Assembly: GCA_902792535.1 (NCBI GenBank)
Contig: CADAZU010000017.1
Location: 1 to 38,821, forward strand
DNA: 38,821 bases
Reading direction: 5' to 3'
DNA from: an uncultured Bacteroidales bacterium
Lineage (GTDB): Bacteria > Bacteroidota > Bacteroidia > Bacteroidales > Paludibacteraceae
Of the stretch, positions 1 through 38,821 are shown piece by piece. The first letter of the stretch is position 1, and every line of letters starts with the position of its first letter. Below the pieces are notes generated by a model. That model was not told where the DNA came from, did not search any database, and saw nothing but the letters and a program-made list of their open reading frames with translations. The position numbers were made by a program, and so were the translations under genes.

Positions 1-1
1 G

Positions 2-604
2 TACCTGACCATCAGCCGCCAACGGCAGATGATTGTGATAATTATGCTGTTCTTTGTAACTTTGGGCGGAATCCTACTGTTCGTCTATCTGTATCGCCGC
101 CGTCAACGGCTGCTTTTGGAGAAAGAGGAAGAAATTGAGACCCTGAGGGGAATCATAAATAAGGGACTAAGTGACAAAGTACCAAGTGGGCCAGGTGGGC
201 AGTACCAAAGTACGAAGGAGGTGGATGTGCGCAAACTGATGTTGCAGCAGTTGGGTGTCATCAAAACGATTGCCGGAACACCCACCGAAGCCAACCAACA
301 ACTGCTTGCACGCCTCATGGCACTGAACGAGACAACAGCCAATGCCCTCATAGACTGGCAAAGCATTTATCAAACTATCGATTTAGTCTATGACGGCTTC
401 TACACCCGTCTCAGGGACAAATACAGAGATGTGTTGAACGAAAAGGAACTGCAACTCTGTTGTTTGCTCAAAGCGGATTTCTCGACCAAAGAGATTAACA
501 TGCTCACTCGTCAAAGTCTCCAAACCATCTACCAGCGTAAGACCCAAGTCCGTCAGAAACTCAATCTCGCCGAAGCCGAAGACATCACCACGGCAATACT
601 ATAA
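2..604 (+). CDS. Membrane-anchored LuxR-type HTH regulator, C-terminal part (5' end outside window)
   Basis: The reading frame is open from the left edge, so the gene begins outside the window; the first ATG at 29 lies inside it. Seen in order: a single hydrophobic transmembrane helix (about residues 2-22 from that ATG), an RRRQR stop-transfer segment, a Glu-rich coiled coil, and a C-terminal helix-turn-helix in which STKEINML and QTIYQRKTQVRQKL form the two recognition helices. Bacteroidetes proteins of this type usually carry periplasmic or cytoplasmic TPR repeats before the TM helix; that part would be upstream. Role inferred: transcription regulator. A degenerate repeat (163-216) adds the peptide SDKVPSGPGGQYQSTKEV between coiled coil and HTH. 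It is convergent with the M28 gene, with 17 bp between stops and no visible terminator. Confidence 0.8.
   Translation, partial: YLTISRQRQMIVIIMLFFVTLGGILLFVYLYRRRQRLLLEKEEEIETLRGIINKGLSDKVPSGPGGQYQSTKEVDVRKLMLQQLGVIKTIAGTPTEANQQLLARLMALNETTANALIDWQSIYQTIDLVYDGFYTRLRDKYRDVLNEKELQLCCLLKADFSTKEINMLTRQSLQTIYQRKTQVRQKLNLAEAEDITTAIL
163..216. repeat. In-frame degenerate array, GTACCAAG family
   Basis: Words of 7-8 bp of the type AAGTGAC/AAGTACC repeat here. The 19 bases of aagtgacaaagtaccaagt are shared exactly with the reverse complement of the array at 22943-22976 in an unrelated glycosyltransferase. It is translated as SDKVPS plus flanks in the linker of the HTH regulator. Confidence 0.75.
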
Positions 605-621
605 AAATACGGTGGAGGAAA

Positions 622-1596
622 TTACAGCTGGCTCATGACCACTTCTCCGACGGCTTGGAGCGTGGAACGGGAGATATTGGAGATATCATCGTTGCGGGTG
701 TGCCACCAGTGCGGGAAGCCCGTGGCATTGCGGATGTCATAATGGATCACATCCACGCACGGGATGCCGGCGATATAATTGATGTAATAATGGTCATCCG
801 TAATAGGGTACGACTGTTGGTTGGAGAACATCGCGCCATAACCCAACTGCTGCGCCGAACGCCAGATCTGCTGCTGGTAATTCTGCGCATAATTGGTGGA
901 ATACATCTCCAGCGGGAAGACCGCATCCGGCGCTCCGACCATGTCGAGTACAATACCGAAGTTATACACCGGCTTTCCCGATAGACGTGCATAATTGGTA
1001 GCCCAAAGTTGCGACCCGAGACACCAGGTATCTTCGCGCTCTGCGCCGGTATAGACACGCGGCGTCCCCATATCTTCGCAGTCAAAGAAGATGATATCGA
1101 CCGGAGTGGCGAAAGTCGAATCCGCGATCTTCAAACCCAACTGGCGGGCTACCTCCAGCAAGACAGCCACACCGGAAGCCCCGTCATTGGCACCAGGAAC
1201 ATTATAGAAGCGGTCGTTGTAGTCCTCCTCTTCGTCGCACCACGGGCGGGTGTCATAGTGTGCTCCTAATAGAATACGCGGGCGCGTAGCCGTCTCAGGC
1301 GTACTGAAATGCCCGATGATATTATAGATCTGCTGGTTCTCGCCACGGTAATCGGGCATGAAGCCTTTTTGCAATTCGACCTCCGCTCCGCAAGCTCTCA
1401 ACTGCTCAATGAGCCATACCGCGCATTGCATATGAGCGGCGCCATTCGGCACACGCGGACCGAAAGAGAGTTGCTTCTCGATATACGCATACGCGCTGTC
1501 GGACGAGAACGAAGGACGGGAAACAACGGCTTGCTTCTGAGTGCAAGCCGTTAAAAGTACCAAGGAAAACAGTACGAAATATAGATTTTTCTTCAT
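622..1596 (-). CDS. M28 family zinc lipoprotein, glutaminyl-peptide cyclotransferase-like
   Basis: 324 residues with a lipoprotein signal (lipobox LLTAC, Cys18), so an envelope lipoprotein. The peptidase M28 fold is seen from the motifs GAHYDTRP (H113, D115), GANDGASG (D138), FFDCED (E174), DMVG (D218) and HWWHTRND (H299). D138, E174 and H299 correspond to the zinc ligands of glutaminyl cyclases, and FPxWWHT is a cyclase-type motif. The protein is therefore closer to glutaminyl cyclases (N-terminal pyroglutamate formation) than to aminopeptidases, though the substrate is not proven. Its ATG overlaps the prs stop (ATGA), which implies translational coupling; it is the last gene of the operon starting at 3908. 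Confidence 0.88.
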   Translation of the reverse strand: MKKNLYFVLFSLVLLTACTQKQAVVSRPSFSSDSAYAYIEKQLSFGPRVPNGAAHMQCAVWLIEQLRACGAEVELQKGFMPDYRGENQQIYNIIGHFSTPETATRPRILLGAHYDTRPWCDEEEDYNDRFYNVPGANDGASGVAVLLEVARQLGLKIADSTFATPVDIIFFDCEDMGTPRVYTGAEREDTWCLGSQLWATNYARLSGKPVYNFGIVLDMVGAPDAVFPLEMYSTNYAQNYQQQIWRSAQQLGYGAMFSNQQSYPITDDHYYINYIAGIPCVDVIHYDIRNATGFPHWWHTRNDDISNISRSTLQAVGEVVMSQL

Positions 1597-2552
1597 CGAA
1601 TATTGGTTTCGCTAACGGAAGTATGATTTTGAATAGCCCGTATTGTATGGGCGATAGAGGAAGCGAGAGAAACGATATGCAGTTTGGAGCACTTTGCCGT
1701 GTCAATCGGCAGCGAGTCGGTACAAACCAACTCCTCCAGCGGACTGTTCTCGATTTTCTCGCAGGCATTGCCGCTGAGCACACCATGCGTGACTACTGCG
1801 CGGACAGACTTCGCGCCACCCGCCATCATCACTTCGGCTGCTTTGCACAGCGTGCCTGCCGTGTCGGCGATGTCATCAAAGATCACCACATCCTTGCCAT
1901 AGATATCACCCAGCACACGGATCTCGGAGACCTTGTTGAAATCCGGACGATTCTTATAGCAGATGACCATCGGCACTTCGCGGTCGGTCAGCACATGCAG
2001 TTTCTTCGCAAAATTGGATGCCCGTTTGGAGCCTCCCACATCCGGCGAAGCAACAATCAGTTTCTTCAGATTCAGTGCTGCCACATAGGGGGCGAGGACA
2101 TTCGAACCATATATATGGTCCACCGGGATGTCAAAGAATCCCTGGATCTGGTCAGCATGCAGATCAACGGTGATGACGCGGTCCGCCCCTGCCGTCTGCA
2201 ACATGTTCGCCACCAGTTTGGCTCCGATGGACACACGCGGCTTGTCCTTGCGGTCCTGGCGCGCCCAGCCGAAATAAGGAATGACGGCAATGACCTTATA
2301 CGCACTCGCACGCTTTGCCGCATCTATCATCAGCAGCAGCTCCATCAGATTGTCGCTGGAAGGGCATGTGGGTTGCACCAGATAGACCGACTGACCGCGG
2401 ACGGACTCCTCAAAATAGGTACAAAACTCTCCGTCCGAAAAACGATCCAGATGGAGTTGACCGAGCTGGCACCCCAGTTCGTCGCAGATACCGCGGGCGA
2501 GACTTTCTCCCTTGGAACCGGCAAAGATTTTAAACTGATTAGACTCTTCCAT
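1593..2552 (-). CDS. prs: Ribose-phosphate pyrophosphokinase
   Basis: 319 residues, the usual length. Makes PRPP from ribose 5-phosphate and ATP for nucleotide, His, Trp and NAD synthesis in the cytoplasm. Seen: the N-terminal SDGEFCTYFEESVRG loop, the ATP-binding YFGWARQDRKDKPRVSIGAK segment, VDLHADQIQGFF, and the PRPP loop VIFDDIADTAGTLCKAAE. It overlaps the small upstream gene by 14 bp and the downstream M28 gene by 4 bp, so it sits inside a four-gene operon. No oddities seen. Confidence 0.97.
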   Translation of the reverse strand: MEESNQFKIFAGSKGESLARGICDELGCQLGQLHLDRFSDGEFCTYFEESVRGQSVYLVQPTCPSSDNLMELLLMIDAAKRASAYKVIAVIPYFGWARQDRKDKPRVSIGAKLVANMLQTAGADRVITVDLHADQIQGFFDIPVDHIYGSNVLAPYVAALNLKKLIVASPDVGGSKRASNFAKKLHVLTDREVPMVICYKNRPDFNKVSEIRVLGDIYGKDVVIFDDIADTAGTLCKAAEVMMAGGAKSVRAVVTHGVLSGNACEKIENSPLEELVCTDSLPIDTAKCSKLHIVSLASSIAHTIRAIQNHTSVSETNIR

Positions 2553-2847
2553 TTTTTCTTTTAGGTTGCGTATTTTCTGCTGAATTCATCAGCGCCATAA
2601 AGGCGGGCGAATCGCAGGACAGTTTGCCGTTCGAGAGACGGATGATATCTTCCCGCACGCGAGCGATACCTGATTCCTGGTCTCTATTCCAGATCATGTT
2701 ACGCTGACGCATACAGAGCGCAACATAAACCTCCAATGCCTCTCGGTCGCTACCCGCCGGCAGCGAAGAAGCATAAGCCACCATATCCTGCACGATGCGA
2801 CCGTAATTGCGCATCCGGATGGGAGCTGAATTTCGATTAAGTTCCAT
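2539..2847 (-). CDS. Small DUF4290-like protein
   Basis: 102 residues, cytoplasmic, no signal peptide. The N-terminal half (APIRMRNYGRIVQDMVAYA, then an acidic and helical stretch) resembles the Bacteroidetes family DUF4290, whose function is unknown; that family is usually longer, so this may be a shortened member. The resemblance is from recalled family patterns and is only moderate. The start is fixed by a TAATG overlap with the upstream gene, and the stop lies 14 bp inside prs. Tight coupling on both sides shows it is a real gene. Confidence 0.7.
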   Translation of the reverse strand: MELNRNSAPIRMRNYGRIVQDMVAYASSLPAGSDREALEVYVALCMRQRNMIWNRDQESGIARVREDIIRLSNGKLSCDSPAFMALMNSAENTQPKRKNGRV

Positions 2848-3908
2848 TATTTTTGACGAATTAGATAAATCATTGTGGGATAGTGGTCGCCGTAACCATT
2901 CTGCCAGACGCCACCTTTGGTCGTACGGAACGGAGTTCCTTTATCCTTGCCCTCCTGTACGGTCAAGAACGGTTTGTTGAAGATCTGCGCCTTCCAATAC
3001 GTCCATTTGCCGGACTCCAACTTCTCGTTCATCAGCGGCTCAGAGATAATAATCTGGTCAAACAAGTTCCACGAACCGTTATATGCGAGCGAACCGATAC
3101 CGCGGTCCAGCATCTGCCACATCGTGTTGAAATAACCTTGTGGCTCCACTTCCTCGCGGTGCTTGCGTGCCTTGAGCACATCCTTGCAGGAATGGTTATA
3201 CGGATCGTCATTGAGGTCGCCCATGATCACAATCTTCGCTTTCGGCTCATGCATATAAATCGAATCGCAGATTGATTTAACGAGCATAGCCGCTGTGTCG
3301 CGACCGGGACGGGAAGAGAGCTCGCCGCCATAACGGCTAGGCCAGTGGTTGACGATGACATGGATCTTCTCCGGTCTGCCTTCACCCATCAGATAACCCG
3401 ACACACACAGCTGCAAACGGGTCTTGATCTCGCCACCATCCGCATAGTGGGCTTTGAGTTCGAATCCGTTCACCTTGGTCGGCTTGAACAGAACCGAGTC
3501 ATACAGGAATCCCACATCCACACCACGGCGGTCGGGACCTTCTAACAGAATCGGTTTCAACCGACGGCTGTATTTGCTGTTTGCCTCTGCACAAAGGTCG
3601 TACAGACATCCGATATTCTCCACCTCCGCTACGCCGACACACGTCGCGCCGCGGGGATCGATATCCGTTCCCAACTGAGAAACGGCATAAGCCATATTCT
3701 TGATCTTGTTCTCGTATTTGAGAGAAGTCCATTTCATACCGCCGTCAGGCAGATACTCGTAGTCATTCTTACCCTCGTCATGAATCGTGTCAAAGAGATT
3801 TTCGAGGTTGTAGAAAGCAATACAGCGTACCATCTGACCCTCATCCGCAAAAGTACGGGTAGAAACAAGCATCAACAATGCAGCCACCCAAAGAAGTGTG
3901 CGTTTCAT
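2847..3908 (-). CDS. Exported endonuclease/exonuclease/phosphatase family protein
   Basis: 353 residues with a Sec signal peptide (MKRTLLWVAALLMLVSTRTFA), so probably periplasmic. The EEP fold (DNase I / inositol phosphatase-like) shows in FYNLENLFD, GVAEVENIG (catalytic Glu), VNHWPSRYGG, IVIMGDLNDDP (Asp/Asn of the active site) and the final YGDHYPTM (Asp-His). The substrate could be nucleic acid or a phosphoester and cannot be told apart. It is the first gene of the operon, with a clear promoter at 3944-3974, and diverges from tRNA-Leu. Confidence 0.9.
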   Translation of the reverse strand: MKRTLLWVAALLMLVSTRTFADEGQMVRCIAFYNLENLFDTIHDEGKNDYEYLPDGGMKWTSLKYENKIKNMAYAVSQLGTDIDPRGATCVGVAEVENIGCLYDLCAEANSKYSRRLKPILLEGPDRRGVDVGFLYDSVLFKPTKVNGFELKAHYADGGEIKTRLQLCVSGYLMGEGRPEKIHVIVNHWPSRYGGELSSRPGRDTAAMLVKSICDSIYMHEPKAKIVIMGDLNDDPYNHSCKDVLKARKHREEVEPQGYFNTMWQMLDRGIGSLAYNGSWNLFDQIIISEPLMNEKLESGKWTYWKAQIFNKPFLTVQEGKDKGTPFRTTKGGVWQNGYGDHYPTMIYLIRQK

Positions 3909-3943
3909 AGAATATGTATTTTAGTTATTTTCAAAATCCGCCA

Positions 3944-3974
3944 CAAAGGTACTGCTTTTTTTTAATATACACAA
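3944..3974 (-). promoter_or_regulatory. Bacteroidetes-type promoter for the 3908-622 operon
   Basis: Read on the minus strand: TTG (3974-3972), a 20 bp spacer, TACCTTTG (3951-3944). The transcript would start about 35 bp before the ATG at 3908. It is divergent from the tRNA promoter. Confidence 0.8.
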
Positions 3975-4001
3975 TATTTTCAAGAAAATTTTACTAATTT
4001 C

Positions 4002-4032
4002 TTGCGTATTCAAAAAAAATGTAGTAATTTTG
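4002..4032 (+). promoter_or_regulatory. Promoter of tRNA-Leu
   Basis: TTG (4002-4004), 20 bp spacer, TAATTTTG (4025-4032), followed by GCAGCCG. The tRNA begins 20 bp further on. The core closely resembles the uxaB and hypB promoters. Confidence 0.82.
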
Positions 4033-4052
4033 CAGCCGATTTTCCGGTGAAA

Positions 4053-4138
4053 GCCGCGATGTTGGAATTGGTAGACAAGAAAGACTTAAAATCTTTTGCC
4101 CAGTGATGGGCGTGCCGGTTCGACCCCGGCTCGCGGTA
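4053..4138 (+). tRNA. tRNA-Leu (anticodon TAA)
   Basis: Acceptor arms GCCGCGA and TCGCGGT (one G-T pair at the end) enclose a class II tRNA with a long variable arm. The anticodon stem AAAGA/TCTTT (4080-4084 and 4092-4096) holds loop CTTAAAA, giving anticodon TAA (4087-4089). The T arm GCCGG-TTCGACC-CCGGC is intact. CCA is not encoded. It has its own promoter 20 bp upstream and a hairpin terminator directly downstream. Confidence 0.95.
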
Positions 4139-4141
4139 CCG

Positions 4142-4176
4142 AGCGGGGTATGACACATGTCATGTCCCGCTTTTTT
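4142..4176 (+). terminator. Hairpin terminator after tRNA-Leu
   Basis: A 14 bp stem (4142-4155 with 4158-4171, two G-T pairs, loop CA) is followed by six T. It lies only 19 bp before the start of the galactanase gene. Confidence 0.9.
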
Positions 4177-4195
4177 GATGAAAAACAAAGTTAAG

Positions 4196-5299
4196 ATGAA
4201 ACATATTCCTTTCTTATGTATCGCAGTCAGTCTGATACTGACGAGTTGCTACCACTCTCCCGACACTCCTCGCGGCTCATGGGCTAAGGGAGGTGATCTG
4301 AGTTGGTTGAGCGAGATGGAGCACGACTCCGTAGTCTTTCGCGACGAGACGGGAGCAGAGCGCGAGTGTATGCAACTGCTGCACGAAGCAGGTATGAATG
4401 CCGTCCGCCTGCGCGTTTGGGTTAACCACTCCACCGGGTGGAGCAACAAAGAGGACATGCTCGCCCTCGCCGAGCGCGCTGCCAAAGAGGGACTCCGGCT
4501 CATGATCGACATCCATTATTCGGATTTCTTCGCCGACCCGCAGCACCAGACCATCCCCGCGGCGTGGCAGAACTACGACTACGACCAACTATGCGAAGCC
4601 GTGCGCGAGCACACGCTGGACGTGCTCTATGCGCTCAAAGAGAAAGGAATCAAACCCGAATGGGTACAGATCGGAAACGAGACTCCGAACGGAATGCTCT
4701 GGCCCGCAGGCAAACTGGTGTATGAAGACAACAATGCCAACGGCTGTTGGGATCGCTACGCGGGATTTACCGCCGTCGGATACAAAGCCGCCAAAGAAGC
4801 CTTCCCGGACATTCAGGTCATTGTGCATGTGGACAACGCCTATATGTACCGCGACTGGTTCTGGCGCGCCATGAAGGAGCACGGCGGACTCTGGGATATG
4901 ATCGGACTCTCCCATTACCCGATGATGGAAGACTGGTGCCATAAGTCATGGCCGGAAATGAATGACCTGGCGGAGACCAACGTCCGCCAACTGATCCGCG
5001 AGTTCCACTGCCCGGTGATGATTTGCGAAGTGGGTATGATGAATTGGGGAGAAAGACCGCTGTACGACTCCATCGAGGCAGTCTCCAATACTGTCATGAC
5101 CGATTTCGTACAACGGATGGAGCGGATCGACTCCTGCATGGGTATCTTCTACTGGGAACCCGAAGTCTATGGAGGCTGGCGTCCGGCGGAATACATCCCT
5201 TTGGGATGGGGCGGCTACGACATGGGGTCGTTCACACTCGAAGGCAAACCATCCAAAGCCTTCCGCACGCTGCTCAACAGTCAAAACGAATATAACTAA
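4196..5299 (+). CDS. GH53 endo-beta-1,4-galactanase lipoprotein
   Basis: Cleaves beta-1,4-galactan side chains of pectin (arabinogalactan type I). Start chosen at 4196, which gives a clean lipoprotein signal (lipobox ILTSC); 4178 is an in-frame alternative, while an ATG at 4157 lies inside the tRNA terminator and is rejected. The GH53 barrel is clear: KGGDLSWL at the mature N-terminus, MNAVRLRVWV, DIHYSDFFADP, the acid/base Glu162 in QIGNETPNGMLWP, and the nucleophile Glu278 in ICEVGMMNWG, then FYWEPEV. About 367 residues, full family length. It heads a plus-strand run with the PrsW, TtcA-like and DMT genes. No promoter fits between the tRNA terminator and the ATG. Confidence 0.93.
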   Translation: MKHIPFLCIAVSLILTSCYHSPDTPRGSWAKGGDLSWLSEMEHDSVVFRDETGAERECMQLLHEAGMNAVRLRVWVNHSTGWSNKEDMLALAERAAKEGLRLMIDIHYSDFFADPQHQTIPAAWQNYDYDQLCEAVREHTLDVLYALKEKGIKPEWVQIGNETPNGMLWPAGKLVYEDNNANGCWDRYAGFTAVGYKAAKEAFPDIQVIVHVDNAYMYRDWFWRAMKEHGGLWDMIGLSHYPMMEDWCHKSWPEMNDLAETNVRQLIREFHCPVMICEVGMMNWGERPLYDSIEAVSNTVMTDFVQRMERIDSCMGIFYWEPEVYGGWRPAEYIPLGWGGYDMGSFTLEGKPSKAFRTLLNSQNEYN

Positions 5300-5305
5300 T
5301 CCCCC

Positions 5306-5326
5306 AATAACCAATTACCAATAATT
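5306..5326. repeat. Heptamer array before the PrsW gene
   Basis: Three 7 bp words, aataacc-aattacc-aataatt, run up to the ATG at 5327. Confidence 0.6.
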
Positions 5327-6025
5327 ATGTACTACACCATGATCGCAGCAGCCGTGCTGCCTGCCATTCTCTTAGGCTTGTATATCTGGCGCAAGGACCC
5401 GCACCCCGAACCGTTCAGCTGGGTCTTCCGGGCATTCCTCGCCGGAGTGCTCATCTGCCTGCCTGTGGCGTCCATTGAGCAATATATCCATTATATGCTC
5501 TTCGGTGAAGGGGAACCCACTACCCTTTTCGGCTCAACCACGATGGCGTTTTTCGTTGCTGCCGCTCCGGAAGAGGGTGCTAAACTGCTGGCGCTCTGGC
5601 TGTTGCTGAGAAAGAACCCGCATTTCGACGAAGACTTCGACTGCATCGTCTATTCCGTCTTTGTGAGCCTCGGTTTTGCCACGCTGGAGAACATCGGATA
5701 CGTGTTTATGAGCGGCGAAGCATGGATGGGCACAGCGATTATGAGGGCGCTGCTCGCCGTTCCGGGACACTATGCGTTCGCAATCATGATGGGCTATTAT
5801 TACGCGATTTATCATTTCGTTGACTCCTCGCCCAAAAATGCCGCCAAGGTCTTTCTGGTACCTTTCATAGCGCACGGCGTGTACGACGCGATCGCAATGA
5901 GCGGAGATGTGAATCCCATTGCGGCTTCTATCTGCACGCTGGTTCTGATCTATTTCTGTATCAAACTGCAACGCGAAGCGAGCCGCAAAGTGAGCCATCT
6001 GATTAGCATCAATAAACAGAGGTGA
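5327..6025 (+). CDS. PrsW-like intramembrane metalloprotease
   Basis: 232 residues with about seven hydrophobic segments. PrsW-family motifs are all present: EEGAK (E82, E83, K86), GHYAFA with H148, and AHGVYD with H183 and D187. PrsW cleaves anti-sigma factors in Bacillus; here the substrate is unknown and no anti-sigma gene is nearby. Its stop overlaps the next gene's GTG start by four bases (GTGA), so the two are coupled. Inner membrane. Confidence 0.9.
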   Translation: MYYTMIAAAVLPAILLGLYIWRKDPHPEPFSWVFRAFLAGVLICLPVASIEQYIHYMLFGEGEPTTLFGSTTMAFFVAAAPEEGAKLLALWLLLRKNPHFDEDFDCIVYSVFVSLGFATLENIGYVFMSGEAWMGTAIMRALLAVPGHYAFAIMMGYYYAIYHFVDSSPKNAAKVFLVPFIAHGVYDAIAMSGDVNPIAASICTLVLIYFCIKLQREASRKVSHLISINKQR

Positions 6026-6801
6026 TCAAAACGCCGGAACAAATAGCACTGGAGAAACAGCGCGAGCGGTTGACCAAACGGTTTCATAAGGCTTGCGCAG
6101 ACTACGGACTGATCGCCGACGACGACCACATACTGATCGGTCTCAGCGGAGGGAAAGACTCTCTGCTGCTGACCGAACTATTAGGTCGTCGCGCGCAGAT
6201 ATACGTCCCGCGGTTTCAAGTCACAGCCCTTCATGTGCGCGTCAAAGAGCGGGACTATCACACCGATCTCAGTTACCTGCAGTCCTTTTGCGACGAAGCG
6301 CAAGTGCCGCTTCTTGTCCGAGACGTCTCTATCCCTGACACACCGCCGCAAAAAGAAAACGGCAAGACGCGCGAGATAGACAACCCTTGCTTTCTATGCT
6401 CGTGGTTCCGCCGCAAAGAACTCTTCAACGTAGCGCAAGAGATCGGCTGCAACAAGATCGCTTTTGGTCACCACCGCGACGACATAGCGCAGACCCTGCT
6501 CATGAACCTGATCTTCCAAGGCTCTTTCGCCACCATGCCGCCTATATTGCAAATGGACAAAATGCCGCTGCAACTCATCCGGCCGCTATGCCTTATCGAC
6601 GAAGCGGACATCATCTCCTATGCCGCTATGCGCGGCTACCAGAAGCAGACCAAACTATGTCCGTTCGAGCATGTCAGCTCGCGCGAGAAAGTGAAAACGC
6701 TGCTGGACGAGATTAAATCCCTCAATCCCGAAGCGCTCGACTCGATCTACGGCGCGCTAACAAACATCAAAACGGACTACCTTCCAAACTGTAAATTGTA
6801 A
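6022..6801 (+). CDS. TtcA-like tRNA 2-thiolation ATPase
   Basis: 259 residues. PP-loop ATP-pyrophosphatase (SGGKDS, residues 42-47) with the TtcA cysteines: CFLC (C123, C126) and C213 in LCPFEH, expected to bind a 4Fe-4S cluster. GHHRDDIAQT matches the family's helix after the FeS motif. TtcA thiolates cytidine 32 of tRNAs; related family members act on other tRNA positions, so the exact site is inferred. The GTG start is set by the GTGA overlap with the PrsW stop. Confidence 0.85.
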   Translation: MIKTPEQIALEKQRERLTKRFHKACADYGLIADDDHILIGLSGGKDSLLLTELLGRRAQIYVPRFQVTALHVRVKERDYHTDLSYLQSFCDEAQVPLLVRDVSIPDTPPQKENGKTREIDNPCFLCSWFRRKELFNVAQEIGCNKIAFGHHRDDIAQTLLMNLIFQGSFATMPPILQMDKMPLQLIRPLCLIDEADIISYAAMRGYQKQTKLCPFEHVSSREKVKTLLDEIKSLNPEALDSIYGALTNIKTDYLPNCKL

Positions 6802-6831
6802 ATCTTAAAATCCTAAAATCTTCAAATCTCT
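6793..6831. repeat. 7-8 bp degenerate array before the DMT gene
   Basis: Words tgtaaat, tgtaaat, cttaaaat, cctaaaat, cttcaaat cover the end of the TtcA-like gene and nearly all of the gap to 6834. Confidence 0.65.
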
Positions 6832-6833
6832 TT

Positions 6834-7205
6834 ATGAACGCTTTATACACCATTCTTTTGCTTCTGGCGTCCAATGTATTTATGACGCTTGCCTGGTATG
6901 GGCACCTCAAGCTGCAGCAAACAGGTTTCTTCACCAACGCCACACCGCTGATCTTCGTTATTCTCCTCTCGTGGGGAATAGCTTTCTTCGAGTATTGTCT
7001 CCAAGTGCCCGCAAACCGCATAGGGTTTGAGGGGAACGGCGGTCCGTTCTCCTTGATGCAACTCAAAGTGATTCAGGAAGTGATCACGCTGATGGTCTTT
7101 GTGCTCTTCTCCGCGCTGGCATTCCACATGCCCCTGCGTTGGAATCATTTCGTAGCCTGCCTGTTCCTGATAGCCGCAGTCTATTTCGTCTTCGGCTTCA
7201 AATAA
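6834..7205 (+). CDS. DMT (DUF486) family small membrane protein
   Basis: 123 residues with four predicted transmembrane helices. The central stretch FFEYCLQVPANRIGFE, followed by SLMQLKVIQEVITL, is the hallmark of the DUF486 family, small proteins of the drug/metabolite transporter superfamily. Substrate unknown. Last gene of the plus run from the galactanase; it ends 11 bp from the convergent sirtuin gene with no terminator between. Confidence 0.88.
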   Translation: MNALYTILLLLASNVFMTLAWYGHLKLQQTGFFTNATPLIFVILLSWGIAFFEYCLQVPANRIGFEGNGGPFSLMQLKVIQEVITLMVFVLFSALAFHMPLRWNHFVACLFLIAAVYFVFGFK

Positions 7206-7210
7206 GCTGT

Positions 7211-7234
7211 CAGCCTTCAGCATTCAGCTATCAG
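7211..7234. repeat. CAGNNNN heptamer array at the end of the sirtuin gene
   Basis: CAGcctt, CAGcatt, CAGctat, CAG. On the minus strand it supplies the last codons and the TGA stop of the sirtuin gene. Same family as 15172-15216 and 37215-37249. Confidence 0.8.
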
Positions 7235-7915
7235 TCTCTCTACTAACTCCGGCACACCTTCGGTGGCTTTTTTGCGTATATGGGTGATCCGGTCCGCCCA
7301 CATGCCGAACTCCGGCTGACCGGGATCCACAAAATAGATCGGACAGTTCTGCGGCGCATAGTGAATCAACGAAGCCGCAGGATAGACGTTCAGACTTGTT
7401 CCCACAACGACCATGATATCCGCCTCCGAAGCGATACGGCAGGCTTCGTCGAAATAAGGCACTCCTTCTCCGAAAAATACTATATAGGGTCTGAGCAACG
7501 AACCGTCCGGATGGCGGTCGCCGTAGTGTTGCTCCCATCCCTCCAAAGGCACCGTAGCCGTCTCGTTGTTCTCCGAACGCAGTTTCGTAATCTCTCCGTG
7601 CAGGTGTACTACATCCGTTGCTCCCGCGCGCTCATGCAGATCGTCGATATTCTGTGTAATAATCCGCGTACCGGGAATTGTCTGCTGCAACTTGGCGATC
7701 GCTATATGCGCCGCATTGGGTTGCGCAGCCAAGGCATCCTTACGCCGCGCATTGTAGAAATCGACGCACAGCTGCGGATTGCGCAGCCATGCTTCGTGCG
7801 TACAGACATCCTCTATACGGTATTTCTCCCATAAACCGTCCGAGTCACGAAACGTACCCAGACCACTCTCGGCGCTCACTCCGGCACCGGTGAAAACAAC
7901 GATCTTCTTGCTCAT
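7217..7915 (-). CDS. cobB: NAD-dependent protein deacylase (class III sirtuin)
   Basis: 232 residues, cytoplasmic. Removes acyl groups from lysines using NAD+. Seen: FTGAGVSAESG (NAD binding, from residue 9), TQNIDDLHERAG, catalytic H106 in HLHGE, VVGTSLNVYPA. Y54 and R57 (DFYNARRK) match the Tyr/Arg pair that favours succinyl/malonyl lysine in Sirt5-type enzymes. The usual four zinc cysteines after the HGE motif are absent (KLRSENNET instead). Lies 25 bp after the NlpC/P60 gene at the end of the uxaB-led operon. Its C-terminus LIAEC and stop fall in a CAGNNNN array. Confidence 0.93.
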   Translation of the reverse strand: MSKKIVVFTGAGVSAESGLGTFRDSDGLWEKYRIEDVCTHEAWLRNPQLCVDFYNARRKDALAAQPNAAHIAIAKLQQTIPGTRIITQNIDDLHERAGATDVVHLHGEITKLRSENNETATVPLEGWEQHYGDRHPDGSLLRPYIVFFGEGVPYFDEACRIASEADIMVVVGTSLNVYPAASLIHYAPQNCPIYFVDPGQPEFGMWADRITHIRKKATEGVPELVERLIAEC

Positions 7916-7940
7916 AGTATAATAGATTTTGAGACACTAA

Positions 7941-8756
7941 CTACACTCTTCTTATAGCCATCAAATGATGTGAATACACTCCCGTCTCGGCATTAAAAAT
8001 ACCGTTGGAATCGAGCTTTTCTACTTTCACCCGACCCGAACAATGAATCAACCGCTCGCTATCTATCGCAACCCCCACATGGCTGATTTTTCCATCCTCG
8101 TGATCGAAGAAAACCAAATCGCCTGCCTGTACTTTGCTGAGATCCGAAATCTTCCGTCCTTGCGTTACCTGCTCGCCGGCATTGCGTTTGAGCGCTTTGC
8201 CGAAAAGACTCATGATAACCTGCGTAAATCCGGAGCAGTCCATTCCCATCGCATTCTTACCTCCCCATAGATACGGAATATTGAGAAAGAAACGCACCGT
8301 CTGAAGCAGATTTTGTTCGTTCAAATCGGGACTTTTGGCTATTACCATACCGGGATCGATACGGAAGCCCACACCCAGCACTTCAAACCGTCCGAAGAAG
8401 ACCTTTTGTGCCTCGTCCTTGGTTACTTGGTACTTCGCGAGCCTTGTTCCGGCGGTCAAAGGAATAGTCTGTCCGTTATTCTCACTCACAGCGTACGCCA
8501 TCGGCATTGCCACTATAGCGGAGGAACCGATATATGCCTCGTGATAAGACTTGTACTCCGCCGGAGACATCTTCGTTACCATCTTGGCATCGACCCATCC
8601 TTCCTGACCGTCCAGATGCAATTTCACCCGATTCCATCGGGGTTTTTCTTCCAGCACATCGAATGTCTCACCGAACAGAATCTGGGTATTCTGCTCCGCT
8701 CCCTCGCTTGCCTCCGCCCGCACAGGAATGACACTATATAACGAAATCGCTTTCAA
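7941..8756 (-). CDS. NlpC/P60 cell-wall peptide hydrolase with SH3-like domain
   Basis: 271 residues. An N-terminal SH3b domain (about 1-65, ending GWVDAKMV), a second beta-rich segment, and a C-terminal NlpC/P60 (C40) domain with C174 (MDCSGF), H226 (ISHVGVA) and H238 (LIHCSG). Related enzymes (YkfC type) cut gamma-D-Glu-diamino acid bonds in recycled murein peptides. No signal peptide is visible from this start, which fits a cytoplasmic recycling enzyme. The start is TTG at 8756; no ATG is usable upstream of the SH3 domain. The TTG lies in a TTCAATT-type repeat 8 bp after the nadB stop. Confidence 0.87.
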   Translation of the reverse strand: MKAISLYSVIPVRAEASEGAEQNTQILFGETFDVLEEKPRWNRVKLHLDGQEGWVDAKMVTKMSPAEYKSYHEAYIGSSAIVAMPMAYAVSENNGQTIPLTAGTRLAKYQVTKDEAQKVFFGRFEVLGVGFRIDPGMVIAKSPDLNEQNLLQTVRFFLNIPYLWGGKNAMGMDCSGFTQVIMSLFGKALKRNAGEQVTQGRKISDLSKVQAGDLVFFDHEDGKISHVGVAIDSERLIHCSGRVKVEKLDSNGIFNAETGVYSHHLMAIRRV

Positions 8757-8764
8757 TTCTCAAT
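8751..8764. repeat. TTCAATT-type repeat at the nadB/NlpC junction
   Basis: Words tttcaat and tctcaat fill the 8 bp gap and supply the TTG start codon of the NlpC/P60 gene. Confidence 0.6.
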
Positions 8765-10366
8765 TTACCACACTTCTTGCGGGTGTTCGTTGTTCGTCTT
8801 GGGGTAGTCGATTGAGTAATGCAGACCGCGGCTCTCTTTACGTTCGATAGCTTGGCGGGTGATCAGATAGCCCACATTGATCATATTGCGCAGCTCGCAG
8901 ATCTCCTTGGTAGCCTTCACACGTTTGAAGAGATCTTCGGTCTCTTCGTACAACACATCGAGTCTCTCCCATGCGCGACGCAGACGCACATCCGAACGCA
9001 CGATACCGACATAAGTGGACATTATCTGACCCACTTCTTTGACGTCCTGGGCAATCAAAACGCGCTCCTCTATACTCATCGTTCCTTCATCGTTCCATGC
9101 CGGAATTTTCTCGTTGAAATCGTAGTTTTCTATCACTGAGAGACTATGTTTGGCAGCTGCATCGGCGTACACTACCGCCTCGATCAGCGAGTTGGACGCC
9201 AAGCGGTTTCCGCCATGCAGACCGGTGCAGGAGCACTCGCCCACAGCATACAGACGACGGATAGAACTCTGACCGTCCAGATCCACCTTGATACCGCCGC
9301 ACATGTAGTGCGCACACGGTGCTACCGGGATGTAGTCCTTGGTGATGTCAATGCCAATCGAGAGACACTTGGCATAGATATTGGGGAAATGATGCTTGGT
9401 CTCCTCCGGATCTTTGTGCGTCACGTCCAGACACACATGGTCGATGGCGTGGATCTTCATCTCATTATCAATCGCACGCGCAACGATGTCGCGCGGCGCA
9501 AGAGACAGACGCGGGTCGTATTTCTGCATAAACTCCTCGCCGTTCGGCAGCCGCAGAATACCTCCGTAACCGCGCATGGCTTCGGTGATCAGATACGCCG
9601 GATGGGTCTCTGCGGGATTGAAAAGGCTGGTCGGGTGGAACTGCACAAACTCCATGTCCTTTACTTGTCCCTTGGCACGATAAACCATCGCTATACCATC
9701 GCCGGTTGCTATCTCGGGGTTGGTGGTCGTGGCATAGACAGCTCCCGTTCCGCCGGTTGCCATGAGCGTAATACGGCTCAGATACGTATCAATCTTCTGC
9801 GTCTCGGGATTCAGTATATATGCTCCGTAGCACTCGATATCGGGTGTGCGCCTCGTTACGCGCACGCCCAGATGGTGCTGCGTAATAATCTCTACGGCAA
9901 AATGGTTCTCCAGAACCTCGATATACGGGTTGTTGCGCACCGCCTCCATCAGTCCGCGCTGGATCTCAAAACCCGTGTCGTCCGCATGGTGCAGAATACG
10001 GAATTCCGAGTGTCCTCCTTCGCGGTGAAGATCAAACGAACCGTCGTCTTTCTTGTCGAAATTGACACCCCAGTTGACGAGTTCCTCTATTCCGCGCGGG
10101 GCATTGCGCACCACTTGCTCCACAGCAGCAGGGTCGCTCAGCCAGTCGCCGGCAACCATCGTGTCATGGATATGTTTGTCGAAATCATCCACCATCAGAT
10201 TGGTGACAGATGCTATTCCGCCTTGCGCTTTCGCCGTATTGGCTTCATCCAGCGTTGTTTTGCAGCACAAGGCGATGCGGTATTTCTCTGCGCGGGCTAC
10301 TTTGAGAGCAAAGCTCATCCCCGCTACGCCGCCGCCGATAATTAAAAAATCGTATTTCTTTGTCAT
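8765..10366 (-). CDS. nadB: L-aspartate oxidase
   Basis: 533 residues, full length. Oxidises L-aspartate to iminoaspartate, the first step of de novo NAD synthesis; FAD enzyme of the succinate dehydrogenase/fumarate reductase flavoprotein family. Seen: FAD motif IGGGVAGMSFA, TAKAQGGIASV, GGHSEFRILHHADDTG, ATGGTGAVYATTTNPEIATGDG, catalytic APRDIVARAID, and the closing YAVGECSCTGLHGGNRLASNSL. The GECSCTGLHG motif and length fit NadB better than fumarate reductase. nadA and nadC are not adjacent. It is 42 bp after comF, the gap being a repeat array. Confidence 0.95.
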   Translation of the reverse strand: MTKKYDFLIIGGGVAGMSFALKVARAEKYRIALCCKTTLDEANTAKAQGGIASVTNLMVDDFDKHIHDTMVAGDWLSDPAAVEQVVRNAPRGIEELVNWGVNFDKKDDGSFDLHREGGHSEFRILHHADDTGFEIQRGLMEAVRNNPYIEVLENHFAVEIITQHHLGVRVTRRTPDIECYGAYILNPETQKIDTYLSRITLMATGGTGAVYATTTNPEIATGDGIAMVYRAKGQVKDMEFVQFHPTSLFNPAETHPAYLITEAMRGYGGILRLPNGEEFMQKYDPRLSLAPRDIVARAIDNEMKIHAIDHVCLDVTHKDPEETKHHFPNIYAKCLSIGIDITKDYIPVAPCAHYMCGGIKVDLDGQSSIRRLYAVGECSCTGLHGGNRLASNSLIEAVVYADAAAKHSLSVIENYDFNEKIPAWNDEGTMSIEERVLIAQDVKEVGQIMSTYVGIVRSDVRLRRAWERLDVLYEETEDLFKRVKATKEICELRNMINVGYLITRQAIERKESRGLHYSIDYPKTNNEHPQEVW

Positions 10367-10369
10367 AAT

Positions 10370-10412
10370 ATTTTTCCTAGTTTCCTAGTCTCCTAGTTCC
10401 CTAGTCTCCTAT
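10370..10412. repeat. CCTAG 8 bp array between comF and nadB
   Basis: Five near-copies of TnTCCTAG fill almost the whole 42 bp gap and reach the comF stop region. Confidence 0.75.
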
Positions 10413-11143
10413 TTTGCTTTGCAAAGCGCAAAGACAGTTATTTTTGCGCCCCGGAAGAGCCGCATGGCGCGAATGCAACTTCTCGCGGTTTCACCGGTAG
10501 TAATCAAGTCGTCCACCAGCAGAATATGCTTGTGATACATCTGCTCCGGATGGTTCACGGCAAAAGCGTCCGCCACGTTATGCTTTCTCCCTTCGCCGCT
10601 CTGTTGCGCCTGCTTGGGAGTGTTCCGAATACGGGTTACAAGACTTGTATCCACCGGAATGCCGGTGTAGTCGCTAATCCCTCGGGCGATGTACTCCGAC
10701 TGGTTATAGCCCCTCTCTCTGAGCCGCTTCGGATGCAGCGGCATAGGCACAATTACCTCGATTTCATCGAAGAAATCCGTGTCCTGCATCTCCATCGCAG
10801 CCTGCCTTCCCAAGTGATACCCGATGAGCGGTTGATCCGCATATTTCATCTTGTGTACCAGATGCTGAATCGGCTGATCTTTCTCGTAGAAGAGAAACGC
10901 AGCAGCACGTTTCAGATGCATGGCTTTGGCGGCAGCAACTATGTCGTGTGTCGCCCCGACCAAAGCCATCTCGGTACTATTCTGGTATATCGACGCCTGC
11001 TCCGTCCGCGGCAAAGCCGCGATACACTCCTCGCACACCGCCTCTCCCCGTTCGTCCTTGGTACTTTGTCCCTTGGTACTTCCCATGTACCGCCCGCACA
11101 TGGGGCAGACACGGGGATAAAAGAGGCTGCTAAAGAGTGACAC
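10409..11143 (-). CDS. comF: ComF family phosphoribosyltransferase-like protein
   Basis: 244 residues. N-terminal zinc ribbon (C13/C16 in CPMC and C37/C40 in CEEC) followed by a phosphoribosyltransferase fold with MPLHPKRLRERGYNQSE and the PRPP loop ILLVDDLITTGET. ComF proteins act in DNA uptake and recombination in naturally competent bacteria; enzymatic activity is uncertain. The spacer between the two zinc pairs is longer than usual because an in-frame array (11054-11084) adds STKGQSTKDERGE. It overlaps uxaA by 14 bp. Confidence 0.9.
   Translation of the reverse strand: MSLFSSLFYPRVCPMCGRYMGSTKGQSTKDERGEAVCEECIAALPRTEQASIYQNSTEMALVGATHDIVAAAKAMHLKRAAAFLFYEKDQPIQHLVHKMKYADQPLIGYHLGRQAAMEMQDTDFFDEIEVIVPMPLHPKRLRERGYNQSEYIARGISDYTGIPVDTSLVTRIRNTPKQAQQSGEGRKHNVADAFAVNHPEQMYHKHILLVDDLITTGETARSCIRAMRLFRGAKITVFALCKAK
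11054..11084. repeat. In-frame GTACCAAG-family array in the ComF zinc ribbon
   Basis: On the minus strand it shares 14 bases (gacaaagtaccaag) with the array at 22943-22976. It encodes STKGQSTKDE between the two CxxC pairs. Confidence 0.75.
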
Positions 11144-12611
11144 CGTTCTTAAAGATCGCTATCTCGTGGTAGCCGTTCTTCTCGTTGTTCGTCTTCGTGC
11201 CGTTAGCCACAGCGATCACGAACTCCGCAAAGCGTTTAGCCACGTCCTCCATCGGCTCGCCTTCAGCAATCACACCGGCGTTGAAATCGATCCAATTGGG
11301 TTTGTTCTTTGCCAGAGTCGAGTTGGTGGAGATCTTCATCGTCGGTACGTATGTACCGAACGGCGTACCGCGACCGGTAGTAAAGAGCACCATGTGGCAG
11401 CCGGACGAAGCCAGAGCGGTCGAAGCCACCAAGTCATTTCCCGGAGCGGAGAGAAGGTTCAGTCCCTTCACCTGCAGCCGCTCACCGTATGGCAGCACGC
11501 CTCGAACGAGCGACTTGCCGCACTTCTGGGTACAGCCGAGGGCTTTGTCCTCCAGTGTGGAGATACCGCCGGCTTTGTTGCCCGGAGACGGATTCTCACC
11601 CACCGGCTCGCCGTGAGACAGGAAATAGTCCTTGAAATCGTTGATCAGCGCAACGGTCTGGTCGAAGAGCTCGCGGTTGGCACAACGGTCCATGAGGATC
11701 GTCTCTGCGCCGAACATCTCCGGCACTTCGGTCAGCACGGTCGTACCGCCTTGTGCTACAAGCCAATCGGAGAGCATACCCAACAGCGGGTTCGCGGTAA
11801 TACCGCTGAAACCGTCACTTCCTCCGCATTTGAGTCCCACGCGCAGCTCGGACAGAGGCACAGCGACACGTTTGTCGTGCTGGGTCTTGGTGTATAGCTC
11901 GCGCAGGATCGGCATGCAGTACTCCACCTCGTCGCCTTCGATCTTCTGGGTCGTGACGAATTTAACGCGACTTTCGTCGATTTCACCGCAGAATTCCTTG
12001 AACACATCGGGCTGGTTGTTCTCGCATCCGAGGCTCACCACGAGGATCGCACCTGCGTTCGGATGATGAACCATGTCACGCAGGATCTTCTTGGTGTTCT
12101 CGTGGTCGTCGCCGAGCTGCGAACAGCCGTAGTTGTGCGGGAAAGCGAAGATATTGTCGGCTCCGGTCTCCTGACGCAGCCGCTCTGCGCATTTTTGGAT
12201 GATACCGTTGACGCAACCCACGGTCGGAATGATCCACACCTCGTTGCGGATTCCGACTTGTCCGTCTTTGCGGCGATAACCCATAAAAGTCCTGGATTCA
12301 TCGGGAATATTCAGCACTACCTCTTTCGGGTGGTACTCATAAGAGAGCAGTCCGGCGAGGTTGGTTTTGATGTTATTCTCGTTCATCCAAGAGCCGGCTT
12401 TCTTCGCCTCTTTGGCGTGTCCGATCGGGAAGCCGTATTTGATGACGTTCTCGCCCTCGGCAAGATCTTTGATGGCAATCTTGTGTCCGGCAGGCACGTC
12501 CTCAAGGACTGTGATCTGCTTGCCGTCCACTTCAATAACCGCACCGGCGGTTTGCGGTTGTATTGCTACCACCACATTATCCGCCGGATTGATTTTTAGA
12601 ATATTTGTCAT
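11130..12611 (-). CDS. uxaA: Altronate dehydratase
   Basis: 493 residues, full length. Converts D-altronate to 2-keto-3-deoxygluconate in galacturonate breakdown. The N-terminal SAF domain (about 1-95, with VPAGHKIAIKDLAEGENVIKYG) and the C-terminal dehydratase domain are both present, with NYGCSQLGDDHE, LKCGGSDGFSGITANPLLG and TTGRGTPFGTYVPTMKISTN as family motifs. It follows uxaB by 37 bp in the same operon, matching the pathway order. KDG kinase and aldolase are not in the window. Confidence 0.96.
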   Translation of the reverse strand: MTNILKINPADNVVVAIQPQTAGAVIEVDGKQITVLEDVPAGHKIAIKDLAEGENVIKYGFPIGHAKEAKKAGSWMNENNIKTNLAGLLSYEYHPKEVVLNIPDESRTFMGYRRKDGQVGIRNEVWIIPTVGCVNGIIQKCAERLRQETGADNIFAFPHNYGCSQLGDDHENTKKILRDMVHHPNAGAILVVSLGCENNQPDVFKEFCGEIDESRVKFVTTQKIEGDEVEYCMPILRELYTKTQHDKRVAVPLSELRVGLKCGGSDGFSGITANPLLGMLSDWLVAQGGTTVLTEVPEMFGAETILMDRCANRELFDQTVALINDFKDYFLSHGEPVGENPSPGNKAGGISTLEDKALGCTQKCGKSLVRGVLPYGERLQVKGLNLLSAPGNDLVASTALASSGCHMVLFTTGRGTPFGTYVPTMKISTNSTLAKNKPNWIDFNAGVIAEGEPMEDVAKRFAEFVIAVANGTKTNNEKNGYHEIAIFKNGVTL

Positions 12612-12615
12612 AAAT

Positions 12616-12652
12616 TCCTTTGTACTTGGTACTTAGTCACTTGGTTACTTAG
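12616..12652. repeat. GTACCAAG-family array between uxaB and uxaA
   Basis: Fills the 37 bp gap and supplies the uxaB stop. It shares 16 bases (aagtaccaagtacaaa on the minus strand) with the array inside the glycosyltransferase at 22943. Confidence 0.75.
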
Positions 12653-14184
12653 AACAGGCTCTTGATCTTTGCAACGACGTCATCCACCTTGTCGGCTGCG
12701 AGCATGAGCTGAACGGTCTTGAGCATGCCGACAGACTCGATGGAGTTGAGGTACAGCTCTACCATGTCAGTCAGACCCGGGATCTTGTTGAGATCCTCTT
12801 TGCTCTCTTTCCAGATGATGTCGGTTGCGCCGAGCACGCCTTCAGCCACCTTGCGGGTGTCGCCGGTAGCCCAGAGTTCTTTCAAGAGATCCATGATCTC
12901 CTGTGCGTCGTTCGGCTGGATAGGAGCTCCGTCCTCGCGGGTACCGCCCTTGTAGTACTCGATGATAGCAGCCAGACCGAGAACGAGACCCTTCGGCAGC
13001 TCGCCCTTGCGCTCCAGATAAACCTTCAGACCCGGCAGATCGCGTGTCTCGAATTTCGGGAACGAGTTCAGCATGATGCTGGTCACCTGGTGATCCACAT
13101 ACGGGTTGTTGAAACGCTCCAGCACGCTCTCGCCGTAAGCTTTCAGTTCTTCCTTCGGCAGGTTCAGCGTCTCTAAAAGTTCGTCGAACATCACCATGTG
13201 GATATACTTGCCGAGTACGTCGTGGTTGCAAGCGTCGCGGACAATGTTCACACCGCTGAGGTAACTTACCGGGCTCAGCACGGTGTGCGGGCCGTTGAGC
13301 AGCGTCACTTTACGCTCGTGGTACGGTTTCTCGCTCTCTGCGATGAGGACGTTCAGACCGGCTTTGTTAGCCGGGAACTCAGCCTCCAGTTCGGCGATAG
13401 ACATGTTCTCCGGTTTCTCGATTACCCAGAGGTGGAAGATCTCAGCCTGTACAACGAGGTTGTCGTTGTAACCCACTTTCTCCTGGATCTCGGCGATGTC
13501 CTTGCGCGGGAAGCCCGGCACGATACGGTCCACGAGCGTTGCGCAAACGTAGTTGTATTTCTCAAACCACTCTTTGAAGCCCTCGTAGTCAGCTCCGAAA
13601 TCGTCTTTCCACAGCTCGATATACTTGCGGATGCAGTCTTTGAGGTGGTGTCCGTTGAGGAAGATCAGCTCGCACGGCATGAAAATAAGACCCTTGGTCG
13701 GATCGCCGTTGAAAGTCTTATAGCGGCGGAAGAGGAGCTGAACCAGCTTGCCCGGATACGAAGAAGCCGGAGCATCGGTGAACTTGCAGCTGTCGTCGAA
13801 AGTGATACCTGCCTCGGTGGTGTTGGAGATGACGAAACGGATCTCCGGTTGCTCTGCGAGTGCCATGAATGCCCAGTTCTGGGTGTAGGGGTTGAGCGCG
13901 CGGCTGATGACGTCGATACGCTCGAGGCTGTTGACAGCCTTACCGTCCAAACGGCCCTGGAGGTTCACGTGATACAAGCAGTCCTGACCGTTGAGCCACT
14001 CCACCATACCTTTGTCAATCGGCTGAACGACAGCTACCGACCCGTTGAAGTTGGTTTTTGCGTTCATGTTCCAAACGATCCAGTCTACAAATGCGCGGAG
14101 GAAATTACCTTCACCAAACTGAATGATTTTCTCGGGAGCGACACTCTTCGGCGCGGTCCACTTGTTCAATGCTTTTTTTGCCAT
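12649..14184 (-). CDS. uxaB: Tagaturonate reductase (altronate oxidoreductase)
   Basis: 511 residues. Reduces D-tagaturonate to D-altronate with NADH, in galacturonate use. Mannitol-dehydrogenase-type long-chain dehydrogenase: the N-terminal nucleotide-binding motif IIQFGEGNFLRAF (from residue 20), SNTTEAGI, the central VDRIVPGFPRKD, and LLNGPHTVLSPVSYLSG, with a helical C-terminal domain. First gene of the minus operon; a promoter sits at 14274-14304. The GH53 gene at 4196 and UxaBA together suggest pectin use. Confidence 0.94.
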   Translation of the reverse strand: MAKKALNKWTAPKSVAPEKIIQFGEGNFLRAFVDWIVWNMNAKTNFNGSVAVVQPIDKGMVEWLNGQDCLYHVNLQGRLDGKAVNSLERIDVISRALNPYTQNWAFMALAEQPEIRFVISNTTEAGITFDDSCKFTDAPASSYPGKLVQLLFRRYKTFNGDPTKGLIFMPCELIFLNGHHLKDCIRKYIELWKDDFGADYEGFKEWFEKYNYVCATLVDRIVPGFPRKDIAEIQEKVGYNDNLVVQAEIFHLWVIEKPENMSIAELEAEFPANKAGLNVLIAESEKPYHERKVTLLNGPHTVLSPVSYLSGVNIVRDACNHDVLGKYIHMVMFDELLETLNLPKEELKAYGESVLERFNNPYVDHQVTSIMLNSFPKFETRDLPGLKVYLERKGELPKGLVLGLAAIIEYYKGGTREDGAPIQPNDAQEIMDLLKELWATGDTRKVAEGVLGATDIIWKESKEDLNKIPGLTDMVELYLNSIESVGMLKTVQLMLAADKVDDVVAKIKSLF

Positions 14185-14273
14185 AGTTTTAAGTATTAAA
14201 TGAATTTAAATAAATTAACTTCCATAATCCGTCAGCGGCAGCCCATAACCGACACCCCCAACTTTTGCGGCTG

Positions 14274-14304
14274 CAAAGTTACTACATTTTTTTGACATAC
14301 GCAA
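14274..14304 (-). promoter_or_regulatory. Promoter of the uxaB-led operon
   Basis: Minus strand: TTG (14304-14302), 20 bp, TAACTTTG (14281-14274), then GCAGCCG. It is nearly identical over its core to the tRNA-Leu promoter. The leader to the ATG would be about 80 bp. Confidence 0.82.
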
Positions 14305-14384
14305 GCATGCACGCATTTTTCGGTATTTTTTCTCCACAAACAGTTTTTCTAATATGCGTAACGGGGTTGGCACAGACGGGGGAA

Positions 14385-14439
14385 AGAAGCTGACAAGAAC
14401 CAGAGAAGAAGCAGACAAGAAGCAGGCAAGAAGCAGGCA
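14385..14439. repeat. Tandem array, five 11 bp units
   Basis: Five units of the type agaagcaggca; the last two are identical and the earlier three diverge step by step. It ends 12 bp before the next array. Confidence 0.88.
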
Positions 14440-14451
14440 AGTACCACGAAA

Positions 14452-14517
14452 ATGACGCACTTATCACGCACTTATCACGCACTTATCTCGCACTTATCAC
14501 GCACTAATCACGCACTA
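14452..14517. repeat. Tandem array, six 11 bp units
   Basis: Six units of atcacgcactt with four variant positions in total. Its sequence is unrelated to the neighbouring array, but the 11 bp period is the same. Confidence 0.92.
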
Positions 14518-14586
14518 ATTTTCGGAGAAAATCGGGAAAATCGGGAATCCGCCATGCATAGGCGGATAGTTTTCAGAATTCGAGTG

Positions 14587-14617
14587 CAAAGATACAACAA
14601 ATTTTTGATATATGCAA
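14587..14617 (-). promoter_or_regulatory. Leftward promoter without an obvious gene
   Basis: Minus strand: TTG (14617-14615), 20 bp, TATCTTTG (14594-14587), then GCA. It fits the promoter pattern of this window exactly but has no credible gene for 400 bp downstream, until uxaB. Confidence 0.65.
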
Positions 14618-14666
14618 ATTTTCGGGGACAAAAAAGTAAAAAAAAGAAAAAAACATTCGTGCGCGC

Positions 14667-14697
14667 TTGCATATGTGCAAAAAAAGCAGTACCTTTG
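14667..14697 (+). promoter_or_regulatory. Promoter of the TPR/retropepsin genes
   Basis: TTG (14667-14669), 20 bp, TACCTTTG (14690-14697), then GCA. It lies 17 bp before the ATG at 14715, so the leader is only about ten bases. Confidence 0.82.
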
Positions 14698-14714
14698 CAG
14701 GCTGATTAGAAAAA

Positions 14715-15581
14715 ATGCGTTATACTTGTTGGGTCATAGGTCTGTTGGTGTGCGTCTTGGCATGCGAGGCGCAGGGTGCGAAGCGTCCTGTGACGGAGAC
14801 GGAGCGGTTGGCGCGCGAGCTGAAACGCAGTCCCGGCGACATGGATTTGCATTGCCTTCTGGCGCAAGCGCAGCTGGCGGAAGGAGACACGGCTGCGGCG
14901 GAAAAGACGCTGGAGTATGCGCTGAAACTGAAAGAGACACCTTGTCTCTACATGCAGAAAGCACGGATTCAGCTTGCCAGACAGGATTTCTACAGTGCCG
15001 CGCGCTACTGCGCGCAAGCCGTCAAAGCGGGTATGAAGCCCGAAGAAGACAGCCTCATTTTCCGGATTGACAGTCTGTCTTCCGGAGGAGTGCGAGTGGG
15101 AATCCAAAGGCTGGCAACGGAGGACAAAAAGAACGACGCGCTGCGGTACGGGCTGGAGCAGATGGAGAAGTCAGCTATCAGCCATCAGCCGTCAGAAGTC
15201 AGCCATCAGCAGGCAGAGGAGGACAGTATCATCGCGGAAATTCCATTTCTGAACCAGACAGAGCGGCTGGAAATGAAAGGCAAGATCAACGGTCTGCCTA
15301 TTCGTTTGAGCGTGGACACGACCGCCACCCGGAGTTCCATCTCCGGCGTAGAAACCATGTTCATGCTCAAAAACGAATATATCTCCAAAGCCGATATACG
15401 CGACAACACCGCCGTAATGATCAAGCGGCTGGAGATAGGCGAGTCCGTCGTGCTGAACGACATCACCCTGCAACACAGAGCGACCCAGGAGCAATCCGTC
15501 ATCCTTTGCATGGGCGATCTGGAGCGGCTGGGACGTATCCGGATTGATGACAAGAAAAGAATGTTGGTCATTTATAAATAA
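14715..15581 (+). CDS. Exported TPR protein with degenerate retropepsin-like domain
   Basis: 288 residues with an export signal (hydrophobic to about residue 17; Cys17 could be a lipobox but the match is weak). TPR-like helices (about 25-150) are followed by a retropepsin-like domain (about 175-288): MKGKINGLPIRLSVDTTATRSSIS and then FMLKNEYISKADI, which align with the downstream protease-like gene at 17269. The active-site triad is DTT (201-203) instead of DTG, so catalysis is doubtful. An in-frame CAGNNNN array encodes SAISHQPSEVSHQQAE between the two domains. It is 9 bp before the next TPR gene. Function unknown. Confidence 0.82.
   Translation: MRYTCWVIGLLVCVLACEAQGAKRPVTETERLARELKRSPGDMDLHCLLAQAQLAEGDTAAAEKTLEYALKLKETPCLYMQKARIQLARQDFYSAARYCAQAVKAGMKPEEDSLIFRIDSLSSGGVRVGIQRLATEDKKNDALRYGLEQMEKSAISHQPSEVSHQQAEEDSIIAEIPFLNQTERLEMKGKINGLPIRLSVDTTATRSSISGVETMFMLKNEYISKADIRDNTAVMIKRLEIGESVVLNDITLQHRATQEQSVILCMGDLERLGRIRIDDKKRMLVIYK
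15172..15216. repeat. In-frame CAGNNNN heptamer array
   Basis: Six 7 bp units plus a final CAG, encoding the linker of the TPR/retropepsin protein. The 17 bases cagccgtcagaagtcag are shared with the array inside hypB (minus strand of 37215-37249), and both encode QPSEVS. Confidence 0.88.
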
Positions 15582-15590
15582 GGTATCGGA

Positions 15591-17249
15591 ATGAAAAAAA
15601 CTATTATCTGGTTTCTCCTTATATGCCTGTCGGCGGGTGCGATGGCGGTCAACACCAAGGAGAGCTATAACATGAAGCGAGCGTTGGAAGCGGCTCAAAG
15701 CGGAGAGAGCGAGACCGCCATTCAGTTCCTCTCAAAGGAGTTGGACGAAAACCCCACCAACGGATATGCGCACATGTGGGTAGCGATACTATGCACCCGC
15801 AACAACAGTGTCGGATGGGCGTTCCAATATGCCCGGTCCGCCATCAAATACCTGCCGAAAAAGGAATACGAAGGGCGTAGCGACATGAACATCCTGCTAT
15901 CCGAGATCTATCTGGACGCCAAGGATACTGCGCGCGCTATCACGTATATGGAGCAAGCGCAAAAAGAGATGCCCAAAGCCGAACACCCGTACCGAGTGCT
16001 GGTGCGCCTGAACTCCAAGCGAGGGGACAAAGCGAAAGCGCTGCACTACGCCGAGATGGCGCTCAAGAACCAGCCGAAAAGCATCGACGCGCAACTCCTG
16101 ATAACCGATGCTCTGGAGGAAAACGGGCAATACGAGGAGGCGCTCAAGCATTGCAACCAAGCGCTGGACATGGCGGAACCGCAAAGCAAAGACAAAAGCC
16201 GCGTCTATGCCAAACGGGCTTTGCTCCTGATCGACATGAAGCAACCGTCCGAAGCGCTGGCGGATCTGATGCGCTCAACGCGTATCGACATTTGGGATGT
16301 ATCGGAAGATATACTGGAGCAACTGCACGACACCATCCCGGGCGAGGTGCTGGACACGGTGCTCGCGGCGCACGGGAAAGAGCCGGAGCAGCTGTTCTGG
16401 AAGATCTATCTGTACGATCTCTACCGCTATCGAAAAGAATACACCAAGGCGGCACAAATGGGATTCGCTATCCTGCCGCAACACAACGGAAGCCATATCG
16501 TCCATCATATCGCTTCGCTTTTAGAGTTCCATATCGGCGATCCCGAATTGGCGGAACGCATGCTGCTCAAGCAACTGGGCGTGGACTCCACTTCCGCCTC
16601 CACTTACGTGCGGCTGGAGGAGCTATACGCCGAAACAGGGCGCTACAGAGAGGCGTTCGACATGGCGGACAAAGCGCTTTCGTTCAATCCCAAAGACGCA
16701 GAGAAAGCCTCAGCCTACCAGCTACGGGGACGAATATACCAGATTCAGCATGACTACCCGAAAGCCATAGACGACTTTCTGGCAGGCATGATTGCCGATC
16801 CGCGGGACTACGAATACTGGTTCCGCATCGGACGGCTGTACGGCGAGATGAACGACACCGTCAAACAGGCGCAAGCTTTTGACCAAGGCCGCAAAGCGTT
16901 TGCCGCAGCCGGCAAAGAACTGACGCCGGAAGCCTATGTAGCGATGGGCGACAGCGCGAAAGCCTATGAGGCAGCGCAGAAAATGATGAAAAAAGAGGAT
17001 TCCGAAGAGCAACACTACAACGCCGCTTGTGTCTATGCGCAGATAGGCGCTTCAAAAGAAGCTTTGTTCCACCTGCGAAAAGCGTTCGAGAACGGCTTCC
17101 GCGATTTTTACCACGTTGCTTGGGACATGGATCTCGACAGTCTGCGGGAGATGCAGGAATTCAAAGATATGGTGAACGAATTCAAACAACTCACCGAGCA
17201 GGAGAAACAAGCACTCCGGGCTACACTTGATCTGGAATTGAATTATTAA
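15591..17249 (+). CDS. Exported TPR-repeat protein
   Basis: 552 residues with a Sec signal (MKKTIIWFLLICLSAGAMA). Nearly the whole mature protein is tetratricopeptide repeats; examples are YAHMWVAILCTRNNSVGWAFQYA, HYAEMALKNQPKSIDAQLLI and ADKALSFNPKDAEKASAY. The C-terminal stretch (AFENGFRDFYHVAWDMDLDS) resembles the tail found in some hydrolase-linked TPR proteins but carries no catalytic motif. It sits between two TPR/retropepsin genes (gaps 9 and 19 bp), so it is probably a periplasmic scaffold of the same complex. Function unknown. Confidence 0.85.
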   Translation: MKKTIIWFLLICLSAGAMAVNTKESYNMKRALEAAQSGESETAIQFLSKELDENPTNGYAHMWVAILCTRNNSVGWAFQYARSAIKYLPKKEYEGRSDMNILLSEIYLDAKDTARAITYMEQAQKEMPKAEHPYRVLVRLNSKRGDKAKALHYAEMALKNQPKSIDAQLLITDALEENGQYEEALKHCNQALDMAEPQSKDKSRVYAKRALLLIDMKQPSEALADLMRSTRIDIWDVSEDILEQLHDTIPGEVLDTVLAAHGKEPEQLFWKIYLYDLYRYRKEYTKAAQMGFAILPQHNGSHIVHHIASLLEFHIGDPELAERMLLKQLGVDSTSASTYVRLEELYAETGRYREAFDMADKALSFNPKDAEKASAYQLRGRIYQIQHDYPKAIDDFLAGMIADPRDYEYWFRIGRLYGEMNDTVKQAQAFDQGRKAFAAAGKELTPEAYVAMGDSAKAYEAAQKMMKKEDSEEQHYNAACVYAQIGASKEALFHLRKAFENGFRDFYHVAWDMDLDSLREMQEFKDMVNEFKQLTEQEKQALRATLDLELNY

Positions 17250-17268
17250 TCCTGAAACAGAACGAACG

Positions 17269-19317
17269 ATGAAAAAGTTATTCTTCACACTACTCATAGC
17301 GCTCTGCGCACAAGCGATGATTGCCGATTCCGGAGACTCCTATTATTTCCAGCGCGCGGACGAAGCCTATGCCAAAAAAGACTACGACCTCTGCTTGCAC
17401 TATTGCCAGGAAGGGGTGAAAGCGAATCCGAAAGACGGCAAATGCTGGGCGGTCATCGCTGAGATTCATTCCAAACGCCAGTCGGGGCGATACGGAGAAG
17501 CATTGCAAGCCGCAGAGAAAGCACTCGCGGTACTGCCCAAGAAAGATCTCCGGTGGCGATCATTCGTACATGCCATACAAGGAGATGTATTCTATAAGAT
17601 AAGCGATTTCGCCGCGTCGAAAGAAGCGTATCTGGCAGCGCTGGGCATGGAGCCGGAGAACACCACTTACCTCTACGATGTAGCCGATGTATGCGCTGCT
17701 TTGGGCGAATACGACGAGGCTATTAAATACTACAACCGCTATCTGGAGATCCAGCCGAGCACCGTCTATATCTACGGCGAAATGGCGTATGCATACTACA
17801 AAGCCGGCAACAAAGCAGAAGCGCAACGGTACTGCGACCTTGCCAACACACTCGGTTCGGGAGAGAACAACACCGCCCACCGGGTGCTGTCACGCATGGC
17901 GGTTGACAAGAGCGATTATGTCAACGCTTGCCGCGAAGTAGCCAGAGCTATGTTCATCAGCAAGACATGGCATCAAGAAGCCGACACACTCGTTGAGTTA
18001 TGTCCGGATCTGCTGGCAGCGGCTATCCGCACCGAAGTAGCCAAAGCGCCGACGGATGTGGAGACCAATGCGACAGCCGCCTATTGCGCCTTCTCCATGC
18101 TCCGCTATTTTGACGCACTCTATTATCTCCATCGCAAAGCGGAACAGAGCGACGCACCGCAGGAGGTCTATCCCGAAATCGCTGCCGTGTACGAAGATAT
18201 AGAAGCACTCGACGAGGCGGAGAAATACTACACCATGGCGTTCAAAACAGACTCGGCAGAACACATGTTGAGGGGAATGGCACAAGTAGCACGCGAACGC
18301 GGAGAGTTCCAAGAGGCAATCAAATACCTCCGCCGAGCATTGCAAGAGACTCCAACCGAAGGCAAATTATACTACCTCATTGCCCGCAATTTGTACGAAG
18401 CCGGACTCTTTGACGAAACGCTGCAGACGCTGGACACAGCCCGCGTGCTGATAGAAGATGAAGAATGGCTGATTGCCATCCATTCGATCCGCGCAGAGGT
18501 ATTCGAGGCGCGAGGTGAACAAGAGAAAATGCAGCAAGAGTTGGCGGCAGCGCAAAAGATGCGCAAAGCGGACGACACACGGGATGAGTTCTATTGCATT
18601 GACGCACTCTTAGGCGACACGGCGGCGTTGACCCGTCATGCACAAGCATTAGAGAAAGACCCCAAAGCACAGTCCAAAGGCGGCTGGGGCGCTCTCGCGC
18701 AGGCGTACGCGATCCTTAAAGATAAAGACCGTACCATAGAGGCTCTCCGCCGCAATCAGGAAGCACATAACTATAACATACGGGTCGTTCAGGTTCTGCG
18801 GCGCTATGCCTTCCTGAAGGACGATCCGGACTTCAAAGCGCTGGTTGCCAAATACGAAAACCTCTTATCGGAGCACCTGGCGGAGCTGAATGAGCGCTTA
18901 GGATCACGCGACACGCTGCAGAACAAGATAGCCGAGCTGCCCTTCACCCGGCAAGGAGGAGTCAACCACGTCAAATGTACCATCAACGGACTACCGCTCT
19001 ATTTCGTCTTCGATACCGGAGCGGCGGATGTCTCTATATCCAGCGTGGAAGCCAATTTCATGCTCAAGAACGGCTACCTGACCGATGCCGATTTCATGGG
19101 CAAACAGAACTACGTCACTGCGACAGGCGAGATACACGAAGGTACCATCATCAACCTCCGCGAAGTGCGTGTCGGAGACGTCGTGCTGCGCGACATCAAA
19201 GCCTCTGTCATCAAAAACCAGTCCGCTCCGCTCCTGCTCGGACAGAGTTGCTTCAGACGATTCGGGACTGTCGAAGTGGACAATAAAGCACAAGTAATCC
19301 GCCTTATGGCGCAATAA
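17269..19317 (+). CDS. Exported TPR protein with retropepsin-like aspartic protease domain
   Basis: 682 residues with a Sec signal (MKKLFFTLLIALCAQAMIA). TPR repeats span about residues 30-535. A C-terminal clan AA aspartic protease domain (about 555-682) has the intact triad DTG (582-584) in LYFVFDTGAADVSIS, then LREVRVGDVVLRDIKASV and the LLLGQSCFRRFG motif that closes the fold. Such single-domain proteases act as homodimers. The substrate is unknown. Third gene of the TPR cluster; its domain is the intact counterpart of the DTT domain at 14715. Confidence 0.88.
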   Translation: MKKLFFTLLIALCAQAMIADSGDSYYFQRADEAYAKKDYDLCLHYCQEGVKANPKDGKCWAVIAEIHSKRQSGRYGEALQAAEKALAVLPKKDLRWRSFVHAIQGDVFYKISDFAASKEAYLAALGMEPENTTYLYDVADVCAALGEYDEAIKYYNRYLEIQPSTVYIYGEMAYAYYKAGNKAEAQRYCDLANTLGSGENNTAHRVLSRMAVDKSDYVNACREVARAMFISKTWHQEADTLVELCPDLLAAAIRTEVAKAPTDVETNATAAYCAFSMLRYFDALYYLHRKAEQSDAPQEVYPEIAAVYEDIEALDEAEKYYTMAFKTDSAEHMLRGMAQVARERGEFQEAIKYLRRALQETPTEGKLYYLIARNLYEAGLFDETLQTLDTARVLIEDEEWLIAIHSIRAEVFEARGEQEKMQQELAAAQKMRKADDTRDEFYCIDALLGDTAALTRHAQALEKDPKAQSKGGWGALAQAYAILKDKDRTIEALRRNQEAHNYNIRVVQVLRRYAFLKDDPDFKALVAKYENLLSEHLAELNERLGSRDTLQNKIAELPFTRQGGVNHVKCTINGLPLYFVFDTGAADVSISSVEANFMLKNGYLTDADFMGKQNYVTATGEIHEGTIINLREVRVGDVVLRDIKASVIKNQSAPLLLGQSCFRRFGTVEVDNKAQVIRLMAQ

Positions 19318-19354
19318 TAATAAAATTGTAAATAATAAAATCGTAAATAAATCT
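19315..19354. repeat. AT-rich degenerate array before ychF
   Basis: Words of the type aaattgtaaat and aaatcgtaaat fill the gap between the TPR/protease stop and the ychF ATG. It resembles the array at 6793-6831. Confidence 0.55.
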
Positions 19355-20461
19355 ATGAGTTTGCAATGTGGAATAGTGGGACTGCCGAATGTCGGCAAGA
19401 GTACCCTCTTTAATTGTCTTAGTAACGCGAAGGCGCAGAGCGCCAATTTCCCTTTCTGCACGATCGAGCCGAACGTGGGCGTGATCACCGTTCCGGACGA
19501 GCGGCTGATCAAACTCGGTGAGCTCTGCCACCCGGAGCGCGGCGTCATTCCGACCACCGTCGAGATCGTGGATATAGCCGGTCTGGTCAAAGGTGCCAGC
19601 AAGGGCGAAGGACTAGGAAACAAGTTCCTCGCCAACATCCGCGAAACGGACGCTATCATCCATGTGCTGCGCTGTTTCGACGACGAGAACGTCGTCCACG
19701 TGGACGGATCGGTCAACCCTGTGCGCGACAAAGAGATCATTGACGCCGAGCTCCAACTGAAGGATTTGGAGACCGTTGAGAGCCGCATCCAGAAATGCGA
19801 GAAAGCAGCCAAAGCCGGAGGAGACAAGTTCGCCAAACTGCAATTAGAGGTGCTCGTCCAATACCGCGAAGCGCTCTCGCAGGGCAAGAACGCACGGACC
19901 GTCGAACTGGAGAACAAAGAGCAGGAAGCCGCTGCGAAAGACCTCTTCCTGCTGACCAACAAACCCGTTATGTACGTCTGCAACGTGGATGAAAGCTCTG
20001 CCGTCACCGGCAACGCCTATGTGGAGCAAGTGCGCGAAGCGGTCAAAGACGAAGACGCGCAGGTGCTCGTCCTCGCCGCGAAGATAGAAAGCGAGATAGC
20101 CGAACTGGAGAGTTACGAGGAGCGGCAGATGTTCCTCGAAGAGATCGGACTGCAGGAGAGCGGCGTGAACCGGCTGATCAAAGCCGCTTATGCCCTCCTC
20201 AAACTGCGCACCTTCCTCACCGCCGGAAGCGATGAAGTGCGCGCATGGACGTTCCGAGAAGGAATGAAAGCACCACAGTGCGCCGGCGTGATCCATACGG
20301 ATTTCGAGCGCGGTTTCATCCGCGCTGAAGTGATCAAATACGAGGATTTCGTCGCTCTCGGAGGCGAAGCGCAATGCCGCGCTGCCGGCAAACTCGGCAT
20401 CGAAGGCAAAGACTACCTCGTCCAGGACGGCGACATCATGCATTTTTTGTTTAATGTATAA
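19355..20461 (+). CDS. ychF: YchF/OLA1 family ATPase
   Basis: 368 residues, full length. Obg-family P-loop NTPase that prefers ATP and associates with ribosomes. Seen: GLPNVGKST (residues 9-17), NFPFCTIEPNVGV, DIAGLVKGASKGEGLGNKFL, the altered G4 region (VCNVDES), and the C-terminal TGS domain (FREGMKAPQCAGVIHTDFERGFIRAEV). Housekeeping gene; no regulatory link to its neighbours seen. Confidence 0.97.
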   Translation: MSLQCGIVGLPNVGKSTLFNCLSNAKAQSANFPFCTIEPNVGVITVPDERLIKLGELCHPERGVIPTTVEIVDIAGLVKGASKGEGLGNKFLANIRETDAIIHVLRCFDDENVVHVDGSVNPVRDKEIIDAELQLKDLETVESRIQKCEKAAKAGGDKFAKLQLEVLVQYREALSQGKNARTVELENKEQEAAAKDLFLLTNKPVMYVCNVDESSAVTGNAYVEQVREAVKDEDAQVLVLAAKIESEIAELESYEERQMFLEEIGLQESGVNRLIKAAYALLKLRTFLTAGSDEVRAWTFREGMKAPQCAGVIHTDFERGFIRAEVIKYEDFVALGGEAQCRAAGKLGIEGKDYLVQDGDIMHFLFNV

Positions 20462-20462
20462 T

Positions 20463-20500
20463 TAGGAATACCTAGGTTGACCTAGAAAAACATAGAATAA
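20463..20500. repeat. CCTAG-type degenerate array before the antiporter gene
   Basis: Words cctaggttga, cctagaaaaa, catagaataa (10 bp period) fill the gap after ychF. It is related in wording to the array at 10370-10412. Confidence 0.55.
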
Positions 20501-20505
20501 CAATT

Positions 20506-21516
20506 ATGATACAATCATTATTAAATATCGGCTGGTGGGTGGCAGTGATCCTTATTATCGTCGGTTTCGTAGCACTGGTAAAAGGCGCAGACTGGCTGGT
20601 GGACGGCGCTTCGGCTGTCGCCAAACGCTCCGGCGTAAGCGATTTGGTGATCGGTCTCACCGTCGTTGCTTTCGGCACCTCGATGCCGGAGTTTGTGGTC
20701 AACATGGTATCCGTGGGACACGGCACGACCGATCTGGCGATCACCAATATCTTAGGCTCCAACATCATCAACACCTTCGTGATCCTCGGTCTGACCGCAC
20801 TGGTCTATCCGATTGCTTCTCGCAGAAGCACACGCAATTTCGACATTCCGATGTCATTTTTGGGCTGCGTAGGCGTCTATTATGCAGCCACGCTCCCGCA
20901 TGTGTTAGGCAGAACGACCGCTTGCATCGACCGCTACTGCGGGGCCGCCTTGTTAGTATTCTTCATCTATTTTCTCTATACCACTTTCCGCAACGCACGG
21001 GCACACCAAGGCGAGACGATCGAGGAAGAGCATAGACCTGCGTCCGCTCAAGGAGGGGAAACAACGCTCGGCAAAGCAATCCTGTTAATCCTTGCAGGTC
21101 TGGCAGGACTGGTCATCGGAGGGGAGCTGATTGTCGATAGCGCCGTGGACATAGCTACACGGCTTGGCGTGAGTGAAGCGGTAATAGGTCTGACGGTTGT
21201 GGCGCTGGGAACCTCCCTGCCGGAACTGGCTACTTCGGTCATGGCGGCATTCAAGAAAAACTGCGATCTCGCTATCGGAAACGTCATCGGCAGTAACATC
21301 TTCAATATCTTCTTTATCTTAGGAACCAGCGCGCTAATACACCCGCTGCCGGCTTATAGAGGTCTGGAGATTGATGCCTTTATGGCAGCACTGGGCAGTC
21401 TGATTATCTGGCTCGCGCTGAAAAGCAGAAGAGAGCACAAAATAGGACGCATCACCGGCATCATTCTGCTGCTCGTCTATGCAGGGTATTTGAGTTACAG
21501 ATTATTGAATGTGTGA
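20506..21516 (+). CDS. yrbG: Calcium/sodium antiporter, CaCA family
   Basis: 336 residues, about ten transmembrane helices in two inverted halves. Each half has the alpha repeat: GLTVVAFGTSMPEFVVN with ITNILGSNIINTF in the first, and GLTVVALGTSLPELATS with AIGNVIGSNIFNIFF in the second; the Glu in both PE pairs coordinates the ion. The acidic loop between halves (ETIEEEHRP) is usual. Its last 22 bp overlap the convergent glycosyltransferase gene. Confidence 0.93.
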   Translation: MIQSLLNIGWWVAVILIIVGFVALVKGADWLVDGASAVAKRSGVSDLVIGLTVVAFGTSMPEFVVNMVSVGHGTTDLAITNILGSNIINTFVILGLTALVYPIASRRSTRNFDIPMSFLGCVGVYYAATLPHVLGRTTACIDRYCGAALLVFFIYFLYTTFRNARAHQGETIEEEHRPASAQGGETTLGKAILLILAGLAGLVIGGELIVDSAVDIATRLGVSEAVIGLTVVALGTSLPELATSVMAAFKKNCDLAIGNVIGSNIFNIFFILGTSALIHPLPAYRGLEIDAFMAALGSLIIWLALKSRREHKIGRITGIILLLVYAGYLSYRLLNV

Positions 21517-22319
21517 CGCTCTTTATCGAAGAGCCAACCCCATTTGTTGAAATACAGACACATGTTTTGGATATGGATCCGGAGCATGTGTTTGTTTTTA
21601 TAGGAAGAGCGCGCGTGCGCGTGGACGATCGTCCATGCGGGATAATAGAGCGTGAGGTAATGGCGATGGATCGTGCGGGTGAGGTCAATATCCTCCGGGT
21701 ACATAAAATAGCGTTCGTCGAACAGCCCTGCTTCCACCGCCGCCTTCGTCCGCAGCAACATGAAGCAACCGCTCAGATACGGCGCATTCACCGGCTTGGT
21801 CAGATCCAAGTCCCGTAACTCATACCAGGCGTTGCGCTTCTCTATCATCCATGCCGGCAGGAAACGGCGACCGAACACATCCATAGGCGAAGGAAGGCGT
21901 TTCGCCAAGTATTGTTGCGACCCGTCCGGATTAAGCACTTTCGGCATCAGTTGCCCCACCTGCGGTTGCGCCAACATCCAGTCGTGCATGGCGTCGATGT
22001 CCTCCGCCTTGACCCGGATGTCGCTATTCATCACCAGATGCAGCTCCGTCCGGTAGTACGCGCTCTCGCGCAGGGCGATGTTATGCGCACGCCCGTAACC
22101 CAAATTCTCCTCCATCGCCATATAGCGCAGTTTGGTCGTGCCGAACTGGGCAGCCAGGGTCTCTTTCTGCTGCGCGGTCTCCGCCTTGCGTTGCTCCGGC
22201 TCGGTGTTGTCGAGCAGATAGATCTTCCGCAGGTTCTTCACCCGCAGCAGCTCCACCACAAGAGGCAGCACCTCCTCTTCCCAAGCCGGACGATATAAAA
22301 CGATAGAAATATTGAGCAT
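21495..22319 (-). CDS. Family 2 glycosyltransferase
   Basis: 274 residues, cytoplasmic face of the inner membrane. GT-A fold of GT2 type: MLNISIVLYRP start, NLGYGRAHNIAL, the metal-binding MNSDIR, and SGCFMLLRTKAAVEAGLFDERYFMYPEDIDL typical of rhamnosyltransferase-like enzymes; the donor sugar cannot be read. Last gene of the polysaccharide operon, 42 bp after the previous GT. Its 3' end overlaps the convergent antiporter gene by 22 bp. Confidence 0.92.
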   Translation of the reverse strand: MLNISIVLYRPAWEEEVLPLVVELLRVKNLRKIYLLDNTEPEQRKAETAQQKETLAAQFGTTKLRYMAMEENLGYGRAHNIALRESAYYRTELHLVMNSDIRVKAEDIDAMHDWMLAQPQVGQLMPKVLNPDGSQQYLAKRLPSPMDVFGRRFLPAWMIEKRNAWYELRDLDLTKPVNAPYLSGCFMLLRTKAAVEAGLFDERYFMYPEDIDLTRTIHRHYLTLYYPAWTIVHAHARSSYKNKHMLRIHIQNMCLYFNKWGWLFDKERHTFNNL

Positions 22320-22336
22320 AATTGAGAGTTGAGAAA
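22320..22336. repeat. Short TTCAATT-type repeat between two glycosyltransferase genes
   Basis: Words aattgag and agttgag directly upstream of the ATG at 22319. Confidence 0.45.
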
Positions 22337-22361
22337 TAATCGTGCCCTTGGGGGCTAAGAA

Positions 22362-23129
22362 TTATGATTTCCTCAGGAATTGGCGTATTTTGCGGAGTTG
22401 TTTGCAGGCAACGGTGAGGAGACCTGCACCGACGTGGTTTTTCTTGAGCACAAAATAGTCCTCCTGGGTCTTGCTCAGGCGCGCTTTGGCATCGCGGTTG
22501 CTGGCACCTCCTGTCTCCATCGACACCAGCACTTGCGGAATATAATGGGTCTTATATCCGGCGGTAAAGATCCGCAGAACCATGTCGTAATCCGCCGAGA
22601 TCCGGAACCACGAATCGTATTCACCCACCTGCTCATACACTTCGCGACGCACATAGAGCGTCGGATGCGGCGGCATCCAGCCGAACTTCAGGCTCGACGG
22701 CTTGAACGCATTGCTCCGCCACCGGCGTGTCACTTTATCTCCGTTGCAGTACTGCAAATCGCCATATACTACATCCGCCTTGGAGGACTCAAAAGCCGCT
22801 GCGATTTGTCCGATGGAATCGGGCGAATACAGCACATCGTCGGAGTGCAGAAATCCGATCACATCGCCCGTCGCCATCCGGATTCCTTTGTTCAACGCAT
22901 CGTAAATGCCTCCGTCCGGCTCCGAGACCCAACGCACCTCTTTTGTACTTGGTACTTTGTCACTTGGTCCCTTGGAATAATTTTTAATTATTTCCACTGT
23001 GCCGTCGGTGGAAGCGCCATCGACGATGATATGCTCGATGTCGCCATACGTCTGGCTCCGCACGCTCTCCAACGCCCGCGGAAGCGTCTTCGCCGAATTA
23101 TAGGTGATGGTAATAATAGAGATTTTCAT
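22362..23129 (-). CDS. Family 2 glycosyltransferase
   Basis: About 255 residues. Start chosen at 23129 (MKISIITITYNSAKTL), the usual GT2 beginning; 23150 is an in-frame alternative that only adds MNKSNKY and overlaps the upstream gene further. Seen: DGASTDGTVEIIK, WVSEPDGGIYDALNKGI, the metal-binding HSDDV, then PHPTLYVRREVYEQVGEYD. A GTACCAAG-family array inserts KGPSDKVPSTKEV between IIKNY and the conserved WVSEPDGG, where GT2 enzymes usually have only a few residues. It overlaps the upstream GT4 gene. Confidence 0.9.
   Translation of the reverse strand: MKISIITITYNSAKTLPRALESVRSQTYGDIEHIIVDGASTDGTVEIIKNYSKGPSDKVPSTKEVRWVSEPDGGIYDALNKGIRMATGDVIGFLHSDDVLYSPDSIGQIAAAFESSKADVVYGDLQYCNGDKVTRRWRSNAFKPSSLKFGWMPPHPTLYVRREVYEQVGEYDSWFRISADYDMVLRIFTAGYKTHYIPQVLVSMETGGASNRDAKARLSKTQEDYFVLKKNHVGAGLLTVACKQLRKIRQFLRKS
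22943..22976. repeat. In-frame GTACCAAG-family array in a GT2 gene
   Basis: Four 7-8 bp words (ttggtac, tttgtcac, ttggtccc, ttgg). On the minus strand it encodes GPSDKVPSTKE. It shares 19 bases with the array at 163-216. Confidence 0.85.
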
Positions 23130-24039
23130 ATACTTGTTTGACTTGTTCATAATTGGTATCCCAGGAGAACCGGCGCGCGTTCCTAAACCCTGCCTCTATA
23201 ATAGCCTGTGCAGAGCGCGACTGCAGCTGCTTCACTATATCCGCCATTTCAGCCGCCATACGCGCCGGTGTGTCGTGCTGTACCATCAGTCCTTGCTCTC
23301 CGATCACTTCGGGGATCGACGAAGCGTTTTGCGCAATAACAGGACAGCCAGCTTTTTGTGCCTCCAGGATCGGCAAACCAAAACCTTCGTAGTCAGAGGG
23401 ATAGAGCAGACAGAGTGCTTCGTTATAGAGTTGATTCAGTTCCGCACGTGTGACACGAGAAGCCGTGACTAACTTCAGCCCCGTCAAGCGCGCCACTTCT
23501 TGCGCCACGTTGTAGCGTTTATAGTCCACTTGCGTGTTCCCCACATAGAGCAGATAGCCCTTCTTTTCTACCGATGGAATCGGGAAAAACTCATCGCTCA
23601 CACCATTGTAAATAACCCGTATCTGTTCCTCTTTCACCCACGGATAGAAACGCAGCAGATCGCGCTTGGTGTTCTCGCTGATACATATAACCGCCTCGCT
23701 ATGCCGCAAGGCGCGCTCCTCTTCCCATAAATGAACCGCTTTCGGCAAACCTTTGCGATAGAAATGGTACGTCAAGTCATGCACGGTCGTGACATTATTC
23801 ACTCCCTCTTGCGGCAGGACACGGAAATAGGAGGAATGAAAGATAGCGGGTGCCTCTGCCTTGTAAGCGGGAACGCGGTACCGCTCCATGAATCGGGGAG
23901 CCATTTGCTCCTTGTAGTCCAACTCCGTCAAGCGCAGCGCGACGTCAGCGCGAGCTCGGCGCAAGTGTTCACTCCAAACAGTAGAGATTCCTCCATTTCG
24001 TTGGAGCATAAATATAATATTGTCAAGAACAATATTCAT
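23098..24039 (-). CDS. Family 4 glycosyltransferase
   Basis: 313 residues, GT-B fold. N-terminal domain with RNGGISTVWSEHLRR and FHSSYFR; C-terminal nucleotide-sugar domain with YLLYVGN, CLLYPSDYEGFGLPILEAQKAGCPVIAQNASSIPEV (E-x7-E motif) and VIGEQGLMV. Retaining sugar transferase of unknown donor. The start codon shares a base with the upstream stop (TAATG), and both fall inside an ATTCATT heptamer array. Confidence 0.93.
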   Translation of the reverse strand: MNIVLDNIIFMLQRNGGISTVWSEHLRRARADVALRLTELDYKEQMAPRFMERYRVPAYKAEAPAIFHSSYFRVLPQEGVNNVTTVHDLTYHFYRKGLPKAVHLWEEERALRHSEAVICISENTKRDLLRFYPWVKEEQIRVIYNGVSDEFFPIPSVEKKGYLLYVGNTQVDYKRYNVAQEVARLTGLKLVTASRVTRAELNQLYNEALCLLYPSDYEGFGLPILEAQKAGCPVIAQNASSIPEVIGEQGLMVQHDTPARMAAEMADIVKQLQSRSAQAIIEAGFRNARRFSWDTNYEQVKQVYENLYYYHHL

Positions 24040-24054
24040 TATTCATTATTCATT
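24034..24054. repeat. ATTCATT array at a stop/start junction
   Basis: Three exact copies of attcatt. On the minus strand they encode the last residues of one GT4, its TAA stop and the ATG of the next GT4. Confidence 0.85.
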
Positions 24055-25190
24055 ACTTTCTCCCATTGTGGCATGATTGCTGCTTCGCTGTATGTCGCTT
24101 GCGCAAAAGCCTGCGCTTTGGCGGCACGCGCCGCCGCTTCGTCCGGATGGGCAAGGGCGTATTCTATCTGCTGTGTCAATTTTTCTACATCGTTGGCGGG
24201 CACGAGCCATCCTCTGCCGTCTGCTAATAGTTCAGCAGGCCCCTGCGGACAGTCGAAAGCGACGCAGGGTGTGCCACACCACATCGCTTCTATGAGGGCT
24301 AAGGGCAGTCCTTCGTAGCGCGAAGAAAGGACAAAGAGCGAAGCGGCTGCGTATTCTTTTGCCATTTCTGCTGCCCTTCCGGCGAGCGTCACATGCTGCA
24401 AATGCAGGTTCTCTATCTGCGCTTCCAATTCCTTGCGCTTGGGTCCTTCGCCCACGATGCGGAGCATGTATTCGGGATAGTGTTTCTCTATCGGCTGCCA
24501 TGCTTCTAACAGCAGGTCAAACCCTTTCTGCTCGTGCAGCCTCCCTACCGCCAGCACGGTCTTAGGGAATTGAGAATGGATGGTTGATAGTTGACAGTTA
24601 TCCAGCATGCAAGGGTTAGGTATGACGGTCACATTCGTACAACCGGCTTGCTCCCATGCCTTTTTGTCTGCTTCGGTCAGTACGACCAAGCGCTCCAAGG
24701 GTTTGACGGCTTGCACCAGTTGGTGTGTGCGGATCGCCCCCAAGAGCGACCAGAAAGCACCGGTGTGATTCGCCATCAGAAGCTGCTTCCGCTGGTTCAT
24801 CGCGAAGTGCATCTCCGCGATTGTGCGGCAAGGCAGGTGACGCAGAAATGCGATCTCTTTGCCGCCGAGCGAGATACAGAGTTCTATCTTATGCGTACGT
24901 ATATATTTGGTTAGCGCGCGTTTGTATGCGCTCATGCGACGCATGTGCGCGTAGTATTTGGACAGCAGCGGCTTGGTGTAGTCCGCATTGAAGTTTATAT
25001 TCAGTTCCTCCACCTGCACTTTCTCCGAAAGCGGAAAATAACATTTTGGGGTGCCTGCGGGAGTGCGTTCGGTCGTCAGGATCGTAATCTCGTGAAGCGT
25101 GTTGGCTGCGAGCCAGTTCACTTTCTGGGTCAGTACGCGCTCCATGCCGCCGGAGTTATAGAGATGCGGGATGCAATAAAGGATTCTCAT
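24039..25190 (-). CDS. Family 4 glycosyltransferase
   Basis: 383 residues. The frame is open further upstream, but the start at 25190 is chosen because it makes a 4-base ATGA overlap with the polymerase stop and gives the usual GT4 beginning MRILYCIPHLYNSGGMERV. Seen: the C-terminal domain TVLAVGRLHEQKGFDLLLEAW, GEGPKRKELE, LSSRYEGLPLALIEAMWCGTPCVAFDCPQGPAELL. Wording fits amylovoran/lipopolysaccharide type GT4. A TTCAATT-type array encodes NCQLSTIHSQFP in the inter-domain linker. Confidence 0.93.
   Translation of the reverse strand: MRILYCIPHLYNSGGMERVLTQKVNWLAANTLHEITILTTERTPAGTPKCYFPLSEKVQVEELNINFNADYTKPLLSKYYAHMRRMSAYKRALTKYIRTHKIELCISLGGKEIAFLRHLPCRTIAEMHFAMNQRKQLLMANHTGAFWSLLGAIRTHQLVQAVKPLERLVVLTEADKKAWEQAGCTNVTVIPNPCMLDNCQLSTIHSQFPKTVLAVGRLHEQKGFDLLLEAWQPIEKHYPEYMLRIVGEGPKRKELEAQIENLHLQHVTLAGRAAEMAKEYAAASLFVLSSRYEGLPLALIEAMWCGTPCVAFDCPQGPAELLADGRGWLVPANDVEKLTQQIEYALAHPDEAAARAAKAQAFAQATYSEAAIMPQWEKVMNNE
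24568..24602. repeat. In-frame TTCAATT-type array in a GT4 gene
   Basis: Five 7 bp words, gaattga, gaatgga, tggttga, tagttga, cagttat, read on the minus strand as a linker between the two GT-B domains. Confidence 0.7.
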
Positions 25191-26587
25191 GGCTGCACCT
25201 CCTTCTTTTTGCCGATGGAATCGAGCCAATGGACTATTTTTGTCTGGTGGGTGGTAATGGTCATGACGAAAAGCAGAAGCAGCATACTCCACGTCACGAG
25301 CCGCGGGTCGAAGAGGAGCGGAGCACGCGGATAGATGAGCGCGTGACCTACCAAGAGGAAGGACATTAGATACCAATAGACGCTGTCTTTCGCGCGGTAG
25401 AAACTCTCTTTTACCCATAGTCCGATCAGGAACATAGCGACCGCCGTGCCGATTGCTCCGAAAGAACGGTATGCTTCGCCGACCATGTTCGTTCCTGTTC
25501 CCCAAGTAGCGTCCGGTCCGAGCATGAGGTACGAAGGCAGGTCACCGCCATGCAACATCTGCGCAGGCACATCCGAATGGGCTACTATATATCCTCCCAA
25601 GCCGGGTATGGGCGAAGCGATGTCCAGCGTCATGCCTTGGAACCAAGTCAACTCATGCCGTTGCGCCCAGCCGAAAAGGGAGAAGAGGTTGACGTCATTG
25701 ATGATCAGGTCTTCGTATATATCCCAAAACTCTTCCAACTTGGTATGCGCCAGCTTTGCTTGCCATGCGGCGGGGTCTAATCCTTCGGTACGAAGCGTCA
25801 TAACGAGGAAGAGGGCTACGGATCCGCCTGCCACCAGCGTCAATACATGCCACCATTTGAGGTGATAGACGTACATACTGAAGCTGACTATCAGGATCAA
25901 CGCCAGACTGACTGCCAACTGACGGCTGCCGGTAGAGAGGAGAAGTAGCATGAACATAGCTATTACCGCCATATAGAACCACCATTTCTGTTTCGGCAGG
26001 CGGAAGATGAAGATCGCCATGAAATAGCAGCCGATAGTGAAGATATTATTGAAATAGCTGTATATGCCCACATCGCGGAGGTTCGCTCCATCGGCATAAA
26101 CGCTCTGGAGAGCAGCCAGACCGCCTGTAGCGACAAAGAGCACCCAAGCGACGATTGTAATACCGAAGAACCATATATACTGGCGCATGGAGATAGTGAA
26201 CGTCGGTTGGTCCAGCTCTTCGCGGTTCAGTTGCAGGATCCGCGTTGCGCCCAGCATATACCACGCATAGCCGAAATAAGCGAGCGCGGTCGCCCGCGTA
26301 ACATAATTATCATTGAACGGGAAAGAGAAGAAAGACCAATAGATACGGTCGGGATCGGGCGCATAGAAGACCGGATAGACGAAGTTGACGAGGAAAAAAG
26401 AGAGCGCGAAGAAGAACTCAAATCCCAGCCAGTTCTTGCGCTTGTTGGTCGCAAAGAAGAGCACATTCTGCGCAATGAAGCACGCCATGAGCGTCACGCA
26501 GTAGTCGTAACTATAAGTCCACGGCGCTTGGATATAGAGCACCGTAGCCGCGATGGCAAAGGCAATATTGAACAGGTACGTCAGCAT
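25187..26587 (-). CDS. O-antigen polymerase-like membrane protein (Wzy type)
   Basis: 466 residues, about eleven to twelve transmembrane helices with one large loop (about 255-350). Weak family sequence conservation, as usual for Wzy, but topology, the short motif STGSRQ and the position between flippase and glycosyltransferases fit an oligosaccharide repeat-unit polymerase. Overlaps both neighbours (7 bp and 4 bp). Called from topology and context rather than a signature motif. Confidence 0.82.
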   Translation of the reverse strand: MLTYLFNIAFAIAATVLYIQAPWTYSYDYCVTLMACFIAQNVLFFATNKRKNWLGFEFFFALSFFLVNFVYPVFYAPDPDRIYWSFFSFPFNDNYVTRATALAYFGYAWYMLGATRILQLNREELDQPTFTISMRQYIWFFGITIVAWVLFVATGGLAALQSVYADGANLRDVGIYSYFNNIFTIGCYFMAIFIFRLPKQKWWFYMAVIAMFMLLLLSTGSRQLAVSLALILIVSFSMYVYHLKWWHVLTLVAGGSVALFLVMTLRTEGLDPAAWQAKLAHTKLEEFWDIYEDLIINDVNLFSLFGWAQRHELTWFQGMTLDIASPIPGLGGYIVAHSDVPAQMLHGGDLPSYLMLGPDATWGTGTNMVGEAYRSFGAIGTAVAMFLIGLWVKESFYRAKDSVYWYLMSFLLVGHALIYPRAPLLFDPRLVTWSMLLLLFVMTITTHQTKIVHWLDSIGKKKEVQP

Positions 26588-27564
26588 TTATTCTTTCTTC
26601 TTCCTTTCAAAACTTGTATCATTTCAATCAAAGCCCTGTAACAGGAGCTGTACAGCGAAAGCAGAAACCAACGCCGTTTGGCTACTAATGGCGCAGCTAT
26701 ACGTTGCGCGAGTGTCATCGTACTGTTGTTAACAGGCGCGATTGCAGGCATTTCGTCCACGAGCGGGTATTGATTTCTGCTTACACGCATCATCAGCTCG
26801 GTCTTTTTCTGCCACTGCCCTGCGCGAAGGGCGTCCTTGTATTCCTGTTTGTCCGCAAACCGATCCGACAATTCCTTCATCACTTGAATCAGACTGCGGA
26901 TATTCTTCTCCGAGAGCACATGCATGTATGAGGAGGTGTTTGTCTGCATATAGTGATACAAAGGACGCTCCACGTGTGCTATGCGGCGTGCGTGCGGACA
27001 CAGTCTGGAGACGAACAAATAGTCTTCTCCCGTGTCCAGTCCTTCTATAGGCAGGACGCCTGCTTGTTCTACTAATTGGCGTCTGGTCATGTGCGCCCAC
27101 ATATTCGGCATCGTTGCCCCACTCAATACCAAGCGGCAGTATTCCTGCGCATTCTCCGTCCGGCGGCCTTGGTACACTTTCTTTCTCTCGCCCCAGTCGA
27201 AATAGAAATCCATTCCGATTATATCCGCTTTTGTCTCCTCCGCTTTCCGTGCAAGTAGCCACAGCGCGTCCGGCTCTATGTAGTCGTCTCCGTCCACGTG
27301 GACGATGTACTCTCCAGAAGCCGCTTCCATGCCTGTTCTCCGTGCCGCCGCCAGACCGCGGTTTTCGGAATGGCGGAGAATGGTTACTTGCTCAGAAGGA
27401 TAGTGCGAGAGCAGTTCTTGCAGTACCGCTACGGAGCGATCCGGCGAAGCGTCGTCCACGAAGATCAGCTCTTTGTCCGCATAGTCCTGTCTGAGCAGGG
27501 ACTCCGCACAACGCGCTATGTATTTCTCCACGCCATAGACAGGCACAATCACACTCAGTTTCAT
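26581..27564 (-). CDS. Family 2 glycosyltransferase
   Basis: 327 residues. GT2 motifs: MKLSVIVPVYGVEKYIARC, FVDDASPDRS, HSENRGLAAARRTGMEAASGEYIVHVDGDDYIEPDAL, and the base-containing GLDTGEDYLF. The C-terminal 70 residues are basic and partly hydrophobic, which may bind the membrane. It overlaps the flippase stop by 4 bases and the polymerase start by 7. Confidence 0.93.
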   Translation of the reverse strand: MKLSVIVPVYGVEKYIARCAESLLRQDYADKELIFVDDASPDRSVAVLQELLSHYPSEQVTILRHSENRGLAAARRTGMEAASGEYIVHVDGDDYIEPDALWLLARKAEETKADIIGMDFYFDWGERKKVYQGRRTENAQEYCRLVLSGATMPNMWAHMTRRQLVEQAGVLPIEGLDTGEDYLFVSRLCPHARRIAHVERPLYHYMQTNTSSYMHVLSEKNIRSLIQVMKELSDRFADKQEYKDALRAGQWQKKTELMMRVSRNQYPLVDEMPAIAPVNNSTMTLAQRIAAPLVAKRRWFLLSLYSSCYRALIEMIQVLKGRRKNKC

Positions 27565-28808
27565 CTCATCTTGTTTTTAACGACCACACAACTGCAATAG
27601 GCTATTTCCACCAGCCCCGCGACCGCCAAAGAGGCAGCCAGCGCATAGACGCTGTGGAAGAAATACAATCCCACTCCCGCAATAAGGAACGTGACCGACA
27701 TGGCTATGATCTGGTTGATCGTGATATAATAGACCTTGCCGGACGGAATGATATAGAAATCTATCAGCGCTCCGGCTACCAGCCATGTGAGGATCGTGAC
27801 GCTCAGAATGACGCTCACGGGATAAGAGGCAACCATTGCTTTTCCTCCCAGGATCAGCACCGCCCAGTACCCAAACGCGGCAATCAGCGCGATAGCACTC
27901 ATTCCGACCGCGATCTCTCCTATCAGTATTTTCTTGCGCCGCGCCGGACTCGGCTGCGCCATCATCTTGGGATACAAGGCGTCATTCAGTTTGCTGAAGA
28001 TCGTCCGCGGGATAATAATGATCTTGTTCGCCAAGTCATAAACCGCTACTTCACTCATACCCAGGAACTGCCCGATCAGGAGGACGACGCCCTGTTCCTT
28101 CAGAATGCTTGTCGCATTGGTGAGGAAGAAAGGTGCGGTCTCGCGAATGGACCGCCAGACAGCAGGCAGGGCGACACAGCGCATTTGCAGACCGTCTTTG
28201 AAGCGTACAATCAGCCATGCAACCATTCCTCCCGCCACCGAAGAGACAGAGACGATCAAGGCATATATCCAGCAGTCGTCCGGCGAGCGGAGCAGCCAGA
28301 AGATCAAGGGCAACGTAGCAAGTTTGAGCGCTACCTGGATATACGTCACCACGCGCATCCGCTGCACACCCTGGAAATACCATTGGGGAAAGACGATGTT
28401 GGTTATGGTCTGGGCAAAGACGATTGCGAAAAGCAGGGCGTTTTCCCTCATTTTGGAGGACAGCAGGAACAGACAGACATATATGACCAGCGCCACAATT
28501 TCCAAGAGGATCTTGGTTGATGTCACCTCGGACAGCACTTGCGACATCCGCTCCTTACTCCCTGCGTTTTCCGCTATCTTTTTGGCTGCGGGCAAGTCAA
28601 AACCGAACGAGACGAAAGTGATGAAGAGCGTTACGATCGCGAGAGCATAGGCATAAAGCCCGTAACTTTCCGCTCCGAGCACGCGTATCAGGAACGGATA
28701 TATCAGCAAATAGAAGCAGATATTCAATACCTGCAGAATGGTCATAAACGCATAGTTCTCCACCACTTTGGTGTTGTTATGCCATATTTCGCGTATTTTA
28801 TGCCACAT
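27561..28808 (-). CDS. Polysaccharide flippase (Wzx-like)
   Basis: 415 residues, about twelve transmembrane helices. Beginning with NYAFMTILQVLNICFYLLIYPFLIRVLGAESYGLYAYA, it is a typical Polysacc_synt (MOP superfamily) exporter that moves lipid-linked repeat units across the inner membrane. First gene of the operon, with its own promoter at 28819-28849. All six following genes are transferases or the polymerase. Confidence 0.92.
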   Translation of the reverse strand: MWHKIREIWHNNTKVVENYAFMTILQVLNICFYLLIYPFLIRVLGAESYGLYAYALAIVTLFITFVSFGFDLPAAKKIAENAGSKERMSQVLSEVTSTKILLEIVALVIYVCLFLLSSKMRENALLFAIVFAQTITNIVFPQWYFQGVQRMRVVTYIQVALKLATLPLIFWLLRSPDDCWIYALIVSVSSVAGGMVAWLIVRFKDGLQMRCVALPAVWRSIRETAPFFLTNATSILKEQGVVLLIGQFLGMSEVAVYDLANKIIIIPRTIFSKLNDALYPKMMAQPSPARRKKILIGEIAVGMSAIALIAAFGYWAVLILGGKAMVASYPVSVILSVTILTWLVAGALIDFYIIPSGKVYYITINQIIAMSVTFLIAGVGLYFFHSVYALAASLAVAGLVEIAYCSCVVVKNKMR

Positions 28809-28818
28809 AAAAAGTTTG

Positions 28819-28849
28819 CAAATATACTGCTTTTTTTTAAATTGTGCAA
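28819..28849 (-). promoter_or_regulatory. Promoter of the polysaccharide operon
   Basis: Minus strand: TTG (28849-28847), 20 bp, TATATTTG (28826-28819). Its -7 box is only 10 bp from the ATG, so the message has almost no leader. Confidence 0.78.
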
Positions 28850-28855
28850 TTTTTT

Positions 28856-28886
28856 TTGTGTAATTCGGAAAAATTGAGTAATTTTG
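28856..28886 (+). promoter_or_regulatory. Promoter of the LtaS-GDPD fusion gene
   Basis: TTG (28856-28858), 20 bp, TAATTTTG (28879-28886), then CAG. Back-to-back with the polysaccharide promoter, six bases apart. Confidence 0.8.
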
Positions 28887-28906
28887 CAGATGAAAAAGAG
28901 TAAACT

Positions 28907-31264
28907 ATGAATTTTAATCGCCAAAATATAGGAGCATGGGCGCGATTTGCGTTGGTGGTCGTGCTGCTGGCAGCCAAGGCGTTTTTGTTTGACCGCATCG
29001 TGGCGCTGGACATGTACGTCTCTCCGGCGCTGGATTATTTCAAATGGGCGGCGGCGGTCATTCTGGCGCTGACCGTGATGTGGACGGACAAACGATGGCC
29101 GGTGTTTGTGCTGCTGGGCGTAACCGACCTTTGGATCATAGCGCAAATCATTTACTACCGCGTCAATCATCTTTTCATGACGTGGCACCTCTTTACGCTG
29201 GCGGGCAACATGGAGGGATTCTGGTCGAGTATCATTCCTTATTGCGACACTCAGTTGCTGCTGTTTCCGCTTCTGACTTGCGCGGCAGCGGTATGTTTTC
29301 TATGGAAATCCGCTCCATTCCGGTGGTGGGAGACGCTTATCGGGCTTGTCATAGGCGGTATAATCAGCCTCAGCGGATCGTATTTGCGATGGTACTACCA
29401 TAAGCCTTTTATCAACGGCGCACCTTTCACTTGGGAGTGGATCAATCCGTGCTCTATTCCGCAGGCTTTCTTTGTGGACGTGAGCGAAAACGAGCGCAAA
29501 GCGACCCACTATATCCACCATCGTTCGATCCTCGCTTATCCGCTCTACATGGCAGCAGATTGTATCCGGTATTATGCCGAGAGGAGCCATCCGGCGGAGC
29601 TGACCGAAGCAGAACGCGCCGAGCTCGCCAAACTCATCACGCCGCAGCTACCTCCGGCGGAGCCGCAAGGACATCTGGTGATTCTGCTCTTGGAGAGTTT
29701 CGAATCGTGGGTGTTGGACGCGGTGGACAAGAACGGAGAGCCTGTTTGTCCGGCGATGAAAGAATATATCTCGTCCCACCCGGTGCTCTATGCCCGCGAT
29801 GTGCTTTCCCAGATCCAATACGGCATGTCCGGCGACGGGCAGCTGATCGTCAATACCGGGCTTTACCCGACGCACGAAGGGATTGCGTGCATCGACTATG
29901 ACTACTGCACGTACCCGAACCTCGCGCATTTTTACCCCCGTAGCGCGATCGTCAACCCCTGCCGCAACGTGTGGAACCAGCGCCGGATGACGACGGTCTA
30001 TGGCTATCAGGAACTGATCGAACCCGACACGGACTACCGTTTTGCTTGGACCGACAGCGTCGTTATGGACCGGATGATACAGACGCTGGACACGGTAAGC
30101 GCGCCTTGTTGCTTAATGGGTATTTCCATCAACGGTCACCTGCCTTTCGATAGTCGTCAGGATCCGATAGAACTGCCGGACTCGATTCCCGCTATCATTC
30201 AGAGTTACCTCAAGACAGCGCATTTCACGGACCGTCAAGTAGGGCGTTTCCTGGCTTGGGCAGACACGGCGAAAGCGATGCAAAACAGCACGATTGCCAT
30301 CACCGGCGACCACCGTATTTTCAGAAGTGCCATGAGCGATGAAGTGCGGGATTACGGCTTGCGCGCGAACCTGCCATTCGGTACCGACGAAGCCGGATGT
30401 CCGTTCATCCTGGTTACGCCGGAGGTGAACACCCCCATCACGATCGCCCATGCCAAACAGGGAGATATATTTCCCACTCTGCTGCACGCCGTGGGGCAGT
30501 CGCACTATTTCTGGAAGGGCATGGGGCATGACTTGATAGACAACCCTTCCTACGCGGACGATCACTACGCGCTCCGCAGTTCGCTCGCCGACAAGCTGAT
30601 CCGGATGAATTGGTTCGAATCCCCCGATCTGCCGCACTATATCGCGCACGCCGGAGGCAGCATCTATCGGTATATGTATTCCAATAGCCTGGAGGCGGTC
30701 CGCAACACGCTGGCGCACGGGTTCGATTTCATGGAGCTGGATCTGTCGGTCACCTCGGACGGCGAGTTGGTCGCATGGCACGACTGGAATTTCGAATGGA
30801 CTTACGCTCCCACTCACGACGAGTTCATGGCGCGCAAGATCTACGGACTGTTTACGCCGATAGACTTTCCGCGGATGGATTCGATCTTGACGGCTAATCC
30901 GCAGCTCACTTTGGTGACCGACAAGATCTCCGATCCGGCGGTCATTGAGCGGTGGCTCGGCAAATACAAGGACCGCGTGTGGGTAGAGTGTTTCTCCGAC
31001 GCGGACTATCGGGCTTTGCTCAAAAAGGGCTATCATGTGATGGCAAGCCGCGTGCCCGAAGCCAAAGCCCCCTCCAACTCCCCCATGGAGGGGAAGAGCC
31101 CCGTGAGGAGTTACGCTTTTGACTATCGCAAATGTCCGAATCTGCCGCAATGCGAGGGAGAGTGCTTCGCGCTTTTCGGCGGCGAGATCAGTCGCAGAAA
31201 GGCGGACAGTCTTTTCGCCACCGACCCGCGTATCAAGCTGGTGTACACCGATTTCTATGAATAA
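28907..31264 (+). CDS. LtaS-like phosphotransferase fused to a glycerophosphodiesterase domain
   Basis: 785 residues. About five transmembrane helices (1-160), then an alkaline-phosphatase-superfamily domain of the lipoteichoic acid synthase type (about 250-545): metal ligand E263 in LLLESFE, GMSGDGQLIVNTGLYPT with Ser308 where LtaS enzymes have the catalytic Thr, and D468-H469 in ITGDH. A second domain (about 575-785) is GDPD-like: HAGG (H581), E610-D612 in MELDLS, DGELVAWHD (H625). The GDPD part has lost the usual Arg and Glu after the first His and of ENT. Probably moves or removes glycerophosphate on a surface glycan; it diverges from the polysaccharide operon. The linker APSNSPMEGK comes from a small inverted repeat. 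Confidence 0.83.
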   Translation: MNFNRQNIGAWARFALVVVLLAAKAFLFDRIVALDMYVSPALDYFKWAAAVILALTVMWTDKRWPVFVLLGVTDLWIIAQIIYYRVNHLFMTWHLFTLAGNMEGFWSSIIPYCDTQLLLFPLLTCAAAVCFLWKSAPFRWWETLIGLVIGGIISLSGSYLRWYYHKPFINGAPFTWEWINPCSIPQAFFVDVSENERKATHYIHHRSILAYPLYMAADCIRYYAERSHPAELTEAERAELAKLITPQLPPAEPQGHLVILLLESFESWVLDAVDKNGEPVCPAMKEYISSHPVLYARDVLSQIQYGMSGDGQLIVNTGLYPTHEGIACIDYDYCTYPNLAHFYPRSAIVNPCRNVWNQRRMTTVYGYQELIEPDTDYRFAWTDSVVMDRMIQTLDTVSAPCCLMGISINGHLPFDSRQDPIELPDSIPAIIQSYLKTAHFTDRQVGRFLAWADTAKAMQNSTIAITGDHRIFRSAMSDEVRDYGLRANLPFGTDEAGCPFILVTPEVNTPITIAHAKQGDIFPTLLHAVGQSHYFWKGMGHDLIDNPSYADDHYALRSSLADKLIRMNWFESPDLPHYIAHAGGSIYRYMYSNSLEAVRNTLAHGFDFMELDLSVTSDGELVAWHDWNFEWTYAPTHDEFMARKIYGLFTPIDFPRMDSILTANPQLTLVTDKISDPAVIERWLGKYKDRVWVECFSDADYRALLKKGYHVMASRVPEAKAPSNSPMEGKSPVRSYAFDYRKCPNLPQCEGECFALFGGEISRRKADSLFATDPRIKLVYTDFYE
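31069..31093. repeat. Small inverted repeat inside the GDPD domain
   Basis: Arms cccctcc (31069-31075) and ggagggg (31087-31093) with an 11 base loop. It encodes PSNSPMEG, an insertion in an otherwise conserved beta strand region. Confidence 0.6.
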
Positions 31265-31299
31265 AAAAAGCCCGAAACGAATGTTCCGGGTTTCTTTTT
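31263..31299. terminator. Bidirectional terminator between the fusion gene and rpsP
   Basis: Stem cccg-aaac / gttc-cggg around GAAT, with an A tract on the left and a T tract on the right, so it can stop both convergent transcripts; pairing is better on the minus (rpsP) strand. Confidence 0.8.
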
Positions 31300-31301
31300 C
31301 T

Positions 31302-31340
31302 TCGGGATTTCGATATGTCGATATATCGATACTCCGAAAG
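31302..31340. repeat. CGATAT-type 8 bp array
   Basis: Words tttcga, tatgtcga, tatatcga, tactccga. It lies between the terminator and the rpsP stop. Same wording as 33261-33290 and 36850-36886. Confidence 0.65.
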
Positions 31341-31342
31341 GA

Positions 31343-31900
31343 TTAAGCTTCAGCTTCAGGAGCCTCGCCTTTAGCCTCTGCCTCAGCGGCAGCAGCTTCC
31401 TGTGCAGCCTCTTGAGCCGCAGCAGCGAGTGCAGCGTCAGCAGCGGCACGCTTCTCAGCGATAGCAGCGGCTTTCGCCTTGTTGGTCTCAATCTCCTGGT
31501 TGTGAAGAGCGCGAGCTGCAGCAGCTTTCTTGTCTGCCTCAGCCTGGCTGATCTTGCCATTCTTAGCATCTTTCTGGGCTTTCCAAGCCTCGAAGCGGCG
31601 CTGTGCCTCTTCCTCGCTGAAAGCACCCTTGGCTACACCGCCTTGCAAGTGTTTGCAGAGGAGTACGCCTTCGTTAGAAAGGATCGTACGTACGGTGTCT
31701 GTCGGCTGTGCTCCTACGCCCACCCAGTAGAGTGCGCGCTCAAAATTGAGGATCACGGTTGCAGGGTTGGTGTTCGGGTTGAACGAACCGAGACGTTCGA
31801 TAAATTTGCCGTCACGCGGCGAGCGGCTGTCTGCTACTACGATGTGGTAGAAAGCATAGTCTTTGTGACCATAACGAGCCAAACGAATCTTTGTTGCCAT
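31343..31900 (-). CDS. rpsP: 30S ribosomal protein S16 with long C-terminal tail
   Basis: 185 residues. The S16 core (about 1-85) is clear: [38 protein letters not shown] and [13 protein letters not shown]. The remaining ~100 residues are a Lys/Ala/Glu-rich helical tail common in Bacteroidetes S16 and absent in E. coli S16. Transcribed alone from the promoter at 32034-32064 with a structured leader of about 125 bases. Confidence 0.97.
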
Positions 31901-32026
31901 TTGTTTGTTTATTGGGCGTTGAACTGCACGAGTCCGTGCCCATGGTTAATAATTAATGACGTGCTTTTTACTCGAAAAAGCTCAAGAGCGTATTTTTCTC
32001 GAGCGTTTTACCGCTCATCGGAAAAA
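31901..32026 (-). promoter_or_regulatory. Structured leader of rpsP
   Basis: Between the predicted start point (about 32026) and the ATG. Self-complementary stretches are visible: gagcg/cgctc around TTTTAC (32000-32015), and ctcga/tcgag flanking the gctc-aa-gagc hairpin (about 31968-32003). No known ribosomal leader motif was recognised. Confidence 0.4.
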
Positions 32027-32033
32027 AAGCGTG

Positions 32034-32064
32034 CAAAGATACTGCTTTTTTCTGATATGACCAA
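32034..32064 (-). promoter_or_regulatory. Promoter of rpsP
   Basis: Minus strand: TTG (32064-32062), 20 bp, TATCTTTG (32041-32034), then CAC. Confidence 0.8.
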
Positions 32065-32073
32065 ATAAAAAGA

Positions 32074-32102
32074 GAAAAATCGCCCGAAAAAGGCGATTTT
32101 TC
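32074..32102 (-). terminator. Terminator of the hypB-led operon
   Basis: An 11 bp stem (gaaaaatcgcc / ggcgatttttc), seven-base loop, A and T rich on both sides. It lies 28 bp after the stop at 32130. Confidence 0.88.
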
Positions 32103-32129
32103 TTGTTCAGTACGGCTTTGCCGCGTTTA

Positions 32130-33224
32130 TTAGCAGTTCACCTCAGCACGAGCCATCGCGTCTTTGTAGTACTTCTGGTCAACGAAGACATCTTCCTTAT
32201 ACGGGTTGATGTTGCGTTTCTTAGCCTGGTACATGATGTAGCAGAAGGCTACGATGTTGGTGATCAGCGCGAGCGCAGAGATGCACAGCATTGCGTTCGG
32301 GTTAGCAGCCACAGTATCCACCGTTGTGCCGGTCACAGCAGCCTCACCGCCGGCAACCTCGTACAGTTTCTCGATCGTTGCAAAACCGTCCACGTACTGC
32401 GTCGGCAGAACAACCCAGCTGAACTTGTGGAAACCGTCCTTGAAGATCTCCTGGAAGAGCGGGAAGACTTGCGCAAACATACACCAGATTGCGAGGGTGT
32501 TAGCACGGTTCTGGATCCAACCACCGCGGTTCCAAAGGAGCGCAGCTACGGTCGGAGCGAGCAACAGCGCGATACCGCAGTACCAGCTGTGGGTCGGCAA
32601 GCAGTTGTAGGTGTAGGCGAAGTTCCAGATGTCATACACGAGGATGTACACCCATGTCATATCTGCCCAGATCATATCCTTGCGGTCCTTGGACGGATAG
32701 ACATTCCACCATGCGGTCATACAGAAGATGTTGAACAGTCCGGCAAGTCCGTTGAACACGTTGTGCCAGCCGCCATACAACCATACACCTTCGCTCGACA
32801 GCCACCATTTGTTCCAACCCATGATAGCGGACTCGAAATCAGAAGCCACAGCGATCAGAATGTTAATAGCCACAATGATGAACGGGAAGGGTTTGAACCA
32901 GCGTTTTGCACCGATACCCCATTCGTACTTGATCATCATGAAACCAATACAGCCGGTCAGGGCAGCATACAGCTTGGCATAATGGAACCAGCCATTCATG
33001 TAGAGGTGGGTCTGGTTCGTCAGCGCCCATTCAGCACCCATACGGGCACCCACTGCGATGGCAATAAAATAGATCGTCAGCGCCAGCGGAATGGCGAAGA
33101 ACGTAATCGCGCCACCGAGTTTGGTACGGCGTGCGAACTCATTCCACAAGATCAGTCCTGCGAGGACTGCAAAAAGCATTACCCATTGGATCAGGGCATG
33201 CTCTCCATACACTTGAAAAAACAT
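32130..33224 (-). CDS. Polytopic membrane protein, DUF5692-like
   Basis: 364 residues with about eight transmembrane helices and many Trp/Tyr. Conserved-looking segments are GGWHNVFNGLAGLFNIF, then DMIWADMTWVYILVYDIWNFAYTYNCLPTHSWYCG and WIQNRANTLAIWCMF; these fit what I recall of DUF5692, but that name is only moderately sure. No transporter or cofactor motif is recognised. Last gene of the operon with hypB, the FeS-flavoprotein and hypA, so a role linked to nickel or redox work at the membrane is possible but is inference only. Confidence 0.8.
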   Translation of the reverse strand: MFFQVYGEHALIQWVMLFAVLAGLILWNEFARRTKLGGAITFFAIPLALTIYFIAIAVGARMGAEWALTNQTHLYMNGWFHYAKLYAALTGCIGFMMIKYEWGIGAKRWFKPFPFIIVAINILIAVASDFESAIMGWNKWWLSSEGVWLYGGWHNVFNGLAGLFNIFCMTAWWNVYPSKDRKDMIWADMTWVYILVYDIWNFAYTYNCLPTHSWYCGIALLLAPTVAALLWNRGGWIQNRANTLAIWCMFAQVFPLFQEIFKDGFHKFSWVVLPTQYVDGFATIEKLYEVAGGEAAVTGTTVDTVAANPNAMLCISALALITNIVAFCYIMYQAKKRNINPYKEDVFVDQKYYKDAMARAEVNC

Positions 33225-33260
33225 AGATTAGAATTTTTTAAGATTAAATGATTGATTATT

Positions 33261-33316
33261 ATCGGTATATCGACCTTTCGGTATATCGAGTTTTCAACTT
33301 TCAACTTTCAACTCTT
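33261..33316. repeat. Composite array (CGATAT words, then TTTCAAC words)
   Basis: tatatcga and cctttcgg words pass directly into three exact copies of tttcaac (33292-33312). The latter supply the last codons and the stop of the 95-residue gene. Confidence 0.75.
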
Positions 33317-33581
33317 TCCTCTCCTTGGCATAGCACCAGATTGCCCAGACGGCAGTGACGACGACGGACATCGGCACGCCGATCGTCAGCACTTCGCGTA
33401 AGTTCCATGCGAAAAGTTCGCCGTTGACCAAATGGTCAATGAGCAGCATGATAGATCCGCCCCAGAGCATCAGTTCCAGAGTCTTTAAGTTACGTCCGAC
33501 AAAAGTGTCGGTCTGTTTCGTTACTTTGCGGTAAATAGTAGTCGCTACCGCCTGCGTTAATGGTACAATAAAACAAGCCAT
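33294..33581 (-). CDS. Small membrane protein of the hyp operon
   Basis: 95 residues, with two or three hydrophobic helices (LELMLWGGSIMLLIDHLV and TIGVPMSVVVTAVWAIWCYA the clearest). A Lys/Arg-rich region lies between the first and second. Not recognised as any named family. It sits 31 bp after hypA and 69 bp before the next membrane gene, in the same direction, so it is probably a partner of the 364-residue protein. Its tail ELKVES comes from a TTTCAAC repeat. Confidence 0.75.
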   Translation of the reverse strand: MACFIVPLTQAVATTIYRKVTKQTDTFVGRNLKTLELMLWGGSIMLLIDHLVNGELFAWNLREVLTIGVPMSVVVTAVWAIWCYAKERKELKVES

Positions 33582-33604
33582 ATTATTATAAAATTTCCAA
33601 AATG

Positions 33605-33632
33605 TTCAATTTTCAATTCTCAACTCTCAATT
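33605..33632. repeat. TTCAATT heptamer array at the hypA stop
   Basis: Four words: ttcaatt, ttcaatt, ctcaact, ctcaatt. On the minus strand they give the last residues (ELRVEN) and stop of HypA. Confidence 0.85.
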
Positions 33633-33960
33633 CCTTTATCTCCACCTCGTTGCCGCGCAGGAGCCATGTCTTCTCGCTGCCGCAATGGGGACAGATCTTG
33701 CCGTGCGCGACGGTGGGGTAGTCCTTGCCGCACCCGTCGCAATGGGTGACGGCAGGTATGGGTTCGATCTTTAGTTCGCAGCCCCGCAGCAAGTCTTCTT
33801 TGTCCGCCGCCCATCGCCAACAGTCGGTCAGGTACTCCGGAATGATCGTGCTCACTTCGCCGATGTTCATCACAACAGTCGAGACGTGCTCCACCCCGTT
33901 CTCCTGCGCCGCTTGCTTGACGTCGCGGATGATATAGAAGACTATCCCTAATTCGTGCAT
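33613..33960 (-). CDS. hypA: Hydrogenase/urease nickel incorporation protein HypA
   Basis: 115 residues, usual length. Nickel chaperone that works with HypB to load Ni into [NiFe] hydrogenase or another Ni enzyme. N-terminal MHE (nickel ligands including His2) and the zinc site C74-x2-C77 / C90-x2-C93 are intact, followed by GSEKTWLLRGNEVEIKEL. Its start shares one base with the upstream stop (TAATG), so it is coupled to the FeS-flavoprotein. No hydrogenase or urease subunit is in the window. Confidence 0.94.
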   Translation of the reverse strand: MHELGIVFYIIRDVKQAAQENGVEHVSTVVMNIGEVSTIIPEYLTDCWRWAADKEDLLRGCELKIEPIPAVTHCDGCGKDYPTVAHGKICPHCGSEKTWLLRGNEVEIKELRVEN

Positions 33961-36806
33961 TACTTTTTCGGGCTTAGTCCGGAAATAAGGATCTTTCCGC
34001 CTCTCTTGATCATGTACGGCAGGATGCCGTCAAACTTGTTCTCCGAGGTGCGCATGACGCTGGCTTCGGGATGTTCGCGATGCAGATGGATGGCATCGAA
34101 GCCGCACTTGGTGGTACAGATACCGCAACCGATACAGCGGTTCTCGTCCACGACGGACGCACCGCAACTGAGACAGCGTGCCGTCTCCTTCTTCACCTGC
34201 TCCTCGGTCAGCGTGCCGTGGTATTCGGCGAATTGGCTCTTCGTCGGAATAACACCCGGCTCCTGACGGCTGGAGTTGTCGTACTGTTCTACGCGTATGT
34301 CGCTCTTGTCCAGTTCGATGAAATCGCGGCGGTTGCGACCGATGGTCATGTGTCCGTGCTGCACGAAACGGTGCAGACTCTCGGCGGCTTCCTTGCCGGC
34401 AGCAATCGCGTCGATGGCGAATTTCGGACCGGTATAGACATCGCCGCCCACGAAGATATCGGGTTCTGCAGTCTGGTACGTCAGTTTGTCGGCTACGGGG
34501 TACACGCCGCGGACGAATTCCACTTTGGTGTCCTTCAGCAGGTCTTTCAGCACCACGGTCTGACCGATAGCAAAGATCACGAGATCCGCCTCCAGCGTGA
34601 GGGTCTCATTCTCATCGAACTTAGGCGCAAATTTATGCTCGGCATTGAAGACCGATGTGCAGCGCTTGAAAGTGATTTCCTTTGTACCTCGTACTTCGTC
34701 CCTTCGTACTTCTTTTGGTCCCCATCCCGGGTTGATCACTACGCCGTCCTCGCGTGCCTCCATGCGCTCTTCGAGCGAAGCCGGCATGATGTCTTCGGTC
34801 TCCAGCGACAGCATCGTTACTTCGCTTGCCCCGCTGCGTTTGGCAACTCGGGCAGCGTCGATAGCTACGTTTCCGCCGCCGACTACCACCACTTTGCCGC
34901 TGATCTTCTTGCCTCCGCAGTTAGCGTCGTGCAGGAAGTCGATCGCCGTCGTTGTGCCTTCGAGCTCCTGTCCGGGGATGCCCGGCAGACGACCGCCTTG
35001 GCAGCCGATCGCTACATAGAAGCCCTTGTAACCCTCTTTGCGCAGGTCGGCGATGGTGATGTCTTTTCCCACCTCTACGCCGCAGCGGATCTCCACGCCG
35101 ATCTCACGCATGATATCGATCTCGGCTTTGACAACCTCTTTGTCCAGTTTGTAGGACGGAATACCGTAGCGGAGCATACCGCCGGGCTCTTCGTTTTTCT
35201 CAAAGACCGTGGGTTTATATCCCATCGTCGCCAGATAATAAGCGCAACTCAGTCCGGCGGGACCGCCGCCTATAATAGCGATTTTCTCCTCCCAATGGTC
35301 CTGCACATTGGAGCATATATTGACTTCAGGAATGAACCGTGTCTCGGCATGCAGATCACGGTCGGCAATGAATTTCTTCACTGCGTCGATAGCGATAGCT
35401 CTGTCTATCGTGCCGCGGGTACAAGCGTCCTCGCAACGACGGTTGCAGACGCGTCCGCAGACTGCCGGGAACGGGTTCTCGCGTTTGATGAGTTCCAGTG
35501 CCTCGGTATACTTGCCTTCGGCTGCTTTCTTGAGGTAACCCTGCACAGCGATGTGCGCCGGACAAGCGGTCTTGCAAGGAGCCGTTCCGGTCGGGTAACA
35601 GTTCACGCGGTTGTCGTCGCGGTAGTTCTCGTTCCATTTCTCCGGACCCCATTTGGTCGCATCCGGCAGCTCCTGCTTCGGATAAGTCTGAGGTCCATGC
35701 GCAGTGCATAGTTTCTGACCCAACTTGACCGCTCCGGCAGGGCAGTACTCCACGCACCGTCCGCAGGCAACACATTTCGTCGGATCCACCTCCGCTACGT
35801 ACGCGCTACGCGACATATTAGGAGTATTGAACAACTGCGACGTACGCAGCGCGTTGCATATCTTGACGTTGCAGTTGCAGATCGCGAAGATCTTGCCCTC
35901 ACCATCAATATTGGTCACCTGGTGTACAAAACCGTGGTCCTCGGCTTTCTTGAGGATCGCCATTGCCTCGTCGTACGTGATGTCGTGTCCTCGTCCGGTC
36001 TCGCGCAGGTAATCCGCCATGTCACCCACACCGATACACCAGTCGCGGTAGTCGTCTGCGCAGCCCTCGTCCAGTTTCTTGCGGCCGTAGCGGCACGAAC
36101 AGATTCCGACACCGATATGTCCTTCGTATTTCTTGAGCCAGTAACTAATATGCTCTATATCGACCGACTGGTTCTCCATCGAGATCGCTTTCTCCACAGG
36201 AATAACGTGCATACCGATACCGCTGCCGCCCATCGGCACCATCGGCGTGATCTTCTCCAGCGGCAGGAACGTCATGCGCTCGAAGAACATCGCCAACTCA
36301 GGATGACGGTCCATCAACTCGGTGTTCATGTTGGTATATTCAGCGCTACCGGGCACGAACATCGGTACCCAGTAGATCCGGTCCTCGCGGTTGAAAGTCG
36401 TGCCTGCGTCCGGTCCCTGACCGTTTGTGTAATGGTCGCCGTAGTCATATTCGAGCATGCCGAAATACGCCAATTTATCCAGCAGTTCGTCGAAACTCTT
36501 GTCGTCCGGCGTGTAGTGTTTCTTGGCGTTCATCGCGTGCAACTGCGCATACGTGTGATGCTTGCGTACCTTAAAGAAATTACCGGGCAGCATGTCCAGT
36601 AACAGGTTCAGCGACGCCTCGCGCGTCACCGCATCCATCTCGTCCTCGAAGATGCAGGCGAGACCCCAGTACTCCGGGGCGTCAGTAGTCATCTTGATCT
36701 TACCGGGGATACGGTCCGTCACGTGGCGGACAAACTTCAGCAGTTTCGGATTCGGGTTCTTGTCTCCCTTGTGCTTGGGGACAAACTTCTTCGACATTTC
36801 AGGCAT
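33960..36806 (-). CDS. Large FeS-flavoprotein, NAD(P)-linked oxidoreductase (GltD/NfnB-like)
   Basis: 948 residues, cytoplasmic. In order: an N-terminal module of anaerobes (about 30-320) with Cys-rich GICSCRYG (C236, C238) and ICNCNVKIC (310-317); a 4Fe-4S motif CVACGRCVEYCP (C345-C355); the GltD-type FeS helical domain (C411-C462); an FAD Rossmann fold (GGGPAG 513-518) and an NAD(P) fold (VVGGGNVAID 641-650); CLSCG (878-882) and a last 4Fe-4S motif CIGCGICTTKC (891-901). Electron transfer between NAD(P)H and FeS partners such as ferredoxin is likely. An array at 34678-34722 encodes KEVRRDEVRGTKE in the NAD(P) domain. It lies between hypB and hypA. Confidence 0.9.
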   Translation of the reverse strand: MPEMSKKFVPKHKGDKNPNPKLLKFVRHVTDRIPGKIKMTTDAPEYWGLACIFEDEMDAVTREASLNLLLDMLPGNFFKVRKHHTYAQLHAMNAKKHYTPDDKSFDELLDKLAYFGMLEYDYGDHYTNGQGPDAGTTFNREDRIYWVPMFVPGSAEYTNMNTELMDRHPELAMFFERMTFLPLEKITPMVPMGGSGIGMHVIPVEKAISMENQSVDIEHISYWLKKYEGHIGVGICSCRYGRKKLDEGCADDYRDWCIGVGDMADYLRETGRGHDITYDEAMAILKKAEDHGFVHQVTNIDGEGKIFAICNCNVKICNALRTSQLFNTPNMSRSAYVAEVDPTKCVACGRCVEYCPAGAVKLGQKLCTAHGPQTYPKQELPDATKWGPEKWNENYRDDNRVNCYPTGTAPCKTACPAHIAVQGYLKKAAEGKYTEALELIKRENPFPAVCGRVCNRRCEDACTRGTIDRAIAIDAVKKFIADRDLHAETRFIPEVNICSNVQDHWEEKIAIIGGGPAGLSCAYYLATMGYKPTVFEKNEEPGGMLRYGIPSYKLDKEVVKAEIDIMREIGVEIRCGVEVGKDITIADLRKEGYKGFYVAIGCQGGRLPGIPGQELEGTTTAIDFLHDANCGGKKISGKVVVVGGGNVAIDAARVAKRSGASEVTMLSLETEDIMPASLEERMEAREDGVVINPGWGPKEVRRDEVRGTKEITFKRCTSVFNAEHKFAPKFDENETLTLEADLVIFAIGQTVVLKDLLKDTKVEFVRGVYPVADKLTYQTAEPDIFVGGDVYTGPKFAIDAIAAGKEAAESLHRFVQHGHMTIGRNRRDFIELDKSDIRVEQYDNSSRQEPGVIPTKSQFAEYHGTLTEEQVKKETARCLSCGASVVDENRCIGCGICTTKCGFDAIHLHREHPEASVMRTSENKFDGILPYMIKRGGKILISGLSPKK
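34678..34722. repeat. In-frame GTACCAAG-like array in the FeS-flavoprotein
   Basis: Words tttgtacc, tcgtactt, cgtccctt, cgtacttc, similar to but more divergent than the other family members. It encodes PKEVRRDEVRGTKE on the minus strand. Confidence 0.6.
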
Positions 36807-36808
36807 GG

Positions 36809-36886
36809 GATTATTTACGATTTAATGATTTACGATTTACGATTTATTTTCGATTCTTCGATATATCGATATTTCGGTATTCCGAA
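36809..36886. repeat. Long 7-8 bp array with gradually changing word, between hypB and the FeS-flavoprotein
   Basis: The 80 bp gap is almost all repeat: tttacga, tttaatga, tttacga, tttacga, tttattttcga, ttcttcga, tatatcga, tatttcgg, tattccga. The word drifts from TTTACGA to TATTCCGA along the array. Confidence 0.85.
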
Positions 36887-37588
36887 TTATTCCTTCCAAC
36901 GAGCGACCTCTTTCAGCAGCCAATTGGCAAACGCCTCCACTCCTTCTCCGGTCTTGGCGCAGATAGGAATGACGGTAGCTTTCGGGTTGCGCATGTGGAT
37001 GTACTCCTTGCATTTCTCCATATCGAAATCGAAGTACGGCAGCACGTCGATCTTGTTGATGACGACGACGTCGCAGATAGAGAACATCAGCGGATATTTG
37101 AGTGGTTTGTCGTGACCCTCAGGCACAGACAGAATCATGGCATTCTTCACGGCACCTGTATCGAACTCCGCCGGACAAACGAGGTTCCCCACATTCTCCA
37201 AGATCACGAGATCGAAGGCTGAAGGCTGAGAACTGACTTCTGACGGCTGCCCACCGATTACGGCGGTCAGTCCTTGTTCTGTCATCTCTGCATCGAGATG
37301 GCACATGCCGCCGGTATGCAGCTGAATTGACTCCACGCCGGTTGCCTCTTTGATCTTGATAGCATCCACGTCGCTGTCTATATCCGCCTCCATCACGGCG
37401 ATACGGAGTTTGTCTTTCAGACGGTTGATGGTCTGGATGAGAGTTGTGGTCTTGCCGCTACCGGGCGAAGACATCAGATTGAGGAGAAAGACACCTTTCT
37501 TTTTCAGTTCACCGCGCAAGGCGTCAGCAGCGCGATCGTTATCCTCGAAGACACTCTTCTTGATCTCGATTATTTTTACGTTTTCCAT
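36887..37588 (-). CDS. hypB: Hydrogenase nickel incorporation GTPase HypB
   Basis: 233 residues. GTPase that delivers nickel with HypA. Seen: P-loop SSPGSGKTT (about 40-48), MEADIDSDVDA, the metal site GGMCHLDA (C96, H97), ENVGNLVCPAEFD (C138), NKIDVLPYFDFD. No His-rich N-terminal nickel store. Between HLDA and the conserved DLVILENVG there are about ten more residues than in HypB sequences I recall; the extra stretch (GQPSEVSSQPSA, 113-124) is exactly what the in-frame CAGNNNN array encodes. First gene of its operon; promoter at 37620-37650. Confidence 0.95.
   Translation of the reverse strand: MENVKIIEIKKSVFEDNDRAADALRGELKKKGVFLLNLMSSPGSGKTTTLIQTINRLKDKLRIAVMEADIDSDVDAIKIKEATGVESIQLHTGGMCHLDAEMTEQGLTAVIGGQPSEVSSQPSAFDLVILENVGNLVCPAEFDTGAVKNAMILSVPEGHDKPLKYPLMFSICDVVVINKIDVLPYFDFDMEKCKEYIHMRNPKATVIPICAKTGEGVEAFANWLLKEVARWKE
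37215..37249. repeat. In-frame CAGNNNN heptamer array inside hypB
   Basis: Five exact 7 bp units; on the minus strand CAGccgt, CAGaagt, CAGttct, CAGcctt, CAGcctt. It encodes QPSEVSSQPSA. It shares 17 bases with 15172-15216. Confidence 0.92.
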
Positions 37589-37619
37589 GGTATTTGGGAC
37601 ATTCTGTCCATTCCGGCTG

Positions 37620-37650
37620 CAAAATTACTACATTTTTTGCATATATGCAA
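37620..37650 (-). promoter_or_regulatory. Promoter of the hypB-led operon
   Basis: Minus strand: TTG (37650-37648), 20 bp, TAATTTTG (37627-37620), then CAGCCGG. Leader about 25 bases. Confidence 0.82.
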
Positions 37651-37693
37651 GAAAAAAACGAAAAATCGAAGGTTAATCGTGCTTAAGCTAAGA

Positions 37694-37720
37694 AAAAAAG
37701 CGCCCCGAGGACGCTTTTTT
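37694..37720. terminator. Terminator after the DUF389 gene
   Basis: A 9 bp stem (aaaaaagcg / cgctttttt) with loop ccccgagga, 7 bp beyond the stop at 37727. Symmetric, so it could act on both strands. Confidence 0.85.
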
Positions 37721-37726
37721 GCGAGT

Positions 37727-38821
37727 TCAGTTTGTTTTGATCACTTGTACGGATGGGACATTCAGGCGGATGGCAAGCCACTGCTCCATACGCGCGAGAT
37801 CTTCTTGGGTGAGCGTTTCCTGCTTGTGGTGTGCCGCTGGTTTTTCAGTAATAACCAGGAGCACGGTAGAGTCCGCACGGGCAAGGGTGATCCGGTCTAT
37901 GGACGACCACTGTGCGCGCAGTTCGTTGCTGATCTGCTCTGTTGGCAGAACCAGCGCTTCATAGGCATCCAGTTGTTGCCGGAGCACCTTAATCGAATCG
38001 TCGCGCTGACGCAGTTGCTGCTCGGTGGACGCCAACCAGTCGCGCATGACCTCTGTTTCGTTCAAGCGGCGAACCTCGATGGTGGCATCTTCCTGAAAGA
38101 GGATCTGTGCATGCGAGATGCCGTGTTTCTCTGCGTTCGTATAGAGTTGTGCGCGCGACTCCGGGCTCAGTGCCTCTCCTGCCAGCCGCAGCGTGAGCGT
38201 ATAGGGTTTGACGGACATGTCTGTGCTGTAATCATAGATATAAGTGCCTCCGATGGCTTGGTTCTCCTTCACGAAATGCCGTGCTTCGGTGGTGAAGCGG
38301 TTTTCGCGGACGATACTATACGCCGTGAAGAAACTGGGCACGAGCACAACGAGGATCAGCAAACCGTACGAGATGCCCCTCCGGCGCGAAGTACCGTCTT
38401 TCTCTTCCACCACCGGGAAACGCAAGTACTTGACTGCCAAGAAAGTAGCCAGAGCGATGAAGATACAGTTGATGAAGAACAGGTACAACGCTCCGCCTGC
38501 GTAGTGCCAGTTGAGGTTGGCAATACCATAACCGACCGTACAGAGCGGCGGCATGAGCGCCGTAGCAATCGCCACGCCGGAGAGGACTGTTCCTTTCTCT
38601 TTGCGCGAGAGTTCCAGGATGCCGGCAATACCTCCGAAGAAAGCGATGAGCACATCATAGACGGAAGGGTTGGTGCGTGCTAACAGTTCTGTGGGGTTGT
38701 CCGTCTCCAGAGGCGTTACCACGAAATAGAGCGTCGATGCCAGAAGGCTGATAGCAAACATTATTCCGAGGTTCTTGAGCGACTGCAGCAACAGATCCGT
38801 GTCGTTCGTTCCCAAGCCCAT
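37727..38821 (-). CDS. DUF389 family membrane protein (5' end outside window)
   Basis: At least 364 residues, reading in from the right edge; the ATG at the very edge lies inside the DUF389 domain (GLGTNDTDLLLQSLKNLGIMF), so the true start is outside. DUF389 features: transmembrane helices, GGIAGILELSRKEKGTVLSGVAIATALMPPLCTVGYGIA, another pair of helices, and LYLFFINCIFIALATFLAV. After the last TM helix a ~190 residue soluble domain follows, with a coiled coil (about 255-290, STEQQLRQRDDSIKVLRQQL) not typical of short members. Function unknown; the family is often linked to transport. Confidence 0.88.
   Translation of the reverse strand: MGLGTNDTDLLLQSLKNLGIMFAISLLASTLYFVVTPLETDNPTELLARTNPSVYDVLIAFFGGIAGILELSRKEKGTVLSGVAIATALMPPLCTVGYGIANLNWHYAGGALYLFFINCIFIALATFLAVKYLRFPVVEEKDGTSRRRGISYGLLILVVLVPSFFTAYSIVRENRFTTEARHFVKENQAIGGTYIYDYSTDMSVKPYTLTLRLAGEALSPESRAQLYTNAEKHGISHAQILFQEDATIEVRRLNETEVMRDWLASTEQQLRQRDDSIKVLRQQLDAYEALVLPTEQISNELRAQWSSIDRITLARADSTVLLVITEKPAAHHKQETLTQEDLARMEQWLAIRLNVPSVQVIKTN

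Follow-up and report, generated by a model that had tools for sequence, protein, structure and literature searches.

How a short tandem repeat comes to lie in frame inside a conserved enzyme, and where else it has reached, is the question raised by hypB in the window (the whole stretch of 38,821 nucleotides analysed here). Three TCAGNNN heptamer arrays were found in it, one of them in hypB:

36887 to 37588, minus strand: hypB, host of the array, encoding a CobW/HypB/UreG GTPase for hydrogenase nickel insertion (Pfam PF02492)
37215 to 37249, minus strand: five-unit TCAGNNN heptamer array, in frame in hypB
15172 to 15216, plus strand: TCAGNNN array, in frame in a putative TPR/retropepsin-like gene, 14715-15581 (name from the initial annotation of this DNA)
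7211 to 7234, plus strand: TCAGNNN array between convergent genes, one of them a putative sirtuin gene, 7217-7915 (name likewise from the initial annotation)

Read on the coding strand, the array in hypB consists of the five CAGNNNT units CAGCCGT CAGAAGT CAGTTCT CAGCCTT CAGCCTT, confirming the in-frame run of five heptamers that had been annotated there. It occupies the loop that follows the CHLD helix and leads into the strand DLVILENVGNL of a product whose best PDB match is the HypB structure 4lps (E 7.6e-43). The initial annotation judged this HypB to be about ten residues longer than usual, correctly, since the loop from CHLD to ENVGNL has 35 residues compared to 24-26 in relatives in which it is unfilled; compared to solved structures, the array adds from six residues (4lps) to ten (2hf8). 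The HypB model places the array in a low-confidence loop that joins helix 99-110 to strand 126-132 and has a pLDDT below 50 at residues 113-120; the array most likely forms a neutral surface loop without a catalytic role.

Comparison of the three arrays upheld the two further identities that had been claimed. A 17-mer is common to hypB (37233-37249, minus strand) and the TPR gene (15186-15202, plus strand), and both encode the peptide QPSEVS because the 17-mer sits in the same codon phase. The third copy runs opposite to the putative sirtuin gene, and its other strand covers the stop codon of that gene. Simulation of 300 Markov-1 windows yielded no strict array compared to the three observed. 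When synonymous codons were resampled, a four-unit array survived in 0 of 20000 draws of hypB and in 3 of 20000 of the TPR gene.

The genome-wide search for (CAGNNNN)n suggested by the initial annotation was carried out in the genome to which the window belongs (G000, a Bacteroidales-like 2.37 Mb draft that is 82.65% complete, with genes called by our own script; all compared genomes are also drafts) and returned 91 strict three-unit matches, 56 and 35 by strand, compared to 5 for the reversed pattern. These merged into 54 arrays of three strict units or more. Of these, 44 lie within ORFs and 6 between genes, and the other four are at a gene's 3' end (3) or 5' end (1). The 44 internal arrays sit in 42 genes for unrelated proteins and use all three codon phases, and in 44/44 CAG is on the coding strand, the stop-free orientation. 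Only this orientation was found inside genes because TGA recurs every seven bases on the opposite strand, which is therefore blocked in all three frames. Coding DNA made up 91.7% of the sample, and random landing minus the antisense half would leave about 85% of survivors in ORFs (frame ignored), close to the 44/54 observed. Array units contained 33 different NNN triplets, with TTA, the equivalent of TAACTGA, in 3 of 221 units. Identical neighbouring units were weakly above the shuffled expectation (19 compared to 12.7, p 0.04), and the left edges of arrays tended toward AAGCNNT. Whole-array copying was rejected as weak, with three-unit strings common to arrays numbering 7 compared to 2.8 expected (p 0.04).

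The hosts included MurG, LD-carboxypeptidase, RecG, RuvA, GDP-mannose dehydratase, a PorX-type REC-PglZ regulator, CoaE, LeuRS, UDP-glucose dehydrogenase and HypB, among others. A Pfam scan of 30 proteins from the 42 host genes, with envelopes and arrays compared by eye, matched 28 to a family at E 0.001; the array lay inside the match in 19 of the 30 (one of these below the family's curated cut-off), while in the other 11 it was outside, between domains or unclear, or there was no family. The LD-carboxypeptidase gene (L029/L030) has separate TCAG arrays in frame at two places, residues 101 and 179. Nine extra residues were present at the array in PorX compared to 7pv7 and nine in RuvA compared to 7x7q; the MurG array substitutes residues, with no insertion compared to 3s2u and two residues more than most congeners. 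Thus, the earlier description of an array inserted into enzymes holds as to frame but not as to plain insertion, since alignments of RuvA, RecG and MurG showed that resident residues were often replaced at the array.

The window also contained arrays of other sequence and fixed period, for which no strand is assigned:

24024 to 24064: period-7 array, TTCATTA core, on the stop/start junction of two genes
33283 to 33324: period-7 array, TTTCAAC core, at the 3' end of gene 33294-33581
33598 to 33636: period-7 array, TCAATTN/TCAACTN core, at the 3' end of gene 33613-33960
36813 to 36857: period-7 array, ATTTACG core, between hypB and gene 33960-36806
36847 to 36884: period-8 array, TCGATATA/TTCGATTC core, longer in congener G064
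31299 to 31339: period-8 array between convergent genes
10370 to 10415: period-8 array, CCTAGTNT core
6796 to 6832: period-8 array, starting at the stop codon of gene 6022-6801
14381 to 14524: period-11 arrays, intergenic, of a class found in 14/15 sampled genomes

The arrays at 33283-33324, 33598-33636, 6796-6832 and 24024-24064 lie on gene 3' ends, where they can provide a stop codon or a stop/start junction; at the junction at 33598-33636 some relatives have other repeat families and G020 has none. Analysis of 400 kb at the middle threshold revealed an excess of periods 7 (34 stretches), 8 (17) and 11 (11), and their multiples 14, 16, 21, 22 and 33 also stood out. Periods 4, 5, 10, 13 and 17 gave 0-2 stretches, multiples of three (9, 12, 15) gave 6-10, as expected of coding repeats, and the block-shuffled control was empty from period 4 to period 38, with a single stretch at 39. 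Most congeners sampled had arrays of period 7, 8 and 11, in many different sequences, with period 7 in 11/15 genomes of the genus and period 11 in the 14 noted above (own genome included); there was no period-7 array in the samples of G020, G069, G110 and G099 (20-40 kb each) and no period-11 array in that of G004 (20 kb). Within 439 kb of the G000 genome, arrays internal to genes accounted for 18/38 of period 7, 2/20 of period 8 and 1/12 of period 11, and 13 period-7 arrays overlapped a gene 3' end.

Examination of the same sites in congeners revealed that they are filled differently from species to species. The HypB query matched 32/121 genomes of the genus (own included), of which 30 loci were read, and the fillers other than TCAG arrays were GTCGAAA, ACAATTC or ATTCAAAG repeats, a GTACAAAGG repeat, a 24-base repeat and hairpin-type repeats; four 'filled' loops were not clear repeats. 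The hairpin-type repeats (CCCTCTCC..GAGAGGG; CGGCGCGTCGCCGG) fill the HypB slot in L074, L083 and L088 and the RecG slot in L180, L181, L183, L186 and L196. More copies of the 24-base repeat of the G004 and G002 HypB loops occur nearby in the same gene cluster (L129 at about 2536 and 3483, minus strand; L130). Enrichment of the filler in its own genome's sample was clear in four of ten species (G000, G105, G078, G004), mild in two (G029, G059) and absent in four (G104, G015, G020, G090), several fillers fit another species' sample better (samples of 20-587 kb), and a recount with all HypB loops masked left these verdicts unchanged. We therefore rejected the idea that each filler represents its own species' dominant family and, because enrichment was clear in just 4/10, limit our claim to a genus-wide pool of fillers.

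Queries with RuvA, RecG and MurG matched 114/121, 120/121 and 114/121 genomes of the genus, respectively (five of the RecG genomes solely via a paralog, E about 1e-70), and the best 30 loci of each, own included, were aligned and their site states assigned by eye. Among these, the RuvA site was occupied by a TCAG array in 4, by one further kind of repeat in another 4 and by singular inserts in 3, and was empty in 19; the RecG site held TCAG in 3, a hairpin-type repeat in 5 and one other filler, and was empty in 21; and the MurG site held TCAG in 3, AGCCAAN in 2 and GAATTAA in 2, with 23 lacking an array, including G064, which is nearest to the G000 genome by the RuvA, RecG and MurG proteins. 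On trees built by a quick method with loop columns removed (29-30 rows, fragment L101 excluded for HypB, support by SH-aLRT alone), the minimum number of state changes was 6 for RecG, 9 for RuvA, 7 for MurG and 13 for HypB. All four sites thus need repeated gains or losses, in counts that cannot separate gain, loss and gene transfer between species. TCAG at MurG requires three changes, with each TCAG row in a clade with array-free rows at SH-aLRT 100, and MurG is one site with three separate TCAG arrays. The genome counts and these alignments agree with the initial annotation that the array is dispersed, in frame and absent from relatives. The same residues at the same place, which it had taken as the mark of ordinary protein sequence, were found in G064 and, for other genes, near kin; the remaining relatives have no repeat or other repeats, and the check proposed there did not refute its reading.

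Turnover was also evident between the closest genomes, in which strict matches far exceeded the controls (314 compared to 0 in G064; 172 compared to 3 in G059). Sites were compared for arrays of two units or more where both drafts were comparable. From G064 to G000, 33 sites comprised 15 arrays, 4 short and 14 none (28/61 without a comparable site), and from G000 to G064, 22 sites comprised 15, 2 and 5 (48/70 without). From G000 to G059 the figures were 16, 2 and 4 of 22 (48 without), and from G059 to G000, 13, 3 and 14 of 30 (34/64 without), the last 'none' figure being inflated because at least seven of the 14 are pieces of two long arrays counted repeatedly. G064 to G059 gave 13, 0 and 5 of 18, and the converse 13, 0 and 1 of 14. 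By eye, the 14 G064 'none' cases were another repeat family in G000 (6), no repeat (3), a shortened array (2), one substitution (1), a degraded array (1) and a mapping fault (1). Thus, at about 8% divergence, another repeat family or no repeat was found by eye at 9/33 comparable sites, the replacing families being TCAATTN, AAATGGT, GTACAAAGG, GTAACCC and two hairpin types.

Where both genomes had an array (50 comparisons, not independent), 31 were equal in length, 10 differed by 14, 21, 42 or 105 bases, and nine differed by lengths that are not whole units. Equal-length, same-register ortholog pairs showed changes at 20/617 core positions and 66/393 NNN positions, the low core figure being biased because one partner must match the search pattern; triplets changed at 0, 1, 2 and 3 bases numbered 90, 21, 15 and 5. 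In RecG, length was kept between G000 and G059 with 0/19 core and 10/12 NNN positions changed.

Beyond these genomes the TCAG pattern was unevenly spread, with matches in 44/61 genomes drawn from the genus, 63/200 from the family and 81/295 from the order, and with counts among congeners running from 0 to 314. Other cores dominate in some genomes because the reversed-pattern repeat is commoner there: G362 and G383, elsewhere in the order, have more than 400 matches to GACTNNN, another dominant heptamer core. Contig L031 of a named uncultured Bacteroidales packs 12 TCAG arrays, each of at least two units, into 8 kb. Comparison of TCAG counts to the presence of candidate drivers in the 61 genomes led us to reject both the Y1 transposase (PF01797, over cut-off in 18/61; p 0.95) and reverse transcriptase (RVT_1, PF00078, 14/61; p 0.74), neither of which follows the counts; the richest genome, G064, was outside this draw. 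Nor was there an excess of target duplications or inverted ends, expected of a MITE, in the 54 pairs of array flanks (5-base direct matches, 2 compared to 2.0 shuffled; inverted matches, 3 compared to 1.5). No REP/RAYT features were found, with no palindrome in the unit by eye and, in the G000 and G059 drafts (83% and 71% complete), a best Y1 match below cut-off in the former and none in the latter, in keeping with the initial annotation, which recognised no REP or transposon type.

Taken together, these comparisons establish that the same sites change repeatedly, that residues are replaced, that only the stop-free orientation occurs inside genes and that, in some cases, length changes by whole units. 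They make it probable that the TCAG arrays belong to a degenerate heptamer-satellite system of the STRR/LSSR kind, whose arrays spread, alter by whole units and persist in coding DNA wherever the loop, the orientation and the frame permit; our best reading is that this persistence would be much like that of Rickettsia palindromic elements. Weighing against it, neighbour identity is less than plain slippage predicts, common strings are fewer than whole-array copying predicts, and several G064 to G000 'none' sites are shortened arrays, single substitutions or mapping faults. Local slippage alone, by which each array grew in place from a chance seed with the 7-base step set by the polymerase and without movement, is a rather unlikely alternative. 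It would account for the whole-unit length differences and the slight excess of identical neighbours, and the polymerase-step idea is in print (available portions of PMC4679880 and PMC4692102), but it fits poorly with one core at 54 sites while the other three bases vary, with three separate TCAG arrays at one MurG site and with unrelated repeat families at the same site in relatives.

Carriage of the arrays by a dedicated mobile element (REP/RAYT, MITE or palindromic element) appears distinctly improbable given the flanks, which have just the AAGCNNT tendency at the left edge, and the unrelated transposase and reverse transcriptase counts, despite dispersal, in-frame residence in ORFs like that of Rickettsia palindromic elements (as far as the available part of PMC10969869 describes them) and hairpin-type repeats in some of the same slots. 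The lower change in the core than in NNN is what a functional binding array would show, with a protein or RNA recognising TCAG every 7 bases and selection keeping the core; the search bias in that figure, the wide range of counts among congeners and the location of most arrays in ORFs of unrelated functions make this very unlikely. Ordinary protein sequence that is periodic by accident is barely credible: all that favours it is that residues such as QP also occur in some HypB loops lacking a TCAG array, whereas an array almost never survives synonymous resampling, all three codon phases are used in unrelated proteins and the site differs completely in most relatives. We also considered, as a quite unlikely possibility, a copying machine that would write fixed-step arrays (7, 8 or 11 bases) of whatever sequence, anchored on a short constant core, and thereby rewrite tolerant housekeeping loops into species-specific exchangeable peptide inserts.

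For the degenerate heptamer-satellite system, we propose that each of the 54 arrays, with its constant TCAG and variable NNN, would belong to a wider set of arrays with periods of 7, 8 and 11 bases. Array length would change by whole units, most likely through replication slippage, and units may be exchanged between arrays. New sites would be reached by short-homology copying or template switching, often replacing some resident bases, and arrays would presumably be retained under selection for frame, at tolerant sites and with a total length that leaves the frame intact. Such tolerant sites could then serve repeatedly as slots, with fillers that change from one close relative to the next. If this is true, RecG, RuvA, MurG and other core enzymes of a bacterial lineage are rapidly gaining protein sequence from satellite DNA, and the fillers provide a natural map of insertion-tolerant loops. 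With empty sites available in close relatives, the origin and spread of heptamer arrays would be testable by strain comparison, and the finding would warn that loop-length differences in such proteins may reflect repeat invasion, not adaptation.

TCAG arrays fit the class of dispersed heptameric tandem repeats (STRR/LSSR) in their 7-base unit, head-to-tail arrangement and many sites. Vioque is said to have described, in 1997, cyanobacterial STRR arrays in the RNase P RNA gene; TCAG arrays are similarly short tandem repeats inside conserved genes, but in dozens of protein genes instead of an RNA gene. The initial annotation was right that the array is of no recognisable REP or transposon type but was incomplete, since dispersed heptamer arrays are already a known kind (available text of PMC4679880 and PMC4692102). 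The accessible sections of the report on TAACTGA direct repeats (MacGregor 2015, PMC4679880) describe dispersed heptamers, some split by related heptamers, that are patchy among species, including five Bacteroidetes (Paludibacter propionicigenes is named), and lie mostly intergenically, just upstream of starts. Cases in ORFs, according to the same sections, are mostly in small proteins or protein ends and mostly in the reverse, stop-free orientation, and the TAACTGA unit is preferred, with close variants rarely repeated. TAACTGA fits the CTGANNN strand of the TCAG core, and the stop-free orientation in ORFs is common to both; unlike the repeats described in those sections, TCAG arrays are mostly in ORFs, often in conserved domains, their fillers differ between near relatives, and their diverse NNN triplets, with few TTA, contrast with the preference for one unit.

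The GGGAATC-type heptamers of Xanthomonas and Nostoc, as the available part of their description states (PMC4692102), are dispersed, vary in length and sequence between near relatives and in some cases lie over stop codons, and TCAG arrays resemble them in dispersal, in variability between near relatives and, in the array at the putative sirtuin gene, in lying over a stop codon. Those heptamers are also described there as G-quadruplex-forming, mainly intergenic and rarer on the ORF coding strand, in contrast to the 44/54 TCAG arrays inside ORFs. Rickettsia palindromic elements, in the accessible text of PMC10969869, are palindromes of about 150 bases in frame in unrelated metabolic genes; TCAG arrays are likewise in frame within unrelated conserved ORFs but are short, heptameric and without a palindrome. 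Among the best matches in the open-licence literature we found no paper describing heptamer arrays in frame in a range of conserved Bacteroidales enzymes, a weak negative. In sum, the class is already known, and the in-frame, exchangeable-slot behaviour of the TCAG arrays was described in none of the papers found.
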